The notes below the pieces were generated by a model. It was not told the DNA's origin and did not search any database. It saw only the letters and a list, made by a program, of their open reading frames with translations. Positions 1 to 41,766 of a stretch of 41,766 nucleotides of DNA are shown in pieces. The translations under genes and the position numbers were made by a program. Source of the DNA: Acidobacteriaceae bacterium (GTDB taxonomy: Bacteria > Acidobacteriota > Terriglobia > Terriglobales > Acidobacteriaceae); NCBI GenBank assembly GCA_025360645.1, contig JANYBT010000051.1, forward strand, positions 1-41,766. The letters are read 5' to 3'. The number at the start of each line of letters is the position of its first letter. The first letter of the stretch is position 1.

Positions 1-347
1 TCGGGCGACCCCGCCGCATGCACAATGGCGAGATGTCCCTGCTTCCACAGCGGATGCAGCGCCGACATCGCGGGATGCAGTCCGAAAAATCCGTCCAGCT
101 CCAGCACCGCGCTGCGGGGAACGTTGATGGTCGGCCGCATCGTGTAGTACGAACTCTCCGCGTGGGGGACTACGATGTTGAGCCCATCCGCTGCGCCGCG
201 CTGAAAAATCACCACCAGCCGTTTGTTGCGAATGCTGGTGGGCACCGCGGCCCCGAATGCGGCCCGCGCCAAAAAGCTGGGCACCGCTGCCGTTCCCACC
301 ACTGCCAGCGCGCTGTTGCGAAGAAAAACACGTCGTGTAATGGACAT
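1..347 (-). CDS. DUF1501 family exported protein (partial, C-terminus beyond window)
   Basis: The frame opens with ATG at 347 and runs off the left edge, so only about 115 N-terminal residues are seen. The N-terminus MSITRRVFLRNSALAVVG is a twin-arginine (Tat) signal with the RR pair at residues 5-6 and a hydrophobic stretch ending near an Ala-rich cleavage region. It is followed by the segment LVVIFQRGAADGLNIVVPH, typical of DUF1501 proteins (alkaline-phosphatase-like fold, function not established). The gene begins 56 bp after the stop of the DUF1800 gene on the same strand. DUF1800-DUF1501 pairs are very common in Acidobacteriota, Planctomycetota and Proteobacteria and are normally co-transcribed. 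Role: unknown, extracytoplasmic. The family call is fairly secure although the C-terminal half is missing. Confidence 0.85.
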   Translation of the reverse strand, partial: MSITRRVFLRNSALAVVGTAAVPSFLARAAFGAAVPTSIRNKRLVVIFQRGAADGLNIVVPHAESSYYTMRPTINVPRSAVLELDGFFGLHPAMSALHPLWKQGHLAIVHAAGSP

Positions 348-403
348 AGATTCCAGTCATCAACTCTCAGCCAACGAATCTCAAACCACCAGTGCGCGGT
401 CCG

Positions 404-2335
404 CTATCTTCTCTGAAATTCCGGCGACCCCAAGATTAGTCCCGCGATGTTTGCGTTCCCGTTTGCCTTGCCCAATTGCTGGCTGATGGTATCGTGCGTT
501 TGTTTGGTCACATCGCCGCCCAGCAACGAGTCTTCCATCCGCGCCAGCGATTTCTGGGGATCGCCACCCGCCTGGTCGAGCTGTTTGGCGTCGGCTTCGA
601 TCCCTTTCACTCTCCCGCCGGTCAGCGCCAGCGCGAAATTCATGCGGCCCAGCAGCGCCGATGAATTCACCCAAGCTTCGGCCTTCATCGAATAGCCAGT
701 CGGCGGCTGCATCCCGTATGGCATCATGCCCATTTGATTGAGCGTGCGCACCAGCGGTAGCGCGTCGTCCACTTGCGCTCCGCTGGCTCGCACCGCCGAA
801 ACTACGAACTCTAAAGGCGTCTTCACCTTCGACCGATAATTCTCCGGTGCCCAGAATTCGGGCGAGTGGAATAGCGTGCCCAGCACTTCGCGGATGTCGC
901 CGTCCTTCTTGAGATACGTCTGTGTCATCCGCGTCACCAGCGCCGGCGACGGATTGTCGGCCACGAAGCGCATCGCCAGCTTCTGGCAAATAAAGTGCGC
1001 GGTGCGCGGATCGTGCGCCAGCAGGTGTAGCAATTCCAGGCCTTCCTTTTCGCCTTTTTGCTTGATCTTGCGCCCCAGCACGTACTTGGTCCCGGGCTCG
1101 TGCATTCGTGCGTCGAACTTGAAACCATCGCCCTTCAGCGGACCGTCCATGGTCCAGCCGGTAAATACCTTGGCCGCTTCCGTGACATCTTTTTGGGTAT
1201 AGCCGCCCGCGACGCTGAGCGTGTGCAACTCGAGCAATTCGCGCCCGTAGTTCTCGTTCAGGCCGCTGCTGTTCTTTTTCTTGCCCCGCGGACGAGGCGG
1301 AGCGCTCATCCCGCCAAACCAGCTGCGCCGCCGTCCGCCGCCGTTCCGCGCTATTCCGAGCGCTGCATCCGACTGCGGTCCCTCGCTCAACCAGTTGTCC
1401 AGATAGAACATCATGGCCGGACTCTTGGCCGTCGCCACTAGCAGGTCTTCAAACTTGCCCATCGCATGGGGACGAATCACATCGCGCTCGTAGCTGGTCA
1501 GGTAGTAGCGCACCTGTCCCTTGCCCACAAACACGTTGAAGTGGTTGAACCAGAAATCTGCCATCACTTCCTGCAACTGGCGCTCGCTGTAAATGGCCCG
1601 CAACAACTTTGCCTGCGTCAATTCGGCGGCAATCACCTGTTGCGGGTTGTTCAGCGCCATCAGCGTTTCTTTTTGCTGCGGCGTCATGCCTTCGGTAAAA
1701 GCTTGTCCCTGCGGTCCCTCCATCGCGGAGGCGAAAGCGAGTTGGTCCGCAGCTGGCATCTTCAGCACTTGTGTGATTCGCTGCTCCGGCGGCAAGGCCA
1801 GCATCTGTTCCATTTTGTTGCGCGCGAACCGGCGGTCGTCGCGGCGTTGGTCGCTTCGTTGGTCGCTTCGTTGGTCGCTTCCGGCCCCGTCCCCATTCGC
1901 CACGTCGTTCTTTGCGTTCTGCTGGCGCTCCAGTCGTGCAATCTGGATTTCGTACATCGCCCGCTTGGCCGGATCGGACGGCATCCGCATCTTCCCATTC
2001 ATCACCGCTTTCACGAACTGCGGCGGCGGGAAGTTGGCATACAGTTCGCGCGTATCCATGCGCAAAGTGCGGAACTCGCCGAGCCGTGTCTCGACCGCCG
2101 CATCGTTGATCTTTTCCGGATGCAGTTGCTGGTCAATCCAACGGTCCACGCCGATCGCCTCGACCCGCTGCACATCGCCAGGTCGCGGTCCGAATGTCAA
2201 CCGGTTCAGTGCGTGTGCTGCACGCTTCTGGTCCCCAGCTTCTTCGTTGGACTTTGTGCCCGCAACCAGGCGTGCTCCCACTCCCAACCCAAGCGCCAGA
2301 ACCGCTGCGACTGCGAGATGATGACGAAGCTGCAT
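404..2335 (-). CDS. DUF1800 family exported protein
   Basis: Predicted 643 aa. I chose ATG at 2335, with GGAG close upstream, over an in-frame TTG at 2353 that has no ribosome-binding site. Residues 8-25 are a hydrophobic signal or anchor. Family landmarks: LNRLTFGPRPGDV at 43-55, DFWFNHFNVF at 260-269, and the hallmark NENYGRELLELHTL near 360-373 followed by GGYTQKDVTEAAKVFTGWT. The protein is longer than many family members because of a low-complexity, charged insertion around residues 140-175 that includes three SDQR repeats. It lies 56 bp upstream of the DUF1501 gene in the same direction, so the two probably form an operon. The biochemical function of DUF1800 is not established; the linkage implies the two proteins work together outside the cytoplasm. 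Confidence 0.9.
   Translation of the reverse strand: MQLRHHLAVAAVLALGLGVGARLVAGTKSNEEAGDQKRAAHALNRLTFGPRPGDVQRVEAIGVDRWIDQQLHPEKINDAAVETRLGEFRTLRMDTRELYANFPPPQFVKAVMNGKMRMPSDPAKRAMYEIQIARLERQQNAKNDVANGDGAGSDQRSDQRSDQRRDDRRFARNKMEQMLALPPEQRITQVLKMPAADQLAFASAMEGPQGQAFTEGMTPQQKETLMALNNPQQVIAAELTQAKLLRAIYSERQLQEVMADFWFNHFNVFVGKGQVRYYLTSYERDVIRPHAMGKFEDLLVATAKSPAMMFYLDNWLSEGPQSDAALGIARNGGGRRRSWFGGMSAPPRPRGKKKNSSGLNENYGRELLELHTLSVAGGYTQKDVTEAAKVFTGWTMDGPLKGDGFKFDARMHEPGTKYVLGRKIKQKGEKEGLELLHLLAHDPRTAHFICQKLAMRFVADNPSPALVTRMTQTYLKKDGDIREVLGTLFHSPEFWAPENYRSKVKTPLEFVVSAVRASGAQVDDALPLVRTLNQMGMMPYGMQPPTGYSMKAEAWVNSSALLGRMNFALALTGGRVKGIEADAKQLDQAGGDPQKSLARMEDSLLGGDVTKQTHDTISQQLGKANGNANIAGLILGSPEFQRR
1845..1880. 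repeat. 12-bp tandem repeat, three copies, inside the DUF1800 gene
   Basis: CGTTGGTCGCTT occurs three times head to tail at 1845-1856, 1857-1868 and 1869-1880. The unit is a multiple of three, so it encodes a repeated SDQR peptide (minus strand) without disturbing the frame. It lies in a hydrophilic linker of the DUF1800 protein and is a candidate length-variable minisatellite. Confidence 0.9.
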
Positions 2336-2563
2336 GACACTCCAAGACCGCAAGGCTGTTTCTGTTTATAAGAACCCCTCAACCAATCCAAAGTTGCCCG
2401 ATGCTGTCGAGATGGCTGTTGTGGTTCGCGAACAAGTTTTTCTCTGTCCATTCTTGCGGCAATCGCGGGTAGAATCAATACGAGTTGGAGGGGGCGTGTC
2501 CAGTTGGAACAAGGCGCGAAAAATAGTCAAAATACCCTAAAATTGCAGTAAACTTGAGCTAAA

Positions 2564-4078
2564 ATGACTCGAAAGTTCGTGACCGACAACCCCAGGACCG
2601 GAGGAGAATGGCCTCCCTCCAATCCTGCTGCGACGACGGCTGGCCGAACCGGTCGTCCGCACGCTCTTTCGCTGCTGCTCCTGCTGCTGACCTTGGCAGC
2701 CCCCGCCCTCTTGCTGGCGCAAAGCGGGCAAGGCATGGCAGAGGCGGGCGCCATGGAGAGGCAGAGCAGTTCCTCGACCCCTTTCCTGGGCAGCATCCCG
2801 GAAGAAAAAGTTACCGCGGAACCCCTGTCCATCACCTTTTCTGACGCTATCGAGCGGGCTCTGCGCCGCAATCTGGGCGAGACTCTCTCCGCTCAAACCA
2901 CCGCCGCCACGCGTGGAGAGAAGTGGAAAGAGCTAAGCGCTCTGCTGCCCAATGTGAACGCCGCCGCAGTGGAAAGCGTTCAGAAGGCCAACCTTCAAGC
3001 CATGGGATTGACCTTCCCCGGTGTCCCCGAAGTGATTGGTCCGTTCGCCTTCTTCGACGCCCGCGCCTACCTCACCCAGACGGTGTTCGATTGGAAGGCC
3101 ATCCAGAAATACCGGGCCGCCAGCGAGCAGGAGCGCGGCGCCCAATACAGCTATCGGGATGCGCGCGAACTGGTCGTTCTGGCCACCGGAAACGCTTACT
3201 TGCTCGCCATCGCCGCCGAAGCTCGAGTCGAGGCCACCGACTCCCAGGTGAATACGGCGAAGGCCCTGTTTGGAAAGACGTCCGACCAGCAGAAGGCGGG
3301 AATTTCGCCCGGCATCGATACCCTCCGCGCCAACGTCGAGTTGCAGATCAGGCAGCAGCAGCTCATCGTGGCGCGCAATGACTTTGCCAAGCAAAAACTG
3401 GTGCTGGCTCGCGTGATCGGTCTGGCCGCCGGACAGCATTTTACCCTGGCCAGCAAGGTGCCTTACGAAGCCTTCCCGGCGCCCACGCCCGAAGAGGCCC
3501 TGCAGAAGGCTTACGCCCAACGTCCGGATTACCAGGCCGCCGTGTCGCGAGTTGCTTCGGCGCGGTTGTCGGCCGGGGCGGCGAAGGCTGGCTATTATCC
3601 GAGCTTCAATCTCGCCGCCGACTTCGGTGAGATTGGCACTCGTCCCAATACTGTCCTTCCGACCTTTCATGCCAGCGGCGGCTTACAGATTCCCATCTTT
3701 CAGGGCGGGCGGGTCCACGGAGACGTGCTGGTGACCGAGTCTAATCTGCGCCAGACAGAAGCGCAGCTCGCCGACCTGCGCGGTCGCATCGATCAGGAAG
3801 TGCGAGTGGCCCTGCTGGACCTGGCCTCCGCCGCAGACCAAGTGGAAGTGGCACGCAGTTCGGTGGAGCTTGCCGAGGAGGCTTTGCGGCAGTCTCAGGA
3901 TCGCTTCACCGCCGGCGTCACGGACAATCTGGAAGTGGTGCAGGCCCAGGAGTCGGTCGCCACGGCTCACGATAACTTTATTTCCAGTCTCTACCAGCAC
4001 AACGTGGCCAAGGTTTCTTATGCGCGAGCCATTGGCCGCGCCGAAGCTGGAGTAAAAGAATATTTGAAGGGCAAGTAA
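2564..4078 (+). CDS. TolC-family outer membrane efflux protein
   Basis: 504 aa. The first gene of a three-component efflux operon with the EmrA-like adaptor (61 bp downstream) and the EmrB-like pump. It should form the trimeric outer-membrane channel. From ATG at 2564 there is an unusual hydrophilic N-terminal stretch of about 36 residues before the hydrophobic signal core (LSLLLLLLTLAAPALLLAQ, about residues 37-55). No better in-frame start exists: GTG at 2579 is possible but has no ribosome-binding site, and the ATG at 2608 is out of frame. Two outer-membrane-efflux repeats follow, with Ala/Gln/Glu-rich helices (for example SPGIDTLRANVELQIRQQQL and FTAGVTDNLEVVQAQESVA). Length is typical of the family. 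The Shine-Dalgarno signal upstream is weak (TTGAGC). Substrate cannot be told from sequence. Confidence 0.92.
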   Translation: MTRKFVTDNPRTGGEWPPSNPAATTAGRTGRPHALSLLLLLLTLAAPALLLAQSGQGMAEAGAMERQSSSSTPFLGSIPEEKVTAEPLSITFSDAIERALRRNLGETLSAQTTAATRGEKWKELSALLPNVNAAAVESVQKANLQAMGLTFPGVPEVIGPFAFFDARAYLTQTVFDWKAIQKYRAASEQERGAQYSYRDARELVVLATGNAYLLAIAAEARVEATDSQVNTAKALFGKTSDQQKAGISPGIDTLRANVELQIRQQQLIVARNDFAKQKLVLARVIGLAAGQHFTLASKVPYEAFPAPTPEEALQKAYAQRPDYQAAVSRVASARLSAGAAKAGYYPSFNLAADFGEIGTRPNTVLPTFHASGGLQIPIFQGGRVHGDVLVTESNLRQTEAQLADLRGRIDQEVRVALLDLASAADQVEVARSSVELAEEALRQSQDRFTAGVTDNLEVVQAQESVATAHDNFISSLYQHNVAKVSYARAIGRAEAGVKEYLKGK

Positions 4079-4139
4079 AAGGATGGAACGGCGGAGTGTG
4101 GTCTTTGAACGAAAAAATTGAAGAGCGGAAGAAGCTGCC

Positions 4140-5396
4140 ATGAGTGAAGTGCATGTTGATCCGGAAATTCCAGGAGCGGAGGAGACGCCAAAGTCGAACA
4201 ATGACTTTGCCTACCATCGCCGCGCGGCCATGAGCCATCCTGGCGTGCGCATCGGCTTGATCTTTGCGGTCCTGGTGCTGGTGGTGGCCGGCGTGTTCCT
4301 GTGGCGCTATCTCATGAGCTATGAGTCCACCGACGACGCCCAGATTGACGGCCACATCAGTTCCATCAGCGCACGCGTCTCGGGTCACATCATCAAAGTC
4401 AACATTGAGGACAACCAGAAAGTTCAAGCCGGGGACGTGTTGGTCGAGATTGATCCCACCGACTATCAGGTCGCCGTGGACAAAGCTCGTGCAGACTACG
4501 CGGATGCAGTCGCCGCGGCGCGTGGGGCGGGAACGAACATCCCCATCATGAATGTCACCACCTCCAGTCAGGTGTCGGTGACCGAGGCCAACATCGCCAG
4601 CACCCAGGCCGGGATCGCTGCTTCCCGGCAGCAGCTCGAGGCCGCCAAAGCCCAACTGGCTCAAGCGGAAGCCAATGATGCCAAGGCGCAGAGCGATTTG
4701 GTCCGCTACAAGCAATTGGTGGACAAGCAAGAAATTTCAGCCCAGCAATATGACCAGGCAGTGGCAAGCGCCAAGGCTAGCACCGCCGGCGTAGCTGCCT
4801 CGCGGGCCGCGGTGGATACGGCCTCCGCCCAGATCGCCCAGGCTCAAGCGCGAGAGCAGCAGGCCCGCGCGGATTGGCGTTCTGCAAAAACCGCTCCTGA
4901 GCAGGTTTCCGTGATGCGCTCGCGGGCCGACTCAGCGCGAGCCATGGCCGATCGCAAGAAGGCCGATCTCGACCAGGCCGAATTGAATCTGCGCTATGCC
5001 AAGATCATCGCCCCCACCAGCGGTGTCATCAGCGGCCGCACCGTCGAGCTGGGACAGAACGTGATGGCGGGTCAGGAGTTGATGAAGGTGGTTCCGCTCG
5101 ACGATGTGTGGGTCACGGCCAACTTCAAGGAGACCCAGTTGCGCATGATGCGTCCCGGCCAGCCCGTTTCCGTCATGATTGACGCTAATGGCAAGATGTA
5201 TCGCGGGCACGTGGACAGCATCGCCGGCGCCAGTGGCGCCAAGTTCAGTCTGTTGCCTCCGGAAAACGCCACCGGCAATTATGTCAAGGTGGTGCAGCGC
5301 ATTCCGGTGAAAATTACACTCGATCCTGAAGACCTGAAGACCCACGAGTTGCGTCCCGGCATGTCGGCCAATCCCAAGGTGTGGATTCGCAAATGA
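4140..5396 (+). CDS. EmrA/HlyD-family membrane fusion protein
   Basis: 418 aa periplasmic adaptor linking the inner-membrane pump to the TolC-type channel. Residues 36-58 form a single transmembrane helix after a short cytoplasmic tail. It is followed by STDDAQIDGH at 63-72, typical of EmrA-type adaptors, then the first half of the biotinyl-lipoyl-like hairpin (SGHIIKVNIEDNQKVQAGDV). A long Ala/Gln-rich coiled-coil hairpin spans about 110-285, then the second lipoyl half (LRYAKIIAPTSGVISGRTVE) and a beta-barrel domain. The start ATG has GGAAG upstream. Its stop TGA overlaps the start of the next gene (ATGA), indicating translational coupling to the pump. The substrate is not known; EmrAB systems export hydrophobic drugs and uncouplers. 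Confidence 0.94.
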   Translation: MSEVHVDPEIPGAEETPKSNNDFAYHRRAAMSHPGVRIGLIFAVLVLVVAGVFLWRYLMSYESTDDAQIDGHISSISARVSGHIIKVNIEDNQKVQAGDVLVEIDPTDYQVAVDKARADYADAVAAARGAGTNIPIMNVTTSSQVSVTEANIASTQAGIAASRQQLEAAKAQLAQAEANDAKAQSDLVRYKQLVDKQEISAQQYDQAVASAKASTAGVAASRAAVDTASAQIAQAQAREQQARADWRSAKTAPEQVSVMRSRADSARAMADRKKADLDQAELNLRYAKIIAPTSGVISGRTVELGQNVMAGQELMKVVPLDDVWVTANFKETQLRMMRPGQPVSVMIDANGKMYRGHVDSIAGASGAKFSLLPPENATGNYVKVVQRIPVKITLDPEDLKTHELRPGMSANPKVWIRK

Positions 5397-6982
5397 GCAC
5401 GGCCGCCTTGACCGCCAGCGAAATCGAGGCTTGGCAGCCTAGCGTCAATCCCTGGATCATCGCCCTCGCGGTGACGCTCGCCACTTTCATGGAGGTGCTG
5501 GATACCAGCATCGCCAATGTAGCGCTGCCCCATATCTCCGGCAGTCTTTCCGCTGGACAGGACGAGAGCACCTGGGTGCTCACCTCGTACTTGGTTTCTA
5601 ACGCCATCGTGCTGCCGCTAAGCGGATGGCTGTCGTCTATTGTCGGGCGCAAGCGCTTCTACATGGGTTGCGTGGCGCTGTTCACCATCAGTTCGTTCCT
5701 CTGCGGCTTCGCCACCAGTCTGCCCATGCTGATTGTTTTCCGCATTCTGCAGGGTGCGGGCGGCGGCGGGTTGCAACCTAGCGAGCAGGCGATTCTGGCG
5801 GATACTTTTTCCCCCGCCAAGCGCGGCATGGCCTTCGCTGTCTATGGCATCGCCGTGGTCATGGCGCCCGCCATCGGCCCTACGCTCGGCGGATGGATCA
5901 CCGACAACTTCAGTTGGCGATGGATTTTCTTTGTCAACATCCCGGTCGGCATCTTGTCGCTGATTTTGACCTCGCGCCTGATTCAGGACCCGCCCTACCT
6001 CAAGCGTCGCAAGCTGAGCGAAACCAAGATTGATTACATTGGGCTGGGCTTCGTGGCTCTCGGCCTGGGCACTCTGCAGATTGTGCTGGACAAGGGCCAG
6101 CGCGAAGACTGGTTTGAATCGCACTTCATATTGGTGCTGGCCCTGGTCTCAGCGGCATCGCTGATCTTCGTAGTGTGGTGGGAGTGGCGCCACAAAGACC
6201 CCATCATCGACCTCCACCTGTACAAGAATCGGACCTTCGCCGCGTCCAACTTCCTGATGTTCATGCTGGGCTTCGCTTTGCTGGGGAGCACGTTGCTGCT
6301 GCCGCTCTTTATGCAGACCTTGCTTGGTTATTCGGCGGAACTTTCGGGCAAGGCGCTGTCGCCGGGCGGATTCACCATCATGCTCATCATGCCCATCGTG
6401 GGTTTCATGCTGTCACGCTATGATGCCCGCAAGATGATGGTTTTCGGCCTGGTCGCATTGTCGCTGTCGTTGTTTCATATGGCGACGTTCAACCTGCAAA
6501 TTGATTTCCGCACCGCCATGCTGGCCCGGGTGTACCAGGCGTTCGGACTGGCGTTCTTGTTCGTCCCTATCAACACCGCGGCCTATGCGTTTCTGCCTCG
6601 CGAAAAGAACAACGCCGCTTCCGGCCTGATGAACCTGGCCCGCAACATTGGCGGCAGCGTGGGCATCTCGTTTGTCACCACCATGCTGGACCGGCGGACC
6701 CAGTTTCACCAGAGCCGGTTGATGGAGAACGTCACTTCCGGCAGCCCGGAGTTTCAAGCGAGGCTGCACGGAATCACGGCGACCTTGCAGGCCAAGGGCG
6801 CCGATCTGCAGACCGCCACCCGTCAGGCTTATGCATTAGTGCAGGGCACCATCATGCGCCAGGCCACGATGCAGGCCTATATCGACGATTTTTGGCTGCT
6901 TGGCGTGGTGATTGCCTGTCTGGTGCCGTTTGTTTTTCTGATGAAGCGTCCCAAGGCCGGCGGCGAGATGGTAGTGCATTGA
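5393..6982 (+). CDS. EmrB/QacA-type MFS drug transporter (DHA2, 14 TM)
   Basis: 529 aa proton-driven exporter. Start set at ATG 5393, which overlaps the adaptor stop by 4 bp (ATGA); a GTG 12 nt upstream lies inside the adaptor gene. About 14 hydrophobic segments can be counted, as in the DHA2 family. Recognisable motifs: the first helix TLATFMEVLDTSIANVALPH, motif A-like GRKRF after helix 2, and the antiporter motif C region GIAVVMAPAIGPTLGGWI in helix 5. With the TolC-like and EmrA-like genes just upstream it forms a complete tripartite efflux system. The C-terminus ends with a positively charged tail (MKRPKAGGEMVVH). The next gene starts 10 bp later, so it is probably part of the same transcript. 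Confidence 0.94.
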   Translation: MSTAALTASEIEAWQPSVNPWIIALAVTLATFMEVLDTSIANVALPHISGSLSAGQDESTWVLTSYLVSNAIVLPLSGWLSSIVGRKRFYMGCVALFTISSFLCGFATSLPMLIVFRILQGAGGGGLQPSEQAILADTFSPAKRGMAFAVYGIAVVMAPAIGPTLGGWITDNFSWRWIFFVNIPVGILSLILTSRLIQDPPYLKRRKLSETKIDYIGLGFVALGLGTLQIVLDKGQREDWFESHFILVLALVSAASLIFVVWWEWRHKDPIIDLHLYKNRTFAASNFLMFMLGFALLGSTLLLPLFMQTLLGYSAELSGKALSPGGFTIMLIMPIVGFMLSRYDARKMMVFGLVALSLSLFHMATFNLQIDFRTAMLARVYQAFGLAFLFVPINTAAYAFLPREKNNAASGLMNLARNIGGSVGISFVTTMLDRRTQFHQSRLMENVTSGSPEFQARLHGITATLQAKGADLQTATRQAYALVQGTIMRQATMQAYIDDFWLLGVVIACLVPFVFLMKRPKAGGEMVVH

Positions 6983-6992
6983 GGAGTCTCAC

Positions 6993-7625
6993 ATGATTCG
7001 CATTATCACGCTGGAACGCGAATTCGGATGTGGCGGGGGTGAAATCGCCGCCCGGTTGGCCCAACGCCTCGGCTGGAAGCTGTGGGACCAGCAGCTCACC
7101 CAGGAGATTGCGACGGCAGCCCATGTGCCGGCCCAGGCCGTGGCGGCTTGCGATGAGCGCATGGACAGCCGCCTGCACCGCCTGGCCAAAGTTTTCTGGC
7201 GCGGCAGCTATGAGCGCAGCTTGCCGGTGGCCGAGGGTTCGGTGTTCGATACCGATTGCATGATGGCGATGATGGACAAAATCATGGCCCGCATCGCCGC
7301 CGAAGGCAATGCCGTGATCGTGGGCCGAGGGGCGCCGTATTTTTTGCGCGACCGCCAAGACACTATGCACGTGTTCACTTACGCACCGAAGCAATTCAAG
7401 ATCCAGCTGGTGCGACGCTTGGGAAAAAGTCAGCAGGAAGCGGAAGAGCTGGTCGAGGCGGTGGACATCGAGCGCATCGCCTTCGTCAAGCACTACTTTG
7501 GCGCCGATTGGCCGACCCGTGCGCTCTACCACCTGATGGTCAATACCAAGATGGGCGTGGACAACGTGCTCCGCATGGTGTTGGACGCCAAGCGGATGCT
7601 GGAAGAGCAGTCTCTCAACACTTGA
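6993..7625 (+). CDS. Cytidylate kinase-like family protein (AAA/P-loop, Cytidylate_kin2)
   Basis: 210 aa. Start ATG 6993 has a clear GAGGAG ribosome-binding site. The N-terminus IITLEREFGCGGGEIAARLA is the glycine-rich nucleotide-binding loop characteristic of the Cytidylate_kin2 family (P-loop of the form FGxGGxEIA rather than GxxxxGKT). The central NAVIVGRGAPYFL and the C-terminal helical lid (basic, RRLGKSQQEAEELVEAVD) also fit. True CMP kinase activity is not certain; members of this family are often uncharacterised. It is the last gene of the efflux operon (10 bp after the pump), an association whose meaning is unclear. The product is soluble and cytoplasmic, with no signal peptide. Confidence 0.85.
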   Translation: MIRIITLEREFGCGGGEIAARLAQRLGWKLWDQQLTQEIATAAHVPAQAVAACDERMDSRLHRLAKVFWRGSYERSLPVAEGSVFDTDCMMAMMDKIMARIAAEGNAVIVGRGAPYFLRDRQDTMHVFTYAPKQFKIQLVRRLGKSQQEAEELVEAVDIERIAFVKHYFGADWPTRALYHLMVNTKMGVDNVLRMVLDAKRMLEEQSLNT

Positions 7626-7641
7626 CGAGCCTGTTTTTCCC

Positions 7642-7673
7642 GTAACTCATTGATAATCGCTGTAACTCATTGA
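7642..7673. repeat. Pair of 12-bp direct repeats
   Basis: GTAACTCATTGA occurs at 7642-7653 and again at 7662-7673, separated by 8 nt (20-bp period, two helical turns). It lies just after the stop of the kinase-like gene and before the 3' end of tRNA-Arg. The function is unknown; a protein-binding site or a remnant of an insertion next to the tRNA are both possible. Confidence 0.6.
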
Positions 7674-7765
7674 AAACTAGAGGAATATCTCTGGGCGGGA
7701 GGGGGAAAGACTTGGCGCCACCTGCTGGGGTATAAGGGACAGTCCAGGTGGAAACCAAGAAACTG

Positions 7766-7842
7766 TGGTGCGCCCGGAGAGATTCGAACTCCCGACCTAC
7801 AGCTCCGGAGGCTGCCGCTCTATCCAACTGAGCTACGGGCGC
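7766..7842 (-). tRNA. tRNA-Arg (anticodon CCG)
   Basis: On the minus strand a complete cloverleaf can be folded: a 7-bp acceptor stem GCGCCCG/CGGGCGC, D-arm GCTC...GAGC, anticodon stem GCAGC/GCTGT with loop CTCCGGA (anticodon CCG, at 7806-7808), a T-arm with TTCGAAT in the loop, discriminator A and an encoded CCA at 7766-7768. It reads CGG arginine codons. It is a single gene, transcribed away from ldh. Confidence 0.97.
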
Positions 7843-7921
7843 ATAATTTCTCTTCAGTTTACATCCTGCTTCAGCAAACTACAAACGCGCCAGGGCCTGC
7901 GTGAGGGACTGCGCGCGAGGT

Positions 7922-8872
7922 TTACAAACTCAGCGCGGCGATGGTTTGCTTCAGCACCTCAGCCGAGTGACGCAGCTTTTGCACTTCCTCGGGGTCAAGC
8001 TCCAGGCGCAGCACTTGTTCCGCGCCGCTGCGGTTGACAATCGTCGGCAGGCTGAAGCAGACGTCGCTCATGCCGTAGTAGTCCTGCATCAGGGTGGAGA
8101 CCGAGAGCACCGTGTTCTGGTTGCGCAGAATGGCCCGGGTAATCTGCATCAGGCCCGCGGCCACGGCGTAGTAGGTGGCGCCTTTGCGTTCGATGATGTG
8201 ATACGCGGCATCGCGGGTTTGGGCGAAGATTTCTTGCATGGTGGCGGCATCCAGTTCGCGTTTCTGGGTACGGCAGAAGTCGGGGAGGCGCATGCCGGCG
8301 ATATTGGCTGAGGACCACACTGGCACCTCGCTGTCGCCGTGCTCGCCGATGATGTAGGCGTGCACGCTGCGGGCGTCCACATGGAAGTGCTCGCTGAGCA
8401 GGTAGCGGAAGCGAGCGGTGTCGAGAATGGTGCCGGAACCAATGACCCGGTTCGCGGGCAGGCCAGAGAGCTTGAGCGCGGCGTAGGTGAGCACGTCCAC
8501 CGGATTGGTGGCGATCAGCAGGAGGCCGTCGGGATTGTGCCGCACAATCGGGGGAATGATCTGGCGCCAGACTTCGCTGTTGCGGGCGACGATGTCGAGC
8601 CGCGACTGGCCGGGCTTGGTGCCGGGGCCTGCGGCCAGAACAGTCAGCGCGGCCCCGGCGCAATCGGCGTAATCGCCCGCCCAGATGCGGGTGGGAAAGA
8701 CGAAGGGCACGGCATGGTTCAAGTCCATGGCTTCGCCTTCGGCCTTGGCGCGGTTGGCGTCGATCAGAACAATTTCAGAAGCCAGGCCGGAGAGCAGCAG
8801 AGTGTAGGCGTAGGTGGAGCCCACATTGCCAGCGCCGACAATCGCGACGCGGGTGGGAGTGGAGGTGGGCAT
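7922..8872 (-). CDS. ldh: L-lactate dehydrogenase
   Basis: 316 aa NAD-dependent enzyme interconverting pyruvate and L-lactate in the cytoplasm. The Rossmann motif GAGNVG lies at 13-18, with an acidic residue at the end of beta-2 (LIDAN) favouring NAD over NADP. The substrate-specificity loop reads GTKPGQSRLD: Gln89 marks lactate rather than malate dehydrogenase, and Arg91 is catalytic. The catalytic pair is Asp151 (ILDTARFR) and His178 (IIGEHGDSE), with the substrate-binding Arg154. Length is normal for the family. Start ATG 8872 has no visible ribosome-binding site, but a TACACT hexamer ends only 5 nt upstream, so the transcript may be leaderless. It stands alone, between tRNA-Arg and a dispersed repeat. 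Confidence 0.95.
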   Translation of the reverse strand: MPTSTPTRVAIVGAGNVGSTYAYTLLLSGLASEIVLIDANRAKAEGEAMDLNHAVPFVFPTRIWAGDYADCAGAALTVLAAGPGTKPGQSRLDIVARNSEVWRQIIPPIVRHNPDGLLLIATNPVDVLTYAALKLSGLPANRVIGSGTILDTARFRYLLSEHFHVDARSVHAYIIGEHGDSEVPVWSSANIAGMRLPDFCRTQKRELDAATMQEIFAQTRDAAYHIIERKGATYYAVAAGLMQITRAILRNQNTVLSVSTLMQDYYGMSDVCFSLPTIVNRSGAEQVLRLELDPEEVQKLRHSAEVLKQTIAALSL

Positions 8873-8877
8873 GGTTC

Positions 8878-8883
8878 AGTGTA
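8878..8883 (-). promoter_or_regulatory. Possible -10 hexamer of a leaderless ldh transcript
   Basis: Minus-strand TACACT ends 5 nt before the ldh ATG, and no Shine-Dalgarno sequence lies in between. Transcription would start at or next to the start codon. No good -35 is seen, so this is a weak prediction. Confidence 0.3.
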
Positions 8884-8907
8884 AGCGATGTTCGCGTCGC
8901 GAAATGT

Positions 8908-8944
8908 CTTGAACCATAGGGGGCACAGGGGAACGCAGGGTAAA
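8908..8944. repeat. Dispersed 37-bp repeat (copy 1; CACAGGGG-type)
   Basis: A 37-bp sequence beginning CTTGAACCATAGGGGGCAC and ending GCAGGGTAAA. It matches a second copy at 40624-40660 at 32 of 37 positions with no gaps. Internally it is built of a degenerate 9-10 nt unit (CAYAGGGGG / CACAGGGG / CGCAGGG). It is intergenic, between ldh and the zinc-ribbon gene. It resembles the ACCACAGAGG-type interspersed repeats seen in many environmental bacterial genomes. Confidence 0.7.
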
Positions 8945-8958
8945 GCAAATAAGGGGCG

Positions 8959-9192
8959 TCAGCAGTCTTCCACCTTCCAATAGCCTTCGCGGTGGTAGTC
9001 GAGGTTCAGCAGGCGGTTCTTGGGATCGTGGCGCTTGCCGCAACTGGGGCAGGGCAGGTAGCGACTCCAGTTGGTGCCCTGGCGATCGTAGTTCTCGGGG
9101 ACGGCGAAGGTGCGGCCGCAACTGCACGGGACCAGGTACATGCGGAACGGCCTTGGCGGATCGCTTGATTCGGGCAGCTTCGGCTTGCGCAT
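8959..9192 (-). CDS. Small zinc-ribbon protein, function unknown
   Basis: 77 aa. Start ATG 9192 has AAGGA 7 nt upstream. Two cysteine pairs are visible: CSCG near residue 23-26 and CPSCGKRH near residue 48-55. Together they look like a single zinc ribbon binding one metal ion, followed by a conserved aromatic tail (LDYHREGYWKVEDC). There is no signal peptide. It lies 40 bp downstream of typA on the same strand and is probably co-transcribed. The function is not recognised; small ribbons of this type often bind nucleic acid or ribosomal components, which would fit the TypA neighbour, but that is inference. Confidence 0.75.
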   Translation of the reverse strand: MRKPKLPESSDPPRPFRMYLVPCSCGRTFAVPENYDRQGTNWSRYLPCPSCGKRHDPKNRLLNLDYHREGYWKVEDC

Positions 9193-9232
9193 GGCTGATT
9201 TCCTTGGTGCGGACGCTTTCGCGCCCCTCCGG

Positions 9233-11056
9233 CTAGGCCTGGTCCGCCGCGGCGTAGGATTTTTTCTTGCGCTGATTCGACTGCAACACCTTCTTGCGCA
9301 GGCGAAGATTCTTGGGCGTCACTTCCACGAACTCGTCTTCGGCAATGAACTCGATGGCCTGTTCCAGGTTCAGGTTGCGGTAGGGCACCAGGCGGATGGC
9401 TTCGTCGGAAGTGGAGGCGCGCATGTTGGTCAGCTTCTTTTCGCGGACCACATTGACGTCGAGGTCGTTGTCTTTGGCGTTCTCGCCGACCACCATGCCT
9501 TCATACACTTCGGTGCCGGCTCCGGTGAACAGCACGCCGCGCTCCTGCAAGCTGTAGAGCGAATAGGTGGTGGTGACGCCACTGCGGTCGGCGATCAACG
9601 CGCCGGTCAGGCGATGCGGAATCTCACCCTGCCATTCGGTGTAGCCGTCGAACAGAGAGTTCATCACGATGGTGCCGCGCGTGTCAGTGAGCAACTGGCT
9701 GCGCAAGCCGATCAGGCCGCGGCTGGGCACGCGGAACTCGATGCGCACCCGGCCATAGCCATGGTTGTGCATGTTGGCCACTTCGGCCTTGCGGGTGCCG
9801 AGCTGTTCCATGACCACGCCGACAAATTGTTCGGGAATGTCCACGGTGAGGTGCTCGACCGGCTCCATCAGCTTGCCGTTAATGCGCTTGGTGACGATTT
9901 CCGGCTTGCTGACCATCAGCTCGAAGCCTTCGCGGCGCATCATCTCAATCAGGATGGAGAGTTGCAGTTCGCCGCGGCCCAGCACTTTGAAGGAATCGGT
10001 GCTGCCGGTATCTTCGACGCGCAGAGAAACGTTGGTGAGCAACTCTTTTTCCAGGCGCTCTTTTAAGTTTCGCGAGGTGACGTAGGTGCCTTCGCGTCCG
10101 CAAAAGGGTGACGTGTTCACGGAGAACTGCATGGCGATGGTGGGCTCATCAATCACGATGGGCGGCAGCGGCTGGGGGTTTTCCGCGTTGCAGATGGTCT
10201 CGCCGATGGTGATGCCTTCAACACCGGCGATGGCCACGATGTCGCCGAGCTGAGTTTCTGTACTGTCGGTGCGTTTCAATCCGGAAAACGAAAATAGTTT
10301 GGTGATCCTGGTTTTGTGGAACGATCCGTCGCGTTTGGCGATGGCCACTTCTTCGCCGGTGCGCAGCGTGCCATTGAACACGCGGGCGATGGCGAGGCGT
10401 CCGAGGTAGTCGCTGTAGTCAAGGTTCGCGACCATGATCTGCATGGGCCCGTCTGCGTCGCCTTGCGGGACCGGAGTGGTCCTGACGATGGCTTCAAACA
10501 ATGGCTGCAGGTTGATGCCTGCGTCCTTGGGCTCGATGGAGGCGGTGCCGGTCTTGGCGTTGGTGTAGAGCACAGGAAAATCGAGCTGCGATTCTTTGGC
10601 GTCGAGATCAATGAACAGGTCGTAGATTTCGTTGAGGACTTCCTGGGGGCGGGCGTCGGGGCGGTCAATCTTGTTGATGACGACGATGGGCGGCAGGTGG
10701 CCTTCGAGGGCCTTGCTCAGCACGTAGCGGGTCTGGGGCAGGGGGCCTTCGCTGGCGTCGACCAGGAGCATGACGCCATCCACCATCTTGAGAGCGCGCT
10801 CGACTTCGCCGCCAAAGTCGCTGTGGCCCGGGGTGTCCACAATGTTGATCTTGATGTCGTGGTAGAAAATGGCGGTGTTCTTGGCCAGGATGGTGATGCC
10901 GCGCTCGCGTTCGAGCTCGTTGGAGTCCATTACGCGCTCGACGTGAGACTCATTGGCGCGGAAGGTGCCGCTCTGGTTCAGCATGGCGTCCACGAGAGTG
11001 GTTTTGCCGTGGTCGACGTGGGCGATGATGGCGATGTTGCGAATGTTCTGGTTCAA
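9233..11056 (-). CDS. typA: Ribosome-associated GTPase TypA/BipA
   Basis: 607 aa translational GTPase of the elongation-factor class that binds the ribosome and supports assembly and stress growth. G1 is AHVDHGKTT (12-20), the switch I region ERERGITI near 50, G3 DTPGHSDF (74-81) and G4 NKID (128-131). Domain II, the EF-G-like domains III and V and the C-terminal TypA domain follow, for example [21 protein letters not shown] and [16 protein letters not shown]. Length matches the family. The start is a TTG at 11056 (TTG AAC CAG) preceded by AAAGGA at a 6-nt spacing; no ATG is suitably placed. The C-terminal tail is basic ([15 protein letters not shown]). Followed by the zinc-ribbon gene. Confidence 0.97.
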
Positions 11057-11127
11057 AAAATATCCTTTGGGCGGCTGGTGGAAAACCTGCCACGAGGGCT
11101 CGAGCCCATCTGATTCCGGCGGGTTCC

Positions 11128-11145
11128 GCGGGCCGGAAGGCCCGC
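11128..11145. other. Perfect 7-bp inverted repeat in the typA leader region
   Basis: GCGGGCC-GGAA-GGCCCGC forms a stem of 7 GC pairs with a 4-nt loop, 72-89 nt upstream of the typA start. No T-tract follows on either side, so it is not a classical terminator. The core CGCGGGCCGGAAG recurs near 38633, so it may be part of a dispersed repeat rather than a typA-specific element. Confidence 0.5.
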
Positions 11146-11269
11146 TCTTCCACGGGTGACGAGAAACAATTCTGGTCTAGTCTCTATCGTACTATGCGGG
11201 GGAGATGTTGTGTGTGGCAGCGGACGCGGAGGAGCAGGTTTGGGTCAGCGGTGGGGAGGAGCGGGGCGC

Positions 11270-11302
11270 AAAAAAAACCAGGATGCGGGACTCGCATCCT
11301 GG
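11270..11302 (-). terminator. Rho-independent terminator of paralogue 1
   Basis: On the minus strand CCAGGATGCG-AGTCC-CGCATCCTGG gives a perfect 10-bp stem with a 5-nt loop, followed at once by eight T residues. It lies 21 bp after the stop of the paralogue at 11323. Confidence 0.95.
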
Positions 11303-11322
11303 CCGGGTGGAAGATGGTGAGG

Positions 11323-12873
11323 TTAGATGCAACCGGTGAATTTGAATGAACCAATCCGGGTGCTCCAGTTAAAGCTACCGGTGGTCTTAATGTACTCGGT
11401 GGTGAACCAGAAGGTGCAGTCATCCGAGGGGTCGACTTGCATAGTGCTGTAGTCACCCCAACGGTTGCTGGTGCTCTTTTGGACGCCGGTGCCGGTGACC
11501 AGGATGTTGGAAGTCTCCATGGTGTTCAAGGCGTCGGTGGAGAGGCGTCCGGTGTACCAGACGCTGGGATCGGTGGAGGAGTTGGAAACGCTAAAGCCCA
11601 ATGCCATGTTGCCCTGCTTGTCCATGGCGATGCTGGGCATCCAGTAACTCTTGGTGCCGGAGTCCTGGAAGGTGGACTGCTGGAATACAGTGGGGCTGGT
11701 GGGGTTGCGGAACTCATACCAACGGACCGCGGCCTTGGCGGTGCCGCTGGCGGGCTTCACGGTGTGGGAGGCAACCAGGGACTCGTGATCGCCGAAGTTG
11801 CGATAGGCGAGGCGATACATGAGGCGGTCGCCCAAGGAGTCGAGCTTCTCGCCGCCGGAAGGCTGCGGCACGCAGCCACGAGTGGTGGTGCAGATCTGAG
11901 TGAAGGAGTTGACCGAGACCTGAGTTGGGCCGGTGAAGGTGGAATTGGACGGAGTGACGAAGTCGACGTGGAACTTCCAGAAGTTGATGTGGGTGGTGTC
12001 GCTCCAGTCGGCGTAAGTTTCAGGTTCGCCGGAGGGAGGAGCCGTGGTGCCATCGAGGTCCGCGGGCAGCAAACCGCCGTAGGTGGTGGAGGTGCTGAAG
12101 CACTGGAGGGTGGCGGTGTTACCGGCGAGAATGTTGGCGCGGTCGGCGGCACAAACTTCGGAGCCGTTGAAGGTGGAACCGTTCTTGAAGGCATTGAACG
12201 ATTGGTAGTAGGCGTCCGACCAAACGCCCCACTTGGGATAGTCGGGGAAATTGGTGGTGGGGGAAACAGCGAAGGCATAGCGATTGTAGCTGCCAGTGGC
12301 ATCGCTGGAGGTGGAAACCGCGATACAGATGGTGTAGGGAGTCGCGAAAGTGTTCTGTGCCAGGAACCAGCGTCCCGCAGCCTTGTCGTAGAGGACGATG
12401 GGGTCGCCGTCATTGCGGGTCTGGCAGGAGCCGCCGAAGCCGGCCCAGGGAGCATTGCCCTGGATAGGGCCGAGGGTCTTGGTGCCGGTGGTCTTGTCAT
12501 ACACGTTGTACTCGGAGTTCACCCACTGCACATACTGGGTCGCGCCGACTGCTCCGGTGGTGTCGGGGGGAGCGACGCCATCCGCGGCCTGGCCGTCAAA
12601 GTTCAGGCCGGCGGTGGTGCCCACGGCAGGGCGGAGGCCGTTCACGTCGGCTACCGCGGGAGAGCCCGACTGGGGCAGTTGAGTGGTAGGCACGATGCGG
12701 CGGACGTCGGATTCGCGATTGAACTGTTTCTGCACGGGGACGGTCTTGGCCATATCGCGCAAGGGGGCGGACACGTCGTGCTTGATCTCGGAGTAGACGC
12801 GGACGTGATTCTCGGCCTGAGCCCACGTCATCAAAAAGCATACCGCAAGCAACACACTGCTAAATTGTTTCAC
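11323..12873 (-). CDS. Secreted eight-cysteine protein, tandem paralogue 1 (function unknown)
   Basis: 516 aa. The start is GTG at 12873 (GTG AAA CAA), with AGGAGG 6 nt upstream inside a palindrome. Residues 1-20 are a Sec signal peptide ending WAQA. A conserved N-terminal block follows (VRVYSEIKHDVSAPLRDMAK). The body carries repeated blocks probably forming a beta-propeller or related all-beta fold: DGVAPPDTTGAVGATQYVQW, DGDPIVLYDKAAGRW, STSSDATGSYNRY, NFPDYPKWGVWSDAYY, FHVDFVTPSNSTFTGPT, GEKLDSLGDRLMYRLAYRN and NRWGDYSTMQVDPSDDCTFW. Eight cysteines (in GGSC, TIC, EVC, LQC, QIC, RGC, DDC and the final GCI) are conserved in all four copies, suggesting four disulfides. Similar secreted proteins occur in several phyla but I know of no assigned activity. 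It is monocistronic with its own terminator and operator-like dyad. Confidence 0.85.
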   Translation of the reverse strand: MKQFSSVLLAVCFLMTWAQAENHVRVYSEIKHDVSAPLRDMAKTVPVQKQFNRESDVRRIVPTTQLPQSGSPAVADVNGLRPAVGTTAGLNFDGQAADGVAPPDTTGAVGATQYVQWVNSEYNVYDKTTGTKTLGPIQGNAPWAGFGGSCQTRNDGDPIVLYDKAAGRWFLAQNTFATPYTICIAVSTSSDATGSYNRYAFAVSPTTNFPDYPKWGVWSDAYYQSFNAFKNGSTFNGSEVCAADRANILAGNTATLQCFSTSTTYGGLLPADLDGTTAPPSGEPETYADWSDTTHINFWKFHVDFVTPSNSTFTGPTQVSVNSFTQICTTTRGCVPQPSGGEKLDSLGDRLMYRLAYRNFGDHESLVASHTVKPASGTAKAAVRWYEFRNPTSPTVFQQSTFQDSGTKSYWMPSIAMDKQGNMALGFSVSNSSTDPSVWYTGRLSTDALNTMETSNILVTGTGVQKSTSNRWGDYSTMQVDPSDDCTFWFTTEYIKTTGSFNWSTRIGSFKFTGCI

Positions 12874-12877
12874 GCAT

Positions 12878-12891
12878 AGCCTCCTGAGGCT
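12878..12891 (-). promoter_or_regulatory. Palindrome containing the Shine-Dalgarno of paralogue 1
   Basis: AGCCTCAGGAGGCT on the coding strand, ending 4 nt before the GTG start. It can fold as AGCCT-CAGG-AGGCT with the Shine-Dalgarno AGGAGG partly in the loop and partly in the 3' arm. The identical 14-mer precedes paralogue 2. Confidence 0.6.
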
Positions 12892-12960
12892 GTTGTTGGA
12901 TTTGAACTAAATGGACTCCGCGAGTACGGGTTGACGCAAAAGAAAACTCCAGCAAGGAAA

Positions 12961-12978
12961 TACTAGTTGGGGATAGTA
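12961..12978. promoter_or_regulatory. Operator-like dyad TACTA-N8-TAGTA (paralogue 1)
   Basis: TACTA-GTTGGGGA-TAGTA, a perfect 5-bp inverted repeat with an 8-nt spacer, 88-105 nt upstream of the start of paralogue 1. The same arrangement with the same spacing precedes the other three paralogues (14769, 17056, 18855). Predicted to bind a dimeric transcription factor. Confidence 0.7.
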
Positions 12979-13071
12979 GCAGGAAGTGGGGAAGGAAGGA
13001 AACTGAAAAAGGCAGAGGATGGCGTATGAATTTCTGAACGAAGTGCAAGAAGTTTCTGCGGGGGGGTAAAC

Positions 13072-13104
13072 AAAAAAACCAGGATGCGAACTTCCGCACC
13101 CTGG
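13072..13104 (-). terminator. Rho-independent terminator of paralogue 2
   Basis: Minus strand CCAGGGTGCG-GAAGTT-CGCATCCTGG: a 10-bp stem with one G-U pair, 6-nt loop, then seven T residues. It is closely similar in sequence to the terminator of paralogue 1 (11270-11302), as expected if the whole transcription unit was duplicated. Confidence 0.93.
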
Positions 13105-13123
13105 CTGTAGAGACTCGCAACTT

Positions 13124-14677
13124 TTAGATGCAACCGGTGAATTTGAAGGAGTTGATGCGGGTGGCCCAGTTGAAGCTGCCCGTGGTCTTGTAGTACTCCT
13201 GGGTGTACCAGAAGGTGCAATCGTCGGCGGGATCTACTTGCATGGTGCTGTAGTCGCCCCAACGGTTGCTGGTGCTCTTCTGAACGCCGGTTCCAACCAC
13301 GGATTTGAAGGGAGATTGCATCTTGCCCTTCGCGTCAGTGACCTTGCGGCCGGTATACCATACGCTAGGATCGACGGTGCTGCTGGAAGCCGAGAAGCCC
13401 AGGGCGATGTTGCCTTGCTTGTCTTGGGCGATGCTGGGCATCCAGAGGCTGGTGGTCGAGTTCTGGACGGTCCCGGACTGGTAGACGGTCGGGGTGTTGG
13501 GGGTGCGGAATTCATACCACCGAGCCGCAGTGGTCGCGGTGGAAGTTCCGGTCGGTTTCACAGTTTGGGAAGCCAGGATGGACTCGTAGGTCCCAAAGTT
13601 GCGATAGGACACACGGTACATCATGCGGTCGCCAAGAGAATCAACCTTTTCACCACCGGTGGGCTCAGGAACGCAAGCGCGGGTGCTGGGGCAAACCTGA
13701 GTGAAGGCAGCGACGCTCGTCTGAGTCGGACCGGTGAAGGTCGAGTTGGTCGGAGTGACGAAATCCACATGGAAACGCCAGAAGTTGATGTGCGTGGTAT
13801 CGCTCCAGTTGACGTAGTACTCGGCGGCGCCGGCAGGAGGAGCGGTGATGCCGTCAATATCGGCAGGCAACAATCCACCCTGGGTGTTGGCGGTGCTGAA
13901 GCACTGAATGGTCGCGGCGGAACCGGCCAGCATGCTGGTACGGTCAGCGGCGCAGACTTCCGAGCCGTTGAAGGTGACGCCGTTCTTGAAGGCGTTGAAG
14001 GATTGATAGTAGGCATCGGCCCAAACGCCCCACTTGGGGTAGTCGGGGAAGTTGGTGCTGGGCGAAACCGCAAAGGAGTAGCGGTTGTAGCTGCCCGTGG
14101 CATCGCCGGAGGTGGAGACGGCGAGGCAAATGGTGTACACGCCGCTGAATGTGTTCTGAGCTGCGAACCAGCGGCCCGCAGCTTTATCGTAGAGAACGAT
14201 GGGGTCGCCGGAGTTGCTGGTGGAGCAGGTGCCGCCGAAACCAGACCAGAACGCATTGCCCTGGACCGGGCCGAGGATCTTGCTACCGGTGGTTTTGTCG
14301 TAAACGTTGTATTCGAGGTTGACCCATTGCACGTACTGAGTTCCGCCCACGGCACCGGTGGTGTCAGGAGGCGCGACGCCATCAGCGGCCTGGCCGTCGA
14401 AGTTCAGCAGGTTAGTGGTGGCGACCAGAGGACCGGAACCATCGGAAACGACGGCGGCCTCGGCGCTGCCGTTGGTGCTGGACTGGTGGGTAGGAAGTGC
14501 GCGGGGAGCGTCGACTTCGTAGTTGAGGTGCTTTTCGACCGCGACCAGTTTGGCCATGTCGCGCAGGGGAAGAGAAACATCATGTTTGGTTTCTGTGTAC
14601 ACACGGACGTGACTCTGGGCCTGTGCCCAGGTCATCAAAAAGCACGCGACCATGATCGCGCAGCTAAGTTTCTTCAT
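13124..14677 (-). CDS. Secreted eight-cysteine protein, tandem paralogue 2 (function unknown)
   Basis: 517 aa from ATG 14677 (ATG AAG AAA CTT), which has AGGAGG 7 nt upstream; an in-frame start further upstream at 14740 would add a non-signal leader and is rejected. Signal peptide residues 1-20 end WAQA, nearly the same as paralogue 1. The N-terminal VRVYTETKHDVSLPLRDMAK block, all body motifs and all eight cysteines are shared. It is visibly closest to paralogue 1: the shared signal peptide, ribosome-binding palindrome and terminator indicate a recent duplication of the entire unit. It differs mostly in the linker after the N-terminal block (residues about 55-75). Predicted extracytoplasmic; function not recognised. 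Confidence 0.85.
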   Translation of the reverse strand: MKKLSCAIMVACFLMTWAQAQSHVRVYTETKHDVSLPLRDMAKLVAVEKHLNYEVDAPRALPTHQSSTNGSAEAAVVSDGSGPLVATTNLLNFDGQAADGVAPPDTTGAVGGTQYVQWVNLEYNVYDKTTGSKILGPVQGNAFWSGFGGTCSTSNSGDPIVLYDKAAGRWFAAQNTFSGVYTICLAVSTSGDATGSYNRYSFAVSPSTNFPDYPKWGVWADAYYQSFNAFKNGVTFNGSEVCAADRTSMLAGSAATIQCFSTANTQGGLLPADIDGITAPPAGAAEYYVNWSDTTHINFWRFHVDFVTPTNSTFTGPTQTSVAAFTQVCPSTRACVPEPTGGEKVDSLGDRMMYRVSYRNFGTYESILASQTVKPTGTSTATTAARWYEFRTPNTPTVYQSGTVQNSTTSLWMPSIAQDKQGNIALGFSASSSTVDPSVWYTGRKVTDAKGKMQSPFKSVVGTGVQKSTSNRWGDYSTMQVDPADDCTFWYTQEYYKTTGSFNWATRINSFKFTGCI

Positions 14678-14682
14678 GCAGG

Positions 14683-14696
14683 AGCCTCCTGAGGCT
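14683..14696 (-). promoter_or_regulatory. Palindrome containing the Shine-Dalgarno of paralogue 2
   Basis: AGCCTCAGGAGGCT, identical to the element before paralogue 1, with AGGAGG 7 nt from the ATG. A local hairpin could partly mask the ribosome-binding site. Confidence 0.6.
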
Positions 14697-14715
14697 GTTG
14701 TGTATTTGGATGGAT

Positions 14716-14732
14716 GGAATGCCGGGCATTCC
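14716..14732. other. Inverted repeat in the 5' leader of paralogue 2
   Basis: GGAATGCC-G-GGCATTCC: 8-bp arms around one base. In RNA it would fold as a 7-bp stem with a 3-nt loop, 39-55 nt upstream of the start codon. It is not found before the other paralogues. It could be a leader hairpin or a protein-binding site. Confidence 0.5.
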
Positions 14733-14768
14733 GTAAGCACTGAATTCGCGCAGACAAGAACCCCAACA

Positions 14769-14786
14769 AACTATTGATGAATAGTA
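14769..14786. promoter_or_regulatory. Operator-like dyad (paralogue 2)
   Basis: AACTA-TTGATGAA-TAGTA: same spacing as the other copies, with a mismatch at the outermost pair. The core ACTATT-GATG-AATAGT (14770-14785) is a perfect 6-bp inverted repeat. It lies 92-109 nt upstream of the start of paralogue 2. Confidence 0.65.
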
Positions 14787-14920
14787 ACAGCACTTGGGGA
14801 AGGATACCGGTTAAAAACAAAAAAAACCTGTGTACGAAATCTGTACAACGACCTGGGAGCGGCCGCGGGCGCTGCGGCTTAACAACCGGCGCCGAGGTTC
14901 ACGGCATTCCTTGCCGGTTC

Positions 14921-15256
14921 TTAAGGGTGGCGCTCGACGAGGGTTCGGGTGCCGAAGCGGACTTCATTTGCGGTGAGAGTTGTGCCAGCCTGGGTGGCGA
15001 GGACGAGGACCTTTGCCCCCACGCTCACTTGCTTCGCCGACGATGGCCTTCCGCTCTTGAGGAAGACGGTGTTTTTGTTGAGCACGATGGTGATGGTGCG
15101 GTTCTCGCCGTCGCGAACGGTGAGCGAGTGCGACGAGAGGCGGGTGAGGGTTCCCTGGATCGGGTCCGTGGGGCCGGGTGTTTGGTCTTGCCCGATCGCA
15201 ACCGCCGCAAACAGGATCACGATCAAGAGAGAGAGCGTCATTCGAGGGGCGGCCAT
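14921..15256 (-). CDS. Small exported DUF5666-like protein
   Basis: 111 aa. Start ATG 15256 has GGAG 5 nt upstream. Residues 1-22 are a Sec signal peptide (LSLLIVILFAAVAIG then Gln). The mature part reads QGTLTRLSSHSLTVRDG...NTVFLKSGRPSSAKQVSVGAKVLVLATQ...LTANEVRFG, a small beta-barrel pattern like DUF5666 (OB-like, one repeat). It is inserted between paralogues 2 and 3 and is not homologous to them. The terminator of paralogue 3 ends only 23 nt upstream of its start, so it is either expressed by read-through or from a promoter lying within the 3' end of paralogue 3. The function is unknown. Confidence 0.75.
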   Translation of the reverse strand: MAAPRMTLSLLIVILFAAVAIGQDQTPGPTDPIQGTLTRLSSHSLTVRDGENRTITIVLNKNTVFLKSGRPSSAKQVSVGAKVLVLATQAGTTLTANEVRFGTRTLVERHP

Positions 15257-15278
15257 AAGTACTCCAACTGGGCTGAAG

Positions 15279-15311
15279 AAAAAAGCCGCCCCGGCAATTG
15301 CCCGGGGCGGC
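15279..15311 (-). terminator. Rho-independent terminator of paralogue 3
   Basis: Minus strand GCCGCCCCGG-GCAATTG-CCGGGGCGGC: a 10-bp GC-rich stem with a 7-nt loop followed by six T residues. It lies between paralogue 3 and the DUF5666-like gene. Confidence 0.93.
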
Positions 15312-15343
15312 CTGTGGAGGATTGCAATTTCACGCCGCCAGGT

Positions 15344-16921
15344 TTAGTGGCAAGCGGTGAACTTGAACGAAGCCATCCGGGTAGCCCAGCTGGCGCCATT
15401 GGTAGTGTAGTACTCCTGGGTGTACCAGAAGGTGCAGTCGTCCGCGGGGTCAATCGCCATGCTGCTGTAATCGCCCCAGCGGCTGCCGCCGCCCTGTTGC
15501 ACTCCGGTGCCGGTCACGATCACCTTAGCCGACTCCATAGAACCCAGAGTGTCGGTGGGGATGCGGCCAACGTATTCAATGCTGGGCTTGGTGGTTGAGT
15601 TGGACTTGCTGTACCCCAACGCGATATTGCCCACCTTGTCCTGGGCAATGCTGGGCATCCATTTGGAGACCGAACTGCTGCCGCCGCCCACGGTTCCCGA
15701 TTGGTAAATGACGGGGGTGGTGGCGGGGCTGCGCAGTTCGTACCAGCGCACCGCAGCGGGAGCTTTGCCGCTCCCCGAAGCTTTGATGGAGTGAGTGAAG
15801 ACCAGAGCTTCGTGGTCGCCATAGTTACGGTAGGGCAAGCGGAACATCAGGCGATCGCCCAAGGCATCCAGTTTCTCGCCGGGAGTGGGTTCCACAATGC
15901 AAGTGCCGGTCGCAGCGCAAGCATCCGTGTACGAAGTCACGGTCAATTGGGTTGGCCCGGTGTAGGTGGAGTTGCTGGGAGTGACGAAATCCACGTGGAA
16001 TTGGAAAATATTGACTTTGGTGGAGGTGGCCAATTCCATCTGGTAGTTGGGGGCGCCGGCCGGGGGAGCGGTCGCTCCGTCGGCATCCGCAGGCAGAACG
16101 GCATAGTCGCCCTGGCCGCGCTGGAAGCAAATCGCGGTTGCAGCGTTGCCAGCCAGCATATTGGTGCGATCCAAAGCGCAGGTATCGGCGCCGGTAAAGC
16201 TGCCGCCGTTTTTGAAGCTGTCGGTGGTGATGTAGTAGGCATCCGGCCACACGCCCACTTTGGGATAGTCGGGAAGCTGACTGCCATAGGAAAACGCGTA
16301 CAGATTGTAGGTGCCAGTGGCATCGGAACCGGTGGAGACCGCGACGCACGCGTCGTTGATGGTGAAGGTGTTGTTGAAGGCGATGAGGGTGATCACCCAA
16401 CGGCCCGCGACCTTGTCATAGTTCACGACGGGATCGCTGAGGTTTCCGGTGCCGCACTGTCCACCCAGGGGCGAGTACAGAGTCTGCACGCTGGTCGGGC
16501 CAAAGGTGAGGGCGCCGGTGGTCTTGTCATACACGCTATACGCAAGATTCACGGTTTCCACCACTTGGGTGGCGCCCACTGAGGCGTTGGTGTCGGGCGG
16601 ATCATAACCGCCACCCTGGTTGCCGGTGATGCCGCTGAAGTTCAACCCGGAGGTGGTTCCAACCAAGGGCATCACTTCCAACGACTCGGTAAAAGGCTCC
16701 ACGGTACCGATGTGGGCGTGACCGAAAACCTTGTGTTCTGGCATCAATCGGTTCTGGTTGTGGGGTGCAACTTGCTTCATTTCGCGAAGCGGCAGGGGTG
16801 TGGTGGTGTGATTCAGTTCATGAATGACGATGGGATTCCGTTGCACGTTCTGAGCAGCCGAAACGTGCGCCAATGGCAGCACAACCGCCAAAGACACAGC
16901 GAGTACGAGGAACTTCTTCAT
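15344..16921 (-). CDS. Secreted eight-cysteine protein, tandem paralogue 3 (divergent copy)
   Basis: 525 aa from ATG 16921 (ATG AAG AAG TTC), preceded by AAGGAG at a 4-nt spacing; in-frame starts upstream are not signal-like. Signal peptide residues 1-22 end VSA. The N-terminal block is altered (PIVIHELNHTTTPLPLREMK), but the body motifs are kept: YDPPDTNASVGATQVVETVN, SDPVVNYDKVAGRWV, SDATGTYNLYAF, DYPKVGVWPDAYY, FHVDFVTPSNSTYTGPT, GEKLDALGDRLMFRLPYRN and SRWGDYSSMAIDPADDCTFW. All eight cysteines are present. It is the most divergent of the four, with a different leader (no Shine-Dalgarno palindrome) but the same type of operator dyad. Extracytoplasmic; function unknown. Confidence 0.85.
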   Translation of the reverse strand: MKKFLVLAVSLAVVLPLAHVSAAQNVQRNPIVIHELNHTTTPLPLREMKQVAPHNQNRLMPEHKVFGHAHIGTVEPFTESLEVMPLVGTTSGLNFSGITGNQGGGYDPPDTNASVGATQVVETVNLAYSVYDKTTGALTFGPTSVQTLYSPLGGQCGTGNLSDPVVNYDKVAGRWVITLIAFNNTFTINDACVAVSTGSDATGTYNLYAFSYGSQLPDYPKVGVWPDAYYITTDSFKNGGSFTGADTCALDRTNMLAGNAATAICFQRGQGDYAVLPADADGATAPPAGAPNYQMELATSTKVNIFQFHVDFVTPSNSTYTGPTQLTVTSYTDACAATGTCIVEPTPGEKLDALGDRLMFRLPYRNYGDHEALVFTHSIKASGSGKAPAAVRWYELRSPATTPVIYQSGTVGGGSSSVSKWMPSIAQDKVGNIALGYSKSNSTTKPSIEYVGRIPTDTLGSMESAKVIVTGTGVQQGGGSRWGDYSSMAIDPADDCTFWYTQEYYTTNGASWATRMASFKFTACH

Positions 16922-17055
16922 GTTTCTCCTTGTGGGTCTGGACATTATCGAAAACGTTTTGCAGGCTGAGGTCAATGAGCAGAGAAACGACCAACTGCCA
17001 TGGATTGGACCCAGTCTTTACTTTTTGGTACCGGGGGATTTCTACGCGAGCCCAA

Positions 17056-17073
17056 TACTAGCCCCAAATAGTA
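17056..17073. promoter_or_regulatory. Operator-like dyad TACTA-N8-TAGTA (paralogue 3)
   Basis: TACTA-GCCCCAAA-TAGTA, a perfect inverted repeat with the same 8-nt spacer as the other copies, 135-152 nt upstream of the start. It begins 5 nt downstream of the predicted -10 box, so it would cover the transcription start. Confidence 0.7.
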
Positions 17074-17078
17074 GACCA

Positions 17079-17107
17079 ATTCTCTGACGGGACGGGGCAA
17101 GTGTCAA
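17079..17107 (-). promoter_or_regulatory. Predicted sigma-70-type promoter of paralogue 3
   Basis: Minus strand TTGACA (17102-17107), 17-nt spacer, GAGAAT (17079-17084). The -35 is a perfect consensus and the -10 is weak. The spacer begins CTTGCCCCG, also seen at the paralogue 4 promoter with identical geometry. Confidence 0.55.
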
Positions 17108-17136
17108 GCGGGAAACCACAAAACTGTACGGGCAAG

Positions 17137-17165
17137 AAAACGCCGGGCCAATTCTTGGCCCGGCG
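17137..17165 (-). terminator. Rho-independent terminator of paralogue 4
   Basis: Minus strand CGCCGGGCCAA-GAA-TTGGCCCGGCG: a perfect 11-bp stem with a 3-nt loop followed by TTTTCTT. It lies 20 bp after the stop of paralogue 4. Confidence 0.93.
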
Positions 17166-17184
17166 GTGAAAAGGGGTCCCCTGG

Positions 17185-18744
17185 CTATTTGCAGCCGGGG
17201 AACTTGAACGAGTTGACGCGGGTGCTCCACTTGAAGCTGCCCGTGGTCTTGATGTACTCCTGGGTGTACCAGAAGGTGCAGTCGTCGGTGGGATCAACTT
17301 GCATGGCGCTGTAGTCGCCCCAACGGTCCGAAGTGCTCTTCTGTACGCCCGTGCCGGCGATGACCAGAGTGGGCGCGCCCATTTTGCCCTTGGGCATGGA
17401 TGGGGTGCGTCCGGTGTAGTACACGCTGGGATTTACAGTGGTACTGGATGCGCTAAAGCCCAGGGCCATATCGCCAAACTTGTCCTGGGCGATGCCGGAC
17501 ATCCAGTAGCTGGTGGAAGCGTCCTGAATGGTGCCCGCCTGGTAAGCGATCGGCTTCACCAGAGGATTGCGAATTTCCGTCCAACGAACGGCGGAGATTG
17601 CGGTGGAAGTCCCACCTGGTTTCACGGTGTCGGAAATCAGGAGCGACTCATAGGTGCCAAAGTTACGATAGGCGAAGCGATACTGCACGCGACCGCCAAG
17701 CTGATCCAGTTTTTCGCCTCCCGTAGGTTGCGGAATGCAAGAGCGGGTGGTTTGGCAAATCAGAGTGTAAACCGGAACGCGAACCGCGGTCGGGCCGGTG
17801 AAAGTGGAGTTGGTGGGAACGACGAAATCCACATGGAACTGCCACAAATTCAGGTGAGTGGTGTCGCCCCCCAGGCTGACGTAGTAGTTCGGGGAACCGG
17901 TCGGCGGCAGAGTGAGGCCGTCCTGATCGCTGGGCATCAGGCTGAAATAACTGTTGGAGGTGTTGAAGCATTGAATCGTCGCGGCGCCACCGGCAAGCAT
18001 GGCGTTACGGTCGGCGGCGCAGGCCTGAATGCCATTCTGGGTGACGCCGTTGGTGAAGACGTTGAAGGAGAGGTAGTAGGCATCGGGCCAGACACCCCAT
18101 TTGGGATAGTCGGGGAAAGCGTTGCTGGGCGTGACCGCAAACTGATAGCGGTTGTAGCTGCCTGTGGCGTCCGACGAGGTGGAGACGGCGATGCAAATCT
18201 GGTAGGGCGAAGAGAAAACGTTCTGAGCGGCGAACCAACGCTGCGCCACTTTGTCATACAGGATGATGGGATCGCCAGCATTGCTGCTCTGGCAAGTCCC
18301 GCCGAAACCGGACCAGAAGGCATTGCCCTGCACCGGGCCCAGAATCAAAGTGCCTGTGGTCTTGTCATACACGTTGTATTCCAGATTGACCCACTGCACA
18401 TACTGGGTTGCGCCCACCGCGCCGTTTGTATCGGGCGGGGCCACGCCATCGGCGGCCTGGCCGTCGAAGTTCAGCAAATCGGTGGTGCCGACTGCCGGTA
18501 AAGTGAGGTTGTCAATGGAGGCGGCATCGGTCTTGCCGAAATCCTTGATCACCGCTTTGCCCAAATGGTTTTCGATTTCGTGGGGAAGGCCCTTTTGTAC
18601 CGACACGGTTTTTGCCATGTCGCGGAGGGGCAGGGAGACGTCATGTTTGATTTCGTTGTACACACGGGCGTTCTTCAGGGTTTCCGCCTGCGAGAGCGTC
18701 CAACACATGGACAATGCTGCGACTGCGCCTAAAACCTTTTTCAC
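17185..18744 (-). CDS. Secreted eight-cysteine protein, tandem paralogue 4 (function unknown)
   Basis: 519 aa from GTG 18744 (GTG AAA AAG GTT), with AAGGAGG 5 nt upstream inside a palindrome; the in-frame start at 18762 lies before the ribosome-binding site and is rejected. Signal peptide residues 1-20 end LSQA. The N-terminal block NARVYNEIKHDVSLPLRDMAK matches paralogues 1 and 2. The body carries DGVAPPDTNGAVGATQYVQW, AGDPIILYDKVAQRW, AFPDYPKWGVWPDAYY, FHVDFVVPTNSTFTGPT, GEKLDQLGGRVQYRFAYRN and DRWGDYSAMQVDPTDDCTFW, with the eight conserved cysteines. It has its own promoter, double dyad and terminator. The potABC operon lies upstream on the same strand. Function not recognised. Confidence 0.85.
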   Translation of the reverse strand: MKKVLGAVAALSMCWTLSQAETLKNARVYNEIKHDVSLPLRDMAKTVSVQKGLPHEIENHLGKAVIKDFGKTDAASIDNLTLPAVGTTDLLNFDGQAADGVAPPDTNGAVGATQYVQWVNLEYNVYDKTTGTLILGPVQGNAFWSGFGGTCQSSNAGDPIILYDKVAQRWFAAQNVFSSPYQICIAVSTSSDATGSYNRYQFAVTPSNAFPDYPKWGVWPDAYYLSFNVFTNGVTQNGIQACAADRNAMLAGGAATIQCFNTSNSYFSLMPSDQDGLTLPPTGSPNYYVSLGGDTTHLNLWQFHVDFVVPTNSTFTGPTAVRVPVYTLICQTTRSCIPQPTGGEKLDQLGGRVQYRFAYRNFGTYESLLISDTVKPGGTSTAISAVRWTEIRNPLVKPIAYQAGTIQDASTSYWMSGIAQDKFGDMALGFSASSTTVNPSVYYTGRTPSMPKGKMGAPTLVIAGTGVQKSTSDRWGDYSAMQVDPTDDCTFWYTQEYIKTTGSFKWSTRVNSFKFPGCK

Positions 18745-18746
18745 AC

Positions 18747-18762
18747 TTGCCTCCTTAGGCAA
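18747..18762 (-). promoter_or_regulatory. Palindrome containing the Shine-Dalgarno of paralogue 4
   Basis: Coding strand TTGCCT-AAGG-AGGCAA: a 6-bp stem with a 4-nt loop in which the Shine-Dalgarno AAGGAGG is split between loop and 3' arm. Sequence differs from the paralogue 1/2 element, but the design (Shine-Dalgarno inside a small hairpin) is the same. Confidence 0.6.
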
Positions 18763-18838
18763 CTTGGTTGGGAGAAGTTTTTTTAGGAACTACCGTCTTG
18801 GAGTGGAGAAACATTTGGGAATTGCCATTTGCGAGGAG

Positions 18839-18872
18839 TACTTAGTCGTGATAGTACTACGCTCAAATAGTG
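18839..18872. promoter_or_regulatory. Two overlapping operator-like dyads (paralogue 4)
   Basis: TACTT-AGTCGTGA-TAGTA (18839-18856) and TACTA-CGCTCAAA-TAGTG (18855-18872) share two bases, giving a 16-bp offset. Each arm pair has at most one mismatch to the consensus. The second starts 5 nt downstream of the predicted -10 box, exactly as at paralogue 3. Confidence 0.65.
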
Positions 18873-18877
18873 CAGCT

Positions 18878-18906
18878 ATTGTGTTCCGGCTCGGGGCAAG
18901 AGTCAA
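18878..18906 (-). promoter_or_regulatory. Predicted sigma-70-type promoter of paralogue 4
   Basis: Minus strand TTGACT (18901-18906), 17-nt spacer starting CTTGCCCCG, then CACAAT (18878-18883). Spacing and spacer start equal those of the paralogue 3 promoter. Confidence 0.5.
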
Positions 18907-19049
18907 GGGGCTGCATAAATCTTTACAAATCGAATTTTTCCGGGGTCCCCAAGGCAAGTACCCGAACAGAAAGTGCGCGGAGCGCTGGTGCGGGACTAGG
19001 TTCGCGGACGACAGTTCGGGAAGGAGCGCGCGAATTCCCGCCAGCCGCC

Positions 19050-19877
19050 CTAGCGCTCGGCAGTTTGGATCCACTCCGCGCCGATTTCCGGCGTCCCCAC
19101 CGCTTGCGTGCGCAGCCGATACCACAACACAATCGCCAGCAGCGAAAAAAGAAAAATAATCGTCGAAATGGCGTTGATTTCCGGCGTGATGCCGCGCCTC
19201 ATCCGTCCCCAGATTTCCAGCGGCAGGGTGTTGTCGCGGCCGATGAGGAAAAAGCTGACCGCGATCTCGTCCATGGAAAGGGTGAAGATGAGCAGGGCAG
19301 CCCCGATGATGGGCAGTTTCAAGTTGGGCAGGGTGATGCGCCAGAAGGTTTGCCAGTAGTTGGCGCCGAGGTCGAGCGAGGCTTCCTCCTGGGCGCGTTC
19401 AAGTTTTTGCAACCCGGCGAAGACTTCAGTGGTGGCCACCGAGATGAGGGCGGTGCCATGGCCCAGGATGATGGTGAGCAAACTGAGCTTGACCCCGGTT
19501 TCGCGAAACAGCATGAGCAGCGAGAGGCCGGTGATAATGCCAGGCAGAATCAGGGGTAGTAAAACCAGGTGGCGGAAAACTGCTTTGCCGGGGAAGTCGG
19601 CGCGGTCCAGAGCCAGGGCGGCGGGAATCCCCAAAGCCAGCGCGATCCCCATGGAGGCGGCGGCCACCAGCAGGCTGTTGAGGACGGAATCCCAGAGCGG
19701 CCCGTCGCTCAACAGGATGCGATACCAGTTGAAAGTGAGATTGCGCGGCGGGAAGCCACCTACGCCAGCGCCGTTGAAGGAATAAAGAATCAGAATGGCG
19801 ATGGGGAAATAGAGGAATGCAAACACCAGAATTGCATGAAGCGAGAGGGCGCGCGGGCGGCGAAGATTGGCGTTCAT
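19050..19877 (-). CDS. potC: ABC transporter permease, PotC-type
   Basis: 275 aa inner-membrane permease of a polyamine-class importer (the substrate might also be another cation, opine or sulfate-like solute). Six hydrophobic helices can be counted, starting ILVFAFLYFPIAILILYSFN. The cytoplasmic EAA loop that docks on the ATPase is EEASLDLGANYWQTFWRITLP. Start ATG 19875-19877 overlaps the stop of the PotB-type gene by 4 bp (ATGA), so translation is coupled. It is the last gene of the operon. Length is normal. No terminator is obvious before the promoter region of paralogue 4. The family call is secure; the substrate is not. Confidence 0.88.
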   Translation of the reverse strand: MNANLRRPRALSLHAILVFAFLYFPIAILILYSFNGAGVGGFPPRNLTFNWYRILLSDGPLWDSVLNSLLVAAASMGIALALGIPAALALDRADFPGKAVFRHLVLLPLILPGIITGLSLLMLFRETGVKLSLLTIILGHGTALISVATTEVFAGLQKLERAQEEASLDLGANYWQTFWRITLPNLKLPIIGAALLIFTLSMDEIAVSFFLIGRDNTLPLEIWGRMRRGITPEINAISTIIFLFSLLAIVLWYRLRTQAVGTPEIGAEWIQTAER

Positions 19878-20722
19878 GAGTGGCTCCAGCGTTTCTCCAG
19901 GTGTTCGGAGAACATGAGCAGTGAGAGCACCAGCAACAACATGCAGAAGGAGATGGCCGCGCCCAACGGCCAGTTGTAAGCGGCGCCGAACAGGCTGACC
20001 ACGATGTTGGAGATCATGATGCCGCTGGGACCGCCCAGCAGCAGTGGCGCCAGAAAGTCTCCCAGGCTAAGCACGAAGGCGAACGTAGCGCCGGCGAGCA
20101 CTCCTGGGATCGAGAGCGGAAAAATCACACGCCAGAAAGTTTGTGCGGGCGTGGCTCCGAGATCGTGCGAGGCTTCCACCAGGTTGCGCGGGATGTGTTC
20201 GAGCGCGGCGTAAATGGGCAGAAAGGTGAAGGGCGTGTAGATGTGGGTCAGGGTCAGGACCACGGCGAACGGACTGTAGAGCAGGAAATCCAGCGGGTGT
20301 CGCGTGAGATGGACATATTGCAGCAGGGTGTTGAGTACGCCATCGGTGCCGAGAATGGTTTTCCACGCGTACGCCCGCACCAGGTAGCTGACCCACAGCG
20401 GGATGATCACCAGTTGGTAGTAAAGCTCTTTCTTCGCGCCCGCATAAAAGGAGAGGAAGTAGGCGAGTGGGTATCCCAGCAGCAACGAGAAAACCATGAC
20501 GCGGGCCGCGATCCACATGGAGCGCAGGAGGGTCTGGCGATAAACGTCATGGATGAGCAGGTCGCGGTAGTTCTGCAGATTCCAGGTGTGGACAATCGCC
20601 TGGGACGATGACACCGCCCAAAAGCTGTAGCCGAACATCAGCAGGTAGGGAACCAGCAGGAACACCGAGATCCAGAGCAGAGGCGGAGCGGAGATGGCGA
20701 ACTTGTAAGCGCGGGAGAACAC
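19874..20722 (-). CDS. potB: ABC transporter permease, PotB-type
   Basis: 282 aa inner-membrane permease. The start is GTG at 20722, joined to the stop of the ATPase gene as TAGTG (1-bp overlap). About six transmembrane helices; the EAA loop is VEASHDLGATPAQTFWRVIFP, followed by LSIPGVLAGATFAFVLSLGDFLAPLL, highly typical of PotB proteins. It pairs with the PotC-type permease to form the translocation channel. The C-terminus is basic and His-rich (EKRWSHS). Part of the operon potA-potB-potC; no substrate-binding protein is encoded before or after it in the window. Confidence 0.88.
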   Translation of the reverse strand: MFSRAYKFAISAPPLLWISVFLLVPYLLMFGYSFWAVSSSQAIVHTWNLQNYRDLLIHDVYRQTLLRSMWIAARVMVFSLLLGYPLAYFLSFYAGAKKELYYQLVIIPLWVSYLVRAYAWKTILGTDGVLNTLLQYVHLTRHPLDFLLYSPFAVVLTLTHIYTPFTFLPIYAALEHIPRNLVEASHDLGATPAQTFWRVIFPLSIPGVLAGATFAFVLSLGDFLAPLLLGGPSGIMISNIVVSLFGAAYNWPLGAAISFCMLLLVLSLLMFSEHLEKRWSHS

Positions 20723-21822
20723 TAGGCGTGCTCCTGTCGCGAATTGGCGGGTGGTGCGGCAGTGGTTTCGCGTACCGGAACGGCGTCGGCGGGAGAAAAC
20801 TTAAATTGCAGGTCGCCGGCGTATTCCTCGCGGAGTGCGGTGGACACAGTGAGCACCTGGCCGTCGGAGCACTCGACCCGCAGCAGTTCGGAGGAGCCGT
20901 GGAAAACGCGGTCGAGCAGGCGGGCGGTAAATTGGGCCGGGGTTCCGAGGCGGATATTCTCCGGACGCAGTGAGAAGAGCGCGGGACCATCGGGGAGCGG
21001 CGCAGGGAATCGGATGGCGCCGCAGAGGGCTATGCCGCCACGGACTTCGCCGCGCAACAGGTTGGTGCGTCCGATGAATTGTGCCGCATAGCTGGTGGTG
21101 GGGCGAGTGTAGATCTCGCGGGGCGGAGCGATCTGCTCGAGTTCGCCCGAGCGCAACAGAGCGATGCGGTCTGACATCACCATGGCTTCTTCTTGATCGT
21201 GGGTGACGAAGATGAAGGTGATGCCGACCTCGCGCTGCAAAGACTTCAATTCGATCTGCATCTGGCGGCGGAGGTTGGCATCCAGCGCGGAAAGCGGCTC
21301 GTCAAGCAGCAGCAGGCGCGGTCGATTCACCAGAGCGCGGGCAAGGGCGACGCGTTGCTGCTGGCCCCCGCTGATGCGCGAGGGCTTGGCCAGCGCGTGA
21401 GCGGACATCTTGGCCATGGCCAGCGCAGCCTGCACTCGCGACTGAATTTCCGGCTGGGGCAGCTTGGCGATACGCAGTCCGTAGGCGACGTTTTCAGCCA
21501 CGGTGAGGTGCGGGAACAGCGCGTAATTCTGGAAGACGGTGTTGATGCGCCGGCGGTAAGGCGGCAGCAGGTCGAGCCGCTCCCCGCCCATCCAAAGCTC
21601 GCCGGAAGTTGGGCTTTCAAAACCGGCGAGGATGCGGAGCAGCGTGGTCTTGCCGGAGCCGCTCTCGCCCAGGATGGTGAGGAATTCGCCTTCCGCAACT
21701 TCCAGCGAGATGTCGCGGAGAACCGGATTCTTGCCGAAACTCTTGGCGAGGTTGCGGACGGAGAGCAAGGGAGTGTCCTTGTCTATTGGGACGGCGGCGT
21801 GAGGGACGTTGGTCATCCGCAT
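20722..21822 (-). CDS. potA: ABC transporter ATP-binding protein, PotA-type
   Basis: 366 aa cytoplasmic ATPase of the importer. Walker A is GESGSGKT near 52-59, the Q-loop is in VFQNYALFPHLTV, the signature is ISGGQQQRVALARAL, Walker B is LLLLDEPLSALD and the switch His is in VTHDQEEAM. A TOBE domain occupies the C-terminal 80 or so residues, as in PotA/CysA-type subunits. Start ATG 21822 (a second ATG lies at 21816) has no ribosome-binding site. A TATTAT -10-like hexamer lies only 14 nt upstream, so the leader must be very short. It is the first gene of the potABC operon, divergent from the DUF202 gene. Confidence 0.93.
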   Translation of the reverse strand: MRMTNVPHAAVPIDKDTPLLSVRNLAKSFGKNPVLRDISLEVAEGEFLTILGESGSGKTTLLRILAGFESPTSGELWMGGERLDLLPPYRRRINTVFQNYALFPHLTVAENVAYGLRIAKLPQPEIQSRVQAALAMAKMSAHALAKPSRISGGQQQRVALARALVNRPRLLLLDEPLSALDANLRRQMQIELKSLQREVGITFIFVTHDQEEAMVMSDRIALLRSGELEQIAPPREIYTRPTTSYAAQFIGRTNLLRGEVRGGIALCGAIRFPAPLPDGPALFSLRPENIRLGTPAQFTARLLDRVFHGSSELLRVECSDGQVLTVSTALREEYAGDLQFKFSPADAVPVRETTAAPPANSRQEHA

Positions 21823-21972
21823 GGTTTCAACACAAAATAATACAGGGCGTTAATCTACTCGACCGCGGCAGAGCATCGCAACCCCGCCATCGGTTCTTCG
21901 GCGGAGGTTGGGGGCGGTTCAGATGCCCTTCGTCGGCGGCTATGGAATAATGGTGAGCTTTCTTTGCCTAAG

Positions 21973-22359
21973 ATGCCAAACAATCCAAATCGCGCGCGCG
22001 ACCATCTTGCTAATGAACGGACCTTTCTTGCCTGGGTCCGCACTGGGGTCGCGACCATCGTGTTTGGTTTCGCGGTCGGACGTTTTTCCATCGCATTACG
22101 CGAGTTATTTGGGTCCGAGGGCCATAACCTGACCACACCCGGACTGACCACCTGGTTGGGAATGATTTCAATTGTGGGCGGCGTCCTGCTCATTGTTGCC
22201 GGACTGTTTCGTTATCGCACCACGCGGGTGCAGCTGGATTCCGATACGTTCGAGCCGGCGGGCGTCTTGATCGACCTGGTGTCGGTACTGCTGGCGGTAT
22301 TCGGAATCGCCCTGGCTTTTTATTTGCTGTATATCGCCATTCTTTCCCGAGCGAAGTGA
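21973..22359 (+). CDS. DUF202 (YidH-like) small membrane protein
   Basis: 128 aa from ATG 21973 (a TTG 9 nt upstream is less likely). The signature LANERTFLAWVRTGVATIVFG starts near residue 12 and marks DUF202. Three transmembrane helices are seen: about residues 22-44, 62-82 and 96-122. The N-terminus is Asn/Arg-rich and cytoplasmic. The function of the family is unknown; it is widespread in bacteria and fungi. The stop TGA overlaps a GTG in the rpiA frame (GTGA) and lies 5 nt before the probable rpiA ATG, so the two genes are co-transcribed and perhaps coupled. A -10-like GGAATAATGG lies about 25 nt upstream of the start. Confidence 0.88.
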   Translation: MPNNPNRARDHLANERTFLAWVRTGVATIVFGFAVGRFSIALRELFGSEGHNLTTPGLTTWLGMISIVGGVLLIVAGLFRYRTTRVQLDSDTFEPAGVLIDLVSVLLAVFGIALAFYLLYIAILSRAK

Positions 22360-22364
22360 AAACT

Positions 22365-23045
22365 ATGGCTCACGATGCTGAAAAAGAAGCGGCTGGACGC
22401 GAAAGCGCCAAGTTTGTTCGCGATGGTGATGTAGTCGGTCTGGGCACTGGTTCCACGGCAGCCTACGCCGTGCGCTTCCTCGCCGAGCGCGTCCAAGCGG
22501 GGCTGAAAATTGTTGGAGTCCCCACTTCCGACCGGACTCGCGAGCTGGCACTGAGTCTGGGCCTTACGCTCGCCACTCTCGACGACTACCAGCAACTCGA
22601 CATCACCATCGACGGCGCCGATGAGGTTGATTCCCAGCTTCGCCTGATCAAAGGCGGCGGCGGCGCGCTGCTGCGGGAGAAGATTGTGGCTTCGGCTTCG
22701 AAAAAGATGGTGATCATCGTCGACTCGACCAAGTATGTTGCGCAACTTGGACAGTTCCCGCTGCCGGTCGAGGTGGTTCCATTCGCCCAGGCGATTATCG
22801 AAAAGAAGATTCGCGCCATGAACATTCCGGTGGTTCTGCGCGCGAATACGGATGGCAGTCCCTACCTCACCGACGAACACAATCACATTCTGGATTGCCA
22901 CTTCGGAGCAATCGCGGACCCTGACGGATTGGCGCGAACCCTGAGCGACATGCCCGGAGTGGTGGAGCACGGCCTCTTTATCGGCTTTGCGGCCACGGTG
23001 TTAGTGGGGCGGGGAAGCAGCGTCGAAGAACTGCACCGCGGCTAG
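22365..23045 (+). CDS. rpiA: Ribose-5-phosphate isomerase A
   Basis: 226 aa enzyme of the non-oxidative pentose phosphate pathway, converting ribose 5-phosphate to ribulose 5-phosphate in the cytoplasm. Conserved blocks: GLGTGSTA (phosphate loop, about residues 25-32), TIDGADEVD, LIKGGGGALLREK (catalytic Glu and substrate-binding Lys) and IVDSTKYV. I chose ATG 22365 because the distance from it to GLGTGSTA equals that in E. coli RpiA; GTG 22356, overlapping the upstream stop, would add three residues. Length is normal. It is co-transcribed with the DUF202 gene and convergent with the CAP-domain gene, with only 26 bp between the stops. Confidence 0.96.
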   Translation: MAHDAEKEAAGRESAKFVRDGDVVGLGTGSTAAYAVRFLAERVQAGLKIVGVPTSDRTRELALSLGLTLATLDDYQQLDITIDGADEVDSQLRLIKGGGGALLREKIVASASKKMVIIVDSTKYVAQLGQFPLPVEVVPFAQAIIEKKIRAMNIPVVLRANTDGSPYLTDEHNHILDCHFGAIADPDGLARTLSDMPGVVEHGLFIGFAATVLVGRGSSVEELHRG

Positions 23046-23071
23046 CCAGGGGCGATCCCCAATCGCCCGTC

Positions 23072-23593
23072 TCAGTACGGTTTCTCTCCCGCCATGTTCC
23101 CTGCGGGGTTGTATTGGCAAACCCAGACTTGGGATTTATCCGAGCAGACCGCGCTGCCGCAACCCACGTCCGAAGTCTTTTTCCAAACCAATTGGGTGTA
23201 GTGTCCGCAGACTTTGCCATCCGCGCAGCTGTTGCTGTCGTAGGAGTAATCTTGTTTCTCGCCGCCCCAGGAATCGGTCACCTGCGTTGGCGTAACCATT
23301 TGCGCTGTCGAATCGCCGTTGTCAGACGTTGAGGCGCTGGCCCAGTACAGGTTCTCGCCGACATTGGAGGTGCTGTGCACCAGATTGCAGCCCTCGGCTG
23401 TCTTCAAGTGGTCGGCCCAGGTCTGTGCGCCAGTGGCTAAATCGTCGGACCATTTCAAGTCGGGTGCGCCCACCTGCGCCCGCCACTTGTTGTGGGCCGT
23501 CACCATTTCGGATTGCTGCGTTGGATCCAGCGCTGAAGCGGGACTAAGCAATAACGTCAACAGGATCACCGGAAACAGTTTGTGCAGCATCAT
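23072..23593 (-). CDS. Secreted CAP-domain (SCP/PR-1) protein
   Basis: 173 aa. Start ATG 23593 has AAGGAG 7 nt upstream; the frame stays open upstream to 24184, but that region is antisense-like and lacks a signal. Signal peptide residues 1-20 (LHKLFPVILLTLLLSPASA). The whole mature part is a CAP domain: HNKWRAQVGAPDLKWSDDLA, GENLYW, GHYTQLVWKKTSDVGCG and VWVCQYNPAGNMAGEKPY, with the His/Glu/His residues of the CAP cavity and six cysteines in the mature part. It looks strikingly like plant PR-1 and fungal proteins, although bacterial examples are known. Role uncertain: CAP proteins bind lipids or act on the cell surface. It is a single gene with its own ribosome-binding site. Confidence 0.9.
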   Translation of the reverse strand: MMLHKLFPVILLTLLLSPASALDPTQQSEMVTAHNKWRAQVGAPDLKWSDDLATGAQTWADHLKTAEGCNLVHSTSNVGENLYWASASTSDNGDSTAQMVTPTQVTDSWGGEKQDYSYDSNSCADGKVCGHYTQLVWKKTSDVGCGSAVCSDKSQVWVCQYNPAGNMAGEKPY

Positions 23594-23703
23594 GGTTGTT
23601 CTCCTTGTGCGATCAACGGGACCGTGATCTGCGCCGTGCCCTCGCACACCAGCAACATACGCCGGCCGCCGCCCCAGTGTATTGCCAACTGGGCCGACTG
23701 GCG

Positions 23704-25026
23704 CTATTTCCCCGCGGCAATCTCCCGCAGTACCGCCAGCAACCCGCCTACTTCCTCTAGCGTGTTGTAATGCACCAGCCCGATGCGCAGGAAACCTCCC
23801 GTGCTCTCTACCCCAAGTCTTTCGGTCAAATTGAGGGCGTAGTAGTTTCCATCCCAAGTGAAAAAGCCGCGCTCGCCGAGCTTGGTGGCCAGTTCCAGCG
23901 GAGAGTGGCCTTCCATCCGCACTGCGATGGTGGGACAGCGATGGTGGAACTGGGCCGGATCCGTGATGCCATAGACCCTGGCTCCTGGAATCGCCGCCAG
24001 CCCTGAGAGCAGTTCCACCAGCAACGAACGTTCGTACGGTTCCAGGACAGCATAGGCGGCGACGATGGCTTCGCGGCGATTGGCCACAGCTCCGTTGCAG
24101 CGCCGGCCAATCTCCGCCAGGTACTCCACGCACGCCGCAATGCCTGCGATGCAAGCATGGTTCAGGGTGCCCCACTCCCAGCAATTGGGGATGTTGTTGG
24201 TATTGGGCCGGACCTTATAGGGCTGCATGCGCTGCAGGTGCTCGCGCTTGCCATAGAGCACGCCCATGTGAGGTCCGAAGAATTTGTATGTCGAACACAC
24301 CAGAAAATCGCAATCCAACTCGCGGACGTCAATCAGACCGTGCGGCGCGTAGTGCACTGCGTCAATATAAGCCAGGGCTCCGGCCTGATGCGCCAATCGC
24401 ACCACTTCCCGCACGTCATTGACCGTGCCGACCGCGTTGGAAGCATAGCCCACCGCCACCAGACGCGTCCGCTTATTGATCTTGCTCGCCAGGTCCGCCA
24501 TGTCGAGGGTGCAGTCCGCTTCATGAATGTCGGCCACCCGGATGGTCACGCCTCGTTCTTCCAGTGCCCGCCACGGCGAATAATTCGCGTCGTGGTCCAG
24601 CAGGGTCAAGACGATTTCGTCGCCTGGTCCCAGTTCCCGACCCAGCGACCGGCTTACCGCGTAAGTCAAGGTTGTCATGTTGGGGCCGATGACAATTTCG
24701 TCGCTGTCGCAGTGGAAGAAGTCTGCCATCGTGGCGCGTGCCTCTGCGATCATAGCGTCGGTGTTCCGGCTGGTCTGGTATGCCCCTCCGGTATTCGAGT
24801 TATCGCGCTCCAGATACTGCGAGATGGCGTCGATCACGCGTTGCGGCACCTGGGTGCCACCCGGGCCATCCAGAAAGGCAGCGGGGCGCCCGTTGACAGT
24901 CTGCGCCAAAGAAGGGAACTGCGACCGCACCCAGGCAAGATCCAGTGCGGTTGTGGGAGCGGTTTGTGTGCTTCGCATAGGGGGTTGGCTCGTTAAAGAA
25001 TCAGGCTGGCAAAATGGTATTGTCAC
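23704..25026 (-). CDS. Cysteine desulfurase-like class V aminotransferase (VC1184-type)
   Basis: 440 aa PLP enzyme. FLDGPGGTQVPQRVIDAISQYL near the N-terminus is typical of the VC1184 subfamily. The PLP region has LDHDANYSPW and DAVHYAPHG, and the Schiff-base lysine is in CSTYKFFGPHMG. Proteins of this subfamily resemble SufS/CsdA but their reaction is not established, so desulfurase activity is only possible. The start is GTG 25026, overlapping the homoserine dehydrogenase stop (GTGA) with GGAG 8 nt upstream; ATG 24978 would fit the family length better but lacks a ribosome-binding site. It is the last gene of a three-gene operon. Cytoplasmic. Confidence 0.85.
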   Translation of the reverse strand: MTIPFCQPDSLTSQPPMRSTQTAPTTALDLAWVRSQFPSLAQTVNGRPAAFLDGPGGTQVPQRVIDAISQYLERDNSNTGGAYQTSRNTDAMIAEARATMADFFHCDSDEIVIGPNMTTLTYAVSRSLGRELGPGDEIVLTLLDHDANYSPWRALEERGVTIRVADIHEADCTLDMADLASKINKRTRLVAVGYASNAVGTVNDVREVVRLAHQAGALAYIDAVHYAPHGLIDVRELDCDFLVCSTYKFFGPHMGVLYGKREHLQRMQPYKVRPNTNNIPNCWEWGTLNHACIAGIAACVEYLAEIGRRCNGAVANRREAIVAAYAVLEPYERSLLVELLSGLAAIPGARVYGITDPAQFHHRCPTIAVRMEGHSPLELATKLGERGFFTWDGNYYALNLTERLGVESTGGFLRIGLVHYNTLEEVGGLLAVLREIAAGK

Positions 25027-26075
25027 AGACTCTGCTCCGGGTTGACTGCCCGCACAAAGTCGGCGAGCATGCCATAGGCGGTGGCTTCCACCCCGGGGTG
25101 TTCTTCGGTGATTCTCAACATCGGAAAAATATCCGTCTCAAAACAAATGATCGAGGAAGTTCCTTCCACTAGCGCCATGGGGTCGGTGATGGGGAGCTGT
25201 TCCGGCCGCACGCTCGCCTTCACGGCGTTTCCACTTCGCGCCGCGCGGCAAACCAGCTTGTAGGGCCGGCCCGATTCGCGAGCGCCGCGGATGGCTTCCG
25301 CGCTCAGCTTTCCAATCCCCTCGCGCTCCACCTGCTGGGGCCGCAGCTCAATCCCCATCAGCACGTTCACCAGCGCCGCGACTTTCACCGCCGCATCCCA
25401 GCCCTCAATGTCGTGCGTGGCATCGGTTTCCGCGACCCCAAGCTCTTGCGCTTTTCGCAGAGCCTGCTCGAAGCTCAGCCCCTGCTCCATCCCGCCGAGA
25501 ATCACATTGGTAGTGGAATTTAGAATCCCCTGCAAGCCGGTCAGGCGGATCGCGGGCAGAGTTCGTTGAAACAGAGAAAAGATCGGGACTCCGTCCATCA
25601 CTGCCGATTCAAACAAGAACTGCTTGCCCTTCGCTGCCGCGAGTTCGCGCAGTTCGCGATAGGCAAACACCACGGGCCCCTTGTTGGCCGTTACCGCGTG
25701 GGCGCCACATTCCAACCCCGCGCGAATGTGCGCCACCCCAGGCTGCCCGTCTTGCACGTTGAGCGAGGTGGCCTCGAACAGCACATCGGCGCCTGCCGCC
25801 CGCAGCCAATCGCTTACGCCAGTGTGCCGCGTAACCGAGTCGCCGTTGTCGCCGTTCTCCAGCGCCCCAGCTTGGAACCCCTCGGGATTGGTGAGCCATC
25901 CCATTCGTCGCGAGGCCACGCCGGTGATGCGCCATTCGATGCCGTAGCGTTCGCGAAGCTCGTCGCGCCGGTTCGCCAGCAACTCGGCCAGCGCACGATT
26001 CACGTTCCCATAGCCCAGGAGACACAAATTGTAGGTGTGGACGGATGGCGCCCGATTCCCATCGTGCGGCAACAC
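25023..26075 (-). CDS. hom: Homoserine dehydrogenase
   Basis: 350 aa NAD(P)-dependent enzyme reducing aspartate semialdehyde to homoserine, the branch to threonine and methionine. N-terminal Rossmann motif GYGNVNRAL (after LCLL), VTANKGPV, GILNSTTNVILGGM and the catalytic block DIEGWDAAVK (D-x-x-G-x-D-x-x-x-K). It is of the short type without an ACT regulatory domain, so feedback inhibition by threonine through ACT is not expected. The start is GTG 26075, overlapping the stop of the upstream gene (TAGTG). Its stop overlaps the GTG of the aminotransferase gene. No threonine or methionine pathway partners are next to it. Confidence 0.9.
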   Translation of the reverse strand: MLPHDGNRAPSVHTYNLCLLGYGNVNRALAELLANRRDELRERYGIEWRITGVASRRMGWLTNPEGFQAGALENGDNGDSVTRHTGVSDWLRAAGADVLFEATSLNVQDGQPGVAHIRAGLECGAHAVTANKGPVVFAYRELRELAAAKGKQFLFESAVMDGVPIFSLFQRTLPAIRLTGLQGILNSTTNVILGGMEQGLSFEQALRKAQELGVAETDATHDIEGWDAAVKVAALVNVLMGIELRPQQVEREGIGKLSAEAIRGARESGRPYKLVCRAARSGNAVKASVRPEQLPITDPMALVEGTSSIICFETDIFPMLRITEEHPGVEATAYGMLADFVRAVNPEQSL

Positions 26076-26473
26076 TAGCCCATCACGGTCGTATGCTCGG
26101 GCCGGATCTTGTAGATCACGCGTACTTCGCTCGGCTGCCCGTAGGGATATTTGTCCACGCCCAGATATTTTTTCGCCATCACGTGAATGTGTTCGGCCGC
26201 GCCCTGTTCAGTGATTTCCACCACCGTGCCCCGAATCTCCAGATACCGGTAGGGATTGTCGGGATCAATCAAGGCCAGCGAAACTCGCGGATCGCGGCGG
26301 ACGTTACGGTCCTTCTGTCGTCCCTTCGCCGAATTAAAAATGACGTGTTCGCCGTCGAAATCGCACCATACTGGCGTGACCTGCGGCCGTCCGTCCGGCA
26401 TCACCGTTCCCAGGCTGGCGAACGCACGCTTCTCAAACAGGTCCAGAAATTTTTCAGGAATGACTTGCGACAT
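26075..26473 (-). CDS. PPOX-family (pyridoxamine 5'-phosphate oxidase-like) oxidoreductase
   Basis: 132 aa from ATG 26473, which has GGAGG 4 nt upstream. It is a split-beta-barrel flavin-binding protein: FASLGTVMPDGRPQVTPVWC is the typical opening, followed by NVRRDPRVSLALIDPDNPYRYLEIRG. The C-terminal half (AAEHIHVMAKKYLGVDKYPY) resembles the small PPOX class proteins often called F420- or FMN-dependent. The cofactor cannot be decided from sequence. It is the first gene of the operon with hom and the class V aminotransferase. The promoter region carries a duplicated -10-like motif (26513-26536). Probably cytoplasmic and homodimeric. Confidence 0.85.
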   Translation of the reverse strand: MSQVIPEKFLDLFEKRAFASLGTVMPDGRPQVTPVWCDFDGEHVIFNSAKGRQKDRNVRRDPRVSLALIDPDNPYRYLEIRGTVVEITEQGAAEHIHVMAKKYLGVDKYPYGQPSEVRVIYKIRPEHTTVMG

Positions 26474-26512
26474 GAATCCTCCGGGTAAAGCTGTGTGCAA
26501 GGACTGCACCAC

Positions 26513-26536
26513 GATTATATCCGTGATTATATCCGT
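26513..26536 (-). promoter_or_regulatory. Duplicated 12-bp element with two TATAAT boxes
   Basis: GATTATATCCGT is repeated exactly at 26513-26524 and 26525-26536. On the minus strand each copy contains a perfect TATAAT (26526-26531 and 26514-26519), 41-58 nt upstream of the PPOX start. No clear -35 accompanies either. The result is two possible start sites 12 bp apart for the operon. Confidence 0.6.
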
Positions 26537-26663
26537 GACCGAGGCGGGCAGCGGCGGGGATGGACTGGTCTCGCGGCTCCGTTCGGGTCGGCTTGTCCTT
26601 TCGGTTCCCCTGCGAAAACATTTACAATTCAGGGTTTCCTAACCAACACCGAGGTGACCGTCT

Positions 26664-27563
26664 TTGAAAGTACGCTTCTACTTAGCGATTTCTTGTTTGG
26701 CAATCCTTCTTTTGGTCGTCAGCGCAGCCATCCCCGCCACCGCCCAGGCTCCGCCTCCCACCGTCGTTTTCATGACTGATTTCGGGGTGGTGGATGATTC
26801 GGTCGCTATTTGTAAAGGTGTAATGTACGGCATTGCGCCCAATCTCCGCATTGTGGACATCACCCATCAGGTCACGCCATTTTCCATTTTTGATGGAGCC
26901 CGCTTTCTTTCCGGCGTCACCCCCTACTTTTCTGCAGGCACCGTGTTTGTCGTTGTGGTGGACCCCGGCGTCGGCAGCACTCGCAAGGCTGTGGTCGTAG
27001 AGACCAAGCGCGGCCAGTATTTCGTCCTGCCGGATAACGGCCTGATGACGCTGGTCGAGAAGCGCGACGGCATCGCGGGCGTTCGCGAAATCACCAATCC
27101 CGACTGGATGGTGGGCGCCAAGATTTCTTCGACGTTCCACGGCCGCGACATCTTTTCGCCCGTGGGCGCGCACCTGGCCCGTGGCGACGATTGGACCAAG
27201 GTTGGCCCGGAAGTCAAGGCGCTGGTTCTGCTCGATCTGGCGCCCGCTCAACTGGATGAGCGCGGACTGCACGGGAAAGTCATCGCTACCGACGGCCCCT
27301 TCGGCAACCTGGTCACCAACATTGACGGCGACCAACTCTTGCAACTCGGCTACCAACGCGGCGAAGAAATCTCCGTCAAGATTGGGGAACGCGAATTCAA
27401 GTTGCCGTTCGTCAAGACCTTTAGTGATGTTGCGATTGGCAAGCCCCTGCTCTATATCGATTCACGGGGCCGCGTGGGTTTGGCCGTGAACCAGGCCAGC
27501 TTCTCGGCGCTTTACGACGTCAGGCCGCCGCAAACCGTGATGGTCCCCCGCAAGGGCAATTGA
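26664..27563 (+). CDS. Exported SAM hydrolase (SAM hydroxide adenosyltransferase, DUF62)
   Basis: 299 aa. The start is TTG 26664 (TTG AAA GTA), supported by GAGGTG 7 nt upstream. Residues 1-28 are a clear Sec signal peptide (FYLAISCLAILLLVVSA...ATAQA), which is unusual for this family. The DUF62 fold follows: VVFMTDFG (34-41), VDITHQVTPFSIFDGA, VVDPGVGSTRK, PDNGLM, FHGRDIFSPVGAHLA and DGPFGNLVTNI. The Asp100-Arg107-His159 triad (in VVDPGVG, GSTR and FHGRD) marks SAM hydrolases, which split S-adenosylmethionine into adenosine and L-methionine, and argues against a halogenase. The TonB-dependent receptor starts 56 bp downstream, so the two are probably co-transcribed. Confidence 0.88.
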   Translation: MKVRFYLAISCLAILLLVVSAAIPATAQAPPPTVVFMTDFGVVDDSVAICKGVMYGIAPNLRIVDITHQVTPFSIFDGARFLSGVTPYFSAGTVFVVVVDPGVGSTRKAVVVETKRGQYFVLPDNGLMTLVEKRDGIAGVREITNPDWMVGAKISSTFHGRDIFSPVGAHLARGDDWTKVGPEVKALVLLDLAPAQLDERGLHGKVIATDGPFGNLVTNIDGDQLLQLGYQRGEEISVKIGEREFKLPFVKTFSDVAIGKPLLYIDSRGRVGLAVNQASFSALYDVRPPQTVMVPRKGN

Positions 27564-27619
27564 TTCCACATGAATGGATACGGAACCTATAAATCGACCT
27601 TGAACGAATGGAGCCCGCA

Positions 27620-30600
27620 ATGATTCTGATTGACCGAACCGCCTCTCGTTCTTCTGTCGCAAGGCTCGCCTCCGGCTTGCGCATCGTGGTGATTGTTCTG
27701 GTCAACGTAGTGCTTGCGACCACCCTCTGGGCGCAGAGCTATCGCGGCGCCATCCGCGGCGTGGTCACCGACTCCAGTGGCGCCGCCGTGGTGGGAGCCG
27801 CTGTCACCGCCACCAATATCGCAACCGGCCTGGCGCGCAACGCCACCAGCTCGAGCGATGGTAGCTACGCGATCCCAGAGCTTCCGGCCGGCGATTACCA
27901 TGTCAAGGCGGCATCCGCCGGACTGCAGGTGGCGGACGTGCGCGCCACAGTTGCGGTCGGCACTACGACTACCCTCGATCTGCAACTCCGCGTTTCCTCC
28001 GCGCGTACGGAAGTGATTGTGGACGGCGGTGATTTCGGGGCCTTCGCGCCCGTCATTGAAACCAGCCGCGATGTGCTGGGCGAAGTGGTGGATCAGAAAC
28101 TGGTGACCGAATTGCCCCTCAACGGACGCGATTTCGGCAAACTGGTCGCACTCGTACCCGGCGCCACCGTCGAACCTTCCGGCGTCGCCGCCATTCAAAG
28201 CGGCTTCGGCCAATTCAGCATCAACGGCAACCGCGACCGCTCCAACAACTACACTCTCGACGGCACCGATAACAACGACCCGTTTTTCAATAACTCCGCC
28301 CTGAACCAGACCGGCATCGGCGGTGCACCCGCATCCTTGCTGCCTATTGACGCCATCGAGGAATTCAATTTGCAGTCCCAATTTCCGGCGGAGTACGGTC
28401 GCAACAGCGGTTCCGTCGTCAACATCGTCACCCGCTCGGGCAGCAATAAGCTGCACGGCTCCGTGTTTGAATTCCTGCGCAATGATGGGTTGGACGCGCG
28501 CAACTATTTCAATCGCTCTCCCGCCGCCAAAACTGCCTTTCGCAACAATAATTTCGGCGTGTCTTTGGGCGGTCCCATCATCCGGAACAAGACGTTTTTC
28601 TTCGGAGCCTACGAAGGGCAGCGCGAGCGGGTGGGCTCGGACTTCTCTTTGCTGGTTCCCACAGCCAGCCAAATCACCAACGCCCAGGCGATTGCCTTGG
28701 AAAACGGAGTCACTCCCAGCCCCGCCTTGACCAGCATTCTCGGCCTGTTCCCTCAATCCACCACCGGGACCCTGCCGGGAACGGTCAAGGACAAGAACGA
28801 CGTGAACAGCTTGATTGCCAAGGTGGATCACAACCTCACCAACTCGGAACAAGTGTCGGCCCGCTATGCGTTCGCCAACAGTCAGCAGGTCTTCCCGCTG
28901 GGAAATCTGGGGACTCTGGCCGCTTCCCGTTTGCCCCAGTTCGCGCAGACTTCGCCCGCTCGCGTGCAAGTCGCTTCCGCCAGTTTGCTGTCTGCGCTCG
29001 GCCCCGCGCGAATCAATGAACTGCGCTTTGGCTACAGCCGCTATCGCACTTCGTTCGCTTCCCTCGACGCCAGCTTCGATCCTTCCACGCTGGGCATCAA
29101 CTTCGGCACTGGCAAACTCGGCTTGCCGGAGATCGACTTTGGCGGGATTTTCGACAACCTCGGCGCCACCGCCTTCAGCATTCCCCGCGGCCGCACCAGC
29201 CAGAGCTTTCAGATTCTCGACAACTTCACCTGGATCAAAGGCCGTCACACCATGAAGTTCGGTGGCGAGTATCGCCGCGCCCAGATTGATTCCTTCAACG
29301 ACAACCTGCAGCGCGGCGGCATCGTCTTCGGCGGCGGCCACGGCCTCTCCGCGGATCCCGGTACCGATATCCTGGCCGCCTACTATCTCGGCCTCAATTC
29401 CTTTACCGTCGCCAGCAGCGGCAATACCCAGCGCAACACCAGCAACAACGGCTACTCCGTCTTTGCCCAGGACGACTTCCGCGTTCGGGATTCGCTAGTG
29501 CTCAACATCGGAATGCGCTGGGAATATTTCGGCCCGCTCAGCGAGTCACACGGCCTGCTGGCCAATCTCGGACGCGACGGCAATCTGGCGTTGGTGGGCA
29601 GCGATGGTGTCAACGGCGCTTATCAGAAGGACTTCAACAATTTCGGTCCCCGCGTGGGCTTTGCCTGGAACCCGCAGGCCAAGACGGTCATCCGCGGCGC
29701 TTACGGGATCTACTACGACTACATTCCGCAAGATTTGCTGGTCGCCAACTTCACCAATGATGCGGGTTTGGTTACGCCCCCCATTGGTCCCAAGCCGGTG
29801 CTGCCGCTGAACTTCAATTCGAATGCGTTCAACGGATCCGCTCCGGGCCCCGTGTTCACTCCCGGTGCTCCGCCTTACGACATCTTCTTCACCCCGCGCA
29901 ACCTGGTCACGCCTTACACTCAAAGCTGGAACCTCAACATGGAGCGCGAGCTGGTTCAAAATGTTGGTGTTCAAATCGGCTACATCGGCAGCAAAGGGAC
30001 CAAACTGGTTCGCTTGCGCGACGCCAACCAACCCTTCGCCGACGGCACCCGTCCCAATCCAAACTACGGCTACATGGATGAGTTCGCCACCATCAGCGGC
30101 TCCACCTACCACGCTCTGCAAGCGACCCTGCGGGTGAAGGGATGGCACGGGCTTTCCGGTTTCACCGGCTACACCTGGTCGAAGTCGCTGGATGATGCTT
30201 CGGACGGCATCGATTTCAATTTCGCTACCGTCGCCATTCCGCAAGACTCGAACAACTTGAGGGCCGAGCACGGGCCTTCCAACTTCGATACCCGCCACCG
30301 TTTCACCGCCGCTTTCACCTATGCTTTGCCGCAACTGGCCGGGCCTGCCTGGATCGGACAGGGCTGGCAGGTCAACACCATCGTCACTGCGCAAAGCGGA
30401 CGTCCAGTGCCCATTGTGAGCGGCATTGATTCCAGCGGCTTCAGTTTCCCCGAGCCCAGCAATAGCCATCAGCGTCCCAACCTGGTGCCCGGAATCAATC
30501 CCATTAGTCCCCACTGGCGCTCGGCTCCGGACTCGATTGGTTATCTGAACCCCGCCGCGTTTACCCAACCGCTCTTTCCCACGGTGCAAGGGCCAGGCAG

Positions 30601-30916
30601 CTTCGGCAACCTCGGCCGCAACTCCATTTATGGCCCCAGTTTCTGGAATGCGGATTTTGCTCTCACCAAGAACACCCAGCTCTGGGAGCACGTGAACCTG
30701 CAACTCCGTTTCGAGTTCTTCAACATCTTCAACCATCCGAATTTCGCATTGCCCAACTTCTTCGTCACTCCCCTGACTTTCACCGACGGCACGCCTACAT
30801 TCGCCTCTGCGAATCAGGGACTCATCACCCAGACTCCGGACCAGGCCCAGACCAATCCCGGCCTGGGCGGAGGTGGCCCACGGGTGATTCAAATTGGCGC
30901 GAAGGTGGTGTTCTAG
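27620..30916 (+). CDS. Oar-like TonB-dependent receptor with carboxypeptidase-regulatory domain
   Basis: 1098 aa from ATG 27620 (GGAG 6 nt upstream); ATG 27608 is in frame but has no ribosome-binding site. The signal peptide lies within the first 40 residues. The N-terminal domain GAIRGVVTDSSGAAVVGAAV...DGSYAIPELPAGDYHVKA is a CarboxypepD_reg/Ig-like fold. The plug carries ELPLNGRDFGKLVALVPG, LDGTDNNDP, AIEEFNLQSQFPAEYGRNSG and VNIVTRSGSNKLHGS. The rest is the outer-membrane barrel, ending IQIGAKVVF with the terminal Phe needed for barrel insertion. These receptors are greatly expanded in Acidobacteriota; the substrate is unknown. Downstream of the exported SAM hydrolase. Confidence 0.93.
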   Translation: MILIDRTASRSSVARLASGLRIVVIVLVNVVLATTLWAQSYRGAIRGVVTDSSGAAVVGAAVTATNIATGLARNATSSSDGSYAIPELPAGDYHVKAASAGLQVADVRATVAVGTTTTLDLQLRVSSARTEVIVDGGDFGAFAPVIETSRDVLGEVVDQKLVTELPLNGRDFGKLVALVPGATVEPSGVAAIQSGFGQFSINGNRDRSNNYTLDGTDNNDPFFNNSALNQTGIGGAPASLLPIDAIEEFNLQSQFPAEYGRNSGSVVNIVTRSGSNKLHGSVFEFLRNDGLDARNYFNRSPAAKTAFRNNNFGVSLGGPIIRNKTFFFGAYEGQRERVGSDFSLLVPTASQITNAQAIALENGVTPSPALTSILGLFPQSTTGTLPGTVKDKNDVNSLIAKVDHNLTNSEQVSARYAFANSQQVFPLGNLGTLAASRLPQFAQTSPARVQVASASLLSALGPARINELRFGYSRYRTSFASLDASFDPSTLGINFGTGKLGLPEIDFGGIFDNLGATAFSIPRGRTSQSFQILDNFTWIKGRHTMKFGGEYRRAQIDSFNDNLQRGGIVFGGGHGLSADPGTDILAAYYLGLNSFTVASSGNTQRNTSNNGYSVFAQDDFRVRDSLVLNIGMRWEYFGPLSESHGLLANLGRDGNLALVGSDGVNGAYQKDFNNFGPRVGFAWNPQAKTVIRGAYGIYYDYIPQDLLVANFTNDAGLVTPPIGPKPVLPLNFNSNAFNGSAPGPVFTPGAPPYDIFFTPRNLVTPYTQSWNLNMERELVQNVGVQIGYIGSKGTKLVRLRDANQPFADGTRPNPNYGYMDEFATISGSTYHALQATLRVKGWHGLSGFTGYTWSKSLDDASDGIDFNFATVAIPQDSNNLRAEHGPSNFDTRHRFTAAFTYALPQLAGPAWIGQGWQVNTIVTAQSGRPVPIVSGIDSSGFSFPEPSNSHQRPNLVPGINPISPHWRSAPDSIGYLNPAAFTQPLFPTVQGPGSFGNLGRNSIYGPSFWNADFALTKNTQLWEHVNLQLRFEFFNIFNHPNFALPNFFVTPLTFTDGTPTFASANQGLITQTPDQAQTNPGLGGGGPRVIQIGAKVVF

Positions 30917-31025
30917 AAGCGGCGGAGGCAGAGACACGGTTGGAGAAAGACACGAGTTTCGTCTGAGGCGGCGGGGGAGGCTGGCCGCGTTTCATTGCCT
31001 TTCCCCACAAACGCGTAAGCCTGTG

Positions 31026-31862
31026 TCAATCAGCCTGAGGACTGCACATTCGCGTTATTATTGCCCGCAGCAGCGCCTCGAACTGTTCCCCCACTCGTTC
31101 GCCGGTCTCCATGACTTCCGAGTGCGACAACACCAGGTCGAGGATTCCCGCTGCCATGTTGGTGACGCAGGAGATCGCCAGCACTTCCATGCTCATCTGC
31201 CGCGCCGCAATCACTTCGGCAATGGTGGACATCCCCACCAGGTCGGCGCCGATGGTCCGCAAATAGCGGATTTCCGCGGGCGTCTCGTAGCTGGGCCCAA
31301 GCAGCCCGACATACACGCCCTCATGTTGCGCGATGCCAAGTTCCCCCGCTTCTTCTCTTGCCATATGGCGAAGCTTCTTACTGTAAGCAAAACTCATATC
31401 CGGAAAGCGCGGCCCGAAGCGCTCGTCATTCGGTCCCACCAGCGGGTTGCAACCCTGCAGATTGATGTGGTCGCGGATCAGCACCAGCGCGCCTTGCCCG
31501 TAATTTTCGTTGATGCCGCCCGCTGCGTTGGTCAGGATTACCGACTGAATTCCCATGCGTTCAAACACTCGGATGGGAAACGCCACCTCGCCGGCCGAAT
31601 AACCTTCGTACAAGTGGACGCGTCCTTGCATCGCTGCGATGGCGACTCCAGCGACCCTGCCGATCACCAGCCGCCCCGCGTGTCCGATGGCGGTGGACTC
31701 TGGAAAGTGGGGAATCTGCGAGTAGGGAATAGCGATAGCGTCGCTGAGTGCATCTGCAAATGCGCCCAGGCCCGACCCCAGCACCACGCCAATCGTCGGC
31801 CTCAGCGGGGTTCGCGACAGGATCAGGTCGGCTGCCGCGCTCGCCCTCTCAAACTCTGTCAT
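31026..31862 (-). CDS. Purine nucleoside phosphorylase
   Basis: 278 aa enzyme splitting (deoxy)inosine or guanosine with phosphate to the base and (deoxy)ribose 1-phosphate. It is of the trimeric PNP type: VVLGSGLGAFAD (phosphate loop), IGHAGRLVIGRV, MQGRVHLYEGY, LTNAAGGINENYGQGALV and the purine-binding VGMSTIAEVIAARQMSMEVLAISCVTNMAAGI with the key Asn. No signal peptide, so cytoplasmic. The start overlaps the stop of the adenosine deaminase gene by 4 bp (ATGA), indicating tight coupling. With adenosine deaminase upstream it completes adenosine to hypoxanthine conversion, although the deaminase is exported. Confidence 0.93.
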   Translation of the reverse strand: MTEFERASAAADLILSRTPLRPTIGVVLGSGLGAFADALSDAIAIPYSQIPHFPESTAIGHAGRLVIGRVAGVAIAAMQGRVHLYEGYSAGEVAFPIRVFERMGIQSVILTNAAGGINENYGQGALVLIRDHINLQGCNPLVGPNDERFGPRFPDMSFAYSKKLRHMAREEAGELGIAQHEGVYVGLLGPSYETPAEIRYLRTIGADLVGMSTIAEVIAARQMSMEVLAISCVTNMAAGILDLVLSHSEVMETGERVGEQFEALLRAIITRMCSPQAD

Positions 31863-33406
31863 GGGGCCACCGCTCCATATTGCTTCTCAAACGCCGCGAA
31901 CTCTTGCTCCAGTTTCCACTGCATCTGCGCCCGCTCGCTGCCTGCCAGAAATTCCTGGCACGCCTTCGATGCGGTCGCTTTTGTTGCATCTGCCGCTGCG
32001 CACGCCGCCACCCGTTGATTCTGTTTCCCCTGCGCCCACCAGCTCGCGCCCGGAAGAAAACTGTGCTCCAGGCTGGCCCGCGCCACTTTCTTCAGCTCGG
32101 GATAGGCCAGTCCCTGCTCATCGACCGCCCTCACGAACTCCTGCGTCATGTCTGACCGCGCAACGCCTTCATCGTCGGTCGCCAGCGCCACTGGAACCCT
32201 CGCCCGCAGGTAGTCCGCCAGCGGGTGATTCTTGCCGCCCACCCCCAGGATCACGTCGTTCGAGGTCAGGCAAATCTCTACCAGCACATTCTTCTTCGCC
32301 ATCTCCTGCAGCAGTTGCAGAGGATCGCGTTCGTGCATCACGTCAACTCCGTGACCAATGCGCTCCGCCCCCGCCAGCTCAATGGACTCGCGAATATGAA
32401 AACGCAGCCCTTCCGGCGGGACCAGCCCCACCGCCAGCTCTCCAGCATGCAGCGTGATGTGGACCTCGGGATAGAGCTTGCGCAAGAACTCGATCTCCCG
32501 CATGTGCAAATCAAAATCGCGCATGGGAACGTACCAGTCCTCAGGCATCACCAGATTCAGCCCCACGAAGCGATGTTCCGCCCGCGCCAGTTCAAACCCA
32601 AAAAGAATTTGGGCAAACACCTGCTCTCGCGGCAGCCCCCGCAACACCTGATACAGATACCGCAGCGTCACCTGGCATCCGGGCTGCGCTTCCGAAGTCC
32701 AACAGTGCAGCACCTTCTGTTTTTGCGCCTCATCTTCGTCGGTCCGCTGGCGTGCCGCCGCTACAATCTCGCTCATTTTGCCCGCCAGCAATTGCTTTCG
32801 CATCTCGCCGAAGTCATCATTCCAGCCGGTCTTGGTTCCCAGCAACGCCGATTGCAATCCGTCCACGGTCTGCATCAATTCCACGTATTGCAGGTGGTCG
32901 GCAGCCGCCCGCGACGCCGCTTCCGCCAATGCGTCGCCGGTGTGGCGCGTCATGGCCCCGGAAAACTTTCCGAACGTTGCGAAAAAATGGTCGTGACCCG
33001 ATTCCATCCCGCGTTCCCAGTTCCGCATGGACCAGGCGTCCACCAGTTGACCGTACAGGACGGGGTCTTGGAATGCGCAACTCGCCTGGGGAATCTTGCT
33101 CTCCGCCTTGCAGGGTTCGCACGGCCCCGGCAGCACTCGCTGCGAGGTCCGCTCCACGCACGAGCCATCCTGCGCGGCAAAAGCAATCATGCTTTCCGCA
33201 TAGATGGCGCCGCCGAGATGATTGTGCAGGTCCCCGCCCTTGGGCATCTGCCGCAGAAAGGCTTGCCGCAGCCCAGGATGCGGCTGCACCGACTGGAAGT
33301 ATCGCGCGGTTCGTTGCTCCGCCGTCTGCCCCAGGCCCGGCACGCTTCCTAGCGTCGCCAGCCCCAACACCATTCCCGAAAGCGTGACTCGTGACCGCTT
33401 CACCAT
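31859..33406 (-). CDS. Exported adenosine deaminase-family protein
   Basis: 515 aa from ATG 33406, with GGGAG 7 nt upstream. Residues 1-26 are a Sec signal peptide (RVTLSGMVLGLATLGSVPGLG). The metal site begins KGGDLHNHLGGA (His61 and His63), followed by LHAGE (catalytic Glu region) and ERIGHGVD. The C-terminal metal Asp pair is in VPVALATDDEG, where most adenosine deaminases read STDDP. It is larger than cytoplasmic adenosine deaminase (about 330-350 aa) because of a Cys-rich insertion after the HxH motif and a long C-terminal helical tail, recalling the secreted ADGF-type enzymes. Expected reaction: adenosine to inosine plus ammonia outside the cytoplasm. First gene of the operon with the phosphorylase. 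Confidence 0.9.
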   Translation of the reverse strand: MVKRSRVTLSGMVLGLATLGSVPGLGQTAEQRTARYFQSVQPHPGLRQAFLRQMPKGGDLHNHLGGAIYAESMIAFAAQDGSCVERTSQRVLPGPCEPCKAESKIPQASCAFQDPVLYGQLVDAWSMRNWERGMESGHDHFFATFGKFSGAMTRHTGDALAEAASRAAADHLQYVELMQTVDGLQSALLGTKTGWNDDFGEMRKQLLAGKMSEIVAAARQRTDEDEAQKQKVLHCWTSEAQPGCQVTLRYLYQVLRGLPREQVFAQILFGFELARAEHRFVGLNLVMPEDWYVPMRDFDLHMREIEFLRKLYPEVHITLHAGELAVGLVPPEGLRFHIRESIELAGAERIGHGVDVMHERDPLQLLQEMAKKNVLVEICLTSNDVILGVGGKNHPLADYLRARVPVALATDDEGVARSDMTQEFVRAVDEQGLAYPELKKVARASLEHSFLPGASWWAQGKQNQRVAACAAADATKATASKACQEFLAGSERAQMQWKLEQEFAAFEKQYGAVAP

Positions 33407-33815
33407 TTTTCATCTCCCAGCGATGGAGAATTGTAATTGATACCTGCCCATTGCCGTACCCGACTAGGGATGGCAGGGGAGCTCAATCGCGGCGGTCAAA
33501 ATTTCTATGAGTGGCAGCGTCCGCCGCCAGGGAAGTGCTCGCAACCCCGCATGGCTGCGCATTTTCCCGCAATTTTGCACAATCGCATCTCATGCACCGA
33601 ATACAGGTCGAGGTTTCGTAATCATGAAAATACTGAAGAATTACTGTGAAATGTTGCCTCCTCGGCCGGTTCCTCTGCCCGTCTGCACCATTTCCGCACC
33701 ACCCCCATGTGAACGGGATGCACTCGCCTGAAAACAAACGACATAAAACTGCAATTTTATGATTGACGAAAAATCTAGAAGGAGTAAAACAGACTTGTTC
33801 TTTGACATGTTCTGA
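33407..33815. other. Intergenic region upstream of the adenosine deaminase gene, no gene seen
   Basis: No convincing coding sequence. It contains an AT-rich perfect inverted repeat CATAAAA-CTGCAA-TTTTATG at 33742-33761, standing out in GC-rich surroundings, and a TTGACA hexamer at 33802-33807 just before the first structured repeat. Open frames here are short and without family features. Confidence 0.5.
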
Positions 33816-33939
33816 GTTTTTCCGGTTGGTGCAGCGTCCGGGGCTCGAACGAGATCGCCTTTCACCATCGCAAGATGGGAACGAAGGGAAGGTCAGCAAG
33901 GGTCTATAGCAACGCGCTGGTCGAGGAGAACAAGAGCAC
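33816..33939. ncRNA. Unidentified structured element, copy A (124 nt)
   Basis: It starts GTTTTTCCGGTTGG and ends GAGCAC, as does copy B at 33978-34101; both are exactly 124 nt. Conserved blocks include CGAG-ATCGCC, AGGTCAGCA-GGGTCTA and CTGG[TC]CGAG. Possible helices: GGTG/CGCC (33828-33831 with 33856-33859), a perfect hairpin CCATC-GCAA-GATGG (33865-33878) with a GNRA loop, and GGTCAG/CTGGTC (33891-33896 with 33917-33922). Helices keep pairing between copies while the bases change, which points to a structured RNA. I do not recognise the class. The coding strand is undecided. Confidence 0.5.
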
Positions 33940-33956
33940 TCGTTAAAGGCAGGATA

Positions 33957-34128
33957 GAGTCCCGAAGCGTTGAGCTGGTTTTTCCGGTTGGCGGTAAGCC
34001 CGGAGCCCAAGCGAGGATCGCCATTCGGCCTCCGCAAGGATGCGCCCCCTGGCAGGTCAGCATGGGTCTAACGCGAGCTACTGGCCGAGACGAATGAGCA
34101 CAACACCACTTCGGGACTCCTAGTTTTT
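33957..34128 (+). other. 11-bp inverted repeat enclosing copy B, followed by a T-run
   Basis: GAGTCCCGAAG (33957-33967) and CTTCGGGACTC (34109-34119) are perfect reverse complements on either side of copy B. The right arm is followed by CTAGTTTTTGC. On the plus strand this could be a long-range stem closing the B element and ending transcription; alternatively the right arm may compete with other pairings, as in a switch. Confidence 0.45.
33978..34101. ncRNA. Unidentified structured element, copy B (124 nt)
   Basis: Second copy, start to start distance 162 bp. The opening 14 nt are identical to copy A. Possible helices: GGCGGT/ATCGCC (33990-33995 with 34017-34022, 6 bp including one G-U), a GCAA-looped hairpin TCC/GGA (34031-34040) and GGTCAG/CTGGCC (34055-34060 with 34081-34086; compatible U to C change relative to copy A). 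It lies between the adenosine deaminase gene and trpC; no protein is encoded. Confidence 0.5.
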
Positions 34129-34204
34129 GCAAGCCCTCCCAGATTCCGCGATCGCCCACGCCCGGCGGTCGCGATGAAAGTATCCGCAAGTCCCGCGCTC
34201 GAAA

Positions 34205-34996
34205 CTACAAACCCGCTCCCAGCAACTCCCTCAACGCTTTGCCCGGCCTCTCCGCCTTCATCAACGACTCGCCGATCAGAAACGCATCGTATCCTGCCGC
34301 CCGCAGCTGACGGACGTCCTCTGCGCCATGAATCCCGCTCTCCGCCACTTTCACCACCCCCGCTGGAATCCGTTCGGCCAGCCGTAACGCGGTCCCCAGA
34401 TCAACCTGGAATGTCCGCAGATCGCGGCTGTTGACTCCAATCAGGTCGCATCCCGCATCGAGCGCACGCTCCAGTTCCGCTTCATCGTGCGCTTCGCAAA
34501 GCACGTCCAATTTAAACTCGCGCGCCCGTCGCGCTAACGCCGTCAGTTCACCCGGTTGCAGCGCCGCCACGATCAGCAAGACTGCATCCGCTGCATTTGC
34601 CCTCGCCTCCAGCAACTGCCATTCATCCACCAGGAAGTCTTTGCGCAGACAGGGAATCCGCACACTCGCCGAAGCCAGCCGCAGATTTTCCAGCGATCCC
34701 TGGAAAAATTGCTCATCGGTCAGCACCGAGAGCGCCGCAGCCCCGGCCGCTTCCAATTCTGACGCCAGCGTTTCGGGATCGAAGTCTGCACGAATCAATC
34801 CCTTGGAGGGCGAAGCCTTTTTGAGTTCGGCGATGACCGCGATGCCGTTAGCCGCCCGCTCCAGCAGCCGCTGCCGGAACCCGCGCGGCACATGCTCGGC
34901 CGCTCGCCGGTCCAATTCGCCGCGGTTTGCCCGCGCGCCCGTCTCGGCCATCCGCCGCCGCGCCGCCGCCACAATTGTGTCGAGAGTCGTTGTCAT
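34205..34996 (-). CDS. trpC: Indole-3-glycerol phosphate synthase
   Basis: 263 aa TIM-barrel enzyme of tryptophan synthesis, closing the ring of the carboxyphenylamino-deoxyribulose phosphate substrate. Conserved: AVIAELKKASPSKGLIRADFDP (catalytic Lys and the phosphate region), LSVLTDEQFFQGS, PCLRKDFLVDEWQ (catalytic Lys), LLCEAHDEAELE-type strand (here LDVLCEAHDEAE), IGVNSRDL and VAESGIHGAEDV. Length is normal. Start ATG 34996 lacks a Shine-Dalgarno sequence: the leader is made of three copies of a 14-nt unit. No other trp gene is next to it in the window, so the pathway genes are scattered or lie elsewhere. Confidence 0.96.
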   Translation of the reverse strand: MTTTLDTIVAAARRRMAETGARANRGELDRRAAEHVPRGFRQRLLERAANGIAVIAELKKASPSKGLIRADFDPETLASELEAAGAAALSVLTDEQFFQGSLENLRLASASVRIPCLRKDFLVDEWQLLEARANAADAVLLIVAALQPGELTALARRAREFKLDVLCEAHDEAELERALDAGCDLIGVNSRDLRTFQVDLGTALRLAERIPAGVVKVAESGIHGAEDVRQLRAAGYDAFLIGESLMKAERPGKALRELLGAGL

Positions 34997-34998
34997 TT

Positions 34999-35038
34999 GA
35001 AAGTAATCGGGCGAAAGTAATCGGCCGAAAGTAATCGG
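34999..35038. repeat. Three 12-nt repeats with 14-nt period immediately upstream of trpC
   Basis: GAAAGTAATCGG at 34999-35010, 35013-35024 and 35027-35038, joined by 2-nt GC/CC linkers. On the trpC strand it reads CCGATTACTTTC three times, ending 2 nt before the ATG, so no ribosome-binding site fits there. A partial match, GTAATCGGTAAG, occurs near 38540. Confidence 0.85.
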
Positions 35039-35373
35039 CGATGTGCAGCAACGCGCGCAAACCCCAACGCTTCATTAAACCGCGAGCCGCGAGTTACGAG
35101 CAACTTCCCCTCTCCACCGTCCCAGACCGGCAAAAGATCGCAGACGACGCTAGGAACTTCGGAATATCGAGACTGGTGTGCGACATGCTCTGCCAGTGTG
35201 CCACAGTCGGGTGCCTCAATCACGGCAGACGCCGCGCTTGTGCCTCTACGCAGTGTCCCTTGTGGCGATGCTTTCAAATCTTGTCCCCGGTGGAAAGCAA
35301 CGAGCAATGGGTTGGAGCCGACCACACCCACGCGCTTGCGTTACACTAGGCGGGTTCCTCCAGGAGGAGTTCC
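35039..35373. other. Intergenic region between trpC and the peroxiredoxin gene, no gene seen
   Basis: Open frames on both strands here have no family features and overlap each other. A -10-like TTACACT lies close to the end of the region, about 34 nt before the peroxiredoxin ATG. Nothing else is supported. Confidence 0.5.
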
Positions 35374-35970
35374 ATGCGCCACAATTCTCTGGCTCTGCTC
35401 GCGCCCGCTCTGCTGCTGGTGGCGCTGGCTGGACCCGTCACTCCGGCCGAAGCCAAAACGCCTGCCAAGAAAGCCAGTGCAGCGTCGCCCGTCAAGGTGG
35501 GCGACCTCGCTCCCGCTTTCACTCTGCTGGCCTTCGATGGCAAGGACGTGAAGAAAATCTCGCTGGCTGATTACCGCGGCAAGAAAAACGTCGCGCTGGC
35601 GTTTTACCCGTTCGCCTTCACCGGCGGTTGAACCCAGGAAATGAAAGCTTTCCAGCAGAATTTGACCAGGCTGGAAGGCGCAGACACCCAGGTCCTGGGT
35701 GTGAGCATGGATAGCCCCTTCGCCAATTTCGCGTTCGCTCAACAGAACGGCATCAAGTTCCCTTTGCTGGGGGATTCCGGGGGCACTGTGACTCGCGCCT
35801 ATGGTCTGGCCTCCACCGAAGATGTGGAAGGCGTGCCCATGCAGGTCGCCCGCCGCGCCACGTTCCTGATCGACAAATCTGGCAAAGTTCTGGAAGAGCA
35901 AGTGGACGACGAAGCCCTCGATCCCACCAAGACCGTGCTCGCCTGCGAGCGCCCGAAGATGAAACACTAG
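35374..35970 (+). CDS. Exported peroxiredoxin, predicted selenoprotein (in-frame TGA at the peroxidatic position)
   Basis: 198 aa if TGA (35629-35631, codon 86) is read as selenocysteine. Start ATG 35374 has an ideal AGGAGG 6 nt upstream. Residues 1-27 are a Sec signal peptide. The thioredoxin-fold peroxiredoxin follows: [32 protein letters not shown]-[TGA][10 protein letters not shown], [36 protein letters not shown] and [13 protein letters not shown]. The TGA sits exactly where FTGGCTQE would have the peroxidatic Cys, and the frame continues with the complete C-terminal half. The only Cys in the translated frame is Cys191 near the end, a candidate resolving residue. A SECIS-like hairpin follows the TGA. 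Expected role: reduction of peroxides in the periplasm. Alternatives: nonsense mutation or sequencing error. Confidence 0.85.
35647..35679 (+). promoter_or_regulatory. Candidate bacterial SECIS hairpin
   Basis: GCTTTCCAGC (35647-35656) pairs with GCTGGAAGGC (35670-35679): 10 bp with one G-U pair, enclosing a 13-nt loop (AGAATTTGACCAG). The stem starts 15 nt after the TGA and the loop 25 nt after it. The loop has G as its second base. These features agree with the bacterial SECIS consensus as I know it (short distance to the UGA, stable upper stem, G among the first two loop bases), where SelB binds to insert selenocysteine. Confidence 0.7.
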
Positions 35971-36098
35971 GTCGCGACGCTTTTTCGAGCAGCCCACTCG
36001 CCCAGGCGTTCCGCAACCTTATCCGGCGAGCTCAACCAACAAATTGCCGCCGCGCTATACTTGTGCCCATTCCGAAAAGTTTAGGAGATCCACCCTCC

Positions 36099-37514
36099 AT
36101 GAAAAGCGTTGTGCGTTGTGCTTTGGCAATGGTCCTTGGCTGCACCCTCGCCGCTCCCGCGTTTGCTCAATGGTCGAACGACCCTTCGAAGAACCTGGCC
36201 CTGGCCGACAAAACCAATAGCAACGACCAAGTGCAACCCAAGCTCAGGCCGATGACCAACAACGGATGGTACGTGAGCTGGTTCGACTCTGATCCCTCGA
36301 GCCCCCCGCCGATCGGCTATGACGTGTACTACCAGCGCCTGGACAAAGCCGGCTACGAAAAGCTGCCGCACAACGGCCTGCTGGTGGCGGACCTCACCAA
36401 CTCCTCGACCGAAGACTACGGCCTCGACTTCGATACCAGCGGCAATGCTCTGCTGGCGTTCCTCGACACCCGCGAAGGCGTCAATCAGCAAGTGACCGCC
36501 GCCAAGATGAGTCCGACCGGACGGGCCGTGTGGGGCCCGCTCGGAGTGCAACTCACCAGCGGCTCGGACTCTTTCGCCGCTCCGAAGATCGTGGGTGCAT
36601 CCGACGGCGGAGTTGTCGTCGGCTGGACCGACAACAGCAATGTCGTATTGCAAAAGCTCGATCCCTCAGGCCACCCGCTGTGGGGCAGCGGTATCGTGCT
36701 CAGCGAGACCGGTTTCAACTATTCACTGTCTGACTTGCATGCCGCAGACAATGGTTCGGTGATCGTGTCCTGGACCCGTGACAACGGTTTCGGAAGCAAC
36801 CGCTACCTCTACGCCAACAAGCTGGGGCCAACCGGTTTCCTGATGTGGGGAACCGGCCATGTGCACGTGCTCGACAGCGGCTCGCTCCAGTTCGGCAATT
36901 TCCCGTACTTCGTTCCTGACGGAAAAGGCGGCGCGGTGTTTGCCTGGTACACCAGCAGCCCATCGCTGCAGAGCTTTGCCCAACACATTCTCGCCAGCGG
37001 CGCAGAAGCTTACCCGCACAATGGCGCCGAAGCCTCGACCAACGGCAAACAGATCCGGGTGTCGCCCGCTGCGTCGTATCGCAAAGCCACCGACGAAGTG
37101 TTCCTCTTCTGGACTGAAGAAGACTCCAACCAGACCAAGAACGGAGTGTACGGGCAGAAGTTTAACTCCGCCGGCACTCGGCAATGGGGAGACCACGGAC
37201 TGGTGGTGGTTCCGCTGGGCGCCGACTCACAGATCTTTGTGCAGAACGTGCAAAGCGGCACGGGCGCGCTCGCGGCGTGGGTCGATCAACCCGCCAGCGG
37301 CAACGGAACCATTCAAGCCGCGAAACTCGACGGCTCGGGAAACATCATCTGCGCGCAGTTCCCGATTTCTTCGGTGTTGTCGTCGAAATCGAGGTTGGCC
37401 GCCGACATCGCGAAGTCAGGCGTGGCCGCGATCGCCTTTGAAGACGCACGCAGCGGCAACAACGGCATTTACATTCAGAACGTAAATTCCGATTGCTCAC
37501 TGGGAAACAAGTAG
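36099..37514 (+). CDS. Secreted propeller-like protein of unknown function
   Basis: 471 aa from ATG 36099; AGGAG lies upstream but 13 nt away, further than ideal. An in-frame GTG at 36063 is the alternative. Signal peptide residues 1-24 end PAFA. The mature protein has about seven repeats of a pattern with WY/SW strands and DxxGN or DxSG turns (for example GWYVSWFDSD, DTSGNALLAFLD, ASDGGVVVGWTD, ADNGSVIVSWTRD and DGKGGAVFAWYT), suggesting a beta-propeller. Only two Cys occur in the mature part. There is no catalytic motif I recognise. A TATACT hexamer at 36056-36061 may be its -10. Not homologous to the four-paralogue family except for a general all-beta, exported character. Confidence 0.8.
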   Translation: MKSVVRCALAMVLGCTLAAPAFAQWSNDPSKNLALADKTNSNDQVQPKLRPMTNNGWYVSWFDSDPSSPPPIGYDVYYQRLDKAGYEKLPHNGLLVADLTNSSTEDYGLDFDTSGNALLAFLDTREGVNQQVTAAKMSPTGRAVWGPLGVQLTSGSDSFAAPKIVGASDGGVVVGWTDNSNVVLQKLDPSGHPLWGSGIVLSETGFNYSLSDLHAADNGSVIVSWTRDNGFGSNRYLYANKLGPTGFLMWGTGHVHVLDSGSLQFGNFPYFVPDGKGGAVFAWYTSSPSLQSFAQHILASGAEAYPHNGAEASTNGKQIRVSPAASYRKATDEVFLFWTEEDSNQTKNGVYGQKFNSAGTRQWGDHGLVVVPLGADSQIFVQNVQSGTGALAAWVDQPASGNGTIQAAKLDGSGNIICAQFPISSVLSSKSRLAADIAKSGVAAIAFEDARSGNNGIYIQNVNSDCSLGNK

Positions 37515-37518
37515 GCTT

Positions 37519-37605
37519 TGGTGCCGAAGAAGGGACTCGAACCCCCACACCCTTGCGGGTACATGGACCTGAACCATGCGCGTCTGCCAATTCCGCCACT
37601 CCGGC
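37519..37605 (-). tRNA. tRNA-Leu (anticodon CAG)
   Basis: Minus strand: acceptor GCCGGAG/CTTCGGC (one G-U), a D-arm with GGCGGAATTGGCAGACGC, anticodon stem CATGG/CCATG with loop TTCAGGT (anticodon CAG at 37569-37571), a long class II variable arm TACCCGCAAGGGTG, T-loop TTCGAGT, discriminator A and an encoded CCA (37519-37521). It reads CTG leucine codons. Its 3' end lies 4 bp after the stop of the convergent propeller-like gene. Confidence 0.97.
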
Positions 37606-38289
37606 TAAAGTGATGGGAGCGACCAACCGGCCGCTTTCAGGAAGAACTACTTTTCTATTCTACAGAGCATTCGCAGACTGTCAAACGCGGGCGCTCGGTT
37701 TCGCCCCTCTCTCGGAGTCGCCCCTCTAACGTCTACCATCTCGTGGAAAGCCGCGCCGGTTTCTTTGCGGGCTCGCAACTTTCGGCATGGCGGGAGGCGA
37801 ATGCGGAGGGGGCATCGGAAGTGGCGAGGCCGACCTCGCTGACGTGAAGGGACGCAGGAGTCGTAAAATTTATACAGTTTTGCGATTTTATGTAGCTTGA
37901 AGCTAATTTATCTTCATAGATCAGTAAATGCCGCAAAGGCCCCTAGGAGTCGTTCTAGCGCACTTTGGCCTGCGGGGGGTAGGTTGGGGCCACTTCGGAC
38001 CCGGTCGTCGATTGTAGGGCCGTTAGCGGCCTCGCAGAGGGCATTCCTAGCGAGGGGGTTATACGGTTTCCCGGGCTTGGAACTCGGCTTCGAGGGTTTC
38101 TACAGCCGGAATTTAGCTAAGTGGTTGATTCTAATCACTTGTTGTCATTCTGGACAAAAAACGGCCTACGGCTTCGCTCTCGGTCCCCAGGATTTGCCTG
38201 GACGACTACCCTAGACTGGTGGAGTGACTGTTGGAGCGAGGGCTCGGTTCTGATGCCACCGGCGGGCCCAGTGCTAGCATGGGGCTGTC
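37606..38289. other. Repeat-rich non-coding region, no gene seen
   Basis: 684 bp without a credible gene; short open frames have no signal, domain or ribosome-binding site. It holds an AT-rich island (about 37861-37925, including TAAAATTTATACAG) in GC-rich surroundings, whose minus strand shares ACATAAAA with the AT-rich inverted repeat at 33742, and a CCAGG-ATTTG-CCTGG inverted repeat near 38187-38203. It may be a decayed gene or a cluster of dispersed repeats. Confidence 0.4.
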
Positions 38290-38529
38290 ATGACCGAGCT
38301 TCCCGCCCCTCCCTCCGGCCAGTTGCCCCCGGATAGCAGTCAGCGCTTGCGCGCCCTGACCCATGAGCTGAGCAATGCGCTGGAGACCATCATGCAAGCC
38401 GCCTACCTGTTGGCGCAGGCCAAACTGCCCGCGCCGCACGGCCGATGGGCGGAAATGATTGAGAAGGCCGCGCAAGACGCCGCCGACCTCACTCGCGAAT
38501 TGCGTAGTCTGTTGCGCGAGGAGCGATAA
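38290..38529 (+). CDS. Small stand-alone DHp/HisKA-like protein
   Basis: 79 aa. After a Pro-rich N-terminus of about 17 residues it is a single helical hairpin: RLRALTHELSNALETIMQAAYLLAQ, then WAEMIEKAAQDAADLTRELRSLL. The HELSNALE part looks like the H-box (phospho-acceptor histidine) of sensor kinases, where H-[ED]-[LI]-x-N is typical. No ATPase domain follows: the frame ends 50 residues later at TAA. It could be a phosphotransfer or dimerisation module served by another kinase, or the remnant of a larger kinase. Start ATG 38290 has GGGG about 9 nt upstream, a modest ribosome-binding site. No neighbouring response regulator. Confidence 0.6.
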   Translation: MTELPAPPSGQLPPDSSQRLRALTHELSNALETIMQAAYLLAQAKLPAPHGRWAEMIEKAAQDAADLTRELRSLLREER

Positions 38530-38580
38530 GTGGTGAGTGGTAATCGGTAAGCGTTGAGCCGCGAATGAGGGAAGGGAATT

Positions 38581-38610
38581 GAAAGGGCACGACCGGAGTC
38601 GCGCCCTTTC
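38581..38610. other. Inverted repeat between convergent genes
   Basis: GAAAGGGC-A-CGAC-CGGA-GTCG-C-GCCCTTTC: two stems of 8 and 4 bp separated by one A/C mismatch, with a 4-nt loop. It lies between the ends of the DHp-like gene (+) and osmC (-). No T-tract follows, so it may be a bidirectional weak terminator or a REP-like dispersed element. Confidence 0.55.
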
Positions 38611-38689
38611 ACAACAGAGTGGAATGGTTTCGCGGGCCGGAAGCGAACGACTCGCATTCCGATCTTGAAACTTGAAACTCGAAACTTGT

Positions 38690-39115
38690 TTACGCCTCCA
38701 GCTTCGCGTCCATCGTCACTTTGGCGTTCAATACGCGTGACACCGGGCAACCGGCCTTGGCGTTCTGGGCGGCTTTGTCGAAAGCTTCCGCGGTTGCGCC
38801 TGGAACTTTTGCGGTCACGTCCAGATGGACGGTGGTGATGGTCCAGCCGGCATCCAGCTTTTCCATGGTGAGTGTGGCGGTGGTGTTGATGCTGTCCGCG
38901 GTCAAGTTCGCGGCACCCAGTTGGCCGGAGAGCGCCATAGAGAAGCATCCCGCGTGCGCGGCTGCGATCAATTCCTCCGGATTGGTTCCGGGAGTGTCTT
39001 CAAAACGCGTGGTGAATGAATAGGGCGTGTTGGAGAGAACTCCGCTGGTGGAGGAGACGGCGCCCTTGCCGTCTTTCAATCCACCCTTCCACACTGCACT
39101 GGCCTTGCGTTGCAT
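38690..39115 (-). CDS. osmC: OsmC-family peroxiredoxin
   Basis: 141 aa thiol-dependent hydroperoxide reductase acting on organic peroxides in the cytoplasm. Start ATG 39115 has AAAGGA 6 nt upstream. The two family cysteines are present: AAHAGCFSMAL (peroxidatic, near residue 57) and AKAGCPVSRVL (resolving, near residue 122). The N-terminal KASAVWKGGLKDGKGAVSS and TPYSFTTRFEDTPGTNPEELIA match OsmC rather than Ohr. Length is normal. A monocistronic gene, convergent with the small DHp-like gene. The last codons run into a region of TTGAAACT repeats. Confidence 0.93.
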   Translation of the reverse strand: MQRKASAVWKGGLKDGKGAVSSTSGVLSNTPYSFTTRFEDTPGTNPEELIAAAHAGCFSMALSGQLGAANLTADSINTTATLTMEKLDAGWTITTVHLDVTAKVPGATAEAFDKAAQNAKAGCPVSRVLNAKVTMDAKLEA

Positions 39116-39268
39116 AAGAAATCCTTTCGAAGCGAATATGGCATGCTGCCTCAGTCATTGTAAGCGAAGCGAAGCGGGACATGGCGAGCGGGCAGTGCTC
39201 TCCCCCTGGCCAGGGATGATTGTGGCAGATATGGCCGGGCCGCTGCATCAATCTGCGCGCGAAGAATC

Positions 39269-39274
39269 TATACT
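39269..39274 (+). promoter_or_regulatory. Possible -10 box of a leaderless GH144-type transcript
   Basis: TATACT ends 6 nt before the ATG at 39281 and no Shine-Dalgarno lies between them. This is the spacing expected when transcription begins at the start codon. No convincing -35. Confidence 0.35.
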
Positions 39275-39280
39275 GAATAC

Positions 39281-40606
39281 ATGAGTGAGTTGAATTGGCC
39301 CTCGGCCTGGACGCGCCGTCAGTTGCTGGCTCGCCTGGGGCAACTGGCGCTGGCCTCGCCATTCTTCATGGCGATGTTGGGCCCTTCCTGTGGCGGGTCG
39401 AAGACCAGTGTCACTGTCCCGCCCCCTCCAACCCTCACCGACGATCAATTTCTGGACCAGTTGGAGCGCGCCATATTTTTGTTCTTTTGGGAGCAGGCCA
39501 GCGCGACCACCGGGATGATCAAAGACCGCGCCGTGGCCGCGGGGAACGACACGAGCATGGTTTCCAGCATTGCTTCGACGGGATTCGGCCTGACCGCGCT
39601 CTGCATTGGCGCCCAGCGGGGATACATGGCCAGTGCAACCATCCAGGCGCGGGTGCTCACGACCCTGAGCTACCTGCTGAACCAGTTGCCGCAGCAGCAG
39701 GGCTTCTTCTACCACTTTGTGGACAAGGAGACCGGGGCGCGCGCCTTCAACTCGGAAGTGTCTTCGATTGATACGTCGATTCTGTTGTGCGGCGTGCTCA
39801 CCTGTCGGCAATATTTTCAGGACGCGCAGATCCAAAGCCTGGCCACGCAGATTTACCAGCGGGTGGACTGGACCTGGATGTTGAACGGCGGCGCGGCGTT
39901 TTCCATGGGATGGACGCCGGAGAGCGGTTTCATTCCCACTCGGTGGGATGTTTACAGCGAACTGATGATGATTTACCTGCTGGCGATCGGGTCGCCGACA
40001 CATCCGGTGCCGCCGTCGGCGTGGCAGGCGTTCACCCGGCCGCTGTTTACCTATAATGGCGCCACCTACATCAACAACATCGGCGCGCCGTTGTTCATCC
40101 ACCAGTATTCGCACGCGTGGTTTGATTTCCGCAACAAGCAGGACAGCTACGCCAACTACTTCAACAATTCGGTGGCCGCGACCCAGGCCCACAAACAGTT
40201 CTGCGTGGCGCTGGCGGGGCAGTTTTCGGATTACGCGAGCAACCTGTGGGGGATCACCGCGTCGGATTCCGTGAATGGGTACACGGTGTGGGGTGGCCCA
40301 CCCGCGATCGGGCCGATTGATGGTAGCGTGGTTCCGTGTGCGGCGGGCGGTTCGATTCCGTTTCTTCCCGCCGACTGCATTGCGGTTTTGCGCAATATTC
40401 AAAGCGGCTATCCGCGAGCGATGCAGCGCTACGGGTTTGTGGATGCGTTCAATCCCTTGACCGGGTGGTACAACGCCGACGTGATCGGAATCAACTCCGG
40501 CATTACTATGCTGATGGCGGAAAACCAGCGCACCGGCTTGGTGTGGAACACGTTCATGAAGAACCCGGAAGTGGTGGCGGCAATGGCGTTGGTGGGGTTG
40601 AAGTAG
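39281..40606 (+). CDS. GH144-type glycoside hydrolase (glucoamylase-like, PF10091)
   Basis: 441 aa exported enzyme. The N-terminus WTRRQLLARLGQLALASPFF is Tat-like (RR pair at residues 12-13), followed by GPSCGGS, where the Cys could be a lipid attachment site although the lipobox is imperfect. The (alpha/alpha)6-barrel markers of the family are clear: DQLERAIFLFFWEQA, SIASTGFGLTALCIGAQRGY, YHFVDKETGARAFNSE, SSIDTSILLCGVL, SELMMIYLLAIGSPTHPVP and IHQYSHAWFDFRNKQDSY. Characterised GH144 members are endo-beta-1,2-glucanases; this protein's substrate is inferred only. It is convergent with a GH39 gene, so the locus may serve polysaccharide use. Confidence 0.87.
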   Translation: MSELNWPSAWTRRQLLARLGQLALASPFFMAMLGPSCGGSKTSVTVPPPPTLTDDQFLDQLERAIFLFFWEQASATTGMIKDRAVAAGNDTSMVSSIASTGFGLTALCIGAQRGYMASATIQARVLTTLSYLLNQLPQQQGFFYHFVDKETGARAFNSEVSSIDTSILLCGVLTCRQYFQDAQIQSLATQIYQRVDWTWMLNGGAAFSMGWTPESGFIPTRWDVYSELMMIYLLAIGSPTHPVPPSAWQAFTRPLFTYNGATYINNIGAPLFIHQYSHAWFDFRNKQDSYANYFNNSVAATQAHKQFCVALAGQFSDYASNLWGITASDSVNGYTVWGGPPAIGPIDGSVVPCAAGGSIPFLPADCIAVLRNIQSGYPRAMQRYGFVDAFNPLTGWYNADVIGINSGITMLMAENQRTGLVWNTFMKNPEVVAAMALVGLK

Positions 40607-40623
40607 GCGCTGGCGGGAAAGGG

Positions 40624-40660
40624 CTTGAACCACAGGGGGCACGGGGTTACACAGGGTAAA
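40624..40660. repeat. Dispersed 37-bp repeat (copy 2)
   Basis: CTTGAACCACAGGGGGCAC...ACACAGGGTAAA: 32 of 37 bases identical to 8908-8944, same orientation. It is followed within 60 bp by GACCACGGAGGACGC and CCTTCGCTTTGCTCAATATGACA, which look like further members of common environmental interspersed repeats. Intergenic, after the stop of the GH144-type gene. Confidence 0.7.
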
Positions 40661-40764
40661 CCCGGGATTGACCACGGAGGACGCATAGGAAAGCAGGCCC
40701 TTCGCTTTGCTCAATATGACAAGCTTGAGGTTGAGGTCGACCTGGTTGCGAGCCGACTCCTGCG

Positions 40765-41766
40765 CTACTTTTCTAGTTCCACTACCGCCAAGCCTTGCGA
40801 GGGCAGCGTGAGTGTGAGTTCGTTCTTTTTCACGGGACGGGATTCGGGTGCGGGCAGGTCGGCGGCTTTGCGGAGCTCGTCCAATTGCTTGGCGGTCGGA
40901 TAGACGGGCGAACCCATGCGCTGGTAGGCGGTCATCACGTTGCCGTGGGTGGCGTCCACCCATGAAATTTGCGCTTTTCCTGCTTTAAAGCCTTTCACCC
41001 GCAGCGTAAAATTCTTAACCGGGCTGGCAGTGCCGGGAGGGGCCAGGTTCCACAAGGCGACGAAGTAGGTTCCGTCTTTGCGGCGCGTGACCAGCGCGGA
41101 AGTGGAAGCGGTGTCGATGCGTTCGTCGCCCAAGTTGTGCAGGATACGGAAAGCGTTGAAGGCGGGCTTGGGGATGCTGCCGGCAGCCATCAGGCCAAAC
41201 CCCCCGTAGAAGGGCTGCTTCACTACGCCCTGTTCTTCAAACACATCGGAGAAGCTCCAGTACGACATCTCGTCCACCAAACCGTCGCACTGGCGGATAG
41301 TGTCGGCGAGCCAGGGGCCCATGTAGATGGAGTCGGTGACCTCGACTTCGTTCTTGTAGCTGGCGTTGAACTCGCTCCAGATCAAGGGCAGGTGGGGAAG
41401 CGCGGACGACTGAATTTGCTCGTGAACTTTCTTGACCGCGCGGCAAACCATTTGGTCGCGAGGAATGCTTTCCGAGGTGCCCAACACATCCTGCGCAGTG
41501 TCGTTGCCATAGACGTGAGAGGAAACGAAATCCACCGGGACGTTGCCGGCGGAGCAATGATTGATGAAGGCATCGGCCCAGGCGGCTTGGGCGGTGGAGG
41601 GGCCTCCGACGCGCAAGCGCGGGCTAACCGCTTTAATGGCGCGGGCGGTGTGGTCGTAAAGTTCGAAATAGGTGGATTGCTTGGGGTCTCCCACCCAGAA
41701 ATCAATATTGGGCTCGTTCCAGACCTCGAAGTACCACTGCGAGACTTCGTCGATGCCATAGCGCTC
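40765..41766 (-). CDS. GH39-family glycoside hydrolase (partial, N-terminus beyond window)
   Basis: At least 333 residues; the frame is open to the right edge. The visible start of the sequence, ERYGIDEVSQWYFEVWNEPN, carries the acid/base Glu of GH39 in the WNEPN motif. The nucleophile Glu is in LIWSEFNASY. Further family segments are DFVSSHVYGNDTAQD, DEMSYWSFSDVFEEQGV and PFYGGFGLMAAGSIPKPAFNAF. The C-terminal 110 or so residues form the beta-sandwich usual after the GH39 barrel (TYFVALWNLAPPG...GLAVVELEK). Known members are beta-xylosidases or alpha-L-iduronidase-like enzymes; the substrate here is open. Convergent with the GH144-type gene. Confidence 0.88.
   Translation of the reverse strand, partial: ERYGIDEVSQWYFEVWNEPNIDFWVGDPKQSTYFELYDHTARAIKAVSPRLRVGGPSTAQAAWADAFINHCSAGNVPVDFVSSHVYGNDTAQDVLGTSESIPRDQMVCRAVKKVHEQIQSSALPHLPLIWSEFNASYKNEVEVTDSIYMGPWLADTIRQCDGLVDEMSYWSFSDVFEEQGVVKQPFYGGFGLMAAGSIPKPAFNAFRILHNLGDERIDTASTSALVTRRKDGTYFVALWNLAPPGTASPVKNFTLRVKGFKAGKAQISWVDATHGNVMTAYQRMGSPVYPTAKQLDELRKAADLPAPESRPVKKNELTLTLPSQGLAVVELEK

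Follow-up and report, generated by a model that had tools for sequence, protein, structure and literature searches.

The stretch of DNA analysed here (the window: 41,766 nucleotides from a soil Acidobacteriaceae bacterium, contig JANYBT010000051.1) carries on its forward strand, at 35374-35970, an AhpC/TSA-type peroxiredoxin gene, recognised from its frame and from Pfam and phmmer matches, with 198 residues and a predicted selenocysteine (Sec) at residue 86. A single in-frame TGA interrupts this frame, at codon 86 (35629-35631, context AFTGG-TGA-TQEM), which is the peroxidatic position, and alignment and conservation lead us to read it as selenocysteine. On the same strand, a strong ribosome-binding site, AGGAGGAG (35362-35369), ends four bases 5' of the ATG, and residues 1-27 (35374-35454) form a signal-peptide-like N-terminus ending in AEA at a presumed cleavage site. 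Besides the codon 86 site, the sole further cysteine of the read-through protein is Cys191 (35944-35946), an invariant second redox residue and the probable resolving cysteine. The first-pass annotation, made from the sequence alone, had described a continuous peroxiredoxin frame with one TGA at its peroxidatic codon, a ribosome-binding site, a signal peptide and no cysteine other than Cys191, all of which agreed with the present analysis; it had also expected naive gene calling to split the gene, and the list of open reading frames indeed gives pieces of 85 and 109 amino acids. The gene seems to stand alone, with trpC upstream on the opposite strand, and a consensus scan around it returned no promoter-like and no terminator-like site. 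Pfam neighbours between 27608 and 41694 comprise an outer membrane barrel with a carboxypeptidase-regulatory domain, a phosphorylase superfamily protein, adenosine deaminase, indole-3-glycerol phosphate synthase, an OsmC-like protein, a putative glucoamylase and a GH39 protein, and a tRNA-Leu (CAG) lies at 37519-37605 of the window.

The read-through product matched Pfam AhpC-TSA (PF00578) at residues 42-172 (E 7e-34, 117 bits versus a cut-off of 26), and phmmer aligned the TGA codon with the Cys of PxxxTxxC in the solved peroxiredoxin 2ywn. An AlphaFold model of the window protein, built from 30 relatives, reached a mean pLDDT of 88.8, and its fold matches were BCP, PrxQ and 2-Cys peroxiredoxins. 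The NCBIfam equivalog cut-offs were missed for PrxU (74 versus 270 bits), for the thiol peroxidase PRK09437 (78 versus 140 bits) and for AhpC (56 versus 272 bits). Among 72 distinct full-length members, a set which is TGA-bearing by construction and omits L112 (TGT) and the truncated L037 and L107, Cys191, Thr83 and Arg161 were each kept in 72/72. The PxxxTxxU residues of the window protein are P79, T83 and U86, and residue 79, the Pro of PxxxTxxC (codon at 35608-35610), is Ile in 41, Val in 30 and Pro in only one of these 72 proteins, that of the window gene. In its accessible text, PMC13188914 calls PxxxTxxU highly conserved in peroxiredoxins; with Val or Ile in 71/72, the window family thus departs from this motif. 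A hydrophobic N-terminal 10-mer was found in 69/71 and an early Lys or Arg in 66/71 distinct family proteins (window protein included; L037, L107 and L014 omitted), and the N-terminus suggests that the window peroxiredoxin would be exported.

Conservation of the TGA was clear in both collections of loci. TGA occupied the catalytic codon in all 30 best matches from 100 genomes, the window included, and in 57 of the 58 loci with named records that form the second collection. The single TGT locus, L112, encodes a distant PrxQ-like protein in an Opitutales record, while the other 57 records belong to Acidobacteriota of various ranks (Acidobacteriaceae, Acidobacteriales, Terriglobia and others). 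Pooled, the best-matching loci fetched had TGA at this site in 87/88 cases, and a sequencing error is therefore set aside; once identical stretches were merged, 74 distinct loci remained, 73 of them with TGA. The TGA, with the homology on both its flanks already remarked in the first-pass annotation, recurred across these loci and is hence not a matter of chance. Cysteine codons, TGT or TGC, were found in more distant homologues (L118, L123 and L125, with 43-47% identity), and a tblastn search against plasmids returned 216 records, every one below 60% identity.

The machinery for Sec insertion was indeed present in the window's genome, an assembly of 3.8 Mb in 158 contigs and 99.9% complete, in which profile searches found selA (543 bits), selB (367 bits) and selD (361 bits), together with a tRNA-Sec with anticodon UCA (71 bits versus a cut-off of 47). 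These sel genes and the TGA kept in 87/88 loci, where a cysteine codon or an absence of the machinery could have been found instead, support the selenocysteine peroxiredoxin proposed at first pass. The selD of this genome (L043) carries an in-frame TGA of its own. Eleven redoxin matches were found in the same genome, four of which, besides the window gene, have TGA at a catalytic-looking place, namely a PrxQ-like protein with TPG-U and a compact GUU-loop hairpin (L046) and three W-U-P-x-C redoxins (L047, L053 and L054); the cell therefore appears to use several predicted selenoproteins. Among the matches listed, a peroxiredoxin with an internal TGA, counted wherever in the match that TGA fell, was present in 63 of the 100 genomes, and selA was over the cut-off in 63/63 of these; again among the matches listed, none of the 23 selA-less genomes had a TGA-bearing peroxiredoxin. 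Inspection by eye placed selB over the cut-off in 59/63, the remaining genomes being G023, G028, G056 and G087, with completeness of 75, 96, 85 and 88%, respectively. Two genomes, G098 (L122) and G084 (L131), each have two adjoining TGA-bearing peroxiredoxin matches on one contig, and one of the two in G098 also contains a TAG.

Downstream of the UGA, folding and comparison delineated two RNA hairpins on the forward strand. Hairpin 1 (35647-35679) has arms at 35647-35656 and 35670-35679 around a 13-nt loop. Hairpin 2 (35684-35702; in DNA, ACACCCAG-GTC-CTGGGTGT) reads ACACCCAG-GUC-CUGGGUGU in RNA, lies 60 nt past the UGA and is capped by a G-U apical loop of SECIS type. With the T of TGA numbered 0, its bases 55-62 pair with 66-73. 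In the window it forms a perfect 19-base inverted repeat of -12.6 kcal/mol on its own, and the whole 81 nt fold at -33 kcal/mol (z -3.8 versus dinucleotide shuffles). Codon conservation at codons 92-102 did not differ significantly from that of the remaining gene in a rank test (p 0.29); the codon-conservation listing placed the constraint further downstream, with strong synonymous conservation at codons 100-111 of the family, and hairpin 2 was therefore located there. Gly109, for instance, is encoded by GGT in 71/72 genes, although GGC is their commonest Gly codon. The family pattern, ACACCCAG-GUN-CUGGGUGU, is near-invariant, and all eight pairs form in 67/72 genes. The SECIS of Escherichia coli fdhF is a single hairpin directly after the UGA, in which a short stem carries a GGUC-type loop at its tip. 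The G-U apical loop of hairpin 2 resembles the fdhF loop, but the fdhF hairpin is single and adjoins the UGA.

According to the accessible parts of PMC13188914, a bacterial SECIS (bSECIS) has a loop of 3-9 nt with G in the first two places, a spacing of 16-37 nt and an energy of at most -7.5 kcal/mol, and a subset of genes fails these rules, pointing to distinct classes; that some bacterial selenoprotein genes misfit the SECIS model, so that distinct classes may exist, is likewise stated in PMC13188914 and PMC12013277. We applied these rules in our own implementation, with at least 4 pairs, to a comparison set of 179 distinct redoxin genes from 208 loci (one locus shorter than 400 bases and low scorers being left out), comprising family A, which is the window family, from the same taxonomic family (f1), family B, a paralogous Sec family mostly with WTP[TV]-U, other Sec redoxins, and Cys, Ser or other relatives, and to 30 further Sec genes of the phylum that are described below. 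A conforming hairpin at the normal spacing of 16-37 nt was found in 0/71 family A genes, 14/35 family B genes, 16/30 phylum genes, 22/25 other Sec redoxins and 8/47 Cys/other genes, the last being chance occurrences by our reading. At the place of hairpin 2, the corresponding counts were 70/71, 31/35, 29/30, 1/25 and 7/47. Family A is thus without a standard element, and hairpin 2 agrees with the bSECIS consensus model in everything but distance: 59-60 nt, rather than 16-37, separate it from the UGA, and a conserved hairpin stands between.

Hairpin 2 followed Sec, though Sec relatives with a compact SECIS lacked it. All seven core pairs were formed in 70/72 family A genes (a set which here includes L036 and L037 and excludes L038) and 27/35 family B genes, versus 0/25 other Sec redoxins and 1/47 Cys/Ser/other genes; similarly, CCCAGGT stood at the hairpin 2 place in 68 family A and 33 family B genes, and in none of the other Sec or Cys/other genes. 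The other 25 Sec redoxins include orthologues from further families of the class, and often have a compact hairpin, e.g., TATCAG-NCT-GATA, at +17 to +37. Searched blind to gene identity, the motif TGA-N55-CCCAGGTNNTGG gave 72 matches in 45 of the 100 genomes, 60 of them in these peroxiredoxins as judged by eye, versus 6 matches for the reversed control. Phylum-wide, the same search gave 65 matches in 55/396 genomes versus 22 for the reversed control, by our own count. We fetched 32 of these 65, picked by eye as peroxiredoxin-like, and 30/32 were Sec peroxiredoxins, with 14 family codes; 6 more were already known, and the remainder resembled background. The hairpin searched without the TGA (AYRCCCAGGTNNTGGGYRT) gave 55 matches in 39/100 genomes, 53 of which lay by place in Sec-peroxiredoxin genes, versus 1 match for the reversed control, and it had no match in the 23 selA-less genomes of the 100. 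G037:C83:6414 and G061:C14:4680, the only matches outside known Sec-peroxiredoxin places, may be due to chance. The element was seen in peroxiredoxins only and in Acidobacteriota only, Acidobacteriota being the one phylum searched; searches for known RNA families, Rfam included, gave no match, and neither did one on four loci. Two close family B relatives with Cys, L161 and L169 (67 and 61% identity to L146), have broken hairpin 2 stems in which 3 and 4 of the 7 pairs form; such decay would be expected once Sec had changed to Cys. In eleven other family B relatives (L184, L185, L187-L189, L191-L194, L198 and L201), Ser replaces the peroxidatic Cys/Sec (W-x-P-V-S and similar), and these may be non-catalytic or perform other chemistry.

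Maintenance of hairpin 2 was evaluated at the RNA level over 136 Sec genes (71 from family A, L036 being excluded for a one-codon deletion, 35 from family B and 30 from the phylum); the phylum genes had been found by the motif itself, and only pairs 55-73, 56-72, 57-71 and 58-70 are free of pairing selection there. Pair 57-71 was A-U in 92 genes, G-C in 42, G-U in 1 and broken in 1, while pair 56-72 was C-G in 81, U-A in 44, U-G in 7 and broken in 4. Through pair 57-71, the silent position of the Gly109 codon is coupled to the choice of Thr or Ala at residue 105, and Thr105 with GGT or Ala105 with GGC was indeed found in 125 of the 127 scorable Sec genes (Thr-GGT 92, Thr-GGC 1, Ala-GGT 1, Ala-GGC 33; 9 of the 136 excluded). 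This coupling was absent in the Cys/other genes (0, 2, 3 and 15 in the same order; 20 of 47 scorable, 27 excluded) and in the compact-SECIS set (0, 12, 0 and 1; 12 excluded). Double changes filled 90 cells, whereas shuffles gave 31.7 and sliding the partner gave 0 to 12; two other measures were less striking, namely pairs with double changes (4 versus 2.2 in shuffles, 7/500 as high) and further pair types (9 versus 8.2, 90/500 as high). A C-A mismatch at pair 58-70 occurs in eight family B genes with Asp instead of Gly at residue 109; in L182, a ninth Asp109 gene of family B, the opposite base is changed as well, and the two bases pair.

Compared with synonymous recodings, nt 54-75 had a mean z of -1.79 in family A, -2.35 in family B and -2.03 in the phylum set, versus +0.48 in other Sec and +0.11 in Cys/other genes; the following 36 nt gave nothing consistent (+0.86, -0.47, +0.23, -0.19 and -0.06 in the same order). 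Much of the stem is dictated by the protein sequence, which makes single-sequence recoding tests weak (p<0.05 in 1/107). Pair 57-71 has 7 changes of both its bases on a protein tree from which the hairpin region had been left out. Tree-aware covariation gave 4 independent pairs on well supported branches, 2.9 changing the same way and 0 the opposite way (p 0.25), and the tree-aware comparison of Sec with the hairpin gave 5 supported independent pairs, 4.7 the same and 0 opposite (p 0.06). The sequences are related and only 4 supported independent pairs were available, so that tree-aware significance was not reached and the test is underpowered. Taken as sequence comparison, these data show that, within this sample, Sec-coding genes maintain hairpin 2 as RNA, whereas their Cys or compact-SECIS Sec relatives do not.

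Hairpin 1 lies about 16-50 nt past the UGA, the initial folding having placed it at 20-48 nt. Its core pairs are kept within family A and its register differs between families A and B, the family B hairpin spanning about 37 nt (positions 14-50). Against synonymous recodings, nt 3-54 had a mean fold z between -1.4 and -2.3 across the Sec sets, versus -0.1 in Cys/other genes. RNAalifold on nt 1-57, a stretch which stops before hairpin 2 completes, returned a weak structure (-0.36 kcal/mol). Two candidate pairings were rejected as not conserved by eye: a loop-loop pairing of GACC (loop 1) with GGUC (loop 2), present in the window, and one between ACCCAGG, just 3' of the UGA, and the hairpin 2 3' arm, which the window and a few relatives could form.

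From a mechanistic point of view, we propose that the UGA is recoded by a two-hairpin signal, composed of the long-loop hairpin 1 (about 16-50 nt) and hairpin 2 (55-73). SelB would bind hairpin 2 through its GU apical loop, and hairpin 1 would fold out the intervening bases, thereby bringing hairpin 2 within reach of SelB. The effective distance in family A would be 60 nt minus 29-33, i.e., 27-31 nt, inside the 16-37 nt range, and in family B about 22 of the 59 nt would be left after the hairpin 1 of about 37 nt. In the resulting enzyme, Sec86 would attack peroxides and become a selenenic acid, which the invariant Cys191, given its conservation and position, would resolve. That the window gene encodes a Sec protein is, in our view, nearly certain; granted this, it is highly probable that hairpin 2 exists as an RNA element connected with Sec insertion, and the joint claim, a selenoprotein whose Sec insertion involves hairpin 2, is, overall, quite likely. 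Whether hairpin 2 is itself the SelB-binding module is finely balanced, and we hold with the same even-handedness the proposal that Acidobacteriota use a distinct second class of SECIS, where SelB binds a GU-loop hairpin about 60 nt past the UGA with a structured spacer between. Hairpins at the normal place in 14/35 family B and 16/30 other phylum genes could mean that hairpin 2 is accessory.

This last point leads to the chief rival explanation, a loose but ordinary SECIS. Hairpin 1 would then be sufficient to bind SelB and direct Sec insertion, and hairpin 2 would act as an accessory for higher efficiency, for example through stabilisation of hairpin 1 or stacking on it; this explanation, too, assigns hairpin 2 to Sec insertion. 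It draws on the position of hairpin 1 next to the UGA, its folding in the Sec sets (z -1.4 to -2.3, versus -0.1 in Cys/other genes), the core pairs kept in family A and the model-conforming hairpin at that place in 14/35 family B genes. A 13-nt loop, the 0/71 window-family genes that satisfy the model at that place, and the stronger conservation of hairpin 2 nevertheless speak against it, and we regard it as a possible, though tentative, alternative.

An unrelated role of hairpin 2, in mRNA stability, in translational pausing for export or as a DNA operator, would suit the perfect 19-base inverted repeat of the window, and most of the variation in hairpin 2 would indeed suit any RNA stem. However, hairpin 2 tracks Sec and is not shared by the Cys/other relatives or by those Sec relatives that have a compact SECIS, and neither a terminator-like site nor an Rfam match was found. 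Export pausing fits poorly with the sharing of hairpin 2 by family B, one member of which, L146, was read and starts without a signal peptide, and a DNA site would not favour the G-U pairs that are tolerated here; such a role is therefore improbable. Finally, the split of the gene by naive calling is what a real stop or a mutation would produce, leaving a pseudogene or a short protein, but the TGA and both its flanks are conserved in 87/88 fetched loci beside a full Sec machinery, and this reading is in practice refuted. The two-hairpin signal thus remains our preferred reading.

Sec at the peroxidatic position, which the first-pass annotation had taken as known for several bacterial peroxiredoxin-like families, is documented in the accessible parts of two surveys: PMC1794560 lists 12 Sec peroxiredoxins, with 3 families and 4 selenoproteins for Acidobacteria at that time, and PMC5029168 lists 91 in 78 organisms. 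In PMC12013277, three known selenoproteins are given for one Acidobacteriota genome, and bSECISearch is said to fail on atypical SECIS elements. The window protein is a new member of these already known Sec peroxiredoxins, and shares with them (PF00578, TxxU; e.g., that of Eubacterium acidaminophilum, listed in PMC13188914) the AhpC/TSA domain, the peroxidatic Sec, the TxxU and the Sec machinery; the window family differs by its predicted signal peptide, its V/I in place of Pro and a C-terminal second redox Cys at +105. AhpE/BCP-type peroxiredoxins (2ywn, 3hjp and Mycobacterium tuberculosis MT2298/Rv2238c) are among the closest solved sequences and folds, and 2ywn has Cys at the catalytic place where the window protein has a Sec codon. 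To our knowledge, peroxiredoxins of this AhpE/BCP type have neither a signal peptide nor this C-terminal Cys. As for the RNA, we found no second hairpin in a bacterial SECIS in the open literature that we searched, including the accessible parts of PMC1794560, PMC13188914, PMC5029168, PMC12013277 and PMC1088965, and the element is therefore filed as a new variant.

These results provide a concrete candidate class of SECIS, with a defined sequence, structure and distribution. If it is true, gene finders built on the bSECIS model would miss such genes, and the rule on the distance between the UGA and the apical loop would concern the folded and not the linear distance. They also add a family of Sec peroxiredoxins, common across Terriglobia, that carry a predicted signal peptide and mostly lack the conserved Pro.
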